From: Acidobacteriota bacterium
GTDB taxonomy: Bacteria; Acidobacteriota; Terriglobia; Terriglobales; Acidobacteriaceae
Reading direction: 5' to 3'
NCBI GenBank assembly: GCA_003225005.1
Contig: QIAN01000107.1
Coordinates: 62,001-126,000 of the forward strand
DNA: 64,000 nucleotides
Under the pieces are notes generated by a model. That model worked only from the letters and a program-made list of their open reading frames with translations. It was not told the DNA's origin and made no database searches. This document shows, piece by piece, positions 1 to 64,000 of this stretch (its first letter is position 1; every line of letters begins with the position of its first letter). The translations under genes were made by a program, and so were the position numbers.

Positions 1-1322
1 CACGTGATCCCCACATTCATCTTCTGCGCCACCCGATGCCCACACGTGAGATTGGTTGTCCAGATCGACGCCGCCAATCCGTATTTCGTGTCATTTGCCA
101 TAGCAACCGCTTCGTCTTCCGAGTCAAATGGCGTGATATGGCACACCGGGCCGAAGATTTCTTCTTTCATGCAGCGTGCTGACTCTGGCAGCCCAGTATA
201 GATCGTCGGCTGCACGTAGAATCCGTTATCGCGAGCATCTCCAAATTGAGGAACACCCCCGCCCACCACCACGGCTGCTCCTTCTTCCCGTGCCAGGCGG
301 TAGTAAAAAACCACTTTGTCGCGATGCTGGGCGGAGATGAGCGGCCCCATGTCGGTATCTTTATCCATCGGCCACCCGGGATGAAGGCTTTCCGCTTTGC
401 GCTTCAAGGCCGCGACAAACCGATCGAAGATCCCACGTTCTACATAAATACGCTCGGCGCACAGGCAAACTTGTCCCGTATTTAGAAATATGGCGTCACT
501 CAGCCCGTTTATCGCCTCGTCAAATTCGCAATCCGCGAACACGATTGCGGCATTTTTGCCCCCGAGTTCAAACGAGACTGGCTTCACCGAGGAGGCAACC
601 GTCTTCATGATTTCCGCGCCCGTTCGCGATTCACCGGTGAATGTAATTGCGTTCACATCAGGATGGCGCGTCAAAAATTCTCCTGCCGACCCTGACCCCA
701 AGCCATGAACCACGTTATAGACTCCGTTCGGAATTCCAGCGTCATGCATGGCCTCCGCCAGCAACGTCGCGGTGGCTGGAGTTTCTTCCGAGGGCTTAAC
801 GACCACCGTGTTCCCGCAAGCCAACGCAGGCGCGACTTTCCAGGTGAGCAGAAGCAGAGGAAGGTTCCACGGCGTAATGACTCCAATCACGCCCAGCGGC
901 TTGCGCACAGCGTAATTCAGAGCGCTCTTTCCGTCGGAAGTTTCAGTCTGAAACGATTCCAATCCCGCCATCTTGACGAGATCGGCAAAGACTCGAAAAT
1001 TTGCTGCCGCGCGCGGTACGTCCAACTTGGATGCCAAGCTCACCGGCTTCCCGGTGTCTGTGACTTCTGCTTTCACGAGACAATCAAATCGCGACTCAAT
1101 TGCGGTACCGACCCTATGCAGTCGCTCTGCTCGGTCGCGCACACTCAGACTGCCCCATTCCGCGTTCAACGCGCTTCGGGCCGCGCCGACCGCTTCATCG
1201 ACTTGACCCTCGTCGGCTTCCGCAACCTCCGCAATCACCGTACCATCCGCAGGATTCACATCCGCGAACTGTTGCTTCCCGCGCACGAATTGGCCATCAA
1301 TGTAGTTCAGGATTGATTTCAC
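1..1322 (-). CDS. NAD-dependent aldehyde dehydrogenase, 2-hydroxymuconic semialdehyde dehydrogenase-like (3' end cut by window)
   Basis: The reverse strand reads as an aldehyde dehydrogenase of about 440 residues that runs off the left edge; family members are about 485 residues. Visible motifs in order are ITPWNLPLLLLTWKVAPA, ACGNTVVVKPSEETPATA, the catalytic-glutamate segment FELGGKNA and the catalytic-cysteine segment NTGQVCLCAERIYVE. The first two and the FELGGKNAAIVF wording are typical of the 2-hydroxymuconate/2-aminomuconate semialdehyde dehydrogenases, which oxidise ring-cleavage semialdehydes with NAD+. The start is placed at a GTG preceded by AGGAAG; an upstream in-frame GTG would add 17 residues. 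It lies 150 bases downstream of rfbD in the same direction but has no obvious link to rhamnose synthesis. The family is sure; the substrate is inferred from motif wording only. Confidence 0.85.
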   Translation of the reverse strand, partial: MKSILNYIDGQFVRGKQQFADVNPADGTVIAEVAEADEGQVDEAVGAARSALNAEWGSLSVRDRAERLHRVGTAIESRFDCLVKAEVTDTGKPVSLASKLDVPRAAANFRVFADLVKMAGLESFQTETSDGKSALNYAVRKPLGVIGVITPWNLPLLLLTWKVAPALACGNTVVVKPSEETPATATLLAEAMHDAGIPNGVYNVVHGLGSGSAGEFLTRHPDVNAITFTGESRTGAEIMKTVASSVKPVSFELGGKNAAIVFADCEFDEAINGLSDAIFLNTGQVCLCAERIYVERGIFDRFVAALKRKAESLHPGWPMDKDTDMGPLISAQHRDKVVFYYRLAREEGAAVVVGGGVPQFGDARDNGFYVQPTIYTGLPESARCMKEEIFGPVCHITPFDSEDEAVAMANDTKYGLAASIWTTNLTCGHRVAQKMNVGIT

Positions 1323-1471
1323 GAAGGCTTCCTGCGGTGTGACGTGACCGCCATCGACAGAATCGTATGGCACTGAAAAACAGAGACGGCGCATGATTCG
1401 CAGCGTCTCTCGATTCTCGCCCGAATCGTAGCAGTGTGCCACAGCCGGAGGCAATCCCGGCGATTAGCCTT

Positions 1472-2308
1472 TTAGCCATTGCGCTGTCGCAAGTAACGCG
1501 GTAGAGCATCGCCCCAGGTCGGCATTTCGATTCTCAAACGCCGCAAACTTTCCGGGGAAAGCACCGAATACGCAGGGCGCGGTGCCGGCCGCGCCATTTG
1601 CTGGCTACTTACCGGACGCACGGCCGTCGCGAGGCCGGCGTGCTGCACGATTGCGGATGCAAATTCAAACCAGGTGCACTCGCCCGTGTTCGTCACGTGG
1701 ACAATTCCGCTCGCACTTTCGCAACATAGCCGGATGATCGCGCGTGCTAAGTCCACTGTGTAGCTAGGACAACCGCGCTGATCATTCACAACGTCAAGCG
1801 TCGGGCGGCTTGCCGCCAGCTTCAAAATCGTTTCCGGAAAGCACTTGCCGCCCACGCCAAATAGCCAGGAAGTCCGTACGATACAACTCTCGGGCATCAA
1901 CTCGAGCAGTTTGATCTCTGCTTCGGCCTTTGATTGCCCGTAAACGCTCTGAGGATGTCGCGCATCATTGGTTTCATAAGGCGACGTTTTCTTTCCATCG
2001 AAAACGTAATCCGAGCTAAGAAACAGCAACTTGGCCCCAGTTTTCTTTGCGGCCTCCGCCACGTTTGCCGCGCCATCGCGATTTACCGTAAATGCCAAAT
2101 CTGGATTATTCTCGCAGCCATCGACATCAGTGTATGCCGCCGCCAGGACAATCCACTCCGGTTCCGTCTCCTCCGCGATGACCCGCACCGCAGATGCATC
2201 GCGTATATCGACATCTCGCGAACTATAACCAACTACGGCGTCGCCGCTCCATTCGCGCATGAGCGCCTTACCCAGAAGGCCAGAAGCACCGAAAATCGCG
2301 ACTCGCAT
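1472..2308 (-). CDS. rfbD: dTDP-4-dehydrorhamnose reductase
   Basis: This 278-residue protein catalyses the last step of dTDP-L-rhamnose synthesis, the NAD(P)H reduction of dTDP-4-dehydro-L-rhamnose. It is an extended short-chain dehydrogenase: the nucleotide-binding loop GASGLLGKA is at residues 7-15, the SSDYVFDG segment at 98-105, and the catalytic Tyr123-x3-Lys127 sits in YGQSK. Length is normal for the family. It is the last gene of the rfbB-A-C-D operon, starting 17 bases after rfbC, and so supplies activated rhamnose for surface polysaccharide or O-antigen. Confidence 0.95.
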   Translation of the reverse strand: MRVAIFGASGLLGKALMREWSGDAVVGYSSRDVDIRDASAVRVIAEETEPEWIVLAAAYTDVDGCENNPDLAFTVNRDGAANVAEAAKKTGAKLLFLSSDYVFDGKKTSPYETNDARHPQSVYGQSKAEAEIKLLELMPESCIVRTSWLFGVGGKCFPETILKLAASRPTLDVVNDQRGCPSYTVDLARAIIRLCCESASGIVHVTNTGECTWFEFASAIVQHAGLATAVRPVSSQQMARPAPRPAYSVLSPESLRRLRIEMPTWGDALPRYLRQRNG

Positions 2309-2325
2309 TTAGGAATGTCCTAACG

Positions 2326-2877
2326 CTACTCGAAGGTTTCAGCATTGCGAAAGGCAACGCCGCGTTGGTCCTTCGCTGAGACTTGGGCTTCGCCCTGCAA
2401 TTCCCAGTTGATTTTCAGATCGGAATCGTTCCAGGCAAGCGTCCGTTCGTATTCCGGTGCGTAGTAATCGGTGGCTTTGTACAGCACATGCGCCTTCTCG
2501 GTTGTCACCAGAAATCCGTGGGCGAAGCCCGCGGGAATCCACAGCATGCGCTTGTTCTCGTCAGAAAGCCGCACGGCCTCCCATTGCCCAAAGCTCGGGG
2601 AACTTCTGCGAAGGTCTACAGCAACATCCAGAACTTCGCCTTCGGCCACCCGCACAAGTTTTCCCTGCGCTTGCTTTATCTGATAGTGCAGACCGCGCAA
2701 CACATTGCGATGCGAACAGGAATGATTGTCCTGTACGAATCGTTCCTGAATTCCCGCTTCGGCCATTGCTTGCTGATTGTAGCTCTCGAAGAAAAAGCCT
2801 CGATCGTCGCTGAAAACGCGCGGTTCAAGAAGGAATACTCCTGGCAGCGAAACCGGAATTGTCTTGATATTGTCCAT
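2326..2877 (-). CDS. rfbC: dTDP-4-dehydrorhamnose 3,5-epimerase
   Basis: This 183-residue cupin-fold enzyme epimerises C3 and C5 of dTDP-4-dehydro-6-deoxyglucose in the cytoplasm. The diagnostic segments are DDRGFFFESYN near residues 24-34, VLRGLHYQ with the catalytic His64, the VDLRRSSPSFGQW stretch, and WIPAGFAHGFLV. Length matches the family. It sits between rfbA (29 bases upstream) and rfbD (17 bases downstream), all on the minus strand, which makes co-transcription very likely. Confidence 0.95.
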   Translation of the reverse strand: MDNIKTIPVSLPGVFLLEPRVFSDDRGFFFESYNQQAMAEAGIQERFVQDNHSCSHRNVLRGLHYQIKQAQGKLVRVAEGEVLDVAVDLRRSSPSFGQWEAVRLSDENKRMLWIPAGFAHGFLVTTEKAHVLYKATDYYAPEYERTLAWNDSDLKINWELQGEAQVSAKDQRGVAFRNAETFE

Positions 2878-2906
2878 CGAGCAGGCTAGCCCCGCTTACA
2901 TCCAAG

Positions 2907-3806
2907 TCAGAATACTTTCTCTCGTAGCAGTTGCAGAAGGTAAGAGCCGTAACCGTTGTTCGGCATGGACTGTCCAATCTGTTGCACTTGCTCCGCCGTT
3001 ATGTAACCGGAGCGATAGGCAATTTCCTCAGGGCACGCCACCATCAATCCTTGACGTTTTTCAATGGCCTGAATGTAGAGCGACGCGTCCATCAATGACT
3101 CATGGGTTCCGGTGTCGAGCCACGCCATGCCACGTCCTAACACGACTACTTCAAGGTTGCCGCTCTCCATGTATGCTTTGTTGACGTCAGTGATCTCTAG
3201 TTCTCCGCGAGCGCTCGGCTTGAGCGACTTTGCAATGCTCACCACGTGATTGTCGTAGAAGTAAAGGCCGGTAACGGCGTAGCGCGACTTCGGCTCTTTC
3301 GGTTTTTCTTCGATGCTCAAGGCGCGTCCTTTGCCGTCAAATTCCACCACCCCGTACCGCTCTGGATCATGTACGGGATAGGCGAAAACTCGCGCCCCGT
3401 GATGCTTATTTGCCGCTTCGCGTAAGTCTTTGGCGAAGTCGTGCCCATAGAAAATATTATCTCCAAGCACGAGGGCGCAGGCACTGCCACCGATGAAGTC
3501 CTCGCCCAGCAGAAACGCCTGCGCGATTCCCTCTGGCCGCTGCTGTACTTGATAGTGAAGGCGAATGCCATATTGGCCGCCATCACCCAGCAGCACTTTA
3601 AACTTTGGAGCGTCGTCCGGCGTCGAAATGACAAGGATGTCTCGGATGCCCGCCAGCATGAGGGTGCATAGCGGGTAGTAGATCATGGGCTTGTTGTAAA
3701 CAGGCAGCAGGCTTTTTCCCATGGCCTGCGTCACCGGATAAAGTCTGCTTCCGGATCCGCCAGCCAGAATTATGCCCTTGTACTGCGCGCTCCCAGTAGC
3801 TTTCAT
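2907..3806 (-). CDS. rfbA: Glucose-1-phosphate thymidylyltransferase
   Basis: This enzyme joins glucose-1-phosphate to dTTP, giving dTDP-glucose, the first step of the rhamnose pathway. The nucleotidyltransferase signature [21 protein letters not shown] lies at about residues 16-36, and [28 protein letters not shown] and [14 protein letters not shown] follow in the usual order. The open frame continues upstream for 76 codons, but that part does not resemble the family and overlaps the end of rfbB; the ATG used here gives 299 residues, the normal length. It lies 58 bases after rfbB. Confidence 0.95.
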
Positions 3807-3864
3807 GATGCTGATCGTCCCGACGCTTTGTGCTGCTGATAATTTGTGTTGAATCCTGCCAAAT

Positions 3865-4929
3865 CTAGTTCGAGTAATGAGTCTCAATCCATTGCCGGTA
3901 GCTCCCGCTAGTGACGTCGCGAACCCAATCTTGATTGTCCAGATACCAACGCACGGTTTTCCGAATCCCTGTTTCAAACGTTTCTTTCGGACGCCAACCC
4001 AGTTCGCGTTCGATCTTGTGCGCGTCCATTGCATATCGCCGATCGTGCCCCGGGCGGTCTTTCACAAAGGTGATCAAGTCGCGGTGGCGTGCCCCGGTCC
4101 GCGGCGCCATCTCGTCCAGAATGCCGCAAATGATTTCCACGATCTCGATGTTCCGTTTTTCGTTCCAGCCGCCAATATTGTAAGTTTCACCCACCCGCCC
4201 CTGCGCCAGCACGGCGGCGATAGCCTCGCAGTGGTCTTGCACGTAGAGCCAGTCCCGCACGTTCTGCCCATCACCGTAAATCGGCAGCGATTTTCCGTCT
4301 CGCGCATTGAGGATCACTAGCGGGATGAGCTTCTCTGGAAATTGAAACGGCCCGTAGTTGTTCGAGCAGTTCGTCGTGAGGGTCGGGAGTTCGTAAGTGT
4401 GATGATATGCGCGAACAAGGTGGTCCGACGCCGCCTTCGACGCCGCATACGGACTGTTCGGAGCATAGGACTTGGTTTCACAAAACGGAGGGTCGTCCGG
4501 GCCCAGCGAGCCATAAACTTCGTCAGTTGAGACGTGGAGAAACCGGAAGTCTGTGCGCGCCGGTTCAGTTAGGTCCATCCAATAGGCGCGAACCTCTTCA
4601 AGCAAGGCGAGAGTTCCATCCACATTGGTACGGATGAAATCCTCGGGCCCTCGAATGGATCGGTCGACATGGCTCTCCGCAGCAAAGTGCACAATCGCGC
4701 GTGGCTGGTGCTGTCCTAGAAGTGCCTGCACCAGGGCCCGATCCCCGATATCGCCGTGCACAAACTCGTATCGCTTGTCGCCTGCGATTCGATCAAGGTT
4801 CCGTACATTTCCTGCATAGGTCAGCTTGTCCAGGTTTACCACGGGTGCCCTGCCCTGCTCCATCCTTTGCAGAATGAAGTTGGAGCCGATGAAGCCCGCT
4901 CCTCCGGTGACCAAGATCGTTTGCCGCAT
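3865..4929 (-). CDS. rfbB: dTDP-glucose 4,6-dehydratase
   Basis: This NAD-dependent extended SDR enzyme converts dTDP-glucose to dTDP-4-dehydro-6-deoxyglucose. The Rossmann motif [10 protein letters not shown] is near residues 9-18, the [11 protein letters not shown] segment near 81-91, the catalytic STDEVYG near 134-140, and Tyr161-x3-Lys165 in YAASK. The length of 354 residues is typical. An ATG is chosen; a TTG directly before it would add one residue. It is the first gene of the rfb operon. Unlike Escherichia coli rfbB-D-A-C, the order here is B-A-C-D. Confidence 0.95.
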
Positions 4930-5320
4930 CAATATAGGTCTGCACCGAGGCGACCAACGCGGTCATGCCCCGAGGCTGTCACCTGCCAAGTGACCGCTCA
5001 ATTGTAATAAAAAAAGACGGGCTAAGCCCGTCCATACCGCGAAGTTCAATTTTATGCCTTGCCAGATTCTATCCATCCCGTCCTCCGTTGGTGCGCGGCA
5101 GCGGCTTCACACGCGCTTGGTTTCTTGGTCGATTCCGCTATAGCTTCCCACCGGATCATGGGGAACCGACAGCGGAACCGTTTTTATTCCTTCGCTATTG
5201 CAATTGTTTGGGGTAGCGGCAGTCGAGACCTGTGGAAAACTGGTCGAGTACAGGTTCCAGGAACCGCTGCGAAATTTGAAAACGAACGCCAGGCCCTGTA
5301 TAACTGCCGGGACGAAACTT
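4930..5320. other. Intergenic region between rfbB and a divergent membrane-protein gene
   Basis: About 390 bases with no convincing gene. It should contain the promoter of the rfb operon, but I see no strong -35/-10 pair. It holds one terminator-like hairpin, listed separately. Open frames through it are short and do not resemble proteins. Confidence 0.5.
5009..5033 (-). terminator. Rho-independent terminator-like hairpin reading leftwards
   Basis: The perfect 7-base stem GACGGGC / GCCCGTC (5016-5022 and 5026-5032) with a 3-base loop is followed, on the minus strand, by a run of seven T residues. That is a textbook intrinsic terminator for transcripts arriving from the right and would insulate the rfb operon from the minus-strand speB-rpiA-PilZ genes. 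The stem also resembles short dispersed hairpins seen in acidobacterial spacers, so it may be a repeat put to this use. Confidence 0.55.
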
Positions 5321-5704
5321 GTGTCCGACGCTGCGTCCAACCCTCGCCTGAAGCCTCGCCGGTGGAGAATATTCGGAGCCGCTGTTCTGATTGCTGCGTT
5401 GGGCGTAGTCGTGATTTACACGAGCCAGGGCGCATTCCTCAGTCCAGTGGCTTTGGTGGTAGTGGCCGCGATCGGTTTCGCAGCCGTTCTTATGCAGTTC
5501 CGCCTGCGGCAGGGCTCGACCGCCTCTGGGCGGGCCCCGTTGTGGCTAAATGTGCTGGGAATTATCTTGGCGCTGGCAGCGGTCTTTGCGGACGTTCTCC
5601 GTCTGAACCCGTCACTGACTCTGATAACAGCACTAGGTGCGGTCCTCTGTTTCGCGACCAGTGGCGTCGTTGTCCTTGCCGCCATGCGCAAACAGCGCAC
5701 CTGA
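5321..5704 (+). CDS. Hypothetical four-helix membrane protein
   Basis: I do not recognise this protein. From the GTG start it is 127 residues, with a basic N-terminal stretch (RLKPRRWRIF) and then four hydrophobic segments of about 20 residues each, the last ending in a short basic tail (MRKQRT). That pattern predicts a small polytopic inner-membrane protein. The frame is open further upstream to a TTG at 5198, but those residues do not look protein-like. It stands alone on the plus strand between minus-strand genes. Confidence 0.55.
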   Translation: MSDAASNPRLKPRRWRIFGAAVLIAALGVVVIYTSQGAFLSPVALVVVAAIGFAAVLMQFRLRQGSTASGRAPLWLNVLGIILALAAVFADVLRLNPSLTLITALGAVLCFATSGVVVLAAMRKQRT

Positions 5705-5841
5705 GCTCCGACGTCAGACTTCCATTTCTCGCGTGAAGTGCGGGGCCCCTGATCTCCGCACTAGGACTAGGAATTTTCCGGAATGAGGACCACGGCGGTG
5801 CGCTCCTGGCACCCATCGCCGTACGGCGGTTGAGTCTTTAA

Positions 5842-6732
5842 TTACGGCTTAAACTCCACCGCCACTGTGGTCTCAACCACCCCTGGTTCGCCGTTGACCC
5901 GATAGGGCTCGAAGCGCCACCACCGCACCGTCTCCATTGCGGCACGTGCCAGCACCTCCGGCCCAGACAACGGACGCATCTCGACGACGGATCCGTCCCG
6001 GCCCACTACGATGTCCAGAACGATCACGCCATGCAGCTTTGCCGAACGCGCTGCTTCGGGGTAGTCAGGATCGACCCGATGGACCAAAAGCTTCTCCATC
6101 ACTTCCGTCGGAACTTGCACGCGAGGTTGCCCTGTCGCTGCTTCGCTCATCGGGAGTCCCGATTCCAGTTCCTCCCACCCGCGATTCCAGCGCCACCAGC
6201 AAATTGCGACCAGAACCGCGGCCACGAGCACCCAAAGAGCCCATCCTCGGTGCCGCATGCGGGTTGGAGGTCCCGGCCCTCCGGTAGCGGCTCCCGCTTC
6301 GCTGGCAGAGCCTGCTCCGACACCGCTGCTGCTACGAACTGTTTTCTTCGTTGTCTCTTCTCTCTTTGCATTCGTGTCCGTGGCCCACTGGCGGATCGCC
6401 ATTTGCTGGGCGACTGAGAGGCCAACAAATTCCATTCCGCAGTGAAGTTTGTGTTGATGGCGCACCAAAGCCCGTGTCCGCAACGGGGCCGCTGCTGAAG
6501 AGAGTCGAATCTCAACTCCAACCGCCTCCCCTGGCGACAGTTCTCCTGCGAGCATTGCCGCGATTCCGCGCTCACAAAGATTGACTGACCGGCCCGGAAC
6601 CGTGTCAGGAATTCCTGAGCGCAGTACCGTCACATCCAGCGGCGCCTGTACGCGATAGCGCGGAAGCCGACGGCGGGACGGGCGATCCCATCCCATCTCG
6701 CCGGAACTCTGTGCCCCTGCTCCTGCCGCCAT
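5842..6732 (-). CDS. PilZ domain - transmembrane - TonB C-terminal domain fusion protein
   Basis: This 296-residue protein joins two domains that are usually separate. Residues about 18-118 form a PilZ-type domain, with RRRLPRYR at 20-27 and NLCERG at 51-56 in place of the usual (D/N)xSxxG, followed by the GMEFVGLS strand. A low-complexity linker (about 120-160) leads to one membrane helix at 164-180, and residues about 205-296 are a TonB C-terminal domain with DPDYPEAARSAKLHG and RWWRFEPYRVNGEP. PilZ domains bind cyclic di-GMP in the cytoplasm, and TonB C-termini contact outer-membrane receptors from the periplasm; the N-in, C-out topology fits both. It starts 24 bases after rpiA. The role is inferred; the altered serine position may weaken nucleotide binding. 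Confidence 0.8.
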   Translation of the reverse strand: MAAGAGAQSSGEMGWDRPSRRRLPRYRVQAPLDVTVLRSGIPDTVPGRSVNLCERGIAAMLAGELSPGEAVGVEIRLSSAAAPLRTRALVRHQHKLHCGMEFVGLSVAQQMAIRQWATDTNAKREETTKKTVRSSSGVGAGSASEAGAATGGPGPPTRMRHRGWALWVLVAAVLVAICWWRWNRGWEELESGLPMSEAATGQPRVQVPTEVMEKLLVHRVDPDYPEAARSAKLHGVIVLDIVVGRDGSVVEMRPLSGPEVLARAAMETVRWWRFEPYRVNGEPGVVETTVAVEFKP

Positions 6733-6756
6733 CTCAATTGTCTCTTTCTTGTGTTG

Positions 6757-7455
6757 CTAGTGCTGGCGGTGCAACTCCACGATCTCGTCGCCCTTAGCGA
6801 GCAACACAGTGCTTGCCATTCCAATGAATAGTCCGTGCTCAACAATGCCTGGCATGTCGCTGAGCTGGCGCGCGAGGTTGTCCGCATCGGCAATTTCACC
6901 GAAGCGACAATCAAAAATGTGATTACTCTCGTCCGTCACATAGGGTGTCCCATTGGCCTGCAGCCGGAGGCGGACGTCAGCCCCCAGCGCCGCAATCTTT
7001 TTCGCCACCAATGCCTGTGCGAACCGAATCACTTCCACCGGCAGCGGAAACTTTCCCAGTCTCGGCACTTGCTTGGCGGCATCGGCCACAATTACCAAAT
7101 ACTTCGTCGCCGAAGCGACAACTTTTTCCCGCAGCAGGGCTCCGCCACCCCCTTTGATGAGCCGCAGTTCCGGATCGACCTCGTCAGCGCCGTCTACGGT
7201 GACATCAATTTCCTGAGATTCATCCAGTGTGGTCAGTGGGATGCCGAGGCTCTCTGCCAGCTCCCGCGACCGCACCGAAGTGGGAATACCGCGAATGAGG
7301 AGGCCGTTTTTCACCTGCTCCGCCAGCAGACGAATGAACGAGGCCGCAGTGGAACCTGTGCCCAACCCAACCACCTGGCCACTCTTAATAAAGCGCAGGC
7401 TGGCCCTTGCGGCTGCCTCCTTTTCCTGATCGGCCCTTCTCAGATCTGTGGCCAT
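6757..7455 (-). CDS. rpiA: Ribose-5-phosphate isomerase A
   Basis: This 232-residue enzyme interconverts ribose-5-phosphate and ribulose-5-phosphate in the pentose phosphate pathway. The substrate-binding loops are clear: GLGTGS at residues 30-35, DGADEVD at 88-94, and KGGGGALLREK at 101-111, the last holding the catalytic lysine region. The C-terminal half has the expected DCRFGEI and MPGIVEHGLF segments. It lies between the speB-like gene (74 bases upstream) and the PilZ-TonB gene (24 bases downstream), all in one direction. Confidence 0.95.
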   Translation of the reverse strand: MATDLRRADQEKEAAARASLRFIKSGQVVGLGTGSTAASFIRLLAEQVKNGLLIRGIPTSVRSRELAESLGIPLTTLDESQEIDVTVDGADEVDPELRLIKGGGGALLREKVVASATKYLVIVADAAKQVPRLGKFPLPVEVIRFAQALVAKKIAALGADVRLRLQANGTPYVTDESNHIFDCRFGEIADADNLARQLSDMPGIVEHGLFIGMASTVLLAKGDEIVELHRQH

Positions 7456-7529
7456 GGATTCGTGCCTCGTTGATTGCCGTCGAAGTCAGGCGAAATCTGT
7501 GGCAGCATTATTCCACAGCTCATCATCTC

Positions 7530-8318
7530 TTATCCGGCAATCATCTTACCCAGAATCTCCTTCAAGATTTTCCCAGCCACCGTTGCTGTCGCTCCCGAAA
7601 TGTCGCGCACCGGGTTGTACTCCACGAGATCGGCCCCCACGATCCTCCCCTGAATAGCATGCAGATGAGCAATTGCCTCCCGCACCGACATGCCACCCGG
7701 CTCGCGATGCGAAACGCCGGGAGCGAACGCGGGATCAAGTACATCCACATCGAAGGAAATATACACAGGCCCTTGCAGCTTGAGCCGGTCATAAGCGGGT
7801 AGAGACTGCATCTCCACCAGCTCAACACCAAACTTTTTCGCTTGCGTCCGCTGATGCTCGTTCATCGTGCGAATTCCCACCTGCACTAGCTTTTTTGCCA
7901 GCCCTTCCTCCATGATGCGCGCAAATGGGCACGCGTGCGAAAGCCGATTTCCTTCAAACTCGTCATACAAATCGGGATGCGCATCGAAATGGACGATGGT
8001 CAGGTCCGGGTAGCGCTTCCCCAAGGCCCTGAGGATTGGGTATGTGATGGAGTGATCTCCGCCAACCGAGACGGGCTGCTCGCCCTCTGCCAGTGAGCCA
8101 TCTATAGTCTGCTCGATTGCGGCAAAAGCATTTTCATCGCGTAGCCGCAAATCGCCACGGTCCGCGAACGCTCCTAGCGCGCCCACATCAACACCCACCT
8201 CGCTCCACATGTTCGACGCGTCGCAGTGCATGGACTCCCGGATCTTCGCCGGAGCGCCGGCCGCTCCGCGCATGTAAGAAGAGTTCGCGTCGAAGGGAAT
8301 CCCTATCAGAGTTGGCAT
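7530..8318 (-). CDS. speB: Ureohydrolase, agmatinase family
   Basis: The 262-residue protein belongs to the arginase/agmatinase/formimidoylglutamase family of binuclear manganese enzymes. All metal-ligand motifs are present: GGDHS at 86-90, HFDAHPDLYD at 110-119, and SFDVDVLDPAFAPG near 193-206. Agmatinase (agmatine to putrescine plus urea) is the likeliest activity, but the family's substrates are hard to tell apart by motif, so arginase or another guanidino-compound hydrolase remains possible. No other polyamine gene is beside it. Confidence 0.8.
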   Translation of the reverse strand: MPTLIGIPFDANSSYMRGAAGAPAKIRESMHCDASNMWSEVGVDVGALGAFADRGDLRLRDENAFAAIEQTIDGSLAEGEQPVSVGGDHSITYPILRALGKRYPDLTIVHFDAHPDLYDEFEGNRLSHACPFARIMEEGLAKKLVQVGIRTMNEHQRTQAKKFGVELVEMQSLPAYDRLKLQGPVYISFDVDVLDPAFAPGVSHREPGGMSVREAIAHLHAIQGRIVGADLVEYNPVRDISGATATVAGKILKEILGKMIAG

Positions 8319-8608
8319 GGCTGTGCTCGCAGCATTCTTCTCGTTGCTACGCGGGCGGGTCTACCTCCGAAAATGTTTGTCAGAAATCGCTGTATGCCCA
8401 TGGACCTTCTGTGAAATTCTTTTGACCCAAATTTCATTTAACTTGGTTCCAACCACGATTTGGGCCGTAACTAGTATCTCTAGGTTCAACGCGTCCGGTC
8501 CATGTGGATTTCTTTTCTTCTGGAATTCATTCGCGCTTCACCGAACCGTAACTCGGCGGCCATTAACTTGCATTGCTAACCATCCTTTGACCGCCAAGGA
8601 GGAAGTCT

Positions 8609-9000
8609 ATGTCTTTGTCCGGCCTGCCGGCGCAAGCCAGGCAGCACCTTATGGTTGGCACGAGCCTGTTTGCTCTGCTTGTCAACCTGGGAGCGCCGGT
8701 CACATCCGCCGCTCAAGAACTCCCCAAGCATTCCGGTACAGCCACGCCCATCAAGCATGTCATCGTGATCATCGGAGAAAAATCGAACCTTCGATCACGT
8801 GTTCGCCACCTATCAGCCGAAGCGTCGAGAAGCCGTCTCGAGCTGTAGCAATCGTACCGTCCCTTGAGTAAACGCCAGCCTGATTGGTGTCAGCCGGCAA
8901 AGCTTGTCGGCGGTTGACACCAGTATTCTCGCTGCCTGCTGCCGCGACAACGCGTCCTTTCAACCGGAAGGCGACGAAGAGCAATCCCTACGTGCCGTAA
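8609..9000 (+). pseudogene. Decayed phosphoesterase (phospholipase C / acid phosphatase type) gene
   Basis: The first 79-codon frame starts after an AAGGAGGAAG ribosome-binding site and encodes a signal peptide followed by TPIKHVIVIIGEK. The family reads IKHVIVIIGENRTFDHVF at this point, and removing one A from the run at about 8778-8782 restores exactly NRTFDHVFATYQPK in the next frame. The sequence then degenerates. About 180 bases on, a short frame ending at 9000 reads RPFNRKATKSNPYVP, which resembles the tail of these proteins as I remember them. The gene therefore seems to have a frameshift plus a large internal deletion. The 290 bases before it hold no gene that I can see. Confidence 0.65.
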
Positions 9001-9115
9001 TTTCCCGCGCTTCCGGCGACTCATTCCTCCGAAGGCTTCTATGTCGAGCGGCCGTTCTGCTCGACCCGAATCCTGCACAGATCGGCCAGCATCCTTTATC
9101 CTAGTAACTCGACCT

Positions 9116-11650
9116 ATGGCTACTCCGAAAACTGGCACGACCAGTGCCGCACTCATCGACAAAAACCAAAGTGAGACGCTCGCGCTACGCCCTGCGTCGA
9201 CCAACGGCTCCAACCCTGAGCGCGAACGCGTCTTCAGCGCCTTCCGCCAATGGGGATACCTCGAAGGCGACCTGGATCCACTCGGCTTCCTGCGTCCGCG
9301 ACCGCACCCCGATCTTCAGATTGAAAACGAGTATGCTCGCGAAGCTCGGGCGATTTATTGCAGCACCATCGGTGTGGAAATCAACCACATCTCCGATCCG
9401 GAGCGCCGCAACTGGATTTACCAACGCCTGGAATCCGAAGCCGAAGAAGTAGACCAGCAGCGTGCACTCGATTTGCTCATCCGTGCCGATCTTTTCGAGC
9501 AGGTTCTGCAACAGCGTTATCTGGGCAGCAAACGTTTTTCGCTCGAAGGTGTTACCGCGGGCCTTCCGCTGGTGGATGAAATCCTGGACACAGCCGCGCG
9601 ACGTGGTGCTATCGAACTCGTAATGGGTATGAGCCATCGTGGCCGGCTGAACGTTATGGCACACGTTGCCCGGCGCGCCCCAGAGGAAATCTTTGCCGGT
9701 TTTGAAGATGTCGACCCGCGCAGCGTTCTGGGGAGCGGCGACGTTAAGTACCACATGGGAGCGACCGGCGAATACATCACCCGCAGTGGCGCCAAGGTGC
9801 ACATTCACCTCGTCTCGAACCCCAGTCATCTCGAGGCGGTCGATCCGGTTACGGTCGGACGCACTCGCGCCAAGCAAGACCGCACCGGCGAAGGCGGACG
9901 TGAAAAATATCTTCCCTTGATCGTTCACGGCGACGCGGCATTCGCCGGGCAAGGCATTCTCGCCGAGACCATGAACTATGCCGACCTCAAGGGCTACACC
10001 GTGGGCGGCACGATTCACGTCATCGTCAATAATCTTCTGGGATTCACCACGAGCTACTTCGAAGAGCATTCGACGCGCTTCGCAGCATGCATCGCTCGGC
10101 GCCAGTCCATTCCCATCTTCCACGTGAACGGCGAGGATGTGGACGCAGTGCTGCGCGTGGCTCGCCTGGCCACCGAATACCGCTACACCTTCGGCACTGA
10201 TGTGGTGATCGACCTCATCGGGTATCGTCGCCATGGCCACAGCGAAGTGGACGATCCCACCATCACGCAGCCGCTGCTCTACGAAAAGATCAAAAAACAT
10301 CCGCCCTTGTGGGAAATTTACGCTGATGACATCGGCGCAACCGACGCCCAAGCCCAAGCCTCCGCAGTCAAAGCCGAGTTCGAGGCCGCCCAGAAAAAAG
10401 CCGGCTCTCTCAAGAAGAAACCGACCATGCGCGACCTGCCCAAGTATTGGGACCAATATTATGGCGGCCGCTACAAGCCGGAATTTGAAGTGGAGACTGG
10501 AATCTCTCTCGAAGAGCTGGCGAAGGTCACTACATCGCTGACGTCTTATCCGGAAGGTTTCCACATTCACCCTAAAGTGAAGAAATTGCTCGACCAACGC
10601 GCCGAGATGGGTACCGGCAAGCGCCCGGTCGATTATGGGATGGCGGAAGCTCTGGCCTTCGCCAGCCTGGCAAAGCAAGGCGTGCCAGTTCGTCTTTCCG
10701 GACAAGACTCGCGCCGCGGTACCTTCAACCAGCGCCACTCCCTGCTCACCGACATAGAAAACGAATATGAATATGTTCCGCTGGAGAACATCGCGCCCGG
10801 TCAGGCGCGCTGCGAAGTCCACAATTCGACGCTATCAGAAGCCGGTGTGCTCGGCTTTGAATACGGATATAGCCGCGACTATCCCGAAGCCTTGGTGCTC
10901 TGGGAGGCGCAGTTCGGCGACTTCGCCAATGTCGCGCAAGCCATCATCGATCAGTTCATCTCCGCCGGAGAGGCCAAGTGGAACCTGCTCTCCGGCCTCA
11001 TTCTGCTTTTGCCCCACGGCTACGAGGGCCAGGGACCGGAACATTCCAGCGCCCGCATCGAGCGCTTTCTCCAACTCGCCGCGAAGGACAACATTCAGAT
11101 CTGCCAGCCGTCAAACGCCGCCCAATATTTCCACCTGCTGCGGCGGCAAGCGTTACGCCACTGGCGCAAGCCGCTGATCGTGTTCACGCCCAAGAGCATG
11201 CTGCGGCACCCCGACGCATCATCGCCGATCGAAGATTTCACTCATTCAAATTTCCTCAACGTGCTGCCCGACACCGAAGTCGGCGAAGCCGAGCGGATTC
11301 TCGTTGGCAGCGGCAAGATCGTTCACGAATTGCGGGCGCAAAGAAAGAAGAGAAAAGATTCATCCACCGCCATCGTTGCCCTTGAACAGATGTATCCGTT
11401 TCCGGAGAAGCAACTGACAGAAGAGTTCGCCCGCCACGGCCCCGGAACTGACATCGTCTGGGTCCAGGAGGAGCCCGCCAACATGGGAGCCCTCTTCAAC
11501 ATGCTTCCGCGGCTGCGGCGCATCGCCGGCGAAGGCCACGTTCTGTCGGTGAAGCGCTCAGCAAGTGCGAGCCCCTCCACCGGCAGTGCCAAAGCCCACG
11601 AGGTCGAGCAGAAAACGCTCCTAACTCTAGCCTTCACGACGAAAGCTTAA
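9116..11650 (+). CDS. sucA: 2-oxoglutarate dehydrogenase E1 component
   Basis: The thiamine-diphosphate-dependent E1 subunit decarboxylates 2-oxoglutarate and passes the succinyl group to the E2 subunit of the TCA-cycle complex. Recognised segments are GMSHRGRLNVM near residue 170, VSNPSHLEAVDPV, GDAAFAGQG near 272, YRRHGHSEVDDP, RGTFNQRHS, and LLPHGYEGQGPEHSSAR near 630. From the ATG used the protein has 844 residues, slightly shorter than the usual 900-950 because the N-terminal E2-binding extension is brief. The open frame continues 25 codons further upstream with no family resemblance. No E2 (sucB) or E3 gene follows; sucC and sucD lie about 24 kb away. Confidence 0.95.
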   Translation: MATPKTGTTSAALIDKNQSETLALRPASTNGSNPERERVFSAFRQWGYLEGDLDPLGFLRPRPHPDLQIENEYAREARAIYCSTIGVEINHISDPERRNWIYQRLESEAEEVDQQRALDLLIRADLFEQVLQQRYLGSKRFSLEGVTAGLPLVDEILDTAARRGAIELVMGMSHRGRLNVMAHVARRAPEEIFAGFEDVDPRSVLGSGDVKYHMGATGEYITRSGAKVHIHLVSNPSHLEAVDPVTVGRTRAKQDRTGEGGREKYLPLIVHGDAAFAGQGILAETMNYADLKGYTVGGTIHVIVNNLLGFTTSYFEEHSTRFAACIARRQSIPIFHVNGEDVDAVLRVARLATEYRYTFGTDVVIDLIGYRRHGHSEVDDPTITQPLLYEKIKKHPPLWEIYADDIGATDAQAQASAVKAEFEAAQKKAGSLKKKPTMRDLPKYWDQYYGGRYKPEFEVETGISLEELAKVTTSLTSYPEGFHIHPKVKKLLDQRAEMGTGKRPVDYGMAEALAFASLAKQGVPVRLSGQDSRRGTFNQRHSLLTDIENEYEYVPLENIAPGQARCEVHNSTLSEAGVLGFEYGYSRDYPEALVLWEAQFGDFANVAQAIIDQFISAGEAKWNLLSGLILLLPHGYEGQGPEHSSARIERFLQLAAKDNIQICQPSNAAQYFHLLRRQALRHWRKPLIVFTPKSMLRHPDASSPIEDFTHSNFLNVLPDTEVGEAERILVGSGKIVHELRAQRKKRKDSSTAIVALEQMYPFPEKQLTEEFARHGPGTDIVWVQEEPANMGALFNMLPRLRRIAGEGHVLSVKRSASASPSTGSAKAHEVEQKTLLTLAFTTKA

Positions 11651-11677
11651 CTAAGAACGAGGGGGATCGCCAACCAC

Positions 11678-11716
11678 GTAGGGACAGCTGGGCGGTCCGG
11701 CCAGCGAAGCGAAGGC
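11678..11716 (+). repeat. Dispersed G+C-rich intergenic repeat
   Basis: The stretch GTAGGGACAGCTGGGCGG followed by TCCGGCCAGCGAAGCGAAGG matches the pattern GTGGGGACGGCCGCC...CGTCC.GGCCGAGCAAAGC seen at 13789-13833 inside the next gene. A looser relative is at 51681-51733. The rest of the 284-base spacer between sucA and hyuA shows no gene. Confidence 0.5.
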
Positions 11717-11934
11717 CCGATGTGGCGCGGCCCCCCCGTCCACAAAGCCTTCGATGGGGCAACTACACAAAACGCAACAAAGCGGTCCGACAAGATCGCA
11801 GCGAGTTTGCTTTCGGGTGGGGCTTTCCACGCTGCGAATTATGCTTCCTTGTCAATATTTATGTGGGCTTTAGCCCCTGGGCGTTCCGTCACTGCACCTG
11901 CGCGAAGATGTTACCCTAACCCTTCTTCGCCTCC

Positions 11935-14034
11935 ATGCTCCGCCGCCCCCAACCTCTCCGCATCGCCATCGACACCGGCGGCACCTTCACCGACTGCGTC
12001 TGGGCCGAGCACGGCCATATTCGCATGCTGAAAGTCTTCTCCACCCCCGCCGATCCCTCGCAGGCCATAGTTGAGGCCTTACAAAAAATCACCCACGAAG
12101 GCGCACTAGTCCTCTTGCACGGCACCACCGTAGGCACCAACACTCTGCTCGAGCGCAAAGGAGCACGCACTGCTCTCGTCACGACCGCCGGTTTCGAAGA
12201 CGCCATCGAGATTGGCCGCCAAAATCGCCCCAAGCTCTACGACTTCTTTTTCGATCGCCTCGAGCCGCTGGTCCCCAGAGATCTCCGTTTCGGCATCAAC
12301 GAACGCACCGCCAGCGATGGCGAAATTCTCACAACGCCAGCCAAAGAAGACCTACGCTCGCTGTATTTCCAGGCCGCTGCCCAAAAACCGCAATCCATCG
12401 CCATTTCGCTGCTCTTCTCTTTCGCAAATCCGAAAAACGAACGAACCGTCGCCGAAGCCCTAACCTCGCTCGAAGTCCCGCTCTCCATCTCCCACCAAAT
12501 CCTCCCCGAATTTCGCGAGTACGAACGAACCTCAACGGTGGTAATCAACGCCTACCTGCAGCCGGTAATGCAGAATTACTTGGAAAACCTGGAAACCCGC
12601 GCCCGTAGAGACGCTGCTCGCAACGTCTCTTCCTCCCGGAGCCCCGGACCCCGAAGCCCCCGCATCTTCGTCATGCAGTCGAGCGGCGGCATCACCGCCC
12701 TGGCCTCCGCAGCCCGCGAACCTGTCCGCACCGTGCTCTCCGGCCCCGCCGGAGGAGTAGTCGCCGCCGCCGCAACCTCCCGTCTCTCCGGCTTCGCGCG
12801 CATCATCGCCTTCGATATGGGAGGCACTTCCACTGACGTCTCCCTCGTCGACCGCGCCATTGCCACTGCCAGTCAGGCCGAAGTCGCAGGGTTTCCGGTC
12901 GGCGTTCCAATGCTCGACATTCACACGGTCGGCGCCGGAGGAGGCTCTCTCGCCCGCTTCGACGCAGCCGGCGTGCTGCACGTCGGCCCCGAATCGGCGG
13001 CCGCTGATCCTGGTCCGATCTGCTACGGCCGGGGCCTGCAGCCCACGGTCACGGATGCCAACCTGCTTCTGGGACGCCTGCAGCCACACTGTTTCCTCGG
13101 CGGCGATTTCACGCTCGACCTGGAGCGCACGCGCCGCATCAGCCGCGATTGGCTGAAAAAAAATCGATCCAACCTCACGCTGGAAAAGTTTGCCGCCGGA
13201 GTCATTCGCGTGGTCAACGCCACCATGGAGAAGGCCATCCGCGTCGTCTCCATTGAACGGGGACGCGATCCGCGCGACTTTGCCCTGGTCGCCTTCGGCG
13301 GCGCTGGAGGTCTCCACGCCTCGGCCTTGGCCGAATCCCTCAGCATCCCACATGTGGTCGTACCCGCTATGCCCGGAGCTCTTTCTGCCCTTGGCATACT
13401 GGTCAGCGATGTGGTCAAGGATTATTCCCGGACCGTGCTGTGGCGCGTTTCAGGCGAAGCTGATGACCTGCGTAAGTTGCCTTCCACGCCACTGGCCAAA
13501 GAATTCGCCTTGCTCGAGAACCGTGCGGTCAAGGATTTTCACTCAGAAAGCTGGCAGGGAAGAGTGCAATATCAACGCAGTGTTGATCTTCGCTACCAAG
13601 GCCAGGGATATGAACTTAACTTGCCGCTCACGAAGAATTTAATCGCCGCCTTTCAGCGCGAGCATCAGCAACGCTATGGCTATGCCCATCCCAGTCGAGC
13701 GATCGAACTGGTTACGCTGCGGCTCCGCGCCGTCGTGAAATCACAGCCGCTGAAAGCCAACCTGGCCCATGTGAACAAGATGGTCCATGTGGGGACGGCC
13801 GCCCTCGGCCGTCCAGGCCGAGCAAAGCTCGGCTCGCCTTTCACACCCAAAGCGCCGGTCGTCTTCGACGGCAAAAAAGTCTGGACCGCAATCCGCTCTC
13901 GCGACACCCTGCAACCCGGCAAGAAATATTCGGGTCCAGCCATCGTCACCGAATACAGCGCGACCACAGTCATTCCACCCGGCAATAGCTTCCATGTAGA
14001 CCCTGCGGCCAACCTGATTGTTACAATCCTGTGA
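11935..14034 (+). CDS. hyuA: Hydantoinase/oxoprolinase family protein, HyuA type
   Basis: This 699-residue protein has the two-part ATPase fold of N-methylhydantoinase A and 5-oxoprolinase subunit A. The N-terminal phosphate loop IDTGGTFTDC is at about 12-21, and the second ASKHA loop, AFDMGGTSTDVSL, is near 294-306, followed by the VGAGGGSLARFD metal-site region and ERGRDPRDFALVAFGGAGGLHA. These enzymes use ATP to open hydantoin or oxoproline rings. The partner subunit HyuB is not adjacent, which is unusual. Residues about 619-633 (VGTAALGRPGRAKLG) are encoded by a dispersed intergenic repeat inserted in frame. Substrate is unknown. Confidence 0.85.
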   Translation: MLRRPQPLRIAIDTGGTFTDCVWAEHGHIRMLKVFSTPADPSQAIVEALQKITHEGALVLLHGTTVGTNTLLERKGARTALVTTAGFEDAIEIGRQNRPKLYDFFFDRLEPLVPRDLRFGINERTASDGEILTTPAKEDLRSLYFQAAAQKPQSIAISLLFSFANPKNERTVAEALTSLEVPLSISHQILPEFREYERTSTVVINAYLQPVMQNYLENLETRARRDAARNVSSSRSPGPRSPRIFVMQSSGGITALASAAREPVRTVLSGPAGGVVAAAATSRLSGFARIIAFDMGGTSTDVSLVDRAIATASQAEVAGFPVGVPMLDIHTVGAGGGSLARFDAAGVLHVGPESAAADPGPICYGRGLQPTVTDANLLLGRLQPHCFLGGDFTLDLERTRRISRDWLKKNRSNLTLEKFAAGVIRVVNATMEKAIRVVSIERGRDPRDFALVAFGGAGGLHASALAESLSIPHVVVPAMPGALSALGILVSDVVKDYSRTVLWRVSGEADDLRKLPSTPLAKEFALLENRAVKDFHSESWQGRVQYQRSVDLRYQGQGYELNLPLTKNLIAAFQREHQQRYGYAHPSRAIELVTLRLRAVVKSQPLKANLAHVNKMVHVGTAALGRPGRAKLGSPFTPKAPVVFDGKKVWTAIRSRDTLQPGKKYSGPAIVTEYSATTVIPPGNSFHVDPAANLIVTIL
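13789..13833 (+). repeat. In-frame copy of a dispersed intergenic repeat inside hyuA
   Basis: These 45 bases are 15 whole codons. They begin GTGGGGACGGCCGCCCTC and carry the inner palindrome GGCCG...CGGCC and the GAGCAAAGCTCGGC end that mark the spacer repeat also present upstream of the same gene. The gene stays open, adding a 15-residue segment in the C-terminal domain. Confidence 0.55.
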
Positions 14035-14097
14035 AAACATTCAGTTCCCATGGCTCAGTTCTGGGTCGGCGGTACTTCTTGCAGCTACAATATCACT

Positions 14098-14790
14098 GTG
14101 AAACCAAGCATATTTGTTGTCGAAGACGACCCGGACATTTCCCGGCTCGTGCGTCTTCATCTGGAGAATGAAGGCTTCCCGGTGCGCGTCTACCTTAACA
14201 GTACGGCGGTAATCTCCGACGCTGAACGCCAACGCCCGGCGTTGTTCGTCCTCGATATCATGGTCCCCGGCAGGGATGGTCTCGAACTCTGCCGCACCAT
14301 TAGGCAGACTCTTGGCCTCGCCTCGGTCCCCGTCATCTTTCTCACGGCCAGGAGCAGCGAATCTGATCGCGTCTTGGGTCTGGAACTCGGCGCGGATGAC
14401 TACATCGCCAAACCTTTCAGTCCGCGTGAACTAGTGGCTCGGGTCAAGGCCGTGCTGCGGCGTTTCGAGCGCCCTCTTCTGCCCAGTCCTTTGCAGGTGG
14501 GTGAAATTGAGATCGACCCCTCAGCCATGACTCTCACCGTGCGCGGTAAAACCGTTCCCACCACCGCTACCGAATTCCGTCTGCTCGACTATTTCGCGCG
14601 CCATCTCGGTCGCGTCTTCACCCGCGACCACCTGCTCGACTCGGTCTGGCGCGATACTTCTTACGTGACCCCGCGCTCGGTTGATGTTTATGTCCGTCGC
14701 ATCCGTGAGAAAATTGAACCCGATCCGGAAAATCCGCGCTACCTCAAAACCGTCCGCGGAGCTGGCTACCGTTTCGAGGCGCCGAGGTGA
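14098..14790 (+). CDS. phoB: PhoB-like response regulator (OmpR/PhoB family)
   Basis: The 230-residue protein has an N-terminal receiver domain, with acidic residues in VVEDDPD, the phospho-acceptor Asp near residue 52 in FVLDIMVPG, and the conserved lysine in DDYIAKPFSPREL. A C-terminal winged-helix DNA-binding domain follows, ending RSVDVYVRRIREKIE and VRGAGYRFE. A GTG start gives the usual PhoB length; an upstream ATG at 14050 would add 16 residues. The next gene starts at a GTG overlapping its stop. With the adjacent kinase and PhoU it most probably controls the phosphate-starvation response. Confidence 0.85.
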   Translation: MKPSIFVVEDDPDISRLVRLHLENEGFPVRVYLNSTAVISDAERQRPALFVLDIMVPGRDGLELCRTIRQTLGLASVPVIFLTARSSESDRVLGLELGADDYIAKPFSPRELVARVKAVLRRFERPLLPSPLQVGEIEIDPSAMTLTVRGKTVPTTATEFRLLDYFARHLGRVFTRDHLLDSVWRDTSYVTPRSVDVYVRRIREKIEPDPENPRYLKTVRGAGYRFEAPR

Positions 14791-16544
14791 AGAATCGCAT
14801 TTTCTTCAAGCTGCTAGCTGCTTTTGTCGTGGTGATAGCCGCAGCTACCGTTGTTTTTGATTTCACCCTGCGCGGCTCCTGGGAATCTTCTCTGCGAACC
14901 GAGATTGAGCGCAATCTCACGCAGAAGACCCTCTTGTTCGCCCACCGCGTCGAAACCGTTCGCAATCGTTCTCTTGCTGACATTGCTGCCCAGGAAGGTC
15001 AGGCAGCCGGCGCGAGCGCCACCATCATCGACGTTACCGGCAGAGTTTTGGCCGCGTCAGAGTCCAATCCTGCCTCCATGGAAAACCAGGCTCAACGCAA
15101 GGAATTCGCCGCCGCTCTGGCAGGGAACATCGGCACTGACGAGCGTCGCCGTGCGACCTTGGGTATTCCCTTTCTTTACGTGGCAGCGCCTGTTTCTGGC
15201 GGAGCCGTGCGATTGGCCTATCCGCTCTCGGATGTGGAGGCTATCTCCGGAAGGGTCTTTCGTGGATTGGCAATATCCTCAGCGCTGGCTTTCATTGTCG
15301 CCCTGGTGGTGGCGGCTGTCGCAGCGACCTGGACTGCCCGCCGCCTGGAGCACATCGTGGACATTGCGGGCCGTATCGCGGAAGGCGATCTGCGGGCCCG
15401 CGTCGACGATGCCTCCCAGGATGAAATCGGCCGTGTTGCCGGCGCCATCGACGTGACCGCCCGCCACCTGGAGCGCACTTTTGCCGCGGTGCGCTCGAGC
15501 CAGCATCAGCTCGAGACCCTGCTCAACAGCATGCAGGATGCCGTCATCGCCGTCAGCGCCGATGGGTTGGTTCAGTGGGCTAACCAGTCGATGGACCGTC
15601 TCGTGCCGCGGCGCACGCGTTTACAAGCGCCCGTAGTGGAAACCATTCGGGACCCTGATTTTTTGGCAGCTGTCAAAAGTGCCACCGAAGCGCGCGAAGT
15701 GAAGACCGCACGGGCCACCTCCCTCATTCCCGGTCGCGCCTTCGACGTGACCGCAGCGCCTTTACCTGATGGTGGCGCGGTGGCCGTGTTGCGCGACCTC
15801 ACCGAAACCGAGCGCGTGGAGAAAACCCGTCGCGACTTTATCGCCAATGTTTCTCATGAATTGCGCACTCCCCTCACTTCCATTCAGGGTTATGCCGAAA
15901 CTCTTCTCGACAACTCCTCGGAAAATGGCGGGCCCACCAGGGAATTTATCGAAATCATTCGCAAGAATGCTACCCGCATGTCGCGACTCACAGAGGACTT
16001 GCTTACGCTGGCGAGAGTTGAGTCCGGGGAGACTCGATTCGATATCGAACCAGTTTTGCCGAACGAACTACTGCATGATGCCGAGGAAAGCTTCCGCGAG
16101 ATTGCACGGACTCATGGTATCGATCTTCAAATCGAAGAACTGCAACCGCAAGCCATCCACACACAATCCGGCGGTCAGTCGACGCAGACGCTGACAGCGG
16201 TCTTGGCCGACCGGGAAGCCATTCACCAGACCTTCGCCAACTTAATCGACAATGCCCTGAAGTACGGCGCGGCGGGGGGCCGGATTGAGCTGGGAGCGCG
16301 CCACGTCCCCCAAGCCGTGGAATTCTATGTCCGCGACTTTGGTGCGGGCATACCTTCCGAGCATCTGCCGCGTCTGTTCGAGCGCTTCTACCGTATCGAC
16401 AAGGCACGCTCTCGCGAGTCGGGAGGCACTGGTCTCGGCCTCGCCATTGTCAAACACATTGTGCGCGCCCACCGGGGTTCGATCCGCGCCGAAAGTGAAC
16501 TTAACCACGGCTCGATGTTTTTGTTTACCCTCCCCACAGCCTGA
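14787..16544 (+). CDS. phoR: PhoR-like sensor histidine kinase
   Basis: This 585-residue membrane kinase has one transmembrane helix at about 8-28, a periplasmic part of about 130 residues, a second helix near 165-187, a HAMP domain, a PAS-like region (about 240-330), and the kinase core. The phospho-acceptor His is near residue 357 in FIANVSHELRTPLTS. The ATPase boxes are NLIDNALKYG near 485, DFGAGIPSEHLP, and GTGLGLAIVKHIV near 548. The start codon GTG overlaps the stop of the regulator gene (GTGA), a sign of translational coupling. It should phosphorylate the adjacent PhoB. Confidence 0.85.
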   Translation: MKNRIFFKLLAAFVVVIAAATVVFDFTLRGSWESSLRTEIERNLTQKTLLFAHRVETVRNRSLADIAAQEGQAAGASATIIDVTGRVLAASESNPASMENQAQRKEFAAALAGNIGTDERRRATLGIPFLYVAAPVSGGAVRLAYPLSDVEAISGRVFRGLAISSALAFIVALVVAAVAATWTARRLEHIVDIAGRIAEGDLRARVDDASQDEIGRVAGAIDVTARHLERTFAAVRSSQHQLETLLNSMQDAVIAVSADGLVQWANQSMDRLVPRRTRLQAPVVETIRDPDFLAAVKSATEAREVKTARATSLIPGRAFDVTAAPLPDGGAVAVLRDLTETERVEKTRRDFIANVSHELRTPLTSIQGYAETLLDNSSENGGPTREFIEIIRKNATRMSRLTEDLLTLARVESGETRFDIEPVLPNELLHDAEESFREIARTHGIDLQIEELQPQAIHTQSGGQSTQTLTAVLADREAIHQTFANLIDNALKYGAAGGRIELGARHVPQAVEFYVRDFGAGIPSEHLPRLFERFYRIDKARSRESGGTGLGLAIVKHIVRAHRGSIRAESELNHGSMFLFTLPTA

Positions 16545-16582
16545 CCAGCGCTTTGGCGCGACTTTGCCTACATTCTCCGCGG

Positions 16583-16625
16583 CCTCTGCGGCATTTCTCC
16601 ACGCCCTCTGCGTTTTAAGGTTCTA
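16583..16625 (-). repeat. CTCTGCGGC-type spacer repeat
   Basis: The stretch has three near-copies of (T)CTCC(G/A)CG.CCTCTGCG: CTCCGCGGCCTCTGCGGC, then TTTCTCCACGCCCTCTGCG. It belongs to the same style of repeat as the CCTCTGTGTCTCTGTGGTG sequence at 41716-41750, which encodes part of a signal peptide. Here it lies in the spacer between phoR and phoU. Confidence 0.4.
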
Positions 16626-16724
16626 GGTTTTTGCCTCCTGCCAGCGATAAAATCCAGAATTCACGTGTTTTTAACCACATCCTGTGAAAAATGCCTTATC
16701 CTTAGACGCGAGGGCATTCATCTC

Positions 16725-17450
16725 ATGAGCAGTGCCGGCGTCGAGAATCCCGCCACCGAGCCCGCGCACAAACATCTGGTGCGCCGCACTGTGGAGGCCT
16801 GTCGTTTGGCCAAGGAAGCTGCCGGCGCCGCGGCCGAGGGCATTGCCACCGGCTCTACCATCCTGCTCAATTCACTGCGTCAACGCGAACGCGAACTCGA
16901 CGCCATCGACCGCGAAATCGATGATGGCGTTACCACCGCAATCACCGAAGTCGGCCCCGCCGAAGCGCGAGAGCTTTTGGCCTGCATGAAGTTCATGATC
17001 GGGTTGGAGCGCATCGGAGACCTTCTCCTCAGCTTCGCCAATGGCGCTCTGGCCGCCGGTGGCAGGCTCGATCCACAGGACATGCGCGATCTCACGCAGA
17101 TGGCTACCATCCTGGAAAAAATGCTAACCGATTCCGGGAGCGCATTTTCCACTCGCGACATCGAACGGGCTGTCGGCGTGCTCCGCGCCGACGCCGAAAT
17201 GGATCGGCTGCGCAATCTGATTTTCCTCCGACACATCGAGAACCCCGAAAACCTGCCACGGCAGGCCAGCCTGCAAGTTATCTTCATGACCCAATCGCTC
17301 GAGCGCGCGGGAGATCACGCCAAGAATTTGGCCGAAGAAGTATGCCACGTCGTCAGCGGCCACACTGTCCGCCACGTCCTGATGGCCTACGATAAGCCCG
17401 TGGAGAAGAGACTCTCCGCGTCCCTCCGCCGCCGCGAAGAGCGGCGCTAA
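16725..17450 (+). CDS. phoU: PhoU-like phosphate signalling protein
   Basis: The 241-residue protein has the two-repeat all-helical PhoU pattern. The first half carries LNSLRQRERELDAIDREIDDGV and the second FMTQSLERAGDHAKNLAEEVCHVV, each with the E-R-x-x-D metal-binding signature (LERIGD and LERAGD). PhoU normally links the Pst phosphate transporter to PhoR and keeps the kinase inactive when phosphate is plentiful. No pst genes are in the window, so the transporter is elsewhere. The ATG is preferred over an upstream in-frame GTG at 16665. Confidence 0.85.
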   Translation: MSSAGVENPATEPAHKHLVRRTVEACRLAKEAAGAAAEGIATGSTILLNSLRQRERELDAIDREIDDGVTTAITEVGPAEARELLACMKFMIGLERIGDLLLSFANGALAAGGRLDPQDMRDLTQMATILEKMLTDSGSAFSTRDIERAVGVLRADAEMDRLRNLIFLRHIENPENLPRQASLQVIFMTQSLERAGDHAKNLAEEVCHVVSGHTVRHVLMAYDKPVEKRLSASLRRREERR

Positions 17451-17493
17451 ATCGCGCTGGCCCTACCGGATTGTTCGCTTTGCGAGTGATCTT

Positions 17494-20388
17494 CTAGAAA
17501 GTCACCCGCACCCCTAATTGAGCGGCAAACGGAATACCCACGGTAGTCCCCGGCCCGAAAAAATCCCCGAGTCCGCCCGCAGGGATCTCCAGTTGCTTCA
17601 GGCTGGTGATGGGCTGGAGTTGAGCGCAAGCGGGAAAGTCGAGACAAATATTCGTTGCGTTTCCGGAGGCCACGTCTGCAGGCTGAACCGGAAGCGCTGC
17701 TACAGTGCCCACATAGTTGGCGCCGGGATTGTTGCGGTTGAAGAGATTGAAGAACTCGGCGAACGGCCGAATCTCCCAGCGATCGCCGAACTTGAAAGGG
17801 CGGCTTACGCTCAGATCCATCTGCATGTAGGGCGTGCCACGGAATTCGTCGAGGCTGGTGGGAACGCCATTCACCGAAATGCGCCGGCTATTATCGGCCG
17901 TCGTGATCGTAAAGGGGCGGGCGCTTTCAGCCTGCGTCAGGGTAGTCAGTTCAAAACCGCCCGGAATGTACACCGTGCCTGCCAGCACGAAGCGGTGACG
18001 AACGTCTTCGCCGGATGGGCCGTAGTCGCCGGGAGCAAAGGCGTTCAGCGGATCGCATACTCCATTCACGTAGTCAAAGATTTCCCCCAGGACGCATCCC
18101 CACGTCTGAGCGTGCGCGAGCGTGTAATTGGCGACCAGATTGAAGCGGCGGGAGGCGTTTCCCTGTACGCGCAGCATGAGCGCGTTGTAGCTGGAGCGAT
18201 TGTCGGACCGAAAAACCGTGGCCGTGAACGGATAAGCGCGATAGGAGTGGTTCCCTTCTTCGTGCGTGTAGTCCGCACTTACGGTCCAATCGGCATGGAA
18301 TGCATGCTGGACGCCGGCTGTCGCGTGGAGTGCGTACGGCGTTTTGTAATTTGGATCGATCAGCGCGGCCGGAGGGTTGGACCCTCCGTTTACAGCTTGC
18401 AGGGCGGCGGCCCATCCGTTCTGCGCCAGGTCGTTGTAAAACAGTCCGAAGCCGGCTCTGATCACGGTGTTGCCGCTGTTGCCCGGGGAATAGGCGATTC
18501 CCAGTCGCGGTCCAAATTGCGGGCGGTAGTCCTGAGGCGCGCGCATGGGAAGTCCAAACGATGGCAACAGAGAAAATGAAGGATTGTCTTCCTGGCTGCG
18601 GCCGGAAGCGATGAAGAGTCCGAAGGTCGTCTGACACCGGACGCCATAGTTGAGGGTGAAGTGGCGCGAGATTCGCCACGAATCTTGAGCATAAAGTGCA
18701 AGTCGCTGGACGTCTTGTGAGAAGCTGCCGTCACTCGCAGGCGTGGTGGTGGCTCCTGCTGCGAGATCGGCGGCGAAAACTGCGGGTAGCTGACTTATGT
18801 AAAAGATCGGGTCCTGAGGGAACGCGTAAAGCGTCTCCTGATTTCCTGGAAAAGCGCCACCGAGCACTGGTTCGTGAATGAAGTTGACGCCGAACTTGAA
18901 CGAGTGGTCTCCCGTAGCGTGAGTTACGTCGTAACGGAATTGATATTTTTCCTGATTGCGCAGCGACGGAAAAACAGTGATAGGCGTGGCAAACTGATTG
19001 TCCCCGTAAGTCTCGAAGCCGGAGACGGTCAGGGTGGTGGAACTAAACGGAAATGCTAGAGCGAAGCCCAGAGTTGAATTGCGGGTCTGCGTGAGGTGCA
19101 ATTCGCTGGCGTCGAAGATGAAGGTGCTGAGCCAAGTCGGGCTAAACGCGTAGGTGTTGTTGATGACCGTGTTCCAGTAGTTGTTGTGCGTGGTAAGTCC
19201 GGTGGACGGCAGTGTAGCTTGCTGCACCAGCGCGTTGCGGGTGAGGTAGCTGTCTTCAGAGGTACGCAGGAGCCACTGCGACTTCGTGGACTGCGCCCAG
19301 TCGAAACGAATTGAGCCAATGTAATCGCGGAAAGGAATCAGAACATTTTGAGGGACTGTGATCGAACTGACCCCGGCAATCAAGCCTTTTGATGCCAGGA
19401 TTGCGAGCGCGTCGAACTGTCTGGTGCCGGCCGGGCTGTACGCAATGCTGGCGTTCTCGTGGACGTACTCGAAGGAGGAGAAGAACCAGATTTTATCCTT
19501 CTTAATCGGGCCGCCGAGTGTGGCCACATGATTCTGGCGGGAGAACGGCTGCTTGGGATTGGACTGACAGCCCTGCAGCATGCACGTCTTTGCGGGATTC
19601 TCGATTGGAAACCGGGCGTTGAGTGCCGCGGCGCGGCCGTAGAAGGCAGCGTCGCCGTGCCAATCATTTGTACCGCGCTTAGTTGTGATTACGTCGGAGC
19701 CGGCGGTTGTGCCGCCGGTATCGGCATCTTCATTCGCGGTGCGAACGGCGAATTCCTGGATGGCGTCAGGAGAAAAATTCTGCAGAAAGCCACCGATCCA
19801 GTCATCCGAATTGTCGCCACCGTCGACAGAGAGATCGTTGTTAAGTCCGGAGCTTCCACCGGTTGAGACGGCCGTGATGCGGGCTTTGGTGGGATCGGAG
19901 GGTTCGACGGGCTCGGTTCCGGGAGCGAGATAGGCGATGTTGGCGAAGCTGCGGGCCGCGAGCGGAAGAGTCTGCAAGTCGTGATGGTTGATGACTCCTT
20001 GATGTACGGCGCTCGCCAGATCGATGGGCTGCATCGTGATTGAAGAAGTTTGACCCGGAACATTGATAGTCTCGGGCGCTGCTAAAGGCCTGAGCGTGAC
20101 CGTGACATCGCGGACAGAGCTGATAGCAATGGAAACCTCCGCCTGGGCCTGTGCGAATCCCACTACATTCACCGTAATCTGGTAGGAACCTGGCAGCAGA
20201 TCGTCCATGCGGAACTCTCCGCGATCCTCGCTGCTGGCCTCGCGCTGGATGGAGGAATCGACCGACCGAGCCACGACTTTGGCAGAAGGGATGCGAGCAC
20301 CAGTGGAATCCTGAACTGTGCCACGGAGCGATCCCTTGGGGTTTTGTGCGGATAGTGCGGCGACGAGGGCGATAATCAGCGCGACCAC
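17494..20388 (-). CDS. TonB-dependent outer-membrane receptor with N-terminal carboxypeptidase-regulatory domain
   Basis: The 964-residue protein starts with a signal peptide, followed by a carboxypeptidase-regulatory-like beta-sandwich (about residues 20-95: GSLRGTVQDSTGARIPSAKV...LLPGSYQITV), a plug domain (VDGGDNSDDWIGG...IQEFAV) and a long beta-barrel ending in an aromatic residue (RVTF). This Oar-like architecture is greatly expanded in Acidobacteria and probably imports large or unusual polymers; the ligand is unknown. The GTG gives a signal peptide lacking a basic N-terminus. A CTG at 20409, after GCGAGGAG, would add LLRKAIC and give a much more typical signal peptide, so the true start may be there. 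Confidence 0.85.
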   Translation of the reverse strand: MVALIIALVAALSAQNPKGSLRGTVQDSTGARIPSAKVVARSVDSSIQREASSEDRGEFRMDDLLPGSYQITVNVVGFAQAQAEVSIAISSVRDVTVTLRPLAAPETINVPGQTSSITMQPIDLASAVHQGVINHHDLQTLPLAARSFANIAYLAPGTEPVEPSDPTKARITAVSTGGSSGLNNDLSVDGGDNSDDWIGGFLQNFSPDAIQEFAVRTANEDADTGGTTAGSDVITTKRGTNDWHGDAAFYGRAAALNARFPIENPAKTCMLQGCQSNPKQPFSRQNHVATLGGPIKKDKIWFFSSFEYVHENASIAYSPAGTRQFDALAILASKGLIAGVSSITVPQNVLIPFRDYIGSIRFDWAQSTKSQWLLRTSEDSYLTRNALVQQATLPSTGLTTHNNYWNTVINNTYAFSPTWLSTFIFDASELHLTQTRNSTLGFALAFPFSSTTLTVSGFETYGDNQFATPITVFPSLRNQEKYQFRYDVTHATGDHSFKFGVNFIHEPVLGGAFPGNQETLYAFPQDPIFYISQLPAVFAADLAAGATTTPASDGSFSQDVQRLALYAQDSWRISRHFTLNYGVRCQTTFGLFIASGRSQEDNPSFSLLPSFGLPMRAPQDYRPQFGPRLGIAYSPGNSGNTVIRAGFGLFYNDLAQNGWAAALQAVNGGSNPPAALIDPNYKTPYALHATAGVQHAFHADWTVSADYTHEEGNHSYRAYPFTATVFRSDNRSSYNALMLRVQGNASRRFNLVANYTLAHAQTWGCVLGEIFDYVNGVCDPLNAFAPGDYGPSGEDVRHRFVLAGTVYIPGGFELTTLTQAESARPFTITTADNSRRISVNGVPTSLDEFRGTPYMQMDLSVSRPFKFGDRWEIRPFAEFFNLFNRNNPGANYVGTVAALPVQPADVASGNATNICLDFPACAQLQPITSLKQLEIPAGGLGDFFGPGTTVGIPFAAQLGVRVTF

Positions 20389-20604
20389 ACAGATAGCTTT
20401 TCTGAGCAGAAGACTCCTCGCCTAAAAAATGGACCGGCGGCACAGGGTAGCCAGGCCATGGAGCACCTTCGGCTGGCGCCTTTGTCGCATTGCTGCGGAC
20501 CGGAGTCGGTCCACACCAGCAAGCGAGAGTAGCTTGACAACAACGACTACTACCAGACGTCGTAGAAAAGTTGGGCGATCGAAATGGATCCCGGTAGGTG
20601 GACT

Positions 20605-21576
20605 TCAATCCGACCAGCGCTGCGGAGTTCGATCCCAGCGATGATTCTTTAGCTCTGCAAGCAGAGCTCGATCGAGCGGACCTGCGTCACTGGCGGCGAT
20701 GTTCTGCCGCACATGCTCGGGCTTGCGCATGCCGGCTATGGTAGTGCTGACCGTGGGATTCGACAGGATGAAACGCAGGGCCATCTCCGGCAATGTCATT
20801 CCTTGCGGCAGGATCTTCTTAAGGTTGTCGACGCGCTTTATGGTGTTGGCCAGGTTTTCCGGTCCAAAATATAGGGAACGCCAATCATCTTTAGGGAAAC
20901 GTGTCTTCGCCGTCATGTTGCCGCCCAGGCTGCCCTCATCGAGCGGCACTCGGGCAATGACACCGATGTTGAGTTCTCTGCAAACCGGGAAGAGCTCATC
21001 CTCTGGCGACTGATCGAAGATGTTGTAGATCACTTGGACGGTGTCGACCAGTCCGGTCCGCAGTGCCCTGATGCCGTTCTCCGGCTGCCAGCGATTCAAG
21101 CTCAGGCCGAAATATTTGATCTGTCCATTGTTTTTGAGCTTTTCGACTGTGGAGGGGAAGTCGGGTTCGTTGATCCAAGTGTCGTCCCACACGTGAAATT
21201 GCAGGACGTCGATTGAATCGACGCGAAGGTTCTTGCGGATGAGGTCCGTATACTGGAAGACGTGCTCCGGAGAAAATACATCGTGGTACTTATATTTGGG
21301 CAGCGCCGGCCACTGTAAATTTCCAGGAGGAATTTTTGAGGCCGCATGGAGCCGCTTTCCCTTATTCCGAGACATGATTTCGCCGAGCAGGCTGTCGCTC
21401 TTGCCGTCGCCGTAAGCCCATGCGGAGTCAAAGAAGGTGCAGCCTAGATCGACCGACAACTGCAGAGACGCCAGAGATTCCCTGTCGTCGGATCCGCTCC
21501 AGCCGCTCATGCCCCAAAGCCCATAGGCAATGTCGCTGACTTCAAAACCGGTACGGCCCAGCTTGCGGTATTTCAT
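20605..21576 (-). CDS. Aldo/keto reductase
   Basis: This 323-residue NAD(P)H-dependent oxidoreductase has the TIM-barrel signatures of the family: GRTGFEVSDIAYG at the N-terminus, the catalytic Asp and Tyr in FFDSAWAYGDGKSD, Lys in AASKIPP, and His in VLQFHVWDD. The C-terminal cofactor-binding part is represented by MALRFILSNPTVSTTIAGMRKPEHVRQN. The first two strands resemble the YajO/L-glyceraldehyde-reductase-like group. Substrate cannot be told from sequence. It is 51 bases before homoserine dehydrogenase in reading order, on the same strand. Confidence 0.85.
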   Translation of the reverse strand: MKYRKLGRTGFEVSDIAYGLWGMSGWSGSDDRESLASLQLSVDLGCTFFDSAWAYGDGKSDSLLGEIMSRNKGKRLHAASKIPPGNLQWPALPKYKYHDVFSPEHVFQYTDLIRKNLRVDSIDVLQFHVWDDTWINEPDFPSTVEKLKNNGQIKYFGLSLNRWQPENGIRALRTGLVDTVQVIYNIFDQSPEDELFPVCRELNIGVIARVPLDEGSLGGNMTAKTRFPKDDWRSLYFGPENLANTIKRVDNLKKILPQGMTLPEMALRFILSNPTVSTTIAGMRKPEHVRQNIAASDAGPLDRALLAELKNHRWDRTPQRWSD

Positions 21577-21626
21577 GCGTCCTCCCGTGGTTTATTAGAT
21601 TCTTTCTGTTTCCTGGCTGGGCTGCT

Positions 21627-22946
21627 CTAGCGCAGTATCGGCAAGCACAGGCACGGCTTGATGGCGAAGTCTAGCGCCGCCATCTCTTCCCGCGCGGGAT
21701 GCAGTTGCGAATCGCGGCAGGGCTCCAAAGTGATCACGAAGGGAAGCGCCGCCTTCTCGTATCCAGGCTTTTGCAGCACGGCATCGATATTCAATCCGTA
21801 CGCCGAGAGAATCGCGGCAAGCTTCGCGATGATTCCGGGTTGGTCCTTGACCAGAAAGCGCAAATACCACGGGGTCTCAAAATCACAGCTCACTTTGGGT
21901 GCGAGGAACTGTTGCGGCCAGTGAAACCGCGCGCCGGCAGACAAGCTCTGCGCTACGAACATGAGGTCGGAAACGACAGCCACCGCCGTCGGATCTCCAC
22001 CGGCGCCGGCGCCCAAAAACGCCATGTCGCCCCCATACTTGCCCGACGTCAACACCAGATTCTGATTATTCTGCACCCGCCCGAACGGCGATGAAGTGGC
22101 GACCAGGCTGGGACCAACCTCCGCGAACATCGTGCCATCCTTCAAGTCTGCCCGCGAGATTTGGCGGATTGTGCAGCCCAATTCTGTGGCGTAATCGAAG
22201 TCGACGGCATCGACTGCGCGAATCGTGCGGGCTCGTATCTGCTCGGGAGAGACACGGGCCTGTAATCCGGCCAGGGCGAGAATTGCGAGTTTGGCGCGAG
22301 CGTCGCCGCCATCGAGGTCCTCGGAGGCATCCGCTTCGGCGTAGCCTCGGGACTGCGCTTCTTCAAGGGCCTCGCTGAAAGGAATCCTGGCAGTTTCGAT
22401 TCGGCTGAGAATGTAGTTGCAAGTACCATTCAGGATGCCGGAAATGCCATGCAGCCGATCTCCGCACAGCCCGGTCCGCAGCGCGGGCAAAACCGGCACT
22501 CCTCCTGCCACGGACGCACCAAACTCAAGCTGGCATCGGGCGCGATTCGCCAGTTGCAGCAAGTCGGGACCGTGACGCGCGATCAGTTGCTTATTGGCTG
22601 TAACCACCGACTTGCCGGCGAGCAGCGCGCCGCGTACGAATTCTTCTGCGGGAGCGAGGCCGCCGATCAGTTCGATCACGATGTCTGCGTCGGAGGAGAG
22701 GACCTCACGGAAATCTGAGGTCCAAATTACATCCGCCGGCACCCAGGGTTGTTTCTTGCGTTCCACGTTCCGGTTGCAGATGTGGGTGAGGCGCAGCGAG
22801 GGATTGGCAGTCTCACACAAAATCTTAGCAACGGCGCGGCCCACGGTTCCGAACCCTACCAGTGCGACACGGCCCACCACGGTCGTATCGGGACGCGTGT
22901 CGGCTACGCTGGTATCTTCTAGCTGCTTCGATGAAGTTCGGCTCAA
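21627..22946 (-). CDS. hom: Homoserine dehydrogenase
   Basis: The 439-residue enzyme reduces aspartate semialdehyde to homoserine, the branch point to methionine and threonine. The N-terminal nucleotide-binding motif GFGTVGRAVAKIL is at about 32-44, the catalytic domain carries GGVPVLPALRTGLCGDRL, GILNGTCNYIL and DLDGGDARAKLAILA, and the C-terminal 80 residues (LVKDQPGIIAKLAAILSAYGLNIDAV) form a regulatory ACT domain. The start is a TTG; the first 25 residues (SSKQLEDTSVADTRP) are unlike the family, so the real start may be internal. Confidence 0.93.
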   Translation of the reverse strand: MSRTSSKQLEDTSVADTRPDTTVVGRVALVGFGTVGRAVAKILCETANPSLRLTHICNRNVERKKQPWVPADVIWTSDFREVLSSDADIVIELIGGLAPAEEFVRGALLAGKSVVTANKQLIARHGPDLLQLANRARCQLEFGASVAGGVPVLPALRTGLCGDRLHGISGILNGTCNYILSRIETARIPFSEALEEAQSRGYAEADASEDLDGGDARAKLAILALAGLQARVSPEQIRARTIRAVDAVDFDYATELGCTIRQISRADLKDGTMFAEVGPSLVATSSPFGRVQNNQNLVLTSGKYGGDMAFLGAGAGGDPTAVAVVSDLMFVAQSLSAGARFHWPQQFLAPKVSCDFETPWYLRFLVKDQPGIIAKLAAILSAYGLNIDAVLQKPGYEKAALPFVITLEPCRDSQLHPAREEMAALDFAIKPCLCLPILR

Positions 22947-23309
22947 GATTGTTCTCTTGGTGGAATACTCCTCACTGCCATAATACGTGGGACACGCATT
23001 CTCAGTGAAATCGAAAGCGAAGCATCTCGGCAGATGAAAACTGCTTTATTGCGAAGGAAAAAATAGCGCCATCTGATCCTGCAGGGGCCGCGGTGGGCAC
23101 CGTCACGACGGCAATCGGCATCAAAGCTCGTAAAGTTGATAATATGATGCCTTCGCGTCAGGAGCAGGTGCAACGGCTACTGGAGGGTCGTAACAGCAGA
23201 CAGGCTTATGACATAGCCTGATTCACACCAGCTTGAGCAAGACCAGACCAGCGCCTCTCGATGCCGAGCGCTACGGTCCGCGTACCACGCCGGTAACGGG
23301 AGGAAATGG
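22947..23309. other. Divergent intergenic region between hom and an outer-membrane protein gene
   Basis: About 360 bases that must hold the promoters of both flanking genes. I could not pick out a strong promoter pair. A 25-codon frame at about 23141-23221 ends RQAYDIA and may be chance. A clear ribosome-binding site, GGGAGGAA, lies just before the plus-strand gene. Confidence 0.4.
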
Positions 23310-24092
23310 ATGATTCGTAGGTTCGCGATTGTTTGGGCGTTGCTCGCGGCTGCGACAGCGTACTCTCAGCAAACTCCAGCAGAAGAGCAGCCCCCAACCC
23401 AGCAGCCCACAACCCAGCAGCCTGCAACCCAGCAGCCTGCAACCCAGCAGCCTGCAACAGGTCAAGAACCACCAGAAGAAGAGACTGGTAGAAGACGCAA
23501 AGTGCGCCCTCACGACTACCTCAATTGGACTTTCAACGTAGGTGTCGGCGTCGGTTGGCCCAGTGGAACGACTCGCACGTATGTAAAGGGAGGCGGCGCT
23601 GTCGGCACTGCTGGCGTAGCTCGTGATTTTAGCCGCTATTTTGGGCTGAGAGCGGACTTTCTCTATGCCAATCTTCCACTCCGCTCTTCCGCCCTTGAGC
23701 TGGCTCAGGCGCCAGGGTCCCGCAGCCAAGTCTATGGAATCACCGTCGACCCTATCATCAACATTCCGGTCACGAAGTTGTACAGTGGATATCTTCTGTT
23801 CGGGCCAGGTTTTTATCATCGCTCGGGCAAGCTGGACTCCACCACGGTGGTTCCGGGTTCGTCCTGTAATGGCTTTTTTCAATGGTGGGGATCGTGCTTC
23901 AACGGAATTATCCCGCTGAACAGGAGCGTACTCAACTCCAGCCAGAATGAATTGGGGTTTAATTTCGGCGCAGGTGTTGCTCGGAAGATCCGCGGGAATC
24001 TCGAGGTCTACGGCGAGTTCCGGTATGAGCACGCCAAGCACATCGGTATTACCACAGACGTGCGGCCGATCACGATTGGTGTGCGCTGGTGA
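23310..24092 (+). CDS. Outer-membrane beta-barrel protein with Q-P-A-T-Q repeats
   Basis: The 260-residue protein starts with a signal peptide (MIRRFAIVWALLAAATAYSQ), followed by a low-complexity stretch at about 21-52 of four QPATQ-type units. A short basic segment (RRRKVRP) leads to a predicted eight- to ten-stranded barrel with alternating hydrophobic strands (NVGVGVGWPSG, YLLFGPGFYHR, VYGEFRYEHAKH) ending IGVRW, the aromatic C-terminus expected for BAM-dependent insertion. Function unknown. The closest pattern is OmpA/OmpW-like barrels of Acidobacteria. Confidence 0.75.
   Translation: MIRRFAIVWALLAAATAYSQQTPAEEQPPTQQPTTQQPATQQPATQQPATGQEPPEEETGRRRKVRPHDYLNWTFNVGVGVGWPSGTTRTYVKGGGAVGTAGVARDFSRYFGLRADFLYANLPLRSSALELAQAPGSRSQVYGITVDPIINIPVTKLYSGYLLFGPGFYHRSGKLDSTTVVPGSSCNGFFQWWGSCFNGIIPLNRSVLNSSQNELGFNFGAGVARKIRGNLEVYGEFRYEHAKHIGITTDVRPITIGVRW
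23393..23452 (+). repeat. Four 15-base tandem units in an outer-membrane protein gene
   Basis: The unit is (C/T)(C/G)CAACCCAGCAGCC, repeated four times with one to three changes, encoding QPATQ or QPTTQ. The last two units are identical at the DNA level, which suggests recent slippage and a length-variable linker. Confidence 0.8.
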
Positions 24093-24103
24093 GCGCGGTT
24101 GTT

Positions 24104-25237
24104 TTATTCCGGGTTGGTGCGGTAACTCCACAGTGTGGTGGTTTGCTGCCGCAGTTGACTGAATGACGCTGCAGACGTGGGCTGCGAGACCGCCGCTCCG
24201 GAATTTGCTTCCAGCAGGGCCGCTTCAACGATGTAATGGACCGGCGCCAGCGTGCATGCCGGGTCGGTCGCGGTGGCGTCTCCGGTGAGCAGAAGCGCCT
24301 GACAGCGGCAGCCGCCAAAATCTTCCGACCGTCGGTCGCAACTGCGGCAGGGCTCTGGCATCCATTCTTCACCACGAAATCTGCGGAACGAGTCGGATTC
24401 CTGCCAGATCCATCCAAGAGTACGTTCGCGTACGTTCTCGAATTCGAGTCCTGGGATCACACCAGCGGCATGGCAGGGAAGCGCTTTGCCGGCGGGATCG
24501 ATCAACATAAGGCGCTGGCCCCATCCGCCCATGCAGGCTTTAGGATATTTCGCGTAGTAGTCGGGGACGACTGAGTCAATACGGATGCGGCCGGCTAAAC
24601 GCTTTTCTGCCGCTGCCACAACCTCTACCGCTTTCTCGACTTGCGCCCGAGTCGGCAAAAGGGCTGCGCGATTCGCCAGCGCCCATCCGTAGTACTGAGT
24701 GTGAGCAATCTCCATGCGCTCCGGCTGCAGCTGCTCAATGAAGGCGATCATCTCTTCGAGGTGGTCGAGGTTCTGACGGTGCACCACCAGGTTTACCGTG
24801 AATGCAACTTTGTGCCCGCGAATCGCTCGTGCAATTTCGATTTTGTGGGCGTGTGCCTTGGCGCCGGCGATCCAGTTTGCCGAGGCTTCCCGAGAATCCT
24901 GAAAGCTAAGTTGAATGTGATCGAGTCCCGCTGAAACCAATGCTTGCAAGCGCTCTTCCGCCAGTCCGATGCCGGATGTGATGAGGTTGGTATACAGTCC
25001 AGCCGATCGCGCGGCGCCGATCAGTTCCGTCAAATCTTGTCGCGCCAGCGGCTCGCCGCCGGTGAAGTGGGCGTGCAGCATTGCCAGCTTGCCCGCCTGC
25101 TGAAACACGCGGATCCAGTCCTCAGTTGCGAGCTCCCCCGTCGTGCCAGCCAACTGCAAGGGATTCGAGCAATAGACGCAGTGGAGCGGGCAGCGGTGAG
25201 TGACTTCGGCAATGAGGGCGAGAGGATTGGGAACCAT
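24104..25237 (-). CDS. pqqE: PQQ biosynthesis radical SAM enzyme PqqE
   Basis: The 377-residue radical SAM protein carries the cluster-binding motif Cys16-x3-Cys20-x2-Cys23 in HRCPLHCVYCSNP and, at the C-terminus, a SPASM-type set of cysteines (CMGGWGQ, PCHAAG, CRSCDRR, GGCRCQ). In PQQ synthesis PqqE joins the side chains of Glu and Tyr within the PqqA peptide, which PqqD presents to it. It begins 2 bases after pqqD, and the order B-C-D-E matches known PQQ operons. Length agrees with the family. Confidence 0.95.
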   Translation of the reverse strand: MVPNPLALIAEVTHRCPLHCVYCSNPLQLAGTTGELATEDWIRVFQQAGKLAMLHAHFTGGEPLARQDLTELIGAARSAGLYTNLITSGIGLAEERLQALVSAGLDHIQLSFQDSREASANWIAGAKAHAHKIEIARAIRGHKVAFTVNLVVHRQNLDHLEEMIAFIEQLQPERMEIAHTQYYGWALANRAALLPTRAQVEKAVEVVAAAEKRLAGRIRIDSVVPDYYAKYPKACMGGWGQRLMLIDPAGKALPCHAAGVIPGLEFENVRERTLGWIWQESDSFRRFRGEEWMPEPCRSCDRRSEDFGGCRCQALLLTGDATATDPACTLAPVHYIVEAALLEANSGAAVSQPTSAASFSQLRQQTTTLWSYRTNPE

Positions 25238-25239
25238 GT

Positions 25240-25515
25240 TCAGTAATCGACGATCCGCTTCTGCCTGAGCTGCTCCAGAAATTTTCCAATGTCGTCGCGA
25301 ATCTTGGCCGGATCGGCGTCGCCGAACTGAGTCTGCAATTCTGTGATGATCTGGCCGAAGGTGCGTTGGCCGTCGCAGCGTTCCAGCACCTGCCGGCCTG
25401 TACCTTGGAGCTTAATGGCTCCTTCAGGAAACAGGATCACACGGTTTTCTTCGCTGCCGCCCCATCGGCAGCCGGCAGCCAATCGCGGCTGGCGCAAATC
25501 CTCCGGAGGAGGCAT
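25240..25515 (-). CDS. pqqD: PQQ peptide chaperone PqqD
   Basis: This 91-residue protein has the PqqD core: a strand pair (RVILFPEGAIKLQGTGRQVL) followed by a helical part (DGQRTFGQIITELQTQF) and a final helix. It belongs to the RiPP recognition element fold that binds the PqqA precursor for PqqE. Only 1 base separates it from the pqqC stop codon and 2 bases from the pqqE start, so the genes are surely co-translated. Confidence 0.93.
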   Translation of the reverse strand: MPPPEDLRQPRLAAGCRWGGSEENRVILFPEGAIKLQGTGRQVLERCDGQRTFGQIITELQTQFGDADPAKIRDDIGKFLEQLRQKRIVDY

Positions 25516-25516
25516 G

Positions 25517-26311
25517 TCAGGCCTTCTCCTCTTCTTTTACTTTGATGCAAAATGCTCCCGGTGGCGGCCATCCCGGCTCAACGTAGGCGAAATACAGCGC
25601 GTCGAGTTGTGCCCACAAGATGTCGCACTTATCGCGCAGCGCTTGTATGGCGAGTTCCTGCTCGACTCGGGTCTTGGCGTTCTCGTGCACGAATGCCACG
25701 GCGAATTGAGCGTCTTCCGGCGCCTGCGTCAGACGCACCTGGAAATAATCCAATCCGCCAGCAAGCCACGGATAGTGCTGGCGAAGTTTCTCCATGCGCA
25801 ACGAGATCAAGTCGCGGGAAAACAGCTCGGTCAGCGAAGAGGCCACGGCTTCGAGCAGCGAGCGGCTTCGCACCATGTTGAGATATTCATTCACGGCGAA
25901 GCGCGTAGCTGGAAGGGTACCCTTTCCCGCGCGAACCTCTTTCGGGTCGAGACCGGTTGCTTCGGCAAGTTTCAGCCAACGTTTAATGCCGCCTTCGCTA
26001 TGGACGTCGCCATCATGGTCGATCACACGCTTGCGCCAGGCGCGCCGGAAAGCGGGATCAGGGCCGCGCGAAAGGATAATCGAGTCTTTGATGGGGATGA
26101 TGCTTTGGTAGTAGTAGCGGTTCAGGGCCCAGGCTTGCAGTTGTCCGCGGCTGAGACGCCCTTCGTGCATCATCAGGTGGAATGGATGCTTGTGGTGATA
26201 GCGTTCCTCACCCACGGCCCGGAGACGGGAACGTAGCTCGTCGAGTGTGATCAGCCCGTCGTCGTTCGAAGTCGCCATCGGCTTCGCCGTGTCTATAGCT
26301 CGAACTGCCAT
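25517..26311 (-). CDS. pqqC: Pyrroloquinoline-quinone synthase PqqC
   Basis: The 264-residue all-helical enzyme performs the last, oxygen-dependent ring closure and oxidation to PQQ. Typical segments are YHHKHPFHLMMHEGRLSRGQLQAW with the active-site histidines, ALNRYYYQSIIPIKDS, and HDGDVHSEGGIKRWL. Length is close to the usual 250. The start overlaps the end of pqqB by 19 bases. The first 20 residues are unlike the family, so translation may start slightly later. Confidence 0.93.
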   Translation of the reverse strand: MAVRAIDTAKPMATSNDDGLITLDELRSRLRAVGEERYHHKHPFHLMMHEGRLSRGQLQAWALNRYYYQSIIPIKDSIILSRGPDPAFRRAWRKRVIDHDGDVHSEGGIKRWLKLAEATGLDPKEVRAGKGTLPATRFAVNEYLNMVRSRSLLEAVASSLTELFSRDLISLRMEKLRQHYPWLAGGLDYFQVRLTQAPEDAQFAVAFVHENAKTRVEQELAIQALRDKCDILWAQLDALYFAYVEPGWPPPGAFCIKVKEEEKA

Positions 26312-27222
26312 CCGTCCTCCGCGATCTCCCAGCCCGCCTCGCGCACCTGGCGATGCTGTGCACTCGCCTCATCCAGCATGGGATTCGTGTTGTTGACGTG
26401 CACATAGATTTTACGCGGATGGCTTAACCCCGCCAACTTGCTTAGGCTGCCTTCGTTACCGGAGACGGGGATGTGGCCCATCTGGCGAGCGCTTTGCCCG
26501 CTGCCCTGGATGCGAATCAGTTCGTCGTCACTCCACAAAGCACCGTCGAACAGGAGTAAATCCGCTGATGCGATTTCCTTGAGAAGCGGGTCATCCACCT
26601 GCGGCACAGCCGGCATGTAGGCGAGCTTCGCGCCTGAGAGAGATTCAACCATCAGGCCCAAGGAAGATTCTCCCACAACCAGGTCCGATTGACGATTCTG
26701 CGCGACGTACGCGGGATAGTGGTTTCCGAGTGACAACGTCCGACAAAGCACGCCGGAGTCTTCGCCGTCTGCATTGCGAAGTGAGAATTGTTCTCGCGGG
26801 GCAAAGTTAGTCCACTGGGTCTGATTCGGTACGCGCTGCAACATGGCGAACATGGAGTTGTCATCGCGGAGGATGCGCCGGACGGACGAGGTTGAATAAA
26901 TGCGCAGCGGTTGCAATTCGCGCAACAGCAGCAAACCGAGCACATGGTCGATGTCTGCGTTTAGGAGAACTGCTCCGGAGATGGGCGATTGGCGAACTCC
27001 GTCGCGCGGATGCAGCTCAGGCGTGGCTTCAATTTGCGGGCGCAGGTCAGGGGATGCTCCCAGCAAAAACCAAGACTGGCCGTCTTGAGTGATCGCCACT
27101 TGAGTCTGGGTGCGCGCTTTACCGCGAAGGCTTCCGGCTCGCAGGCCGCGGCAGTGGGCACAGCCGCAATTCCACTGCGGAAATCCGCCGCCCGCGGCTG
27201 AGCCGAGAATCTTAATGAGCAT
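26293..27222 (-). CDS. pqqB: PQQ biosynthesis protein PqqB
   Basis: The 309-residue metallo-beta-lactamase-fold protein starts MLIKILGSAAGGGFPQWNC, carries the CAHCRG zinc-type cysteines, and has the family's LLNADIDHVLGLLLLRE and YVHVNNTNPML segments. PqqB acts as an oxygenase on the PqqA-derived Glu-Tyr intermediate. It is the first gene of the pqqB-C-D-E operon seen here. No PqqA precursor peptide (a short peptide with E-x3-Y) is visible in the 640 bases upstream. Confidence 0.93.
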   Translation of the reverse strand: MLIKILGSAAGGGFPQWNCGCAHCRGLRAGSLRGKARTQTQVAITQDGQSWFLLGASPDLRPQIEATPELHPRDGVRQSPISGAVLLNADIDHVLGLLLLRELQPLRIYSTSSVRRILRDDNSMFAMLQRVPNQTQWTNFAPREQFSLRNADGEDSGVLCRTLSLGNHYPAYVAQNRQSDLVVGESSLGLMVESLSGAKLAYMPAVPQVDDPLLKEIASADLLLFDGALWSDDELIRIQGSGQSARQMGHIPVSGNEGSLSKLAGLSHPRKIYVHVNNTNPMLDEASAQHRQVREAGWEIAEDGWQFEL

Positions 27223-27861
27223 ATAGGAAGTTTACCGTAACGATCCTCGTTCCGATTTGGATCGACGCTTCGCTCCCCGACACTTCCGTGTAGCCTCAAG
27301 TTCTACTTCCCGTTCGAAGCTGGGGCGCACAACGGGGAGAGTGGATGAGACGGCAGACTTCGGTTTTCAGCTTGATTATGCCGCCTGGGCTATGAAGGGG
27401 CTACCGTGGGCTCGGTGATCCACTTCCCGGTGGCACAAAGTGGTTGACCTCGGGCTGCTGGTAACTGCCGGCTTTGCGCACCACATGACAGAACTTGCAT
27501 ACTTTTTCCGAAGCGGCCTCAGAAACTGTGAAAATCTCTGCAACCAGACGGGGGTTTCTCTCCTGCCGCGATCTTTTTGCTTGCATTGGCGACGTTTCAC
27601 GTTAGATACTGCGGATCGTCCCCTGTAACCGATTTCAGCCCTTCCCCCACCCTCCCCATTTGACGGTATCAGCGATTTCAAGTAAAAGTGCCTTCCCAAG
27701 ATTCCTTGCTCTCGACGATGAGTTTGATTGCTGCTCACGCAAATCTTGGGTCGCTTGTTTGAAAAAAATTGAATGGTGTGCCGGGGCTAGAGATTAGCCT
27801 TTGAGAAGTTGGCTCAACGCAGTGGAGACAGCAGAGATGACGTGCTCTTTATAATGTAATT
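27223..27861. other. 640-base region upstream of pqqB, without a recognised gene
   Basis: I searched both strands for a pqqA-like peptide with E-x3-Y and found none. The best minus-strand frame is 27401-27586 (61 codons), which contains CKFCHVVRKAGSYQQPEVNHF; the Cys-x2-Cys pair and proline-rich tail are suggestive but I cannot name a family, and the opposite strand is also open. It may be a small unknown protein or chance. The pqq promoter should lie here. Confidence 0.35.
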
Positions 27862-28191
27862 TTACCCCTCCCCCACGGCCACTGCGCAGTGGAGCACGTC
27901 GATATCCCACAACTTAATCTCCGCCGACAGATTCTCGATTCCGATTTCTCCCTGCATGGGAGTGCCGGTCTTGCCGCACCAGACTATGCGAAATTGAGCT
28001 TTCGTTCCTTCATATTGCACATCGACGGTGTCCCCGGGTTTTAGCTGGGCATCGACGGCCTGCAGGGTAGCACCGCGGCCGCTGATGGTTCGCAAGCTGG
28101 CGGCCTGCGTAAAGGGGCGGGAATGGACATCCAAGCCCCATATTCGTACGGGCAAGTCTACGAACACGCGCTGTTGGCGACGCCGATCCAT
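27862..28191 (-). CDS. PilZ domain protein
   Basis: The 109-residue protein is a single PilZ domain. MDRRRQQRVFVDLPVRIWGLD gives the N-terminal arginine-rich loop and first strand, SGRGATLQ stands where the (D/N)xSxxG motif is expected, and VDVQYEGTKAQFRIVWCGKTG...GEIGIENL gives the following strands. PilZ domains commonly bind cyclic di-GMP, though the serine motif is incomplete here. It stands alone; nothing nearby points to a specific target. Confidence 0.75.
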   Translation of the reverse strand: MDRRRQQRVFVDLPVRIWGLDVHSRPFTQAASLRTISGRGATLQAVDAQLKPGDTVDVQYEGTKAQFRIVWCGKTGTPMQGEIGIENLSAEIKLWDIDVLHCAVAVGEG

Positions 28192-28415
28192 GGCTGCTCC
28201 TTGGGCGTTCTTTGGAAATCGTAGGCTCGCCTGACCGGAAGAGATAGGTAACAGCCGTCACTGAACTGAGGTGTCGAAAGTTTGGATGGGTCTGCTCAAT
28301 CGCCACGTGGCGAACGTGGGCAATACTCAATCATGTCAGCGGTTTAGCGATTTCGGATTGATTTTGTGGAGTGCGCACGGCATTTCTAGGCCACGCGCGC
28401 GGAGATGCTGCTCAG

Positions 28416-28649
28416 TTAGTCCAAGTCCCCAACTGAACATGCTCCGGGCCCCCGCGGGTCGCCGCAAGAGCCGCAGGCACCGACCGAAGGCGCCGTCGTC
28501 GCCGGGGCTTTGGTGGAAACCGCAAACCGCGATAGCCGCGCATCGAGCTTGATCCCGTGGCAATTTGGGCATTCCGCTTTTTGGCTGCCGTAGATCAGGA
28601 CTTCAAACTAGCGATGACACTCTTTACAGACGTATTCAAAAATAGGCAT
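28416..28649 (-). pseudogene. FmdB-family zinc-ribbon protein gene interrupted by an amber codon
   Basis: Reading leftwards, the frame begins MPIFEYVCKECHR, meets TAG at codon 14 (28608-28610), and continues in the same frame as FEVLIYGSQKAECPNCHG, then a middle part, then CGSCGDPRGPGACS and a natural stop after 77 codons. The pattern of paired C-x2-C ribbons and the GDPRGPGxCS tail is that of the FmdB/putative regulatory CxxC protein family. Family members have Gln at this site (CxxCHRQFE), so a single CAG to TAG change explains the stop. Everything else is intact, so it is a very recent pseudogene, a readthrough gene, or a sequencing error. Confidence 0.75.
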
Positions 28650-28722
28650 CGTTATCGCTCCGGCGCCACGGTGTTTTCCGGCTAATCACTAAACAACCTG
28701 CTTCCTCAATTAGAATCAATCT

Positions 28723-29790
28723 GTGGGAACTTTGCAAACTCCGCAGTCGGCAGGGAGGACATCCGACTCTGAGAAGTCCTTTCCGGATGACCGGGGGGTG
28801 TTGTCCGTCCGCCCGGGTTTTGAACCGCGGCGATGGTTGCGGGGCGGCCATGTACAGACCCTTGCCAGCTTTTTTCTGCAGCGGCGAATTCATTTGCCAC
28901 CCCCCGAACGGCGATTGATCGAGGTCGAATCCGGCATCGGCGTCCTTTGCCTGTGTCACTGGCAGAGCGATCGCCGCAACGCGCCGACGCTCATTGTGGT
29001 GCATGGCCTGGAAGGATCGGCAGACTCGCAATACATGCTGGGAGTAACCAGGAATGGCTTGGCTGCAGGCATGAACGTGGTGCGTATGAACCAGCGCAAC
29101 TGCGGCGGCATGGATCATCATGCAGCCACACTTTATAACTCAAGCCTTTCGGCGGATGTGGCCGCGGTGGCTCGCAACGTGGTGGAGCGTGACGGTGTTT
29201 CGCAATTTGCCCTGGTTGGCTTTTCCATGGGCGGAAATCTGGTCTTGAAACTGGCAGGGGAGTGGGGCAGGGAAGGCCCGAAACAATTCCGTGCGGTAGC
29301 GGCGGTTTGCCCTGCGATGGATCTCGCGGCTTCGGCAGACGCGTTGCATGCACCCGCGAATCGCCTTTACGAATACTATTTCCTCATGCAGTTGTTCCGC
29401 CGTTTCCGCCGCAAGGTGCGTTTGTTTCCCCATCGCTTCGAGGTTTCACGCCTGCAGGGAGTGGCCAGCCTGCGTGGCTTCGATGACCGAGTTACAGCGT
29501 TCTATTGTGGATTCTCCGATGCGACGGATTATTACGCCCGTGCGGCCGCTGCCAATGTGGTAGATCGGATTAGCGTGCCAGCGCTGATCATTCACGCCGC
29601 GAACGATCCTTTCATCCGAGTGTCGCCTGAGACACGGAAGAAAGTCCTTGCCAATCCCAATATCACTTACATTGAAACCGCAGACGGAGGTCATTGCGCG
29701 TTTCTGGGACAAATCAATGGCGGGACGCGGGACGACGGCCGCTGGGCAGAGCACGAGGTGGTCGAGTTTGTGAAGCAACGCGCTGCCTGA
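28723..29790 (+). CDS. Alpha/beta-hydrolase, YheT family
   Basis: The 355-residue protein follows the YheT pattern: an N-terminal RWLRGGHVQTLASFF segment, LIVVHGLEGSADSQYM (oxyanion region), GMNVVRMNQRNCGG, the nucleophile elbow GFSMGGN with Ser near residue 168, Asp in HAANDPFI and His in GGHCAFLG. Members are carboxylesterase-like hydrolases of uncertain substrate, possibly acting on short acyl esters. The start is a GTG without a clear ribosome-binding site; an internal start before RPGFEPRRW is possible. Confidence 0.85.
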   Translation: MGTLQTPQSAGRTSDSEKSFPDDRGVLSVRPGFEPRRWLRGGHVQTLASFFLQRRIHLPPPERRLIEVESGIGVLCLCHWQSDRRNAPTLIVVHGLEGSADSQYMLGVTRNGLAAGMNVVRMNQRNCGGMDHHAATLYNSSLSADVAAVARNVVERDGVSQFALVGFSMGGNLVLKLAGEWGREGPKQFRAVAAVCPAMDLAASADALHAPANRLYEYYFLMQLFRRFRRKVRLFPHRFEVSRLQGVASLRGFDDRVTAFYCGFSDATDYYARAAAANVVDRISVPALIIHAANDPFIRVSPETRKKVLANPNITYIETADGGHCAFLGQINGGTRDDGRWAEHEVVEFVKQRAA

Positions 29791-29828
29791 AGAACTCTTC
29801 CATCAGGTGGCAACAACTTCAGGCAGCC

Positions 29829-30968
29829 TCAGCTTGCTCGGGCTGGATTGCGTCGCAACCAACCCAATATCTCAGGGCCGCGACCTTTCCATCTGGTTCG
29901 AAGGAAGGCGAGGGCCAACATTGCCAGGAAGATCTGCAGCAAGCCCAGCGATGCAGTGCCAATGCTGCATGCACGCTTGGGTAGGATGGAAAGGCGCCCG
30001 TAAACAAACTCAAGGTGCACCCAGTAAACCAGCAGAGAAGCTTGTCCTAGCTGAATCAGAGGGCTGAAGCCCCACTGCCCCGCGCCCCAGCGACACCAGG
30101 CATAACTTCCCGCCAGGATTATTAACAACATACCCAAACGAATTAGAAGGAAACTCGGACTCGTGTGCCAGAAGTCATCGACGGCGTAGAACCGCCAGGG
30201 TTGCAAGTGCCACCAGTGTGCGGCTTCAGTAAGGACGATTCCCCCGACTCCCACGGAGAGAAATATCCATGGTTCGCGGCTCCGGGCCCAGTCGCTTTGC
30301 AAGATCAATCCGATCGCGAGTCCCGCGAACGCAAATGCAGCCCAGGGAAAAATGGGAAACAGCCAGGCTTGCGGAGATCCCAGATTATGAACTCCGTTGA
30401 TGTAAGACTCGATCGGCCAAGGCAGCCAGCGTGGACGCCACGTGGTCCATAGCGGGGGAGTGAGCAGAGAGACGAGCAGCGTTGTTCCCGCGGCAGCAAG
30501 TACAAGTGCGGTCTGCCTCCTGCGTCCGCGGTTCAACGACAGAATCAACCAGCACAGCAACCCCATCAGCATCATGGATACTCCGATGGTGTTGAGAACA
30601 TCCACGCGAAGTAGGTCGCTCCACGGCGCCCATCCCCAGGCAATGAGAAATTCCTGCAAGCGGAAGAGCAGGCCTAGGACGAAAATCTCGGCACCGCGAC
30701 GAACGATAGTGTGAGCAATCTGTGCCGGAGATAGACCTTTGCGCCACAACTTTTCAGTCACCAGCGCAAAGGAGATTCCCGCCAGAAAAAGAAAGAGTGG
30801 AGCCGGAAACGTTCCACCCAGTTGCGAGTACATGAAAAACTTACTCGGGCGCGCTCCGGGACTCAACCAGGAGTCATAGCAGTGAGTCTGAAACATCAGG
30901 ACGCAGGCAAGTCCGCGCATCCAATCAATGTAGGAGAGGCGAGATGGAGCAGCGGCCGCCGTGGGCAT
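29829..30968 (-). CDS. DUF1624-type membrane protein (heparan-alpha-glucosaminide N-acetyltransferase-like)
   Basis: The 379-residue protein has about ten hydrophobic helices. It starts SYIDWMRGLACVLMFQTHCYDSW, the conserved first helix of the DUF1624/acyltransferase-3 group in which a His after the first helix is important for acyl transfer. VDVLNTIGVSMMLMGLL and ASLLVYWVHLEFVYG also fit. By homology it may move acetyl groups across the membrane onto a sugar, but no partner gene supports this. It converges with the YheT-type hydrolase gene. Confidence 0.7.
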   Translation of the reverse strand: MPTAAAAPSRLSYIDWMRGLACVLMFQTHCYDSWLSPGARPSKFFMYSQLGGTFPAPLFLFLAGISFALVTEKLWRKGLSPAQIAHTIVRRGAEIFVLGLLFRLQEFLIAWGWAPWSDLLRVDVLNTIGVSMMLMGLLCWLILSLNRGRRRQTALVLAAAGTTLLVSLLTPPLWTTWRPRWLPWPIESYINGVHNLGSPQAWLFPIFPWAAFAFAGLAIGLILQSDWARSREPWIFLSVGVGGIVLTEAAHWWHLQPWRFYAVDDFWHTSPSFLLIRLGMLLIILAGSYAWCRWGAGQWGFSPLIQLGQASLLVYWVHLEFVYGRLSILPKRACSIGTASLGLLQIFLAMLALAFLRTRWKGRGPEILGWLRRNPARAS

Positions 30969-31127
30969 GGGTCGCCGAGAGAATTCGGCATCGGCAGTAT
31001 ACGGCAGCGATCTGAATCGGTTGATCGTAATTCGAGTAATCGTAAGACCCGATGCCTACGCAGAGCCAACGGTCTAAGCGATGCTAGTAGGACCTGTAAA
31101 CGGAGGTTAGGCTCAATTCGAGACGGA

Positions 31128-31534
31128 GTCCACGCAGTCCTCTCGATGTGCGTCGAGGGCAAGGAGCCTGGTGACCAGGTGTTCACACGGGAAGATGGCA
31201 AGCTCATCGGCGACTGTCGAAAAACTGGTACAAGATGTGCTGCAATGTTGGCCTCGGCAGGATGGCGTGTCGCGTCTGTGATCGAACTGTGACGGGAGAC
31301 AATTGTGAGTGCGGCCGTAGCAGCCTGCACTACGTCGGCCTCTTGATACACGATCTCCGGCGAACAAAATGCCGGAATCTACGGCGTCTGGGTGTGGACG
31401 AGAAAACGATTATGAAGATCGGCGGCTGGAAGACAAGGTCGGTGTTTGATCGCTACAATATCGTGAATGAGAAAGACCTCGCGGACAGCAAAGCTGGATC
31501 AGAAGGCACAGCAGCGAAAACTACGGCACAGTAG
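31128..31534 (+). pseudogene. Tyrosine recombinase (phage-type integrase), C-terminal remnant with a frameshift
   Basis: Two overlapping frames together give the catalytic end of an integrase. The first has [20 protein letters not shown] and ends at RK near 31215. After a lost base the other frame gives [19 protein letters not shown], then [20 protein letters not shown] with the H-x-x-R pair and [19 protein letters not shown] with the tyrosine nucleophile. The N-terminal core-binding domain is absent. It reads towards tRNA-Arg 85 bases downstream, as integrated elements often do, so it is probably the scar of a tRNA-targeting island. Confidence 0.7.
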
Positions 31535-31619
31535 TGGCACAGTACCCTCGAAATCCAGCATGAAGGACGAGAGCAGCAGCGTGAATTAGCCTAGCCAAAT
31601 TAATAGCTTGCCTTGAAAT

Positions 31620-31696
31620 GGGCGCGTAGCTCAAACGGATAGAGCACCGGATTTCTAATCCGGTGGTTGCAGGTTCGATTCCTGCCGCGCCTACCA
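31620..31696 (+). tRNA. tRNA-Arg (anticodon UCU)
   Basis: A full cloverleaf can be drawn: acceptor stem GGGCGCG / CGCGCCT with a G-U first pair, D arm GCTC...GAGC, anticodon stem CCGGA / TCCGG with loop TTTCTAA (anticodon TCT), and T arm GCAGG-TTCGATT-CCTGC. The discriminator base A and CCA are encoded (31693-31696). It reads the AGA codon. An integrase remnant lies just upstream. Confidence 0.95.
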
Positions 31697-31868
31697 CATC
31701 TGTGTATCGAGGGTAGTGCGTCTAATTTCCAACAGGGGTCAGAGAGGTAACGATGGCGCCCTCATCGGTGGTCGCAGACCTCTGCACGACTGCCAGAGGG
31801 CGGGTCTGTGACAATGCGGATTGACAAAGAATTGCTGCTTAAAGCACTCGCGGGGTAATATCAAATTC

Positions 31869-32432
31869 ATGTGGAGAACCGGATTCCTCTTGACCTGTTT
31901 CATTGCTCTGAGCACGATCGGCGAGGCTCAGACCGTAACATTGGCCCTACAGGAAGACCTCAGCTCGAAGTTGCTTACGGGGACTGTGTTCACAGCGGAG
32001 GACTCCACGAGAAAGATTTATCCCGGGCATGTGGTCACGCATCCCGCGCGGCGCTTACTTCGGCGCGGCTCAATGAGATTGGTATTCGATGATCCCGTAG
32101 TGCCGGTTACAAACGAGGGAGTAGTTCGAGCGGGAAATAAGAAGCGGCTGCTAAAGTTGGGCGGCTCACTCGCGGCGGCTAAATTGGCGGACGATGCTGT
32201 GGACGGTATTATCTGAGCCACTAAAGCTCGGTACGTGGCGATTGCTGTTTCTGCCGCTCTGATCATCTTTCAAAAAGGCGGCGAAGCTAAGCTCCACAAG
32301 GGGGACACAATTGAGGTAGAACTTAGGCGCGATACCCTGTGGAAATTAGATGACCCACTACCGTGTCGAGCGGTGCGTATCAAGCGTATCAAGCGCTGCG
32401 TTGCCATCGGCATCCCCGGCACGCTAAGATAG
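31869..32432 (+). pseudogene. Secreted hypothetical protein gene interrupted by an in-frame TGA
   Basis: The frame starts with a signal peptide (MWRTGFLLTCFIALSTIGEAQ) and continues with LALQEDLSSKLLTGTVFTAE, RGSMRLVFDDPVVP and LLKLGGSLAAAKLADDAVDG. It hits TGA at 32214-32216 and then resumes in the same frame as ATKARYVAIAVSAALIIFQK, GGEAKLHKGDTIEVEL. The two parts together match the layout of a family of secreted acidobacterial proteins as I know it (a small beta-rich domain, a glycine-rich hydrophobic helix, then a KGGDAxLxxGTxI-type segment), so the TGA probably replaced GGA. The section after TAEDSTRK also looks short. Confidence 0.6.
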
Positions 32433-32567
32433 TGTGTACACAACTTCTTCGCCTTTATCCCTAGTAATTAATTTGGCGCTGTATTTTTGCGGGCAAGGGT
32501 GTGTGCGACCCCTGGGCTGCCGCGGGCTGGCACGCGTCTGCGCGAAATCTTCCTTACGGAGCTGAAA

Positions 32568-33896
32568 TTGAAGAACGGCAAGGCTGCGGTGATCGTCGGC
32601 GCGCAATGGGGCGACGAGGGTAAGGGCAAAATCGTCGACGTACTCTCGGAGAACTTCTCCGTCGTCGCCCGCTATGCCGGGGGGCACAATGCCGGACACA
32701 CCGTCATCATCAACAGTAAGAAGTTTATTTTGCAACTTGTTCCCTGCGGCGTGTTGCGAGGCGGCTGCCGCAGCGTGATCGGAAATGGCGTGGTGCTCGA
32801 CCCCATGGCCTTCCTGAAAGAGGTGGGGGCGTTGCGCGACGCGGGGGTGAAGGTTGACGGCAACATCTTCGTCTCAAATCGTGCCCAGGTGATCCTGCCC
32901 TACCACCGCATGATTGAACTGGCAGCAGAAAATGCACCGGGCCGGGTAAAGATCGGTACGACATCGCGCGGCATTGGTCCGGCCTACGAAGACAAGATGG
33001 GCCGCCGCGGACTGCGCGTGGCCGACCTACTCGATCTCCAACTCCTCAGGAAGCACATCGAGAATGCCGTGCACGAGAAGAACATGATCGCGCATGCGCT
33101 CTTTAACTCCGAGCCGCTCGATGCCGACAAGATGTATGCGGAGTATGCGCAGGCGGCAGAGAGGGTTGCTCCCTTCGTGTGCGACACAGCGGTCCTATTG
33201 AACCAGGCTCTTCGCAATGGCGAAGCCATCCTGTTTGAAGGAGCGCAGGGGACAATGCTCGACATTGATCACGGGACCTATCCCTTCGTGACCTCTTCCA
33301 GCGCCACTTCCGGGGGCGCGGTGATCGGTACGGGCGTGGCTCCCAATGCGATTGATTCTGTCATTGGAATCACCAAGGCGTATTGCACGCGGGTTGGCGA
33401 AGGACCGTTTCCCAGCGAAGAGAGAAATGAAGCCGGAGAGCGGCTGCGGGCGCGCGGAAATGAATATGGCGCGGTGACTGGGCGTCCACGGCGCACAGGC
33501 TGGCTCGACTTGCCACTGTTGCGTTACGCTGGCATGATTAACGGAATCTCCTGGCTGGTAGTTACGAAGTTGGATGTGCTGGACGAACTGGCGGAGATCC
33601 CAGTCTGTGTCGGCTACAAGATCGATGGCAAGAAAACCATGGAGATTCCACCGCAGGCCAGCGGATACGAGAAGATCGAATGCATTTATCAGAAGCTACC
33701 CGGCTGGAAAACTTCGACTGAGGGCATCACGAGGTTTGACAAATTGCCCAAGCCGGCGCGTGACTACCTGGCATTTCTGGCGAAACAAGCCGGCGCGAAG
33801 ATTGGAATGGTTTCAACTGGACCAGACCGGGACCATACCATTGTCATGGAAGAGTTTGTGGGGACATTGAAAACCGCTGTGCCGGGAAGGGGCTGA
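32568..33896 (+). CDS. purA: Adenylosuccinate synthetase
   Basis: This GTP-dependent enzyme joins IMP and aspartate in AMP synthesis. From the TTG start (ribosome-binding site GGAG seven bases before it) the protein is 442 residues. The GTP loop GAQWGDEGKGK is at 11-21, the GGHNAGHT segment near 44-51, TTSRGIGPAYEDK and EGAQGTMLDIDHGTYPFVTSS follow, then TGRPRRTGWLDL and the C-terminal STGPDRDHTI. The open frame extends 27 codons further upstream but with no family resemblance. It is separated by 28 bases from the small monooxygenase gene. Confidence 0.96.
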   Translation: MKNGKAAVIVGAQWGDEGKGKIVDVLSENFSVVARYAGGHNAGHTVIINSKKFILQLVPCGVLRGGCRSVIGNGVVLDPMAFLKEVGALRDAGVKVDGNIFVSNRAQVILPYHRMIELAAENAPGRVKIGTTSRGIGPAYEDKMGRRGLRVADLLDLQLLRKHIENAVHEKNMIAHALFNSEPLDADKMYAEYAQAAERVAPFVCDTAVLLNQALRNGEAILFEGAQGTMLDIDHGTYPFVTSSSATSGGAVIGTGVAPNAIDSVIGITKAYCTRVGEGPFPSEERNEAGERLRARGNEYGAVTGRPRRTGWLDLPLLRYAGMINGISWLVVTKLDVLDELAEIPVCVGYKIDGKKTMEIPPQASGYEKIECIYQKLPGWKTSTEGITRFDKLPKPARDYLAFLAKQAGAKIGMVSTGPDRDHTIVMEEFVGTLKTAVPGRG

Positions 33897-33924
33897 CTTT
33901 AGGCTTGTACGCGATAAGGAGAGG

Positions 33925-34215
33925 ATGATGGTGGTTCTGGTGGTTACGTGGATGGCGAGAGCAGGTCAAGAAGCCGAAGTTGCCACGGTGTTTTCGAAAC
34001 TTACCGAGGAATCGCGCAAGGAGCCGGGCTGCGTCATGTATCAAGTGCACCGGCACAAGACCGAGCCACGACGCTTCTTCATTTACGAACAGTATAAGGA
34101 CGATGCTGCGCTGGAAGCCCATCGAACCGCACCGCATTTTTTGCAGTATGCGCGCAAGGAACTTCCCAAGGTCGCGGAGCGCGTGGAAGGGAATCTCTTC
34201 GAGCCTCTGGGATGA
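33925..34215 (+). CDS. Antibiotic biosynthesis monooxygenase (ABM/YgiN-like) domain protein
   Basis: The 96-residue protein is a single ferredoxin-like ABM domain: VVLVVTWMARAGQEAEVATVF, ESRKEPGCVMYQVHRHKTEPRRFFIYEQYKDDAALEAH, then APHFLQYARKELPKV. These dimeric proteins are cofactor-free monooxygenases or quinol-handling enzymes. A strong AAGGAGAGG lies just before the ATG-ATG start. It follows purA on the same strand, but there is no functional link that I can see. Confidence 0.8.
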   Translation: MMVVLVVTWMARAGQEAEVATVFSKLTEESRKEPGCVMYQVHRHKTEPRRFFIYEQYKDDAALEAHRTAPHFLQYARKELPKVAERVEGNLFEPLG

Positions 34216-34236
34216 AGGGCAGCGGTCCGTTCGCTT

Positions 34237-34428
34237 CTACTTGACCTTGTCAATCATCAACTCGCCGCCCGTGGCATAACTTTCTTTGGACACTTCATGA
34301 AAGGCCACAACGATGGCCGCGCGCCGCGCGCCAACTTCTTCAACGATGGCTTCTGTGATCCGTTTGGCTAGCTTGCGTTTCTGTTCGGCCGTGCGGCCTT
34401 CGAGCATCGTGATTTGAACTAAAGGCAT
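34237..34428 (-). CDS. 4-oxalocrotonate tautomerase family protein
   Basis: The 63-residue protein has the classic small tautomerase layout: MP at the start, so that Pro1 is the catalytic base after removal of Met; VQITMLEGRTAEQKRKLAKRITEAIVEEVG; and VVAFHEVSKESYATGG, where the Arg/Phe region of the active site lies. It probably forms hexamers. It is 81 bases beyond ndk in the same direction and could be the last gene of the sucC-sucD-ndk operon. Confidence 0.85.
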   Translation of the reverse strand: MPLVQITMLEGRTAEQKRKLAKRITEAIVEEVGARRAAIVVAFHEVSKESYATGGELMIDKVK

Positions 34429-34509
34429 CGGCAGTTCTCGGTTCTCCGCTTTTCATTCTTATAAAACGCCACTCCAGTTCACGTCGCCCACAACCGCACA
34501 CTGAGGAAT

Positions 34510-34935
34510 TTACTGTGCCAGTTCGTATCCGGCAAAGAAAAAGCTGAGCTCGAAACGGGCCGTGTCCTCGGCGTCGGAACCGTGAATGGCATTGTTTTCG
34601 ATGTTGGTGGCCCACTTCTTGCGAATGGTGCCTTCCTCGGCATTGGCCGGATTGGTGGCGCCCATCAGCTTGCGCAGGTCGGCTATAGCGTTTTCCTTTT
34701 CCAGAGCCAGAGCTACGATCGGGCCGCTGGACATGAAGGTAGTGAGCGAGTTGTAAAACGGCTTGCCGGCATGCACCGCGTAAAACTGTTCAGCCTGGTG
34801 TTTCGAAATTTCCAGCATCTTCAAGCAAAGGATTTGGAAACCCTGTTTTTCGAACTGTTCAATGATGTCGCCGATGCCTTTTTTGCGAACTGCGTCGGGT
34901 TTTATGATGGTGAGAGTCCGTTGCAGAGTTTTCAT
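34510..34935 (-). CDS. ndk: Nucleoside diphosphate kinase
   Basis: The 141-residue enzyme moves the gamma-phosphate from ATP to other nucleoside diphosphates. [20 protein letters not shown] starts the protein, and the phospho-histidine His118 is in [12 protein letters not shown]. The frame is open for 29 codons further upstream, but the chosen ATG gives the standard length and start. It follows sucD by 40 bases, an arrangement that suits NDK, which uses GTP or ATP made by succinyl-CoA synthetase. Confidence 0.96.
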
Positions 34936-34975
34936 AGTTCTGTTGTGAATCCTTGATAATCGTGGCTTTGCATAT

Positions 34976-35860
34976 CTAAGCCTTGGCGAATGTTCCCAGC
35001 GCTGCGGCGAGCGTTTCGCCAATCGCTGCGGGCGACTTCGCTACCCGAATGCCGGCAGCTTCCAGAGCTGTAATTTTCTCCGCGGCCGTGCCCTTGCCGC
35101 CGGAGATGATTGCTCCAGCGTGTCCCATGCGGCGTCCTGGAGGCGCTGTCTGGCCGGCGATGAAGCCGACGACCGGTTTCTTCATATGTTTTTTCACGAA
35201 GTCGGCAGCAGCTTCTTCAGCACTGCCGCCGATCTCACCGATCATGATCACTGCCTCGGTCTGAGGGTCACGATTAAACAGATCCAGCGCATTCACAAAA
35301 GTTGTTCCAATAATAGGATCGCCGCCTATGCCAATGGCTGTCGACTGCCCGATGCCGCGCTGCGTGAGTTGGTGAACTGCTTCATAGGTGAGCGTACCCG
35401 AGCGCGACACGATGCCCACCGAACCTTCCCTGTGAATCGACGCGGGCATGATTCCGATCTTGCACTTCCCCGGCGAAATAATGCCCGGACAGTTGGGCCC
35501 GATTAATCGTGAGCGGCGGTTCTGCAGAAACTCCCAGGCTTTCACCATGTCGAGGGTGGGGATGCCTTCCGTGATGCAGACGATGAGGTCAACTTCAGCG
35601 TCGGCTGCTTCCATAATTGCGTCAGCAGCAAACGGCGGTGGCACAAAGATCACGGTTGCATTGGCGCCAGTTTTTTCGACGGCCTCTCGCACGGTGTTGA
35701 AAATGGGCCAGCCTTCGTGTGTAGTGCCGCCTTTTCCTGGGGTGACGCCGCCGACAATCTGGGTGCCATAAGTGGCAGAGGTCTTGGCGTGAAAGGTGCC
35801 TTCGCGTCCGGTCAAGCCCTGCACCAGCACGCGTGTGTTCTTATCAACCAAAATTGCCAT
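34976..35860 (-). CDS. sucD: Succinyl-CoA synthetase alpha subunit
   Basis: The 294-residue subunit binds CoA and carries the phospho-histidine. [15 protein letters not shown] begins the CoA-binding domain, [19 protein letters not shown] is the conserved second-domain motif, and the catalytic His247 is in [14 protein letters not shown]. It uses an ATG ten codons inside the longest frame; this matches the family's start ([15 protein letters not shown]). The gene starts 20 bases after sucC and they form one operon. Confidence 0.96.
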
Positions 35861-35880
35861 AAATAGTTTTGCCCCCGCTC

Positions 35881-37077
35881 CTAACGCCACTCAGCCCTAG
35901 CCGGAACGCCTTTCGCCGCCGCAACGACTTTATCCGCGGCGTCTTTCATCGTTTCGGCTACCACGAAGTTGAAGCCTGACTCCATCAGGATTTTCTTGCC
36001 CTCGTTCACGTTCGTGCCCTCGAGCCGGAGCACGACAGGCAGCTTGATGTTTGTTTTTCTCGCCGCCTCAACCACTCCTGTGGCTAAGGTGTCCACGCGC
36101 AGGATGCCGCCGAAAATATTGATCAGCACGGCTCTCACATTCTTGTCGCTCAGCAGGATCTCGAATGCGTGCGCGACCTGCTCGGAGTTAGCGCCCCCGC
36201 CGACATCGAGGAAGTTTGCGGGCATACCGCCGGCATACTTGATGATGTCCATCGTGGCCATGGCCAGACCCGCGCCATTGACCATGCACCCCACGCTTCC
36301 GTCGAGCTTGATGTAGTTCAGACTGTACTTCGAAGCCTCGACCTCGAGCGGGTCTTCTTCAGTAATGTCGCGCAGTTCGCGAAGGTCGGGGTGACGGAAC
36401 AGAGCGTTGTCATCGAAAGTGATTTTGGCGTCGAGAGCGAAGAGTCGGCCGTCGCTGGTGGTGATAAAGGGATTGATCTCAAGCAAGGAGGCGTCGGTGT
36501 CGAGAAAACACTTGTAGAGATTAGTCAGAAACTGTACTGAGGGATGGATCTGCTTCGGCTTGAGGCCGAGTTTGAAGGCTATTTTGCGCGCCTGAAAGGC
36601 TTCCAGGCCCATGCCGGGATCGATATACTCCTTCAATATGGCATCGGGATTTTCTTCCGCGACTTGCTCAATTTCCATGCCTCCAGCCGCAGAGGCCATG
36701 AAAACCGGCTTGCCCTCGGCACGATCTACAAGAACGCCGAGATAAAGTTCCGTTTCTATCGGCAGCGTTTCTTCAATTAACAAGCGGCGCACAATGCGGC
36801 CTTCGGGGCCGGTCTGGTGCGTAACCAATTTCATACCCAGCATCTTCTCGGCGAGATCGCCGGCTTCAGGAACGGATTTTGCGATCTTCACGCCGCCGCC
36901 CTTGCCACGTCCACCGGCATGGATTTGGGCTTTGACCACCACTCCGAGCGCGCCCGAGCTCAGCAACTCTCTGGCGACCGCTTCGGCTTCGTCACGGGAT
37001 TCGGCCATGCCGCCGCGGGGCACGGTCACGCCATATTTCTTAAGAATCGCCTTGCCCTGATACTCATGAATTTTCAT
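35881..37077 (-). CDS. sucC: Succinyl-CoA synthetase beta subunit
   Basis: This 398-residue ATP-grasp protein forms the nucleotide-binding half of the TCA-cycle enzyme that makes ATP or GTP from succinyl-CoA. [58 protein letters not shown] and [19 protein letters not shown] are all diagnostic. Length matches the family. It is the first gene of sucC-sucD-ndk and is divergent from trpD, 133 bases away. Confidence 0.96.
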
Positions 37078-37210
37078 GATTGCTTTCTCTTCTGCTTAAT
37101 CGGCAGGAATGCGCTTGCAGCTTAGAGCAGCGGGCAGCAAACTCTTGATTTTATAGAAGGGGAACGGATTAGGGCAAACAGACCTTGCTTACCTTACAAT
37201 TCCGACCAGC

Positions 37211-38302
37211 ATGATACTCGACGTACTCCATCGCATCGCCAATCACGGTGAATCGCTCGCTCGCGCTGAGGCCTGCAATCTCATGGCGGAGGTGCTCGCG
37301 GGCAAGTGCTCCAATGCGCAGATCGCCGCGCTGCTCGTGGCACTCCACATGAAGGGCGAGACGGTAGAGGAAATTGTCGGCTTCGCCGAGGCAATTCGCG
37401 CCGCGGCCGCGTCTTTGCCGTTCACGAATCTGGCTGGCGAAGAGGATTCTGAAACTGTTGCCCTAGACGTCAGCGGTACCGGACGCGGCGCGCTGGTCGA
37501 CTCATCGTTGGTCGACACCAGCGGGACAGGCGGCGATGCCAGTGGGACATTCAATATCTCAACCGCCACGGCGTTCGTAACTGCCGGAGCAGGCGTGCGA
37601 GTGGCCAAGCACGGCAATCGCAGCATCAGCTCAAAATGCGGGTCGGCCGATGTCATGGAAGCCCTGGGAGTGAAAATTCAGCTTTCGCCTGAGCGCGCCG
37701 TCCAGTGCCTGCACTCAGTTGGAATCTGCTTTCTGTACGCGCCAGATTTGCATCCAGCCATGAAACAGGTCCAAACAGTGCGCCGGGAATTGCGCATGCG
37801 GACCATGTTTAACTTGCTGGGACCTCTCACCAATCCAGCACGAGCTTCGGGGCAAGTGGTGGGGGTCTATTCGATCGATCTGGTGGAGAAGCTAGCTGAG
37901 GCGCTGAGCATGCTGGGGCTGCGTCGCGCACTGGTTGTACACGGGCTCGACGGTTTGGATGAGATCACCGTCACTGGACCCACGCGCGTGGCCGAAGTTC
38001 GCGAAGGTATCGTGCGAGCTTATGAGGTCACGCCGGAAGAGTTTGGATTCCAATGTGCCCCTCTGGCAGATATTAGCGGCGGCGATGCACCGGAAAATGC
38101 AGAGATTATTCGTGCGGTGTTGAGAGGCAAGAAGTCAGCCCACCGTGATGTTGTTTTGCTCAACTGCGCGGCGGCACTGGTGGCGGCGGGAACAGCAGAC
38201 CACATAGCTGAAGCCGTGCCGCTAGCCACGCACTCGATTGATTCGGGCGCAGCCACGAAGAAGTTGGATGCGCTGGCAAGGTTTACCAATACACGAGGAT
38301 AA
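37211..38302 (+). CDS. trpD: Anthranilate phosphoribosyltransferase
   Basis: The enzyme transfers phosphoribose to anthranilate in tryptophan synthesis. Conserved motifs are [17 protein letters not shown] (PRPP-binding, near 102-118), [21 protein letters not shown], and [31 protein letters not shown]. At 363 residues it is about 20 longer than usual. The extra part is just before the PRPP loop, where [16 protein letters not shown] looks like a partial duplicate of the [11 protein letters not shown] motif. No other trp gene is adjacent. Confidence 0.93.
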
Positions 38303-38315
38303 GGAATACCGCTGC

Positions 38316-38490
38316 CATCCTGAGCAAGCGAAGACCGATGCAATCTCTCGCCCGATAGCGATGCCCAGCCTCTCCATGGGGGCTCTTCAATATTCGGGCA
38401 AGGCCGGCGATCAGCCAGTTCGCGTCTGGGAAGAAAGGCCGGCGGGATGGGAGTACGCAGGTCTTTCGTTTGCGCTCAGAATGACAAAAT
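38316..38490. repeat. Degenerate spacer repeat with CTGAGC.AAGCGAAG / CGCTCAGAATGACA ends
   Basis: The left end CATCCTGAGCAAGCGAAGAC and the right end TTTGCGCTCAGAATGACAAA are near-inverted copies of each other. This pairing is a recurring spacer element in many environmental bacterial genomes. It lies between the convergent genes trpD and the beta-CASP metallo-hydrolase and could also form a long stem-loop that ends transcription. Confidence 0.45.
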
Positions 38491-38531
38491 GGGGAGTGAT
38501 TTTTTGTTGAGGGTGAACAACCTGCGGAGAT

Positions 38532-39965
38532 CTACTTCACTTCCGCCTTCTCCAAGTACTGCGCCACTCGCACGTTCCATCCCAAATCCTTTTTCATCAC
38601 GTCACGCAGTTGACCGGAAGCGTCAGGCTCGCCGTGCACCAGATATGTGACCCCGGGCTGGTTGCGGAAAGTGTGCAACCACTCCAATAGTTCCGGCGGA
38701 TCGGCGTGGTCGCTGAACTGTTCGAGCGCTGCGACCTGTGCCCGGATAGGAACAGAATCACCGAACAGCTTCACTTCTGGCGCTTTGCTCTTGATAGTGA
38801 ATCCCCGCGTGCCGGGAGCTTGAAAACCGATGAAAAGAATCAGATTCCTGGGATCGGGCAGGCGCTGTGCCAGGTGGTGCATGATGCGGCCTCCGGTGAC
38901 CATTCCGCTGGAAGAGATGATGATCGAAGGAGATGCAGCTGCGTTGATCTTCTTGGATTCTTCGGGAGTTGACGCGAAAGTGAAGCCTGGCCAATTCAGC
39001 GGGGATCCGTGCTGCTGAATCAAATTGCGAGTGTCGTCGCTGTATTCTTCGGTATGTTTCAAGAAAATCTGGACAGCCTTGATGGCCATGGGGCTATCGC
39101 AGAAGACGGGCAATCGCGGCATCTGGCCCGACTCCATAAGATGCTTGAGGATGAACAGCAATTTCTGGGTACGCTCAATGGCGAACGCGGGCACGACAAC
39201 ACTTCCGCCACGCTTGGCTGCGGCCGTAATCAGGGCAGCCAGTTCCGGCAGCGGATCTTGCGTGGGATGCAGCCGGTTTCCGTAAGTTGACTCCATCACC
39301 AAGAGGTCTGCCGTTTCGCCTTCCATTGGGCCGGAGTGCACGACTTTTCCTGGCGCGATGGTTTGGTTGCGGACGCGGCCAATGTCACCAGTGAACAGCA
39401 GCCTGCGGGTCTGACCAGCCGTCTGGAGCGTGATTTCAGCCATGCATGAACCCAGAATGTGCGCAGCGCGAACAAAGCGGAAAGAAAGCTCGGGTGAGAC
39501 TTGCGCCGTCTGCTCGACATTCACCGGCTTGAAGTTTCTGAGTGAGTCTTGCGCTTCCTCGAGCGTATAGAGCGGGAGGGCTGGGTAGTGTTTCGATTTG
39601 TTCGTCTTGTTGTAGAACGCAGCATCTTCTTCCTGTAGGTGGCCGGAGTCGGGCAGAATGATGCCGCATAAATCAATCGTCGGCGGCGTAGCATAGATGG
39701 GCCCGCGAAAACCTGCCTTCACCAGGCGCGGAATCCAGCCACAATGGTCGAGGTGTGCATGGGTAAGAATGACGGCGTCAATCTCTTTGGCCGGGACCGG
39801 CAGGTCCCGCCAGTTGCGCTCGCGCCATTCCTTCTGCCCCTGAAAAAGGCCGCAGTCGACGAGTACCTGCAAGCCGCTCGAACTGGAAAGCTCTGCTGAG
39901 GTATTGATGAGATGCTTCGACCCGGTAACAGTGCCGGCAGCGCCGAGGAATTGGATGTAGGCCAA
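38532..39965 (-). CDS. Beta-CASP metallo-beta-lactamase-fold hydrolase (RNA-processing exonuclease family)
   Basis: The 477-residue protein begins IQFLGAAGTVTGSKHLI and has the zinc motif HAHLDHCGWIPRL at about 69-81, then a LLFTGDIGRVRN segment, MESTYGNRLH, and the beta-CASP insert with SSGMVTGGRIMHHL. The C-terminal KSKAPEVKLFGDSVPI...HADPPELLEWL and VHGEPDASGQLRD close the active site. This is the YsgA/CPSF73-like group, which includes RNases. There is no extra RNA-binding domain. Start at ATG with GGAGGA before it. Confidence 0.88.
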   Translation of the reverse strand: MAYIQFLGAAGTVTGSKHLINTSAELSSSSGLQVLVDCGLFQGQKEWRERNWRDLPVPAKEIDAVILTHAHLDHCGWIPRLVKAGFRGPIYATPPTIDLCGIILPDSGHLQEEDAAFYNKTNKSKHYPALPLYTLEEAQDSLRNFKPVNVEQTAQVSPELSFRFVRAAHILGSCMAEITLQTAGQTRRLLFTGDIGRVRNQTIAPGKVVHSGPMEGETADLLVMESTYGNRLHPTQDPLPELAALITAAAKRGGSVVVPAFAIERTQKLLFILKHLMESGQMPRLPVFCDSPMAIKAVQIFLKHTEEYSDDTRNLIQQHGSPLNWPGFTFASTPEESKKINAAASPSIIISSSGMVTGGRIMHHLAQRLPDPRNLILFIGFQAPGTRGFTIKSKAPEVKLFGDSVPIRAQVAALEQFSDHADPPELLEWLHTFRNQPGVTYLVHGEPDASGQLRDVMKKDLGWNVRVAQYLEKAEVK

Positions 39966-40049
39966 CGAATCCTCCTAACTCAAATAAAATCCGTCAAACA
40001 CCCATTGCAGCGGCGCGATGACAAGCTCTAAGAACCACGATTGAAAAAA

Positions 40050-41777
40050 TTACTTCGAATCTTCTGCCTGAATTTTGAAAGTATTATTCGTGGTATCGCT
40101 TTCCGGGATGCTGCTGTCGTTGACAACAGCTTCCCGAGGTGCCGCCGGAACTTCCATACGGATCACGCCCTTGTTCTTTCCACGCACCTCCAGCCGTTTG
40201 GTAACTTCGCCACCGAATCTTACGGTGACTGGCACTTCGGCTCCTGCACCTCCCAAATTTTCCACCGTGACGGTGACCATGTAGCCTTCGGTCAGCATTT
40301 TTCGCGGGAAAGCCGACGCGACGCGAAAATCAGGCAAGCCACGATCGCGATAGACCCAATCATCGAAAAACCATTCCAGATCACGCTGGGTCTGCGCCGC
40401 AATCAATCGAGGCAAGTAAGAAGGCTCTTTGTCCTGCTCGGGATGATACCCGGCCAATGCTTTCTTGAGCGCCGGTTCCCCGACCATATCCCGAAGCATC
40501 CACCAGACGTACATTGCCTTGCCACGGTACAACTCTTCACTCGCGGTATTGAGCAGCGAATGATCTGTTGCATCTTCAGACCTCGGAGCGAAATCCGGTC
40601 TTTCGGCGTCCAAGAATGCCGAGCGGTGTAGACCCATGTAGTCAAGCGCGGTCTGCCGCCCACTTGTCTGTTCCAGATAAAGAGCTTGCATGAAATGTGC
40701 GAGGCCTTCGTGGATCCACGGACGCGGCGAGGTAAACGCGGCGTGAGTCAAAGCATGCGCCAGCGAAATCTGCGCCAGCTTAAGATCGTCTCCCAGAGGT
40801 GTCAGCAGCAGATTGCCGCTCTCGAACGGAACTGCTGCGCTGCCGGGTAACTCGACCACTTGGGCTTCGGCTCGCGGCGGACCGAACCAGTTGGTAATGA
40901 GAGGAAGAACTTTGTCTGTGGCTTCGGCATAGCGCTCGGCTATCGATTTGTGCTCGGTCAGGCAATGAATCCTAACTATCCCGCGATTCAGTAGCGAATA
41001 GCTTGCAATGACAAAAGCCGGGATGGTTTGGCCCAGCGGTTGGAATGCACACTCGGCGCCGACCAACTGGCCTTGCCCTTCCGGCGGAGAAGTTCTTCTA
41101 CAGCCCGCCGTGTTAAGAATGATTTCCGGTGGCGCTCCGACACTCTCGCGCAGCACGTTTACGTGCAACTGCACCTGAGAGTCGGCTTCGCGACGCTTCC
41201 ACCGTCCAAGCGTATCGAACATGCTGTTACCGTCCGAGAGATTTGCGGCTTCTGTGGCTATTGGATACCAGGCGACGTACCCCGCACCGCGCACTGCGGT
41301 GAATTTGGAGCTGATCTGGTCCCAGTCCGTTGTGCGGGCTGCGGCTTCGGGCGTGCCGATGCGCGTGAGCCTTGTTGTATTGAGCGGGACGACGCCTTCA
41401 TAGGCGATCTCCAACTCAAATGTGCCCTTGGGCACGACGACCTGAGGCAAGCTCACAATCGCTTCTGACAACGCTCCGGTGTGATCCAAGTCGGAAGTAT
41501 AGATTTGCGACACAAACTGGAGCGGCTTTTCTCCGGCCTTGACAGAACGCCAGTCCAGTGAAGAAGAAATCTGCAGGATTGCGGTTTTCTGCGGCTGGCT
41601 TGAATCGTTCCGCAGCGCGACTCTGCCGCGGACTGCAAGCCGATGCTGCTCCGGTTCAACTTGAACGTTGAGATCGTAGTTGGCGAATGCAAAGGCCTCG
41701 CGCTCCAGGGAGAAAGCACTCACCACAGAGACACAGAGGGCACCGAGGAAGCAAAAGTGCACGACTCGAAAATTCAT
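40050..41777 (-). CDS. Secreted M1-like metallopeptidase with altered catalytic motif
   Basis: The 575-residue protein has a signal peptide (MNFRVVHFCFLGALCVSVVSA), an N-terminal beta domain (YDLNVQVEPEQHRLAVRGRV), a peptidase-like middle part, and a C-terminal beta-sandwich (VTVTVENLGGAGAEVPVTVRFGG). The middle has HALTHAAFTSPRPWIHEG where M1 enzymes have HExxH and a downstream xNEGFA: the histidines and second glutamate are kept but the catalytic Glu of HExxH is Ala, and the spacing to the next Glu is 11, not 18. So it is probably inactive as a standard aminopeptidase or a variant family. Part of the signal peptide is encoded by a spacer repeat. Its start overlaps rlmB's stop. Confidence 0.75.
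   Translation of the reverse strand: MNFRVVHFCFLGALCVSVVSAFSLEREAFAFANYDLNVQVEPEQHRLAVRGRVALRNDSSQPQKTAILQISSSLDWRSVKAGEKPLQFVSQIYTSDLDHTGALSEAIVSLPQVVVPKGTFELEIAYEGVVPLNTTRLTRIGTPEAAARTTDWDQISSKFTAVRGAGYVAWYPIATEAANLSDGNSMFDTLGRWKRREADSQVQLHVNVLRESVGAPPEIILNTAGCRRTSPPEGQGQLVGAECAFQPLGQTIPAFVIASYSLLNRGIVRIHCLTEHKSIAERYAEATDKVLPLITNWFGPPRAEAQVVELPGSAAVPFESGNLLLTPLGDDLKLAQISLAHALTHAAFTSPRPWIHEGLAHFMQALYLEQTSGRQTALDYMGLHRSAFLDAERPDFAPRSEDATDHSLLNTASEELYRGKAMYVWWMLRDMVGEPALKKALAGYHPEQDKEPSYLPRLIAAQTQRDLEWFFDDWVYRDRGLPDFRVASAFPRKMLTEGYMVTVTVENLGGAGAEVPVTVRFGGEVTKRLEVRGKNKGVIRMEVPAAPREAVVNDSSIPESDTTNNTFKIQAEDSK
41716..41750 (-). repeat. CCTCTGTGTCTCTGTGGTG repeat overlapping a signal-peptide coding region
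   Basis: On the minus strand the stretch reads TTCCTCGGTGCCCTCTGTG followed by TCTCTGTGGTGAGTG. It has the CCTCTGTG-type unit that recurs in spacers of many environmental bacteria. Here it is translated as FLGALCVSVVSA, the hydrophobic core of the signal peptide of the M1-like gene. Confidence 0.6.
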
Positions 41778-42526
41778 TTCTCACCCGAGGAATTTTCGCG
41801 GGCGCGCCTTTGCCTCACGATTTCATAAAGCACTACCGCTGCGGCTACGGAGACATTCAGAGACGATACTTTGCCGAGCATGGGAATCGAAACCAGAAAA
41901 TCGCACTTCCTCTTCACCAAATCATGCAACCCTTTACCTTCCGCGCCCAGAACCAGCGCACAATCCATGTTGTAATCGAGCGCGTCATAGGTCTGAGAAC
42001 CGCGCTCGTCGAGACCGACAGTCCAGAGGTTGCGCTCTTTCAACTCTTCCACCGTGCGCGCGATGTTGGTTACTCTCGCAATCGGCAGATGTTCGCTTGC
42101 ACCTGCCGACGCTTTGGTGACGGTTCCCGTGACGCTTGCGGCGCGGCGCTCTGGGATCACGATGCCGTCCGCGCCGGCTGCATCTGCGGTGCGGAGGATT
42201 GCTCCCAGGTTGTGCGGGTCTTCGACGCCGTCGAGTACCACGATGAGGGAGTATTGTCCTCGCTTGGCTCCGACGACGTCATCGAGATCACTGTATTGCT
42301 TCGCGGATGTGACCGCTACGACGCCTTGATGCGCGGAATTGCCGACCATGCGGTCCAACTCAGTTCGTTGCAGGAAGCGCATGGGCACAGCGAGTCGGCG
42401 GCAGTCTTCGATTAGACGCTGCAGGCGTAGGTCGTGACGCTCCTTGGCCATGCCAACCCACTCGAAAGCGCGTCCGCGGGCCTTGAGAGCTTCGGAGACG
42501 GCGTTGATTCCGTAGATGTAATGCAT
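41774..42526 (-). CDS. rlmB: 23S rRNA 2'-O-methyltransferase, RlmB/TrmH family
   Basis: The 250-residue SPOUT-fold enzyme uses S-adenosylmethionine to methylate a ribose in rRNA, most probably Gm2251. It has an N-terminal substrate-binding domain (YIYGINAVSEALKARG) and the three SpoU motifs: DPHNLGAILRTADAAG, LVLGAEGKGLHDLV and IPMLGKVSSLNVSVAAAVVLYE. The knot-forming C-terminus is complete. TrmH-family members are easily confused, so the exact target nucleotide is inferred. The stop overlaps the start of the next gene by 4 bases. Confidence 0.9.
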   Translation of the reverse strand: MHYIYGINAVSEALKARGRAFEWVGMAKERHDLRLQRLIEDCRRLAVPMRFLQRTELDRMVGNSAHQGVVAVTSAKQYSDLDDVVGAKRGQYSLIVVLDGVEDPHNLGAILRTADAAGADGIVIPERRAASVTGTVTKASAGASEHLPIARVTNIARTVEELKERNLWTVGLDERGSQTYDALDYNMDCALVLGAEGKGLHDLVKRKCDFLVSIPMLGKVSSLNVSVAAAVVLYEIVRQRRARENSSGEK

Positions 42527-42565
42527 GGAATATTCAGTGTACCGAAAGGTGAGGGAGGGATACGT

Positions 42566-43264
42566 TCAGCGGGATTGACGCTCCAGAATGTCCACAATTT
42601 CGCCGGGCTCGGGACGCTCAGTGTAATCCTCATTCGCGGAGGCGTAGAGTACGGTTCTGTCGTGTTCGAGGATGTAAGTTGCCGGAATCGGCAGTTCCCA
42701 AGTTTCATCGCCATTGGCAAACGGAAGGTTGACGAAGGCGTGGCGATAGATCGCTTGTTGTTCATCATTTACGTGGTGGGTCAGGCGGAACTGGCGCGCC
42801 ACTTTGTTGCCCGAATCCGAGAGCAAAGGAAAACACAGTTTGTGTTGGTCGTGCATGAAGAAGGATTGCTTGACCGTTTGCGGCGAGATAGCTACGAACG
42901 ATGCTCCCCATCCAGCCATCTGCGCCAGCGCAATATTCATGGCTTCCATTTGTCCGACGCAGAAGGGGCACCAACGTCCGCGGATGAAGGAGATAACGAG
43001 ACGTCCTTTGGCGAGCAAGTTAGCCGAAGAAACCATCTTGCCGTTGTGATCTGGAAGTTCGAATTCCGCTGCCTTTTCCCCGATGCGCAGGATGTTGTCG
43101 GCAGAACGACGCTGTTTTAATTCTGCGACAGCTCGTTCGTGAATGGCCTGCGTTTCCGGCGGAACGTATTTCGCAATCAGTTCCTTGCGCTGGGCGAGAA
43201 TGTCGCGGAGTGGCCGCGTGTCCGTGCCTAGAGCGGATTCTTCAACGGAGCGCCATTTCATCAT
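42566..43264 (-). CDS. Peroxiredoxin-like (AhpC/TSA family) protein
   Basis: From the ATG used the protein is 232 residues. Residues from about 65 onward form a thioredoxin-fold domain (IGEKAAEFELPDHNGKMV, LVISFIRGRWCPFCVGQME). The RWCPFC pair matches the C-x2-C of redoxins where the peroxidatic Cys lies, and IPATYILEHDRTVLYA fits the C-terminal strands. The N-terminal part is helical and unlike typical AhpC; this layout is common in the acidobacterial and mycobacterial AhpC/TSA variants. The upstream frame is open to 43318. It probably reduces peroxides. Confidence 0.8.
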   Translation of the reverse strand: MMKWRSVEESALGTDTRPLRDILAQRKELIAKYVPPETQAIHERAVAELKQRRSADNILRIGEKAAEFELPDHNGKMVSSANLLAKGRLVISFIRGRWCPFCVGQMEAMNIALAQMAGWGASFVAISPQTVKQSFFMHDQHKLCFPLLSDSGNKVARQFRLTHHVNDEQQAIYRHAFVNLPFANGDETWELPIPATYILEHDRTVLYASANEDYTERPEPGEIVDILERQSR

Positions 43265-43328
43265 GATGGACAGAGCACGGGAGAAGGGTTCAGCCGAGCC
43301 TCCGGCACGGTTTACCAATTTGTGAGAT

Positions 43329-43353
43329 TACCCGCCGCTGAAGTGGCGGGCTA
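43329..43353. repeat. CCCGCC-GCTGAAGT-GGCGGG hairpin repeat
   Basis: A 6-base perfect stem (43331-43336 and 43345-43350) around GCTGAAGT, with flanking TTA and CTA. This is a spacer hairpin that is frequent in acidobacterial genomes. It lies between ffh and the peroxiredoxin gene and may end or weaken transcription from ffh, although no T run follows. Confidence 0.55.
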
Positions 43354-43422
43354 CTCTCAATCGTCCTTCCAGGACGAACTACGCTTCATGACGAACTACG
43401 AATTGCCATTTGCCCACGCATT

Positions 43423-44781
43423 CTACATTCCTGGCAGCTTCATCCCAGCGAGACGGCGTGCGAAGCTGGGTTTGCCCATCTGCTTGAACATCTTTTTCAT
43501 TTGGGCATACTGACGAAGAAGATTGTTTACTTCCTGAACGCTGGTGCCGGAGCCGCGGGCGATGCGCTTGCGGCGGCTGCCGTTGATTACTTCGTGGTGA
43601 TTGCGCTCGTGCATGGTCATCGAACTGATAATGGCCTCGACACGGTTGATTTGTTTTTCGTCGACGTTGTCAGCGGCTTTCTGCAAGCCGGAAAATGGTC
43701 CGATGCTGGGAAGCATACCGATCAGGCTCTTCATCGATCCCATCTTCTTAACCTGGCGAAGCTGGTCGCGGAAATCCTCCAGTGAGAAGCCATCACCGGT
43801 GAGGGCCTTGGTGGCCATCTCCTCGGCTTTTTTCTTGTCGATCTGCTGCTCCGCCCGCTCGATGAGTGAAAGAATGTCGCCCATGCCGAGAATGCGCGAA
43901 ACGATACGGTCGGGATGGAACGGCTCCAGCGCGTCGTACTTTTCGCCCACGCCAATGAACTTGATGGGCTGCCCGGTCACCTGACGAATGGAAAGGGCCG
44001 CGCCACCGCGGGCGTCGCCGTCCATCTTGGTGAGCACCACGCCGGTGAGTGAGAGCCTCTTGTGGAACTCGTCGGCGGAGCGGACCGCGTCCTGGCCCGT
44101 CATGGCGTCGGCGACGAACAAAATTTCTGACGGATTCAGCAGCTTCTTCAGCGACTGCATCTCTTCCATGAGTTGATCGTCGATGTGGAGGCGGCCGGCG
44201 GTGTCGACGATCAGCACGTCGCATCCGGAAACCACTGCCTCACGGCGCGCTTCTTTGACCAGCCGCTCCACCGTCGCCGTGTTCGCTTCACCGGCCTCAC
44301 CTTCGTAGATGTTTGATTTGACGGCCTGCGCCACAATTTTCAGTTGTTCGCGTGCAGCGGGACGGTACACGTCCACTGAAACCAGCAGCGGACGATGTCC
44401 GCCATTCTTCAGCCAGTGCGCCAGCTTGCCCGAGGTTGTGGTCTTGCCGGAACCCTGGAGTCCGGCCATCAGGATCACGGTAGGCGGCTGCGAGGCAAAT
44501 TTTATCCGCGCGGTGTCGTGTCCGAGCGTCTCGACCAGTTCGTCGCGGACGATCTTGATGACCTGCTCGCCGGGCGATAGAGCAGTGAGAACTTCCTGGC
44601 CGACAGCTTTGGCCTGAATGCGGTCGATCAGCTCCTTGACGACTTTGAAGTTGACGTCGGCTTCCAGCAGCGCCAGCCGAATCTCGCGCAGCGCCTCCGC
44701 AATGTTCTCTTCGGAGAGCTTGGCTTGTCCGCGAAGGCTCTTGAACGCTCGCTGCAGTTTTTCTTGAAGATTCTCGAACAT
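43423..44781 (-). CDS. ffh: Signal recognition particle protein Ffh
   Basis: The 452-residue GTPase binds signal sequences on nascent chains and 4.5S RNA. The N domain starts MFENLQEKLQRAFKSLRG. The G domain has GLQGSGKTTTSGKLA, DTAGRLHIDDQLMEE, TKMDGDARGGAALS and GVGEKYDALEPF. The Met-rich M domain has GSMKSLIGMLP, RIARGSGTSVQEVNNLL and MKKMFKQMG. Length and domain order are normal. It is preceded by about 330 bases without a gene, which should hold its promoter. Confidence 0.97.
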   Translation of the reverse strand: MFENLQEKLQRAFKSLRGQAKLSEENIAEALREIRLALLEADVNFKVVKELIDRIQAKAVGQEVLTALSPGEQVIKIVRDELVETLGHDTARIKFASQPPTVILMAGLQGSGKTTTSGKLAHWLKNGGHRPLLVSVDVYRPAAREQLKIVAQAVKSNIYEGEAGEANTATVERLVKEARREAVVSGCDVLIVDTAGRLHIDDQLMEEMQSLKKLLNPSEILFVADAMTGQDAVRSADEFHKRLSLTGVVLTKMDGDARGGAALSIRQVTGQPIKFIGVGEKYDALEPFHPDRIVSRILGMGDILSLIERAEQQIDKKKAEEMATKALTGDGFSLEDFRDQLRQVKKMGSMKSLIGMLPSIGPFSGLQKAADNVDEKQINRVEAIISSMTMHERNHHEVINGSRRKRIARGSGTSVQEVNNLLRQYAQMKKMFKQMGKPSFARRLAGMKLPGM

Positions 44782-45108
44782 AGCCTTTTCAGAGTGTATA
44801 TTACCAGCGGTCGGTTAAGAATCATCGGTCCCGAAGATGCCTGCATGCACGATACCGTCTGCTTGCAGGAGAGAAAGACGGGACTGCTCGAGTCAGGGGT
44901 GAGACTTCACGATCAATTCTGCCATCTCACTGTTGGCTGCGGAGACAGGAAGATCGAGGAATCGGCATCTGATTTTTTATGTGTCTTTGCCAGGCCCGGA
45001 TCCGACTCCAAAGAGAAGGACTGAACCTATTTTGCTACGGATCGAATCTGAATGTTTGTCCATCCAGAAGGAGTACTTTGAAGAATGTTGGGACGACCTG
45101 AACTGTGT
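44782..45108. other. Intergenic region upstream of ffh
   Basis: About 327 bases with no gene that I can support. I looked for the 4.5S/SRP RNA core (GGAA tetraloop and asymmetric loop) because it sometimes neighbours ffh and did not find it. A TAATATACAC stretch 15-25 bases before ffh on the minus strand could be a -10 region. Confidence 0.4.
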
Positions 45109-46101
45109 TTACGGCGCAAACACTTCCCTCGCAGCAATCACCGTGTCGCAGTGGATCGTCACCGTGTCATCCACATTGCGGGCGTAGCCGCCGGCGAAGG
45201 TGACCATCACGGGAATGGCTCGAGCTCTCGCCACGCGAAATACTAACTCGTCGCGCTTCTTCAATCCTTCAATCGTTAGAGCCAGGCCACCCAGTTGATC
45301 TTCACGGTACGCATCGGCGCCCGCGATGTAGCACAGCAGATCGGGCTCGAACTGGCGCAGTCCGGAGCTGAGTGCGTTGTCGAGCCAACCCAGATAGTCG
45401 TCGTCTCCGACACCGTCCGGCAGGTCTACGTCGATGGAAGAGGGCGGCTTCCACGTGGGGTAGTTGTTGTGCTGATGCAGCGAAATCGTGAAGACGTCGC
45501 CCGCGTCTGCTCCATGCATCTTAGCCGGCCGCGCTTGAGCTCGTGTGGACGTGGAAGCCGACGGCAACGGCTCACTAGCCGTCCGCGTGGGGGCAAAGAT
45601 TGCCGCGGTGCCGTTGCCGTGATGAACGTCGCAATCGACAGTCATGGCGGTGTGAATCTTGTGGTCGCGCTGCATACGACGGATGGCGACGGCAACATCG
45701 TTGATCATGCAGAATCCCTCGCCATGGTCGGGAAAAGCATGGTGGAAGCCGCCGCCAATGTTAATGGCGATGCGATCGGTCAAAGCCTGGCGCGCGGACA
45801 GAATCGATCCGCCTGCCGCCAGCCAGAATGCCTGGACGAGTTCGGGGGAAAAAGGAACTTCGAGTTGCATCTCTTCCTGCGGGCTGAGCGTGCCGGTCTT
45901 CAGCTTGCGAACATACTCCGGGGCGTGGACCAGCAGGATGTCCTGATCGGAAGCTGGTTGAGGAGGGAGGAAGTCTTCGGCACTGGCGACAGCCGTTTGC
46001 AGCAGGCGGTCGTGGACTCGGCGATATTTCTCCGCAGGGAAGACGTGTGCGCCGATGGGAAGGTAATAATTGTCGCTGTAAATGAGTTTGAAGGGAAGCA
46101 T
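45109..46101 (-). CDS. Histone deacetylase family protein (AcuC/acetylpolyamine amidohydrolase-like)
   Basis: From the ATG used the protein is 330 residues. The zinc site is complete: NIGGGFHHAFPDHGEGFCMIND, VDCDVHHGNGTAAIF, and YIAGADAYREDQLGGLALT, with a final TFAGGYARNVDDTV. Bacterial members deacetylate acetyl-lysine proteins, acetylpolyamines or acetoin-pathway substrates. Between HHGNGTAAIFA and VFTISLHQ, where the family has a few residues such as GDPS, there is a Ser/Thr/Ala-rich insert of about 28 residues (DNA 45496-45591) that resembles translated spacer repeat. The frame is open 63 codons further upstream without family resemblance. Confidence 0.87.
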   Translation of the reverse strand: MLPFKLIYSDNYYLPIGAHVFPAEKYRRVHDRLLQTAVASAEDFLPPQPASDQDILLVHAPEYVRKLKTGTLSPQEEMQLEVPFSPELVQAFWLAAGGSILSARQALTDRIAINIGGGFHHAFPDHGEGFCMINDVAVAIRRMQRDHKIHTAMTVDCDVHHGNGTAAIFAPTRTASEPLPSASTSTRAQARPAKMHGADAGDVFTISLHQHNNYPTWKPPSSIDVDLPDGVGDDDYLGWLDNALSSGLRQFEPDLLCYIAGADAYREDQLGGLALTIEGLKKRDELVFRVARARAIPVMVTFAGGYARNVDDTVTIHCDTVIAAREVFAP

Positions 46102-46309
46102 GCCAGTACGCTTCCATGATACTGCGGCGTCATGCTGCAATGGCCTGGACGGGAAGTTTCTGGCCAAAGCACGACCCAGCAAGCATGGCAGAGAGAATGC
46201 CTTTCGCGGTTTACGGGCAATAGGCAAGTAAGGGGTTCTTCGACTGCGTGTAGCTTCACGCACGACAACTTCGCTCCGGATGCAGCGCAAGACATGCGAC
46301 GGAGGATGG

Positions 46310-46711
46310 CTATCGCTTCTTGGATGAATTCAGGGTCGGCGCGGCCATGGGTCTTCTCACCGGCACAATTGCTCCTTTTGACGGATCGGCCGCGGCGCTG
46401 GCTCTGGTGAGCACTTCTTCCTGAATGTATTGCACGAATTCCTGGATCTGGCGCTGCATTTCTTCCATGCGCTCGCGCATTTGCAGGATGATCGCCATAC
46501 CGCTGATGTTCACGCCCAGATCGCGGGCCAGCGAGAGAATGAATTCCAGCCGTTGCAAATCTTCGTCAGTGTAGAGGCGGGTGTTGCCCTCGGTGCGGGA
46601 AGGCTTGAGCAGGCCCTCGCGTTCGTACAGGCGCAGGGTCTGGGGATGGATTCCATACATCTCGGCGACAGCCGAGATCATGTATGCGCCTTTGGACTTC
46701 CGTTTCGTCAT
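46310..46711 (-). CDS. hspR: HspR-type MerR-family heat-shock repressor
   Basis: The 133-residue protein has a MerR winged helix (ISAVAEMYGIHPQTLRLYEREGL, then TRLYTDEDLQRLEFI) followed by RDLGVNISGMAIILQMRERMEEMQ, the coiled-coil wording typical of HspR. HspR represses dnaK operons by binding HAIR inverted repeats and uses DnaK as a co-repressor. A HAIR-like site lies in the dnaK promoter at 55305-55325 in this window. Translation from the M of MTKRKSKGAY gives the usual length; the frame is open 16 codons further up. It is not in the dnaK operon here, unlike in actinobacteria. Confidence 0.85.
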   Translation of the reverse strand: MTKRKSKGAYMISAVAEMYGIHPQTLRLYEREGLLKPSRTEGNTRLYTDEDLQRLEFILSLARDLGVNISGMAIILQMRERMEEMQRQIQEFVQYIQEEVLTRASAAADPSKGAIVPVRRPMAAPTLNSSKKR

Positions 46712-46801
46712 CGGACCAGATCCTACGATCACCAATTTACAACAAAACAAAGCGGCCACGGATCGTCATGGATTCGCCCGGATCAAAAAACAAATCCGTG
46801 T

Positions 46802-47083
46802 TCATGTGCCAATTCGTGGTCGAGGGTTACTCACTTTCACGTATCCGCCTGTTGGATCTCGGAGATATGGCGATTGCCGAAATCCAGAGAGATTCGAAAA
46901 TATGACTGATACGAGATACAAGACACCGATTGCGCCTACCCAGTAAGCGGAACGGTAATTTATCGGCACCCTCAAGAGCGCCCTCCGGCCCCAAAAGAGG
47001 AGATTGTAGAAACCTATATTTGGTAACGGGCTTGGAGTCAGCAATCGTAAGGACACGAATCCGACCAAAACGCCGCCTATCAT
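46802..47083 (-). CDS. Possible small membrane protein
   Basis: I do not recognise it. From the first ATG after the permease overlap the frame gives 93 residues with two hydrophobic segments, MIGGVLVGFVSLRLLT and AYWVGAIGVLYLVSVIFS, separated by a basic loop (WGRRALLRVPINYR). The frame stays open upstream to 47230, overlapping the permease gene end. No ribosome-binding site stands out, so this may be chance. Confidence 0.3.
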   Translation of the reverse strand: MIGGVLVGFVSLRLLTPSPLPNIGFYNLLFWGRRALLRVPINYRSAYWVGAIGVLYLVSVIFSNLSGFRQSPYLRDPTGGYVKVSNPRPRIGT

Positions 47084-47190
47084 AGCCGTAGGAGCGTGGA
47101 GGAACAGCCCCAGGATCTCTTCCCGATCGATCCGGCTGTAGCTGCGCCCGCACTCATTCTTTCCCGTTGGGACCTGGTGGAGCGGAATCT

Positions 47191-48621
47191 TTACGCCGCG
47201 GGTTCCGGCTTCTGTTCCGCCGGAGCCCATCCGGCTGGCTTCAGTGCATGGTTAATGAGGTACGCCACCACGCCCGCCGCGATGAGGATCATAGCGAAGG
47301 CAAACGAACTCATATTCCACACTTGCTCATGTTCACTTCGGACAATAGAAAATCCCAGCAGCAACATTGGTGGAATGCCGACTGCAATTGCCCCAAACAA
47401 GCCGCCTGGAACTCGGAACGGACGCGGAAGATTAGGCTCGCTGAAGCGCAAGACAGCTAGGGCGGCAAATTCCAGCATGAGGCTGAAGCCGTAAAGAAGG
47501 ATGTCGAGCGTCACCAGTCGGGCAAAACCCAGGCCGAGGCACAGCGCCCACCCGATGGCGCAGGCTACAATGGCGACCCACGGCGCCCGTGAGCGGCGCT
47601 GCAGCTTCCCGAAGATGCTGGGCAGCATTCCGTCCTGGGCCATCGCCAGCGGCAAGCGGGAGTAGCTCATGACGAGGGCATTGAACATGCCGAAAGCGCT
47701 GATCATGCCACCGAGGACCACGCCAATCTGCAGCAGCGGGCCGCCTAACAAACCCGCGATATCAGCCCATGAGCCTGTTTCCCAGGCGGTCGGAGCCAGA
47801 CCGGTCATCCACATGGCCGCGACGGGTAGAACGTAACTGAGGGCCACGATCACTACTGCCGCCAGCATGGCGCGGGGATAGGTGCGCTGCGGGCGTTCGA
47901 CCTCGGTGGCGATGGTCGAGGCGTTGTCCCAGCCCATGTAGTTCCACATGCAGATGAGCAGGCCGCCAAGAATGTCCACGGTGGAGGTAGTTGGCTTGGT
48001 GACAGCATTGGCAAGCGCGCCAAGCTTAAACGGCGCGAGCACCACGATTGCCACAAACGGCGCCGACAAGGCAAAGAAAAGCCACAGCGAAGTGGTCGAC
48101 ACCACTTTCACCCCGGCCATATTAAGGATGGCGCAGGCAATTACCACCGCCAGCCCAACCATCCAGCCGCGATATCCTTGCTGGAACCAGGGGAACATGC
48201 GGGTGAGGTAGGCCACGAACAGCGTGGGATAAATCGCCATGTCGAAAATGGAGGCGACCAGTGAGAGCCAGGCTTCCTGAAATCCCCAGAAATTGCCGAG
48301 AGCACGGCGTACCCAGGCGTAGTAGCCGCCTTCATGGGGTAGCGCACTCGATAGCTCGCCGATCATGAAGGCTGTGGGCAGACTCCAGAGCAGAGGCGTG
48401 AGAAGCAGAATCAGGATGGCGCGTCCGTAGCCGGCGCCGTGCACGATCTCTTCCGTGCCATAAGTTCCGCCCGAGACCATAAAGAACGTGGCGGCGACCA
48501 GTGGCCACAAGGTGAGGCGAACGAATTTTTTCCGGTTGGGGACGACGAGAGGTTGGGGATTTCCATGGCGCGGAGTGCTAGCTGTTGCCAATTTCGATGT
48601 GTTCCTCCTCAAGCGACTCAC
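47191..48621 (-). CDS. APC-family amino acid/amine permease
   Basis: The 476-residue protein has about 12 hydrophobic helices of the amino acid-polyamine-organocation superfamily. Marker segments are VAATFFMVSGGTYGTEEIV (helix 1 with the broken-helix Gly-rich motif), IGELSSALPHEGGYYAWVRRALG, and NYMGWDNASTIATEVERPQRTYPRAM. These fit the LAT/PotE-like branch that takes up or exchanges amino acids or polyamines. The first 30 residues are basic and of low complexity, so the start could be at an internal Met. Substrate is not known. Confidence 0.85.
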   Translation of the reverse strand: MSRLRRNTSKLATASTPRHGNPQPLVVPNRKKFVRLTLWPLVAATFFMVSGGTYGTEEIVHGAGYGRAILILLLTPLLWSLPTAFMIGELSSALPHEGGYYAWVRRALGNFWGFQEAWLSLVASIFDMAIYPTLFVAYLTRMFPWFQQGYRGWMVGLAVVIACAILNMAGVKVVSTTSLWLFFALSAPFVAIVVLAPFKLGALANAVTKPTTSTVDILGGLLICMWNYMGWDNASTIATEVERPQRTYPRAMLAAVVIVALSYVLPVAAMWMTGLAPTAWETGSWADIAGLLGGPLLQIGVVLGGMISAFGMFNALVMSYSRLPLAMAQDGMLPSIFGKLQRRSRAPWVAIVACAIGWALCLGLGFARLVTLDILLYGFSLMLEFAALAVLRFSEPNLPRPFRVPGGLFGAIAVGIPPMLLLGFSIVRSEHEQVWNMSSFAFAMILIAAGVVAYLINHALKPAGWAPAEQKPEPAA

Positions 48622-48975
48622 TCTCAGCTACTCCGCAGCGGGCTGGTTCCTGCTCGAGCTTTCCGGTTTTCGTTAGATTCCGGAAATCACGCTGGAGTTA
48701 GTTCGCACGTTAGAGATTACGAGAAAATTTCGGCGATGCAAGAGAAATGTTAGAAATTTTTGTCAGGCAGGCGGGGGTCCGGAGGTAATGGAAGGACCTT
48801 CCTGCAAAGACCTGGAGGCTGCACTGGTGTTTTAGGTTCGGCGCGGAACACTGTGAACAATTCTCGATTTTCGACGGTGGCCGGCCAGGACCTCCGCTCC
48901 AGGCATGTAACCTCATGTAGAGACTGAAGTTCTCGGGGGGATCAACTTACGCAAATTCCCCAGCGCACTATAGGA

Positions 48976-49005
48976 TTGACATGTGAGCGTTTCTGTGTGT
49001 ATTAT
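48976..49005 (+). promoter_or_regulatory. Strong sigma-70-type promoter of the insertion sequence
   Basis: TTGACA (48976-48981) and TATTAT (49000-49005) are separated by 18 bases. The GTG start of the next gene is 10 bases after the -10 box, where transcription would begin, so the message would be nearly leaderless. Confidence 0.65.
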
Positions 49006-49014
49006 AACACGCAG

Positions 49015-49383
49015 GTGAAATGGTACGACGCCAAAAGTGATGCCGCCGCTCGCTTGCGTCAGCGCAAGCACGCCGTGCTACGCCGCTTCCAGATCCCTCC
49101 CGATGCTCTGCCCGGTTCGCTTGCCCTCACGCATCGCCGCTGCGGAACCCCCACCTGCCGCTGCGCCAAAGGCGAGGGACATCCCCTCTGGTCGCTAACC
49201 TTCATGGTCGACGGTAAAAAACGCGTGGAGCGCATCCCCGACGAGTGGGTGGAGCAGATCCGCCCTCTGGTCGAGCAGGGACGCGAGTTCAAAGACGCGG
49301 TGGCCGAGGTCTTCGCCGCTAACGCCCAACTGCTGGCGCTGTGGCGCCGGCAATCCACCCCCAAGAGGCCCAGGAAGCGGTGA
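49015..49383 (+). CDS. DUF6788-like protein of the insertion sequence
   Basis: From the GTG start the protein is 122 residues and strongly basic: KSDAAARLRQRKHAVLRRF, then GSLALTHRRCGTPTCRCAKGEGHPLW with three close cysteines, then MVDGKKRVERIPDEWVEQIRPLVEQG. This wording fits DUF6788, a small accessory protein found next to certain transposases; the CGxPxCRCxxGEGH segment may bind zinc or nucleic acid. Its role in transposition is unknown. A TTG further upstream at 48976 is really the -35 box. Confidence 0.7.
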   Translation: MKWYDAKSDAAARLRQRKHAVLRRFQIPPDALPGSLALTHRRCGTPTCRCAKGEGHPLWSLTFMVDGKKRVERIPDEWVEQIRPLVEQGREFKDAVAEVFAANAQLLALWRRQSTPKRPRKR

Positions 49384-49417
49384 ACCGTCCCCCTCTAGAC
49401 CTCCAGCACAGCTGATC

Positions 49418-50892
49418 ATGGGCCTGACGATAAGCGATTCCGGCCCGAAATTTTCCAACCGGGTTGGGGCGCTTGCGTTTCCGCCAGCCATAGCGCGCAA
49501 CGCTGCCTGCCATTGCGGCAGCGGCAGCAAGTACAAACGGTGCTGTTACGAGCAGGACGATGTCATTCGCCGGCAACTGCGCTTGCCTACCTTACCGCCA
49601 TGGATCCTCAGCTCACGCGGTAAGCTTCACCAGTTCGAGAAATATGCCTGCCACGTCTTTGTCTTGCCGGCGTTGTTAGCGAGTTTGAACGACACGCGTC
49701 GCGCCCCGGAAATCTCCACCTTCGACGTGGTCAACAGCCTTCTACACTCTGCCCTGTTGCGCATCCCCAGCCTCAACGCTTTGGAAGGCGATCTGAAGGA
49801 AAGCGACTTCCAGAAGTTGATCGGCCGAACTCCCACTCCCGACGCGAAAGCCTTCAGTGCCGACGTGGTGGCAAACGTATTAGACAAGTTGCAACTGGGC
49901 GACGTGCGCCGCGCGCTCGCACAGGTCATCGCGAAGGCTGAGCGCAACAAAGCTTTCCGCGAAGGTTCCTACGGTGCCTTGCGCTGCGTGGCCATCGATG
50001 GCTGGGAGCCCTTCGCGTCCTACGATCGCCACTGCCCGCAGTGTTTGGTGCGCCATCTCAAAGTCAAGCGCGCCGGGGGTGAGGTCGAAGAGGTGAAGCA
50101 GTACTATCATCGCTATGTCGTCGCCATGCTTCTCGGGCCTGTGCTAGACGTTGTCTTGGCCATCGAGCCACTGCTCAATGAGAAGGCTCACAGCGATACC
50201 GACGGCGAACACGCTGGCCACCAGGGTGAACTCACGGCCGCGCGGCGTCTCCTGGATTCTCTGTACCAGACGTCGACGCTCTCTACGCCAACGGGCCCTG
50301 GATGGCTCAACTCGATGCTTACGGCTATGGCGGCTTCATCGTCCTCAAGAAAGAAAACAACGAGCCGCTCAAGGAAGCGCTTGCCTTATGGCAGGGCCAG
50401 AAGTCGTGCGAACATTCCGACGATGCCGACAGCAAAGAGCACGTTGAGTTCTGGGATGCGGACGAGATCGATACGCTTCAGACCTACAAGGGACGAGTGC
50501 GTGTGATCCGGGCCGCCATCACCAAGCCCGACAAAGAACCGACGAGTTGGTGTTTTGCCATCATCGGTCAACCTGCGCGCAAGGTTTCACGCCGGACGGC
50601 GCTGAAGATCGTTCGTGCTCGCTGGCACCTCGAGGATACCGCCTTCAACCAGTGGGTCCAGCACTGGAACTTCGCCCACGTCTTCAGACACACGGCGAAT
50701 GCTTTGCTGGCCGTCCTGCTGCTTTGGACGCTGGCTTTCGATCTGCTGCAGCTGTTCATCTATCGCCGGCTGAAACGTCCGCGGCGGCCCAAAGATCCCA
50801 CCCACACCATCCGTCACCTCGTCGAAGTCATGCTGCGCGAGGTAGCCACCTTTGCCAGAGCCCATTCCTTGGACGGAACTGCTAGACAGTAG
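49418..50892 (+). pseudogene. Frameshifted DDE-type transposase with SEC-C motif
   Basis: The first frame (to about 50270) has the N-terminal SEC-C zinc motif CHCGSGSKYKRCC and IDGWEPFASYDRHC with the first catalytic Asp, and reaches ELTAARRLLDSLYQT. The frame then changes: VDALYANGPWM (second Asp) and GFIVLKKENNEP appear in the +2 frame near 50274, and the last catalytic Glu is in RWHLEDTAFNQWVQHW. About 8-10 residues normally between LYQT and VDALYA are missing, so a small deletion with a frame change inactivated it. The gene is otherwise complete. A programmed frameshift is unlikely because residues are lost. Confidence 0.7.
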
Positions 50893-51172
50893 CTGAGGCG
50901 GCGCCGGAGCCGAGCTTAAGTGGGCGGCACGGAGACACCGGCTCTGAACCAGCCCCGCATCTTTCCCCGCGAGGAGGCGGTCGACTCGTCCGACAACCGA
51001 TATCGAACCGGCCAACCTAACGCCTTCGTGTGCTCCGGTACCACTCCAACGGCATGCTCAGGTCTAAGCTGACACACGCTTGCTGTTAGAAGCGGAACTC
51101 CTGGGTGGCCGGCACCTTCCATTGCTGTGATCGCCCGGACGAGTTATCATGCCGTCCGGTTTTGGAGGGCAC

Positions 51173-51637
51173 ATGAAACCACCGTTTCTTGCTATTACTC
51201 TCACCCTGGCTGCGCTGCTCGCGGCGCAGCCGTCTCAGGCCCAAAATGCCTTTACCCCCGACCAGGTGAAATACGGTCCGGCGCCGCCGTTTTTGCCGGT
51301 AGGTGCGCAGCTTGCGGTCCTCGAAGGTGATCCGATGGCTTCATCGGGCGATTTCACCATTCGCCTCAAGATGCCGGACGGTTACAAGGTCGCGCCGCAC
51401 ACACATCCCAGCCGGGAGAACGTGACAGTGCTCTCGGGCACTCTCAAAGTGGGTATGGGAGATCAGTTTGACGCCGGCAAGATGATGAGCTTCGGGTCGG
51501 GCAGCTTCGCCTACCTGGATCCCAGCATGCACCACTACGCCATGGCGTCCGGTGCAACCGTAATCCAAATTCACGGAGCGTCGCCGGTGAAGTTCAACTA
51601 CGTCAATCCGGCGGACGACCCCAGCATGAAGAAATGA
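51173..51637 (+). CDS. Secreted cupin-domain protein
   Basis: The 154-residue protein starts at an ATG after GGAGGGC and has a signal peptide (MKPPFLAITLTLAALLAAQP). The rest is one cupin barrel: PHTHPSRENVTVLSGTLKVGMGD gives the first metal motif (H-x-H, then E) and DPSMHHYAMASG the second. Small secreted cupins may be metal-binding isomerases or dioxygenases. It lies just beyond the right end of the insertion sequence; no operon partner. Confidence 0.8.
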   Translation: MKPPFLAITLTLAALLAAQPSQAQNAFTPDQVKYGPAPPFLPVGAQLAVLEGDPMASSGDFTIRLKMPDGYKVAPHTHPSRENVTVLSGTLKVGMGDQFDAGKMMSFGSGSFAYLDPSMHHYAMASGATVIQIHGASPVKFNYVNPADDPSMKK

Positions 51638-51680
51638 GGAACCGGAGCGGGAGCTTGCTCAACCAAGGTCTCCGCCATGG

Positions 51681-51733
51681 GTGGGGAGGGACGAGCTCCC
51701 CGCCGCCGAAGGCCGAGCGGACTCAGTTCGGCA
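51681..51733 (+). repeat. Relative of the GTGGGGA...GGCCGAGC spacer repeat
   Basis: The stretch begins GTGGGGAGGGACGAGCTCCC and ends GCCGAAGGCCGAGCGGACTC, sharing the GTGGGGA start and GGCCGAGC end of the element at 11678 and 13789 but with a different middle. It lies between the cupin gene and the genes convergent to it. Confidence 0.35.
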
Positions 51734-51801
51734 AGTAATCACAAGGAGCCGGTTCGTCTTCCAGTCAAGCAATTTGGTAAAGGGTTGCCTTGTCGGAAGA
51801 A

Positions 51802-51963
51802 TCAGCGGCTGTTGCCGGCGCCCCATCTCCTGAAAAATGAATCAAGGGTGAAGTAAGCCCCAGCTGCGAGAATGGCGAGAAGGCCAACGACAGCAAGTGC
51901 GTTTCGACAATAGCGGTATAGTTTTCCATCCGTCAACCGATCCGTTACTAAACCTTCGTCCAC
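51802..51963 (-). CDS. Possible 53-residue single-pass membrane peptide overlapping the dnaJ 3' end
   Basis: A short frame starts at a GTG inside the last codons of dnaJ (GGAG just before it) and runs 53 codons. It has a polar N-terminus ([20 protein letters not shown]), one hydrophobic helix ([20 protein letters not shown]) and a basic tail (FFRRWGAG). A TTG nine codons later gives a 44-residue version. The neat N-polar, helix, basic-tail pattern and same-strand overlap suggest a real small gene in the dnaK-dnaJ operon. I know no family. Confidence 0.4.
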
Positions 51964-53174
51964 AACTCCGCCCGCGGATCTTCGGGGTTTAGCGTTGCCA
52001 GTTCGCGCAGAAGTTCCTTGGTGCGCTCATCACGGGGCATTGGGATCTTGACCGTTATTTCAACGATCTCATCACCGCGTGTGCCCTCCTGGGTGGCCGA
52101 AGGCACGCCTTTTTCACGTAGCCGCAATTTTTGCCCGGGCTGGGTTCCCGGAGGAATCTTCAACAACGCGCGCCCATCAATGGTTGGAACCTCGATTTTT
52201 GCACCTAAGGCAGCTTCCGTCACCGTGACCGGCACGCTGAGGTGGATGTCGTCGCCTTCACGGCGAAAGATGGGGTGCTCGCCGGTGCGAATAATCACAA
52301 AGAGGTCGCCGGTGGGACCGCCGTGGGCTCCGGCGTTGCCTTTGCCGGGAATGCGAATGCGCTGGCCGTCGCGCGTGCCGGGTTTGATGCGTACTTCGAG
52401 CGGTTCCGTTCGCTCGACCGTGCCTTCCCCGTGGCAGGTAGGGCAGGTAGAGATGTTCTTGCCGGTTCCATGGCAGCGCGGACACTGCACGTTAAATTTC
52501 ATCCGCCCGCCGGTCTGCGTGACCTGCCCCGTTCCGTTGCATTGCGGGCACTTGCCGGGCTGTTCGAGAAATCCCTGGCCATGGCAATTTGAGCAGACAT
52601 CCTGGCGCGAGATGTTGATCCGCATCACGCCGCCGCGAATGGCCGTCCAGAAGGGCACGTTGACCTGGTACTCAAGGTCGGTACCGGGCTCGGGGCGCTC
52701 CTCGGCGGCTGCCGTCCCGCGTCCTCCGCCGAAGATGCCGGAGAAGATATCGCGGAAGCTGCCGCTTCCAGCAGCGCCGCGTCCCTCGCGACCCGCATTC
52801 TCGAACATGTCAGAGAAATCGAAACCGCCGAAATCGACATTGACGCCCTGGCCACGAGCATTCCCCTGTCCGCCGCTCTGAAACCCGCCCGCGCCGCCGC
52901 CGGCTCGGGCATAGGCCTCAGCCGTTGCCGGATCAATGTTGTCGGAATAGAAACCGACCTGATCGTAGATCTTGCGTTTCTTGGGATCGCTGAGAACTTC
53001 GTTGGCCTCGGAGAGCGCCTTGAATTTCTCCTCCGCAGCCTTGTCACCGGGGTTTACATCAGGATGGTACTTACGCGCCAGCTTGCGGAATGCCTTGCGG
53101 ATATCCTCCGCCGAGGCGGACTTCTTCACGCCGAGGGTTTCGTAGTAGTCCTTCTTGCTTGTGGTGGTCGCCAT
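51948..53174 (-). CDS. dnaJ: Chaperone protein DnaJ
   Basis: The 408-residue type I DnaJ recruits and stimulates DnaK. The J domain at 10-75 has HPD at 37-39. A Gly/Phe-rich linker follows (about 92-155). The zinc domain has four CxxCxGxG repeats starting at Cys194, 209, 231 and 244. The C-terminal substrate-binding domain then has [19 protein letters not shown] and [19 protein letters not shown]. It lies 110 bases after dnaK with two stem-loops between them. Length is slightly more than E. coli DnaJ because of the longer G/F linker. Confidence 0.96.
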
Positions 53175-53219
53175 TCACGTTCGGCACTGCGTCTCAAACC
53201 CGCACGAAACAAACAGTAC

Positions 53220-53286
53220 GGCGCGGGCTCCAGTCCCGCGCCACTACAGTTCCAGCTGAAAGCTGTCGGCTGAGCGCTGACAGCTT
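53220..53286 (-). promoter_or_regulatory. Two stem-loops between dnaK and dnaJ
   Basis: The first is GGCGCGGG-CTCCAGT-CCCGCGCC (53220-53242, 8 perfect pairs, 7-base loop). The second pairs AAGCTGTC (53260-53267) with GACAGCTT (53279-53286) and overlaps the dnaK stop codon. Neither is followed by a T run on the minus strand, so they are more likely to stabilise the dnaK part of the message or reduce dnaJ expression than to end transcription fully. Confidence 0.5.
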
Positions 53287-55231
53287 ACTTTTTGTCTTCC
53301 ACGTCCACGTACTCGGCATCAATCACGCCTTCGTCTTTCTTACCTTGACCGTTGCCGCCAGCCGACGCGCCTGCGCCGTCGGTTGAAGCGCCGCCACTCG
53401 GACCTGCGCCTTGTGGTGCGCCCTGCGGCTGAGCCGCTTTGTACATCTGTTCGGCCAACTTGTGCGAGGCCTGGGTCAGAGTCTCGCGTGCCTTGTCCAT
53501 CTGGGCCTTGGCGTTTGACTCCAGCGCTTTCTTGGCATCGGCAACGGCGTTTTCGACATCTCCGCGCTCGGAGCCCGAGATCTTATCGCCGTGCTCACGC
53601 AGCATCTTCTCGACGTTGTAGACCAGAGAGTCGAGCTGATTCTTAGCCTCGATCGACTCGCGCTGAGCCTTGTCTTCCGCCGAGTGTGCGTCAGCTTCCT
53701 TGGCCATGCGTTCGACTTCTTCTTTCGATAGACCCGAAGATGACGTAATCGTGATCTTCTGGTCTTTCTGCGTGGCCGTATCTTTTGCAGTCACATTAAG
53801 GATGCCGTTGGCGTCGATGTCGAACGTCACCTCAATCTGCGGTACTCCACGCGGGGCCGGGGGAATCCCGGTCAGGTGGAACTTACCCAAGGTCCGGTTC
53901 TGAGCCGCCATGGGTCGCTCGCCCTGCAGCACGTGGACTTCGACTGAAGTCTGACTGTCGGCTGCGGTCGAGAACGTTTCCGTCTTGCGGGTGGGAATCG
54001 TCGTGTTGCGCGGAATCATTGGGGTAGCTACGCCACCCAGCGTCTCGATTGCCAAGGTCAGGGGAGTCACGTCCAGCAGCAGAAGGTCCTTTACTTCGCC
54101 GCCCAACACGCCACCTTGAATAGCCGCACCGATCGCCACGACCTCGTCCGGGTTGACGCCCTTATGCGGTTCCTTGCCAAACAGTTCCTTCACCAGAGAC
54201 TGAATGCGCGGCATGCGCGTCTGTCCTCCGACCAAGACCACTTCATTGATCTTGCTGGCATCGATGCCCGCGTCCTTCATGCACTGCTTGCACGGACCAA
54301 CGGAGCGCTGAATGATGTCTTCGACCATCGACTCCAGCTTCGCGCGCGTCAGTTTCTTGACCAGATGCTTTGGCCCGGCAGCGTCGGCGGTGATGAAGGG
54401 CAGGTTGATCTCATGCTCCATCGTGGTCGACAGTTCAATCTTGGCGCGCTCTGCCGCATCGCGCAGCCGCTGGAGGGCCATTTCGTTTCCCTTACCGCGC
54501 AAGTCCAGGCCTTCGTCCTTCTTGAATTCCTCAATGAGCCAATCGACGATGCGTTGGTCAAGGTTGTCGCCACCTAAGTGGGTGTCACCGTTGGTGGCCT
54601 TGACTTCGATAACGCCTTCGCCTACTTCCAAAATCGAAATATCAAACGTGCCGCCGCCGAAGTCGTAGACCGCAATAGTTTCGTCCTTGCCTTTGTCGAG
54701 ACCGTAGGCCAGCGCGGCCGCCGTTGGCTCGTTGATGATTCGCTTCACGTCGAGCCCGGCGATTTGTCCGGCATCCTTGGTAGCCTGCCGCTGCGCGTCG
54801 TTGAAGTAGGCCGGCACGGTGATGACCGCCTCATTCACCTTTTCGCCCAGATAGTCCTCTGCTGCCTTTTTTAACTTTTGCAGGATCATGGCGGAAATCT
54901 GCGGAGGTGTGTGCTCCTTGCCTTGCGCCAATATGGCTACGTGGTCGCCCGACTTGACCACCTTGTAAGGCACCATCTTGATTTCTTCTGATACCTCGTC
55001 ATAGCGGCGTCCCATAAACCGCTTGATCGAATAAACCGTGTTCTCCGGATTGGTGATGGCTTGCCGCTTGGCCACCTGTCCGACGAGGCGTTCACCTGTC
55101 TTGGTAAAACCAACTACTGAAGGCGTAGTCCGCCCTCCCTCTTCATTAGGGATAACCTTGGGTTCGCCACCCTCCATCACTGCCACACAGGAATTCGTAG
55201 TCCCAAGGTCAATGCCGATTATCTTGGCCAT
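53285..55231 (-). CDS. dnaK: Molecular chaperone DnaK (Hsp70)
   Basis: The 648-residue ATPase starts [18 protein letters not shown] and has the actin-like ATPase motifs ([46 protein letters not shown]), the interdomain linker [18 protein letters not shown], and the beta-sandwich substrate domain. The C-terminal lid ends in a Gly/Ala/Gln-rich tail and [11 protein letters not shown], like the EEVD-type end of bacterial DnaK. Length is normal. grpE is not adjacent. A HAIR-like operator lies in its promoter. Confidence 0.97.
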
Positions 55232-55295
55232 AGTCGTCTCCTCTTGATGCTATAAGTGCTTTGTAATCAATGTGATTATGATTGCCAACAATGCC

Positions 55296-55325
55296 ATGCT
55301 AAGACCTGAGTGCAATGTTGTCAAG
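55296..55325 (-). promoter_or_regulatory. dnaK promoter with HAIR-like operator for HspR
   Basis: On the minus strand TTGACA (55319-55324) and TAGCAT (55296-55301) are 17 bases apart. Overlapping the -35 box and spacer is CTTGACA-ACATTGC-ACTCAGG (55305-55325). The known HspR site is CTTGAGT-N7-ACTCAAG: the left half matches 5 of 7 and the right half 6 of 7, with the same 7-base spacer. Bound HspR would block the polymerase. Confidence 0.65.
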
Positions 55326-55742
55326 GTTTAGATGCTGCGGATGCTAAGGAAGTTGCGGGGGTGATTGAGGCGCCTAGTGATGGTGCCGGTAAGATCTACA
55401 GCCCCCCCGGTCGATCTCCAGCCGCCAAATCGGCTCCGTCGCCCAACGACTGATCAATGCTCCGCCGGCGCGAACAAGACCAGCGCGCAGGAGCGAAGTG
55501 GAGACACGGTTGATTTTTTCCGTGCGCCACGCACCCGACAACGCATGCGACCCCTGGCAGCCCAGCAGAAGGGTTCGGGCCCGGATACAAATTCGATCCC
55601 ATGTGCTGGGCTGTCGGTCCGACGGGCGCAATTGTAGCGCGGGTGCTTCTTCTTTGTCCCTCTGATTCCTTTGCTCAATTTTCCGAGCCATGCCCGGCCT
55701 GAAGTGGAAGCCTGACGCCTGCCTTGTATTACTATCCTGGCG
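55326..55742. other. Intergenic region upstream of dnaK
   Basis: About 420 bases between the dnaK promoter and a plus-strand membrane-protein gene. I see no supported gene; a long minus-strand frame here only continues as a shadow of the next gene. The plus-strand gene's promoter must be in the last part. Confidence 0.4.
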
Positions 55743-57317
55743 ATGAGTTCTCGTGTTGGACGATGGCTCGGCGATCCGCTCCTTCTTTTGTCTCTGACTG
55801 CGGGCCTGCTGGCTTTCGTTGTGCAATCGGGCGAGTTGGGGACGGCCGACACGATGCATCGGCTTCAAACTACGCATTGGCTGTGGACCTCGGAGCCACA
55901 GGTTTTCCCCAACGAGTATCCCGGGTTCGGCCTGCACGGCCGTGGAGGTCGGCTCTATAGCTGGTATGGCATCGGCCAGTCGCTGCTTATGCTGCCCGCG
56001 GATCTGCTTGGAACGTGGGCTGCGCACTGGGCGATCTTTTCTGGATACGGCGACGATCCCGCCGTGCGCAGCATCGTCGTCAGTTACATCACGAATATTG
56101 TGATCAACGTGCTGACCGCGCTCATCGCATTCCGACTGCTGCGTCAGCTGCGCTTTGGCGTGAGAGAGTCAATGGCGGGTGTGCTGGCATTGATGTTCTG
56201 CACCACTCATCTCCACTACACCCAGAACATGATGGAGAACAACTCCATCATGTTGCTCACGCTTACTGGATTTTCATTTCAGTATGAGTGGCTGCGGACC
56301 GGCAGCCAGCGTGCACTTTTCCTTGGCTCGTGCGCGCTCGGACTGAATCTGCTGACACGTCTCACCACCGGTTTGGATCTCATCGCGGGAGGAATCCTTG
56401 TCTTGCTCGTGCTGTGGTTCGAAGGAGCGCCGGGTCGCGGGTGGTGGCGACGTCTTATCGCTTACAGCCAAGTCGCCGCACCTGTTTACATATTCTTTTT
56501 CTTGATCGATCGTGCGTACCAGTTCTATCGCTTTGAGTCATTTACCAATACATATGTCGCGCTGTTTGCCGAGCAACAACGCCTGCAGGATCCTTCGCTG
56601 CCGGCGAATTTTCCCTGGAGTACGCCCTTTCACGTCGGTTTCCTCGGCGCGCTCGTCCAGCCGGAAAAATCTATTTTTCTGTTCGATCCGCTTCTCGTCT
56701 TGGCGATTGTTCTTTTGGTTCTCCTCTGGAAAGTGTTGACTCCAGAAGTTCGCGCATTTGGCTTAACATCACTTCTCTTACTGCTCGGCTACATCAGCTT
56801 CTATGCCCGATACACTTATTGGAGCGGCGACTTCGCCTGGGGCGATCGATATGTTTCAACCGCGGTTGAACTGGTCGCGCTGATTGCCGTCCCACTTTTG
56901 ATGCGCTATCGCGAGCGATTCGGAGTGACGATCTGGCGCGCGGGGTGGGGGGTGGTTGCTGTCAGCCTGATTATTCAGTTGGCGTCGCTGGCCTTTTGGG
57001 TGCCGCTGGAGATCTACCAGATGGAGACGCTGGGTCATCCCACGTTTGTGATTGCTCTGCGTTTCAAGAACATCTTGGCCTTCGCGCTCGGCAAGATGGA
57101 TGCCTGGGGTTTGAACAATGAAGCCATGACACAGGACGCGTGGGATTACGTGCACATCACGACGTGGAATTTTCTGCCGCTTCTGCTTTGGCGTGTAGGG
57201 GCAGCGCCGGGCTGGGTAGTGAAGACTGCGTTGGCTGTTTGGCTCGCCGCGATCACGGCGTTGGCGGCGGTGTTGTTACGGTTACAAAGCATCTTGCGAA
57301 CGGTCGCCGAGGGCTAA
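55743..57317 (+). CDS. GT-C-like polytopic membrane protein (ArnT/PMT-like)
   Basis: The 524-residue protein has about 11-12 hydrophobic helices. An early periplasmic loop has MHRLQTTHWLWTSEP and YSWYGIGQSLLMLPADLLG, where GT-C glycosyltransferases carry the acidic residue for the lipid-phosphate sugar, but the typical DE/DD pair is not evident. A helix-rich middle has CTTHLHYTQNMMENNSIMLL and LGLNLLTRLTTGLDLI. WSGDFAWGDRYVSTAVELVALIAVPLL resembles the last active-site loop of dolichol-type mannosyltransferase families. So it may glycosylate a surface polymer or protein; donor and target are unknown. Confidence 0.6.
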   Translation: MSSRVGRWLGDPLLLLSLTAGLLAFVVQSGELGTADTMHRLQTTHWLWTSEPQVFPNEYPGFGLHGRGGRLYSWYGIGQSLLMLPADLLGTWAAHWAIFSGYGDDPAVRSIVVSYITNIVINVLTALIAFRLLRQLRFGVRESMAGVLALMFCTTHLHYTQNMMENNSIMLLTLTGFSFQYEWLRTGSQRALFLGSCALGLNLLTRLTTGLDLIAGGILVLLVLWFEGAPGRGWWRRLIAYSQVAAPVYIFFFLIDRAYQFYRFESFTNTYVALFAEQQRLQDPSLPANFPWSTPFHVGFLGALVQPEKSIFLFDPLLVLAIVLLVLLWKVLTPEVRAFGLTSLLLLLGYISFYARYTYWSGDFAWGDRYVSTAVELVALIAVPLLMRYRERFGVTIWRAGWGVVAVSLIIQLASLAFWVPLEIYQMETLGHPTFVIALRFKNILAFALGKMDAWGLNNEAMTQDAWDYVHITTWNFLPLLLWRVGAAPGWVVKTALAVWLAAITALAAVLLRLQSILRTVAEG

Positions 57318-57336
57318 CGCTTGACGCTCGCGGATT

Positions 57337-57462
57337 TTATTTCCGTTTGCGACGTGCAGTGCGGGTCGCCTTGGGCAGGTGAGCGACAGTGCGCTTTCTC
57401 CTGGCGGCTGCGGTTTTCTTGATGTTCCTCCTGGCTGCTGTTCTCTGTTTTGTACTTGGCAT
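57337..57462 (-). CDS. 41-residue very basic small protein
   Basis: A start codon ATG after the ribosome-binding site GGGGAG gives a 41-residue protein. It reads MPSTKQRTAARRNIKKTAA, then ARRKRTVAHLPKATRT and a basic end. About 40% of residues are Lys or Arg. Similar small KQRxAARxNIKKA proteins are, as I recall, recurrent in Acidobacteria and look like histone-H1-like or nucleoid-binding tails. It is below usual gene-calling length. Function unknown; DNA or RNA binding is inferred from charge only. Confidence 0.65.
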   Translation of the reverse strand: MPSTKQRTAARRNIKKTAAARRKRTVAHLPKATRTARRKRK

Positions 57463-57566
57463 GGATCTCTCCCCGACGGTTTAATAATGCGGTTCCTACT
57501 TCGAGGGAGAGAGTGAGAGGGAAGTGGGTTCTAGTAATTTTTCAACGCGAGAAAGGGCTTTGAGCT

Positions 57567-58289
57567 TCAGTCATACTTCTCATACCGGACAGACTTCCTG
57601 TCCCAGCCCAGCGACCTAAGCAGCTCGCGATTCGCTTTGACCATTTTATCGAGCCCGCAAACGTAGGCGTGCATGTCAGTCCTGCTTTGCGCAATGCCCG
57701 GAACGTGTTCCTGCACATAGCCGCGCAGACCTTGCCACTCCACGCTGCCGCGACTGAGAGTGGGCAAGTAATGAAAGTTAGGCCGCTCGCTGGCGAGGCG
57801 CAGGAATTCGTCGTGGTAGTAAATATCCCTTTCGTAGCGGCTTCCCAACACCAGCCAGAACTGTTTTCCCTGATGGCGTAGCTGGTCTGTCAGTAGCCAG
57901 TGCAGCATGGAGCGGAAGGGGGAGATGCCCGTGCCCGTCGCGATGAAGATCGTATCGCGCAGGGGTGGACGTAAGATGAAATCGCCAAACGGACCCTGGC
58001 AGTGAATCTCATCTCCTGCTTGCATGTCGCAGAGAAAGTTCGACATGAAGCCATCCTGCACGCGGTTGAGGCACAGCGCGAAGCGGGGATCTTCTCCCGG
58101 TGGCGAGGCGATTGAATAGGCGCGGGTGAGTTCCTCGCCATCGGGTTTGACTTGCTTGAAGGACAGCCATTGCCCGGACACGAAGCCGAAGCGCCTCATG
58201 CCGAGCATCTCGAACTCGAGGTGCTTCGTGAGTTCGGATAAAGATACGGAGCGCACAAGATGTGCAATGTGAGTTTCAAAGGCAGCCAT
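57567..58289 (-). CDS. fpr: Ferredoxin/flavodoxin-NADP+ reductase-like oxidoreductase
   Basis: The 240-residue protein has the FAD-binding barrel motif RAYSIASPPGEDPRF at about 76-90, then the GPFGDFILR segment, then the NADP-binding domain with FIATGTGISPFRSMLHWLL at about 114-132, LGSRYERDIYYHDEF and the CGLDKMVKANRELL end. The length and lack of an iron-sulphur domain fit bacterial Fpr-type reductases, which exchange electrons between NADPH and ferredoxin or flavodoxin. It follows glmS by 60 bases on the same strand; no functional tie is evident. Confidence 0.83.
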   Translation of the reverse strand: MAAFETHIAHLVRSVSLSELTKHLEFEMLGMRRFGFVSGQWLSFKQVKPDGEELTRAYSIASPPGEDPRFALCLNRVQDGFMSNFLCDMQAGDEIHCQGPFGDFILRPPLRDTIFIATGTGISPFRSMLHWLLTDQLRHQGKQFWLVLGSRYERDIYYHDEFLRLASERPNFHYLPTLSRGSVEWQGLRGYVQEHVPGIAQSRTDMHAYVCGLDKMVKANRELLRSLGWDRKSVRYEKYD

Positions 58290-58348
58290 TCACTATGTAG
58301 ATGAAAGTCAATGTGCCGAAGAAGCGAAAGTTGGGATGCGAAGGACTT

Positions 58349-60223
58349 CTACTCCACGGTGACGGATTTGGCCAAGTTTCTCGGCTGGTCGACGTCACAT
58401 CCGCGCCGCACTGCAATGTGATAAGCGAGCAACTGCAGGGGAACGATCTCGAGAATCGGCGATAGTTCTTCCGGGGCCGCGGGAATGTAGAGCACATGGT
58501 CGGCTGCTTCTTTGATCTCTTCATCGCCCTCGGTGGCGAGCGCGATTACCACCCCGGAACGCGCTTTCACTTCCTTCAGATTGGACATTGTCTTCTCGCA
58601 GCGCAGCGCCGATCCGGGATTGTTCACGTCTTTCGTGGCGATAATGACTACTGGTAGATTCTCGTCGATGAGTGCGTTGGGGCCGTGCTTCATCTCGCCA
58701 GCGGGGTATCCCTCGGCGTGGATGTAGGAAATTTCCTTCAGCTTGAGAGCGCCTTCGAGGGCGATGGGATAGTGGATGCCTCGGCCCAGAAACAAGAAAT
58801 CGTGAGCCCGTTGAAATCGTTTGGCCAGTTCATCGCATTCTTCATCCCGAGTGAGCAAAACCTCGAGCTTGCCAGGGATTCGGGTCAATTCCTGCACTGC
58901 GGCGCTGGCCTGCTCGCGCGTCATGCTGCCACGCACCTGCGACAGGTAAAGAGCAAATAGGTATAGAGCTGTTAGTTGGGCGGTGAATGCCTTGGTCGAG
59001 GCCACGCCGATTTCGGGCCCTGCGTGAGTGTAGAGAGTGCCTGCGGCTTCGCGGGTGATCATAGAGCCGACTACATTGCAGATGGCAAGAGTCTTCGACC
59101 CTTTGGCCTTGGCCTCGCGCTGGGCGGCAATCGTGTCAGCCGTCTCACCTGATTGCGAGATTACGATCGTGATCGTGTCCGGAGCGATGATGGGATCGCG
59201 ATAGCGCCATTCGCTGGCGTAGTCGACCTCGACCGGAACGCGGGCTAGGCTCTCAATCATGAACTTGCCCGCCTGACCTGCGTGCCAACTGGTGCCACAG
59301 GCGGTGATGTTTATCTTCTTCGCGGCGCGGAACTCGGCTTCCGTTATTTCCATTTGGTCGAGGAAGATGTGGCCCGTGTCCTGAGAGACCCGGCCCAGCG
59401 TGGTGTCGCGAACGGCACGAGGCTGCTCATAGATCTCCTTGAGCATGAAGTGCTTGAAGCCGCCCTTTTCCGCCATGATTGGGTCCCAGGTGACATGCTG
59501 CACCTGGCGTTGGATTGGCTTGCCGTCGAAGTCGGTAAGCTGAACCCCCGCCGGAGTCACCACGGCGAGATCGCCGTCGGCGAGGAAGAAGATGTCACGC
59601 GTGTGATAGAGAATCGCGGGCACATCCGAAGCCACGAAGTATTCCTCGTTGCCCAAGCCGATAACTGCAGGAGGACCGTTACGAGCGGCCACGATCTTGT
59701 TGGGTTCATCGACCGAAATCACGGCCAGCGCGAACACTCCGGTGAGCTGCTTCACCGTTTTTCGCACCGCTTCTTCGAGCGCAGGACGCTTTCCGTTACC
59801 CGTCTTCACCAAATATTTCTCTACCAGATGAGCGATGACTTCGGTATCAGTCTCGGTGGTGAAGACGTGGCCTTCCTCGATGAGTTTTTTCTTCAGGCTG
59901 AGGTAGTTCTCGACGATACCGTTGTGGACCACAACAATCTTGCCGGTGCAGTCGCGATGCGGATGCGCATTTTCTTCGGTGGGACGTCCATGGGTGGCCC
60001 AGCGAGTATGGCCAATGCCGTAGGTGCCGTCGAGCGGCTTCAGGCGGATGACTTCTTCGAGATTGCGCAACTTGCCTTCGGCGCGGCGAATCTGGAGACC
60101 GTCTCCGTTACCAGCAACCGCGATGCCGGCCGAGTCGTAGCCGCGGTATTCAAGGCGTCTGAGCCCTTCAAGGATGACGGGAACAACCGGTTTCTTCCCC
60201 ACGTAGCCAACGATCCCACACAT
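58349..60223 (-). CDS. glmS: Glutamine-fructose-6-phosphate aminotransferase (isomerising)
   Basis: The 624-residue enzyme makes glucosamine-6-phosphate, the first step toward peptidoglycan and lipopolysaccharide amino sugars. It has an N-terminal glutamine amidotransferase domain (MCGIVGYVG with Cys2 nucleophile, [29 protein letters not shown]) and two SIS sugar-isomerase domains ([57 protein letters not shown]), ending [12 protein letters not shown]. Length and domain order are normal. It is 23 bases after purS in reading direction. Confidence 0.97.
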
Positions 60224-60246
60224 AGGTAGAGAACCCCCAAAATCCG

Positions 60247-60492
60247 TTAGTCCGCCAGGGAAAAGCGAAACTCTTCAATCACTGGGTTGGTTAGCACTTC
60301 ACGAGCCATGCGTTCGACCTCGGCCTGAGCCTGGTCCCGGCTGAGTCCGCCATCGAGGGTGATTTCAAAGTACTTGCCCTGGCGAACATCCTCCAGGCCT
60401 TTATAGCCCATCTTCTTTAATGCGCCTTGAATGGTCTTGCCTTGGGGATCGAGAACGCTCTTTTTGAGGGAAACGTAGACATAGGCGGTCAT
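60247..60492 (-). CDS. purS: Phosphoribosylformylglycinamidine synthase subunit PurS
   Basis: The 81-residue protein is the small subunit of the PurS-PurQ-PurL complex. [29 protein letters not shown] and [13 protein letters not shown] form the typical PurS ferredoxin-like dimer sequence. The frame is open 17 codons upstream, but the ATG used matches the family's start. purL and purQ are not next to it. It is upstream of glmS; both enzymes use glutamine amide nitrogen, which may explain their pairing, but that is inference. Confidence 0.93.
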
Positions 60493-60564
60493 AAGAATCT
60501 GTAGCATTATACGGCATGAAGATTCCTCACGGGACGCACCCAAGTTCGGTTGCGAGACCCTTGC

Positions 60565-60807
60565 TCAGTTCAGTCGCATGATCTGTTTGTCGAGCTCCGC
60601 CAGAGCCTGTTCCAGAATCTTTCGGTAGCGCGGGTTCTCCACCGAGCGGATCTGCTCTAAAGTCCTGCTCCGGGAAAGCTTCAATCCCTGTTTGCGGGAT
60701 TCGATTCCTCTTTGTTCGGGGGTCAGATCGCGTTTTGGCTCCGCCGTGGTTAAGGTTGCGTCCTCTTGCTGCAGTTCGACCGACTTGCTCTCCCACCCGC
60801 GTGCCAC
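60565..60807 (-). CDS. Conserved small hypothetical protein (ARGWESKSVE type)
   Basis: From the GTG start it is 80 residues. ARGWESKSVELQQEDA and RSRTLEQIRSVENPRYRKILEQALAELDKQ are the visible conserved parts; the second is an amphipathic helix pair. I recall similar ARGWESKSVE-starting proteins in other Acidobacteria, but their role is unknown. A TATAAT box lies only seven bases before the GTG on the minus strand, which suggests a leaderless message. It probably begins the purS-glmS-fpr gene row. Confidence 0.65.
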   Translation of the reverse strand: MARGWESKSVELQQEDATLTTAEPKRDLTPEQRGIESRKQGLKLSRSRTLEQIRSVENPRYRKILEQALAELDKQIMRLN

Positions 60808-61049
60808 AGGAGAATTATACGGCGGCCGAAGCAGCGTAGCCATACGCCAGAGGTGGCAATGAATCCCATGCTGATGTGTGTGGGCGCGCAACTTTGTGTG
60901 CTGTCTTGACGGAATGGCGTAGACTGTTAGACGCTTCAGTTTCAGTTCCCCTAGTGTCAGATCTCGGTCAGGTATTTTGGGCCCGTTGTATTTCAGTGCT
61001 TCTAATTCGACCTACAAATCTTGGGGTAAGCAAGGGCGAGGGATCCGTT

Positions 61050-62981
61050 GTGACGATCTCCGCAAACGCGGCGCTCCCAGGTTCCTATGACTACGCTGAA
61101 GTAGCGCGCTCCGTGTTCATAGCCGTTGCCGCGTCCTACGCGGGGCTCGACCTTGCGGGTCGCGTGACCACCGCAAGGGGCGGGGTTCGCCTGGCTTGGT
61201 TGAGCGGCGGCGCAACCGCGATGGGCATTGGCGTCTGGGCGATGCACCTCAAGGGAATGCTGGCCTTCCGCCTGCCTGTGTCCGTCGCCTACCACTGGCC
61301 GACAATTCTGGCAGCACTGTTGGTGGCCATCTCGGCCTCCGCGGTCGCGCTGTACGTGGCGAGCGGCCGGAAAATGGGTCTACTCGAGGCCTTGACCGGC
61401 AGCGTATTTGTGGGAGCTGGCATCGCCGGCCTGCACTACCTCGGTATGGCCGCAATGAGATTACCCGCCATCACCCAGTACTCTCCTGTTCTGGTGACGT
61501 ATTCCATCCTGCTCGCAATCTTGTTTTCTCTAATTGCGCTGCTGACGGCGTTTGGTCTGCGAGAGGAGACGAAATGGACTGTTCCGCGAAGGCTGGGCAC
61601 CGCCGTTGTGATGGGAGCCGCTGTCTCCGCGATGCATTCCACCGGACTGGCTGCCGCAAGTTTCATTCCCGCCTCGCCTCCGGATCTTTCCCACGCTGTG
61701 AACATCTCCCCCCTTGCCAACAATGGAATTGCCATAGTGACCTTGATCGTGATTGTGGCCGCCATCATGACATCGTCCGTGGAAAGGCGGGCGAGCGCCG
61801 AAGTTCGGCGGCTCAATGAAGACTTGGAGCGTCGCGTCGCCGAGCGAACCTTGCGGCTGGAAGCGGTCAACCAATCGCTGAGAAATGAAATTGCCGAGCG
61901 TGAGCGGGCCGAAGAGGCCGTACGGCGAAGCGAAGACCGCCTCCGGTTGGTCATCGACACAATCCCGCAACAGATCTGGAGCGGTCCGCCCGATGGCTCT
62001 CTGGATTTCTGCAACGTGCAATGGCTCTCCTACACGGGTCTCACCCAGGAACAGGTGCAAGGCGAGGGTTGGCAGCGCATGCTTCATCCCGATGATCGGG
62101 AGCGGGTGCTGATGGCTTGGGAGGAATCCGTGGCCAAAGGCACCGGGGCATACCGCTGGTTCCTGCATCGCGCTATGCCGCTGCGCGGCGAGCAGGGAAG
62201 CGTCGTTAAATGGTATGGGACAACCACCGACATCGAAGACCGAAGGCGCACCGAGGAGGCTTTGCAGGAAGCGCAGGACAAGCTTGCTCACGTTACCCGC
62301 ACGCAGGCGATGGGAGAACTGGCTGCTGCAATTGCCCATGAGGTGAACCAGCCCCTCACCGCGATCGTCACCAACGGCCACTTCTCCTTACGCCATCTCG
62401 AAAGTGCGAGCCCGAATCCCGATGAATTGCGCACTGCAATTACAGAGATTGTGAACGACGCCACTCGCGCGAGCGCGGTTATTTCGCGAATTCGTGGCTT
62501 GTTGACGAAGGGAACTCCCAGAAGGACGGACCTAGACGTCAACCAGATCATGCAAGAGGTAATCACTCTTTTGCGCAACGAACTGAGCCGCAACCGCATC
62601 TCCTTACGGAGGGAACTTACGTCCGGTCTGCCACGCGTGGCCGGCGATCCGGTGCAGTTGCAACAGGTCTTGATCAACCTGATCATGAACGCCGTCGAAG
62701 CAATGCGCACATCAACTGGCAGACCGAGGGAACTTCTGATCAGGTCGGCAAGGAAACCAGATGGTGTTTTGGTGCAGGTTCAGGATTCCGGACCGGGAAT
62801 CGAGCCCGAGCTGAGAGATCGCATCTTTGAGCCATTTTTTACCACCAAGGGGGAAGGCACCGGAATGGGGCTCTCCATTAGCCGCTCTATAATAGAGTCC
62901 CACGGTGGACAATTGTCGCTGCTGCCAGCTTCCCGGGGTGCGCTGTTCCAATTCATTCTGCCGGTGACGATAAATGGGTGA
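61050..62981 (+). CDS. MHYT-domain sensor histidine kinase with PAS domain
   Basis: From the GTG used the protein is 643 residues. The N-terminal half is a seven-helix MHYT sensor with the three motifs MHLKGMLAF, LHYLGMAAM and MHSTGLAAASF; this domain is thought to sense oxygen, CO or NO through metal ions. A coiled coil (RRLNEDLERRVAERTLRLEAV) leads to a PAS domain (SEDRLRLVIDTIPQQIWSGPP...TTTDIEDR). The kinase core has the phospho-acceptor His near residue 430 in AAIAHEVNQPLTAI, then NLIMNAVEAM and GTGMGLSISRSIIESHGG. Its end overlaps the regulator gene by 8 bases. It would phosphorylate the FixJ-type regulator. Confidence 0.87.
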   Translation: MTISANAALPGSYDYAEVARSVFIAVAASYAGLDLAGRVTTARGGVRLAWLSGGATAMGIGVWAMHLKGMLAFRLPVSVAYHWPTILAALLVAISASAVALYVASGRKMGLLEALTGSVFVGAGIAGLHYLGMAAMRLPAITQYSPVLVTYSILLAILFSLIALLTAFGLREETKWTVPRRLGTAVVMGAAVSAMHSTGLAAASFIPASPPDLSHAVNISPLANNGIAIVTLIVIVAAIMTSSVERRASAEVRRLNEDLERRVAERTLRLEAVNQSLRNEIAERERAEEAVRRSEDRLRLVIDTIPQQIWSGPPDGSLDFCNVQWLSYTGLTQEQVQGEGWQRMLHPDDRERVLMAWEESVAKGTGAYRWFLHRAMPLRGEQGSVVKWYGTTTDIEDRRRTEEALQEAQDKLAHVTRTQAMGELAAAIAHEVNQPLTAIVTNGHFSLRHLESASPNPDELRTAITEIVNDATRASAVISRIRGLLTKGTPRRTDLDVNQIMQEVITLLRNELSRNRISLRRELTSGLPRVAGDPVQLQQVLINLIMNAVEAMRTSTGRPRELLIRSARKPDGVLVQVQDSGPGIEPELRDRIFEPFFTTKGEGTGMGLSISRSIIESHGGQLSLLPASRGALFQFILPVTING

Positions 62982-63612
62982 GCCAGCTTCCATCGTTTTC
63001 GTGGTTGATGACGATCCCTCGGTCCGTCGCGCCATCAAACGCCTCGTAGAATCCGTAGGTTTGCACGTAGAACTGTTCGGGTCGGCAACGGAGTTTATAA
63101 ACAGCAGCCGTCCCGATGTTGCAAGCTGCCTTGTCCTCGACATCAGATTGCCAGGAATCAGCGGGCTTGATTTCCAGCGCGAGCTGGTCCAGGCCAAGAA
63201 TGAAATTCCCATGATCTTTATCACGGCTCACGGCGATATTCCGATGACCGTGCGCGCCATGAAAGCGGGAGCGGTCGAGTTCCTGACTAAACCCTTTCGC
63301 GACCAGGATCTGTTGGATGCGATTCAACTGGGGTTGGAGCGGGACCGCGTCCGGCGACAGCGCCAGGCCGAGACTGCCATGCTTCGGGAGCGTCTCGAAT
63401 CGCTGACACCGCGCGAGCGTGAAATCCTACCTCTGGTAGTTTCGGGACTGCTCAACAAACAAGTTGGCGCTGAAATCGGAGCGACCGAAGCGACGGTAAA
63501 GGTCCATCGTAGCCAACTCATGCGAAAGATGGGCGCCTCATCGCTGGCTGACCTTGTAAGAATGAGTGAAAAAATGGGGATTGCCGTTCCAGAAACTCAT
63601 AGACATTCGTAA
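62974..63612 (+). CDS. FixJ/NarL-family response regulator
   Basis: The 212-residue protein has a receiver domain with acidic pocket VVDDDPSVRRA, phospho-acceptor Asp56 in LVLDIRLPG, and Lys in FLTKPFRDQD, then a LuxR-type helix-turn-helix (LTPREREILPLVVSGLLNKQVGAEIG, TVKVHRSQLMRKM). That makes it a transcription factor of the FixJ/TtrR group. The start ATG lies inside the kinase gene, so translation is probably coupled. It is the partner of the MHYT kinase. Confidence 0.9.
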   Translation: MGEPASIVFVVDDDPSVRRAIKRLVESVGLHVELFGSATEFINSSRPDVASCLVLDIRLPGISGLDFQRELVQAKNEIPMIFITAHGDIPMTVRAMKAGAVEFLTKPFRDQDLLDAIQLGLERDRVRRQRQAETAMLRERLESLTPREREILPLVVSGLLNKQVGAEIGATEATVKVHRSQLMRKMGASSLADLVRMSEKMGIAVPETHRHS

Positions 63613-63695
63613 GGCGTCGCTTCGCCAAAGTAAGGATTCTCCGACCAACGCGCAATAGATTCATTCCCACCCAATCAGATAGAAAGCATAACGAC

Positions 63696-63902
63696 GTGTT
63701 TAGTCAGCTTCGGGATTCTGGAGAGGGAATCGTTCCTCGGCAAGAGGAGCATATCGTCGAATCCTTCTTTACCGCCAAACCGGAGGGTGTCGGAATCGGA
63801 CTGTCGATCAAGCGGCCTGTTGTAGTGCGCCAGCGGAGGCCGTTTGTCGGCTGAGTCGGGCCCCAAGGGGCGCTTTTCCAATATGCTTCGCCAGCTCTAT
63901 AG
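63696..63902 (+). pseudogene. Remnant of a second histidine-kinase C-terminus
   Basis: The frame reads QLRDSGEGIVPRQEEHIVESF, then FTAKPEGVGIGLSIKR, a stop (63852-63854) and, still in the same frame, GPQGALFQYASPAL and another stop. Each piece aligns with the end of the MHYT kinase (QVQDSGPGIEPELRDRIFEPF, FTTKGEGTGMGLSISR, SRGALFQF). So this is the ATPase-domain tail of a duplicate kinase gene, now decayed, sitting before a second regulator. Confidence 0.7.
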
Positions 63903-63914
63903 CAATGGGGTCTC

Positions 63915-64000
63915 ATGACTGGGGCCCCAATTGTTTTTGTCGTGGACAACGATCCGGCAGTTCGCCGGGTGATCAAGCGTCTGCTCGAGTCTGTTGCGAG
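63915..64000 (+). CDS. Second FixJ-type response regulator (5' end only)
   Basis: The first 28 residues, beginning MTGAPIVFVVDNDPAVRRVI, are nearly the same as those of the regulator at 62974 (IVFVVDDDPSVRRAIKRLVES). The gene runs off the right edge. The acidic pair has become Asp-Asn, which could reduce metal binding in the receiver. Together with the kinase remnant before it, this marks a tandem duplication of the two-component pair. Confidence 0.75.
   Translation, partial: MTGAPIVFVVDNDPAVRRVIKRLLESVA

Follow-up and report, generated by a model that had tools for sequence, protein, structure and literature searches.

An arm of a dispersed palindromic repeat probably became the core of a predicted signal peptide in a gluzincin-like protein of an acidobacterium

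The window analyzed here, a stretch of 64,000 nucleotides from the genome of an Acidobacteriota bacterium, carries a gene for a predicted secreted protein that lies directly downstream of an RNA methyltransferase gene (Table 1). The translated product begins MNFRVVHFCFLGALCVSVVSAFSLEREAF. No Pfam or NCBIfam family was matched by this protein, and the label "M1-like" is fair but weak, coming from a remote profile match in which a profile of 15 orthologues reached ERAP1-type M1 peptidases with a best E of 0.00099. The HExxH motif is absent from the focal protein, which reads HALTH at residues 341-345, and the other 29 aligned orthologues have HQxxH, with the catalytic Glu of the gluzincin motif lost. 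This loss across the orthologues suggests a genus-wide pseudo-peptidase. An AlphaFold model of the protein, made from a two-row alignment, had a mean pLDDT of 42.6 and was set aside. In a tree of the mature region, the longest end branch among the 30 orthologues (0.55) is that of the window's own orthologue, L012, meaning that the focal gene evolves fast in its own genome.

Table 1. Positions of the genes, the predicted signal peptide and the repeat-like units in the window
Feature	Position	Strand	Remarks
Focal gene	40050..41777	-	575-aa secreted, gluzincin (M1)-like protein, from the ORF and its translation
Upstream SpoU-type RNA methyltransferase gene	41774..42526	-	Stop overlaps the focal ATG (ATGA)
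Predicted signal peptide, residues 1-23, MNFRVVHFCFLGALCVSVVSAFS	41709..41777	-	Putative cleavage before LEREAF
Repeat arm CTCTGTGTCTCTGTGGTGAG	41719..41738	-	Encodes LCVSVV and part of S20
Degenerate further unit CTCGGTGCC	41739..41747	-	From the sequence and orthologue DNA
CTCYGCG-type units downstream of a gene	16575..16625	+	Site starts at 16575, CTCCGCGGCCTCTGCGG

The predicted signal peptide has a hydropathy of 2.62 over 12 residues, and a repeat lies within its core. The 18-mer CTCTGTGTCTCTGTGGTG is found at 41721-41738 on the reverse strand with no mismatch and in frame, encoding the LCVSVV of MNFRVVHFCFLGALCVSVVSAFS; the slightly longer arm CTCTGTGTCTCTGTGGTGAG differs by a single mismatch from the 20-mer CTCTGTGNCTCTGTGGTGAA, and the degenerate unit that precedes it reads CTCTGTGTC in several of the focal orthologues. 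With up to three mismatches allowed, the 18-mer has a single match in the window, where the expected mean is 0.01 and 1 of 100 shuffles had one. An earlier note on this DNA had recognized a repeat unit at this locus, correctly in view of the exact in-frame 18-mer, and had extended it over 41700-41777; of that extent, only 41719-41747 is repeat-like, which is to say codons 11-20 of the protein, and the rest is not. Judged from the reading frame, the repeat is the source of the hydrophobic core of the predicted export signal. All 30 orthologue loci share a hydrophobic stretch followed by cleavage residues and an LDREAF-type anchor, with S or A at residue -1 and A, G, C or S at residue -3. Because this layout is common to the 30 loci, a true start downstream of the repeat region, which the earlier note had named as a danger to its reading, appears unlikely.

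The same note had described further copies of the repeat in the window at 16583-16625. That site fits a relaxed CTCYGYG pattern only, as did 5 of 100 shuffles, so the copies do not hold up as such, and the site is at best a possible decayed relative of the repeat. Dispersal itself is evident in the genome as a whole, which contains two exact 18-mers and four copies of CTCTGTGNCTCTGTGGTGAA with at most one mismatch, compared to none for a reversed control; the signal is weak at up to three mismatches (11 matches vs 7 for the control). Elsewhere in the window, at 23386-23460, there are four direct repeats of AGCAGCCNNCAACCC type, spaced by 15 bases and lying within long open frames.

Compared across genomes, the repeat proves to be half of a palindrome whose arms face outward (TTCACCACAGAG...CTCTGTGNCTCTGTGGTGAA). 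Of the 37 genomes of the genus, counting that of the window, 33 hold copies of CTCTGTGNCTCTGTGGTGAA with at most one mismatch, as do 3 of 24 others; there are 0 to 41 copies per genome, and the reversed control gave none in any of the 61 genomes. An outward-facing partner (up to five mismatches) lies 39-199 bases off in 117 of 165 copies, while two copies have inward-facing partners and none has a same-strand partner within 260 bases; these counts cover 127 stretches, namely 29 loci, of which three belong to other genera, and a further 98 among the matches listed for eight genomes. Four elements fold strongly, with z-scores of -9.1 to -11.7. No Rfam family was found at gathering score in eight loci, and an 85-base element had no match in plasmid and phage collections, a weak negative because the query may have been masked by BLAST's filter for low complexity. 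Mobilization by a RAYT was considered and is unsupported, with a copy (up to three mismatches) near 2 of 30 Y1_Tnp loci, these being the best 30 of a longer list.

Copies with ATGAAR ahead of them were also sought in one genome per species, which gave at least 117 stretches. The matches listed come under titles from Acidobacteria, from Proteobacteria in the old sense (five classes), and from Chloroflexi, Verrucomicrobia, Planctomycetes, Nitrospirae, Cyanobacteria, one Methanothrix bin and others; as many of these genomes were binned from metagenomes, an individual case may owe its place to misbinning. Copies in this position are rare, occurring in 2 of 387 genomes in the phylum sample of the Verrucomicrobiia genome G061. 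Within the genus, in-frame copies that do not form signal peptides are present in protein genes with Pfam matches, including those for a RecA-like protein (L190), a phage-integrase-type recombinase (L217) and a PDDEXK_3 protein (L130). In the PDDEXK_3-type frames L130, L151 and L205, whose Pfam assignment is that of L130, the antisense arm is translated as part of the N-terminus (as TTESQRHRE or the like). Two genomes, that of the window (L006) and G002 (L048), also have the repeat in frame inside a gene for an ATP-dependent DNA ligase.

Translated in one of its open frames, the arm gives L-C-x-L-C-A-S-V-V-N, which amounts to a signal-peptide core. LCVLCASVVN has a mean hydropathy of 2.27 and the antisense reading TTEAQRHRE is polar (-2.48), meaning that read-through of a whole element gives a polar-then-hydrophobic order, as in L396. 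Grouped by frame, the 117 ATGAAR-preceded copies among the matches listed comprise 45 that read SVV, 39 that read LCLCGE and 33 whose frame is closed by a TGA. Sorted by the analyst, unblinded, and with L255 counted despite a cut-off frame and no Pfam family, the genes judged to encode secreted proteins number 8 of 45, 1 of 39 and 0 of 33, respectively (Fisher p 0.002, rising to 0.005 when the focal orthologue L327 is dropped). When copies with no stop between ATG and repeat are compared, the figures are 8 of 27 vs 1 of 33 (p 0.008, or 0.017 without L327). Several loci of this set were judged not to be signal peptides and were set aside: L319, L233, L294 and L239, which have no Pfam family; L312 (PfkB), whose start was placed downstream; and, by eye, L230, L293, L298, L323, L223, L264 and L220.

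Within the genus, 4 of the 19 copies preceded by ATGA among the matches listed are the focal gene or its orthologues, and the other 15 open frames of at most 47 aa. Away from the focal gene, the 165 genus copies include no clear single-arm signal peptide, and many copies near genes just lengthen open frames upstream. In L071, which encodes an FG-GAP protein in a frame cut by the contig end, the whole element may form a signal peptide. With this one possible case among 165 copies, capture is rare per copy within the genus, and the tally of copies at secreted-gene starts that the earlier note had looked to as a check is accordingly low there.

The focal orthologues have kept the repeat to varying degrees. 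The 20-mer lies exactly 30 bases upstream of the LDREAF-type anchor with at most one mismatch in 11 of the 30 loci, and in the same register with at most two mismatches in 13 and at most four in 16; three orthologues (L014, L015, L019) carry it without any mismatch, and the remaining loci have other hydrophobic cores, often LC-rich. Where a residue matches the one encoded by the repeat, the codon is the repeat's own in 136 of 179 cases, compared to 49.9 expected, with a naive z of 14.5 that is inflated because the orthologue rows are related; Ser in these positions is encoded by TCT in 15 of 19 cases (2.2 expected). In synonymous-site tests across all orthologues, the core stands no more than moderately high, the alignment window at column 14 giving 0.61 vs 0.45 for the median window, twelfth in the list, and in cross-clade pairs the core holds a modest rank of 14 among 548 windows for codon excess. 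When the comparison is confined to the 12 rows with SVV retained, the core leads all 567 windows in codon identity, and with a motif-matched subset taken for every window it is first of 284 (codon identity 0.815, excess 0.384), the best window not overlapping the core having an excess of 0.242. An opposite-orientation copy of the repeat (up to four mismatches) lies 2-4 bases past the focal stop in six of the 30 loci (L013, L015, L019, L021, L035, L040), with no such copy at that place in the other loci.

In the mature-region tree, rooted at its midpoint for drawing only, the SVV rows straddle a supported split, with L025 and L031 on one side and L012-L015, L019-L023 and L026 on the other. This distribution would fit a single old capture followed by decay, or repeated re-supply. 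We infer that the focal capture is old, dating to the ancestor of the genus as sampled or earlier, and infer its direction likewise. The search for the focal gene in 61 genomes gave strong matches confined to the genus and weak, partial similarity elsewhere; the same signal-peptide DNA in distant repeat-free genomes, which the earlier note held would speak against capture, was not seen there. No repeat-free outgroup for the focal gene came out of this search, so its capture is unrooted.

The same repeat is found in predicted signal peptides of other genes. Among sulfatases (PF00884), for which 14 of 30 loci were compared, two of them unreadable, L366 starts MKRYLIILCVLCASVVNS, the 88% identical L367 starts MKRCLIILCVLCVSVVNS, and the 76% identical L368 starts MKHITTLTITAAVLIGALRATAA ahead of the same PNVIVILGDDMG. 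More distant relatives (about 50%) have other starts, and two of these, L370 and L374, have LCASV/LCVSV-like peptides from non-repeat codons, meaning that such a peptide can arise without the repeat. A second, different sulfatase in the same genome (L406) has MKSILISLCVLCASVVNSVAAA, with no orthologues in 29 relatives at an E of 1e-130. The leader of L406 holds another unit, GTTAATCTGTGTAATCTGCGGTTC, part of which also precedes the L367 sulfatase and which perhaps represents a second repeat family.

Both palindrome arms are present in the genes for a PotD-like binding protein (PF13416) L396 and L397 (92% identical); orthologues at 68% and 55% have ordinary signal peptides and those at 79% and 76% other sequence at this place, with one of the seven loci, at 73%, unreadable with the anchor used. 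For an amidohydrolase, 16 of 20 loci were compared, six of them unreadable. L409-L413 (100 to 83% identical) have cores of SLCLCASVV type, already diverged in L412, and L414 (83%) lacks the repeat DNA yet has the residues CLCA-x-A-x-S in common, so it may be a decayed copy of the repeat form. Unrelated cores precede the conserved QDLT in L415 and L416 (67%) and in L418 and L424 (about 50%). Finally, in a zetaproteobacterial protein, L429 and L430 (77%) have a CTCTGTG form of the repeat and L431 and L432 (73-74%) a CTCTGCG form at the same place, while six other orthologues have unrelated starts and 4 of 14 rows were unreadable; the query genome has one repeat copy at up to one mismatch. With repeat-bearing and unrelated signal peptides side by side among the orthologues of the sulfatase, amidohydrolase, PotD-like and zetaproteobacterial genes, capture seems to recur. 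Because the repeat is restricted to the closest relatives and is dispersed, it would have been gained in these four cases rather than lost.

A signal peptide derived from a repeat is already known in print: the Yersinia RU-2/YPAL repeat is reported as part of the predicted YPO1552 signal peptide (Delihas 2007, PMC2759123; review PMC2229807). The present case resembles it in having a repeat in frame in the signal-peptide region and homologues with unrelated signals, as in the sulfatase, PotD-like, amidohydrolase and zetaproteobacterial genes, and is taxonomically far wider. As described in those accounts, RU-2 concerns a single gene, conserved between Y. pestis and Y. pseudotuberculosis, whereas several genes in several phyla are involved here; the sequence is also another one, and a single arm is often enough. 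The Rickettsia palindromic elements reported in protein-coding genes (Ogata 2000, as cited in PMC2229807) are likewise palindromic repeats in frame within conserved genes, but with another sequence and another host group, and the recurrent outcome here is a signal-peptide core.

In layout, the element is REPIN-like. It shares short palindromes, inverted pairs and a mostly intergenic location with REP/REPIN and GTAG/CGTC-tagged palindromes as these are described in PMC3733652, which also places some of them in genes for DNA repair, a DNA ligase of O. terrae among them, much as copies here occur in DNA ligase (L006, L048). It differs from those elements in that the ends of 13 pairs, judged by eye, are TTCACC/GGTGAA-like and carry neither a GTAG nor a CGTC tag, in that RAYT neighborhood is slight (2 of 30 loci), and in that the same sequence recurs in many phyla. 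A survey of Enterobacterales (PMC5952966) reports that whole N-terminal segments are gained or replaced among orthologues and that ISEScan found no transposable elements near the N-termini; here, in contrast, the replaced segment is a short repeat, and repeats of this size, which carry no transposase, would probably be missed by a tool of that type. A literature search for the DNA and peptide letters of the repeat, in which subscription journals were thinly covered, found no paper.

Taken together, these data make it probable that a dispersed palindromic element, captured in frame, became the signal-peptide core of the focal gene. The central claim of the earlier note, that a dispersed element was captured as an export signal, thus gains support from palindromy, dispersal, DNA-level keeping in orthologues and the parallel cases in other genes. 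The element would consist of two inverted arms of roughly 8-base CTCTGTGN units, spreading mostly between genes, and an arm that came to lie in the proper frame after a start codon would yield the L-C-x-L-C-A-S-V-V-N hydrophobic core, with the gene itself providing the basic n-region and a small-residue cleavage site. The focal copy would have been kept since the ancestor, decaying in some lineages and perhaps being re-supplied in others. Mobility of the element is presumed in this account, and export by the repeat-encoded peptides is predicted from layout and hydropathy. The broader proposal, that the cross-phylum repeat is a recurrent donor of signal-peptide cores, overwriting them repeatedly such that newer copies re-supply the core and its DNA is younger than the gene, is a more tentative one, to which we give slightly less than an even chance, with L414, L370 and L374 counting against it.

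Several other readings of the same observations can be weighed against capture. The repeat might be kept mainly for a nucleotide-level role, through structure in the RNA or DNA, or as a binding site close to the start codon, with the signal-peptide reading as a tolerated by-product; the codon identity of the SVV rows does exceed protein need, whole elements fold strongly, and six focal loci have the opposite-orientation copy just past the stop codon. We consider this unlikely, as repeat-free orthologues still show a hydrophobic core with unchanged cleavage residues, the counted cases in other genes are mostly in one hydrophobic frame, and re-supply by newer copies accounts equally for the codon excess. 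It is less probable again that LC-rich signal peptides use repeat-resembling codons by chance, with no capture at all: the exact 20-mers in three orthologues, the bias to TCT for Ser and the two arms in the PotD-like genes all argue against convergence, even though sulfatases L370 and L374 make similar peptides with other codons and the own-genome match at three mismatches is weak. Least credible of all is an annotation artefact in which the element lies merely upstream and the gene starts after it; many copies near genes do only extend open frames upstream, but the core and cleavage residues recur in 30 of 30 loci, repeat-free ones included, and the focal ATG overlaps the stop of the upstream gene.

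To our knowledge, the gain or swapping of signal peptides in bacteria is poorly explained. Capture of a hairpin repeat as the core of an export signal suggests one concrete route by which new bacterial signal peptides may arise. With a short repeat replacing signal peptides ahead of conserved mature domains in several phyla, the question becomes a countable one, the things to be counted being secreted-protein genes with repeat arms in the SVV frame.
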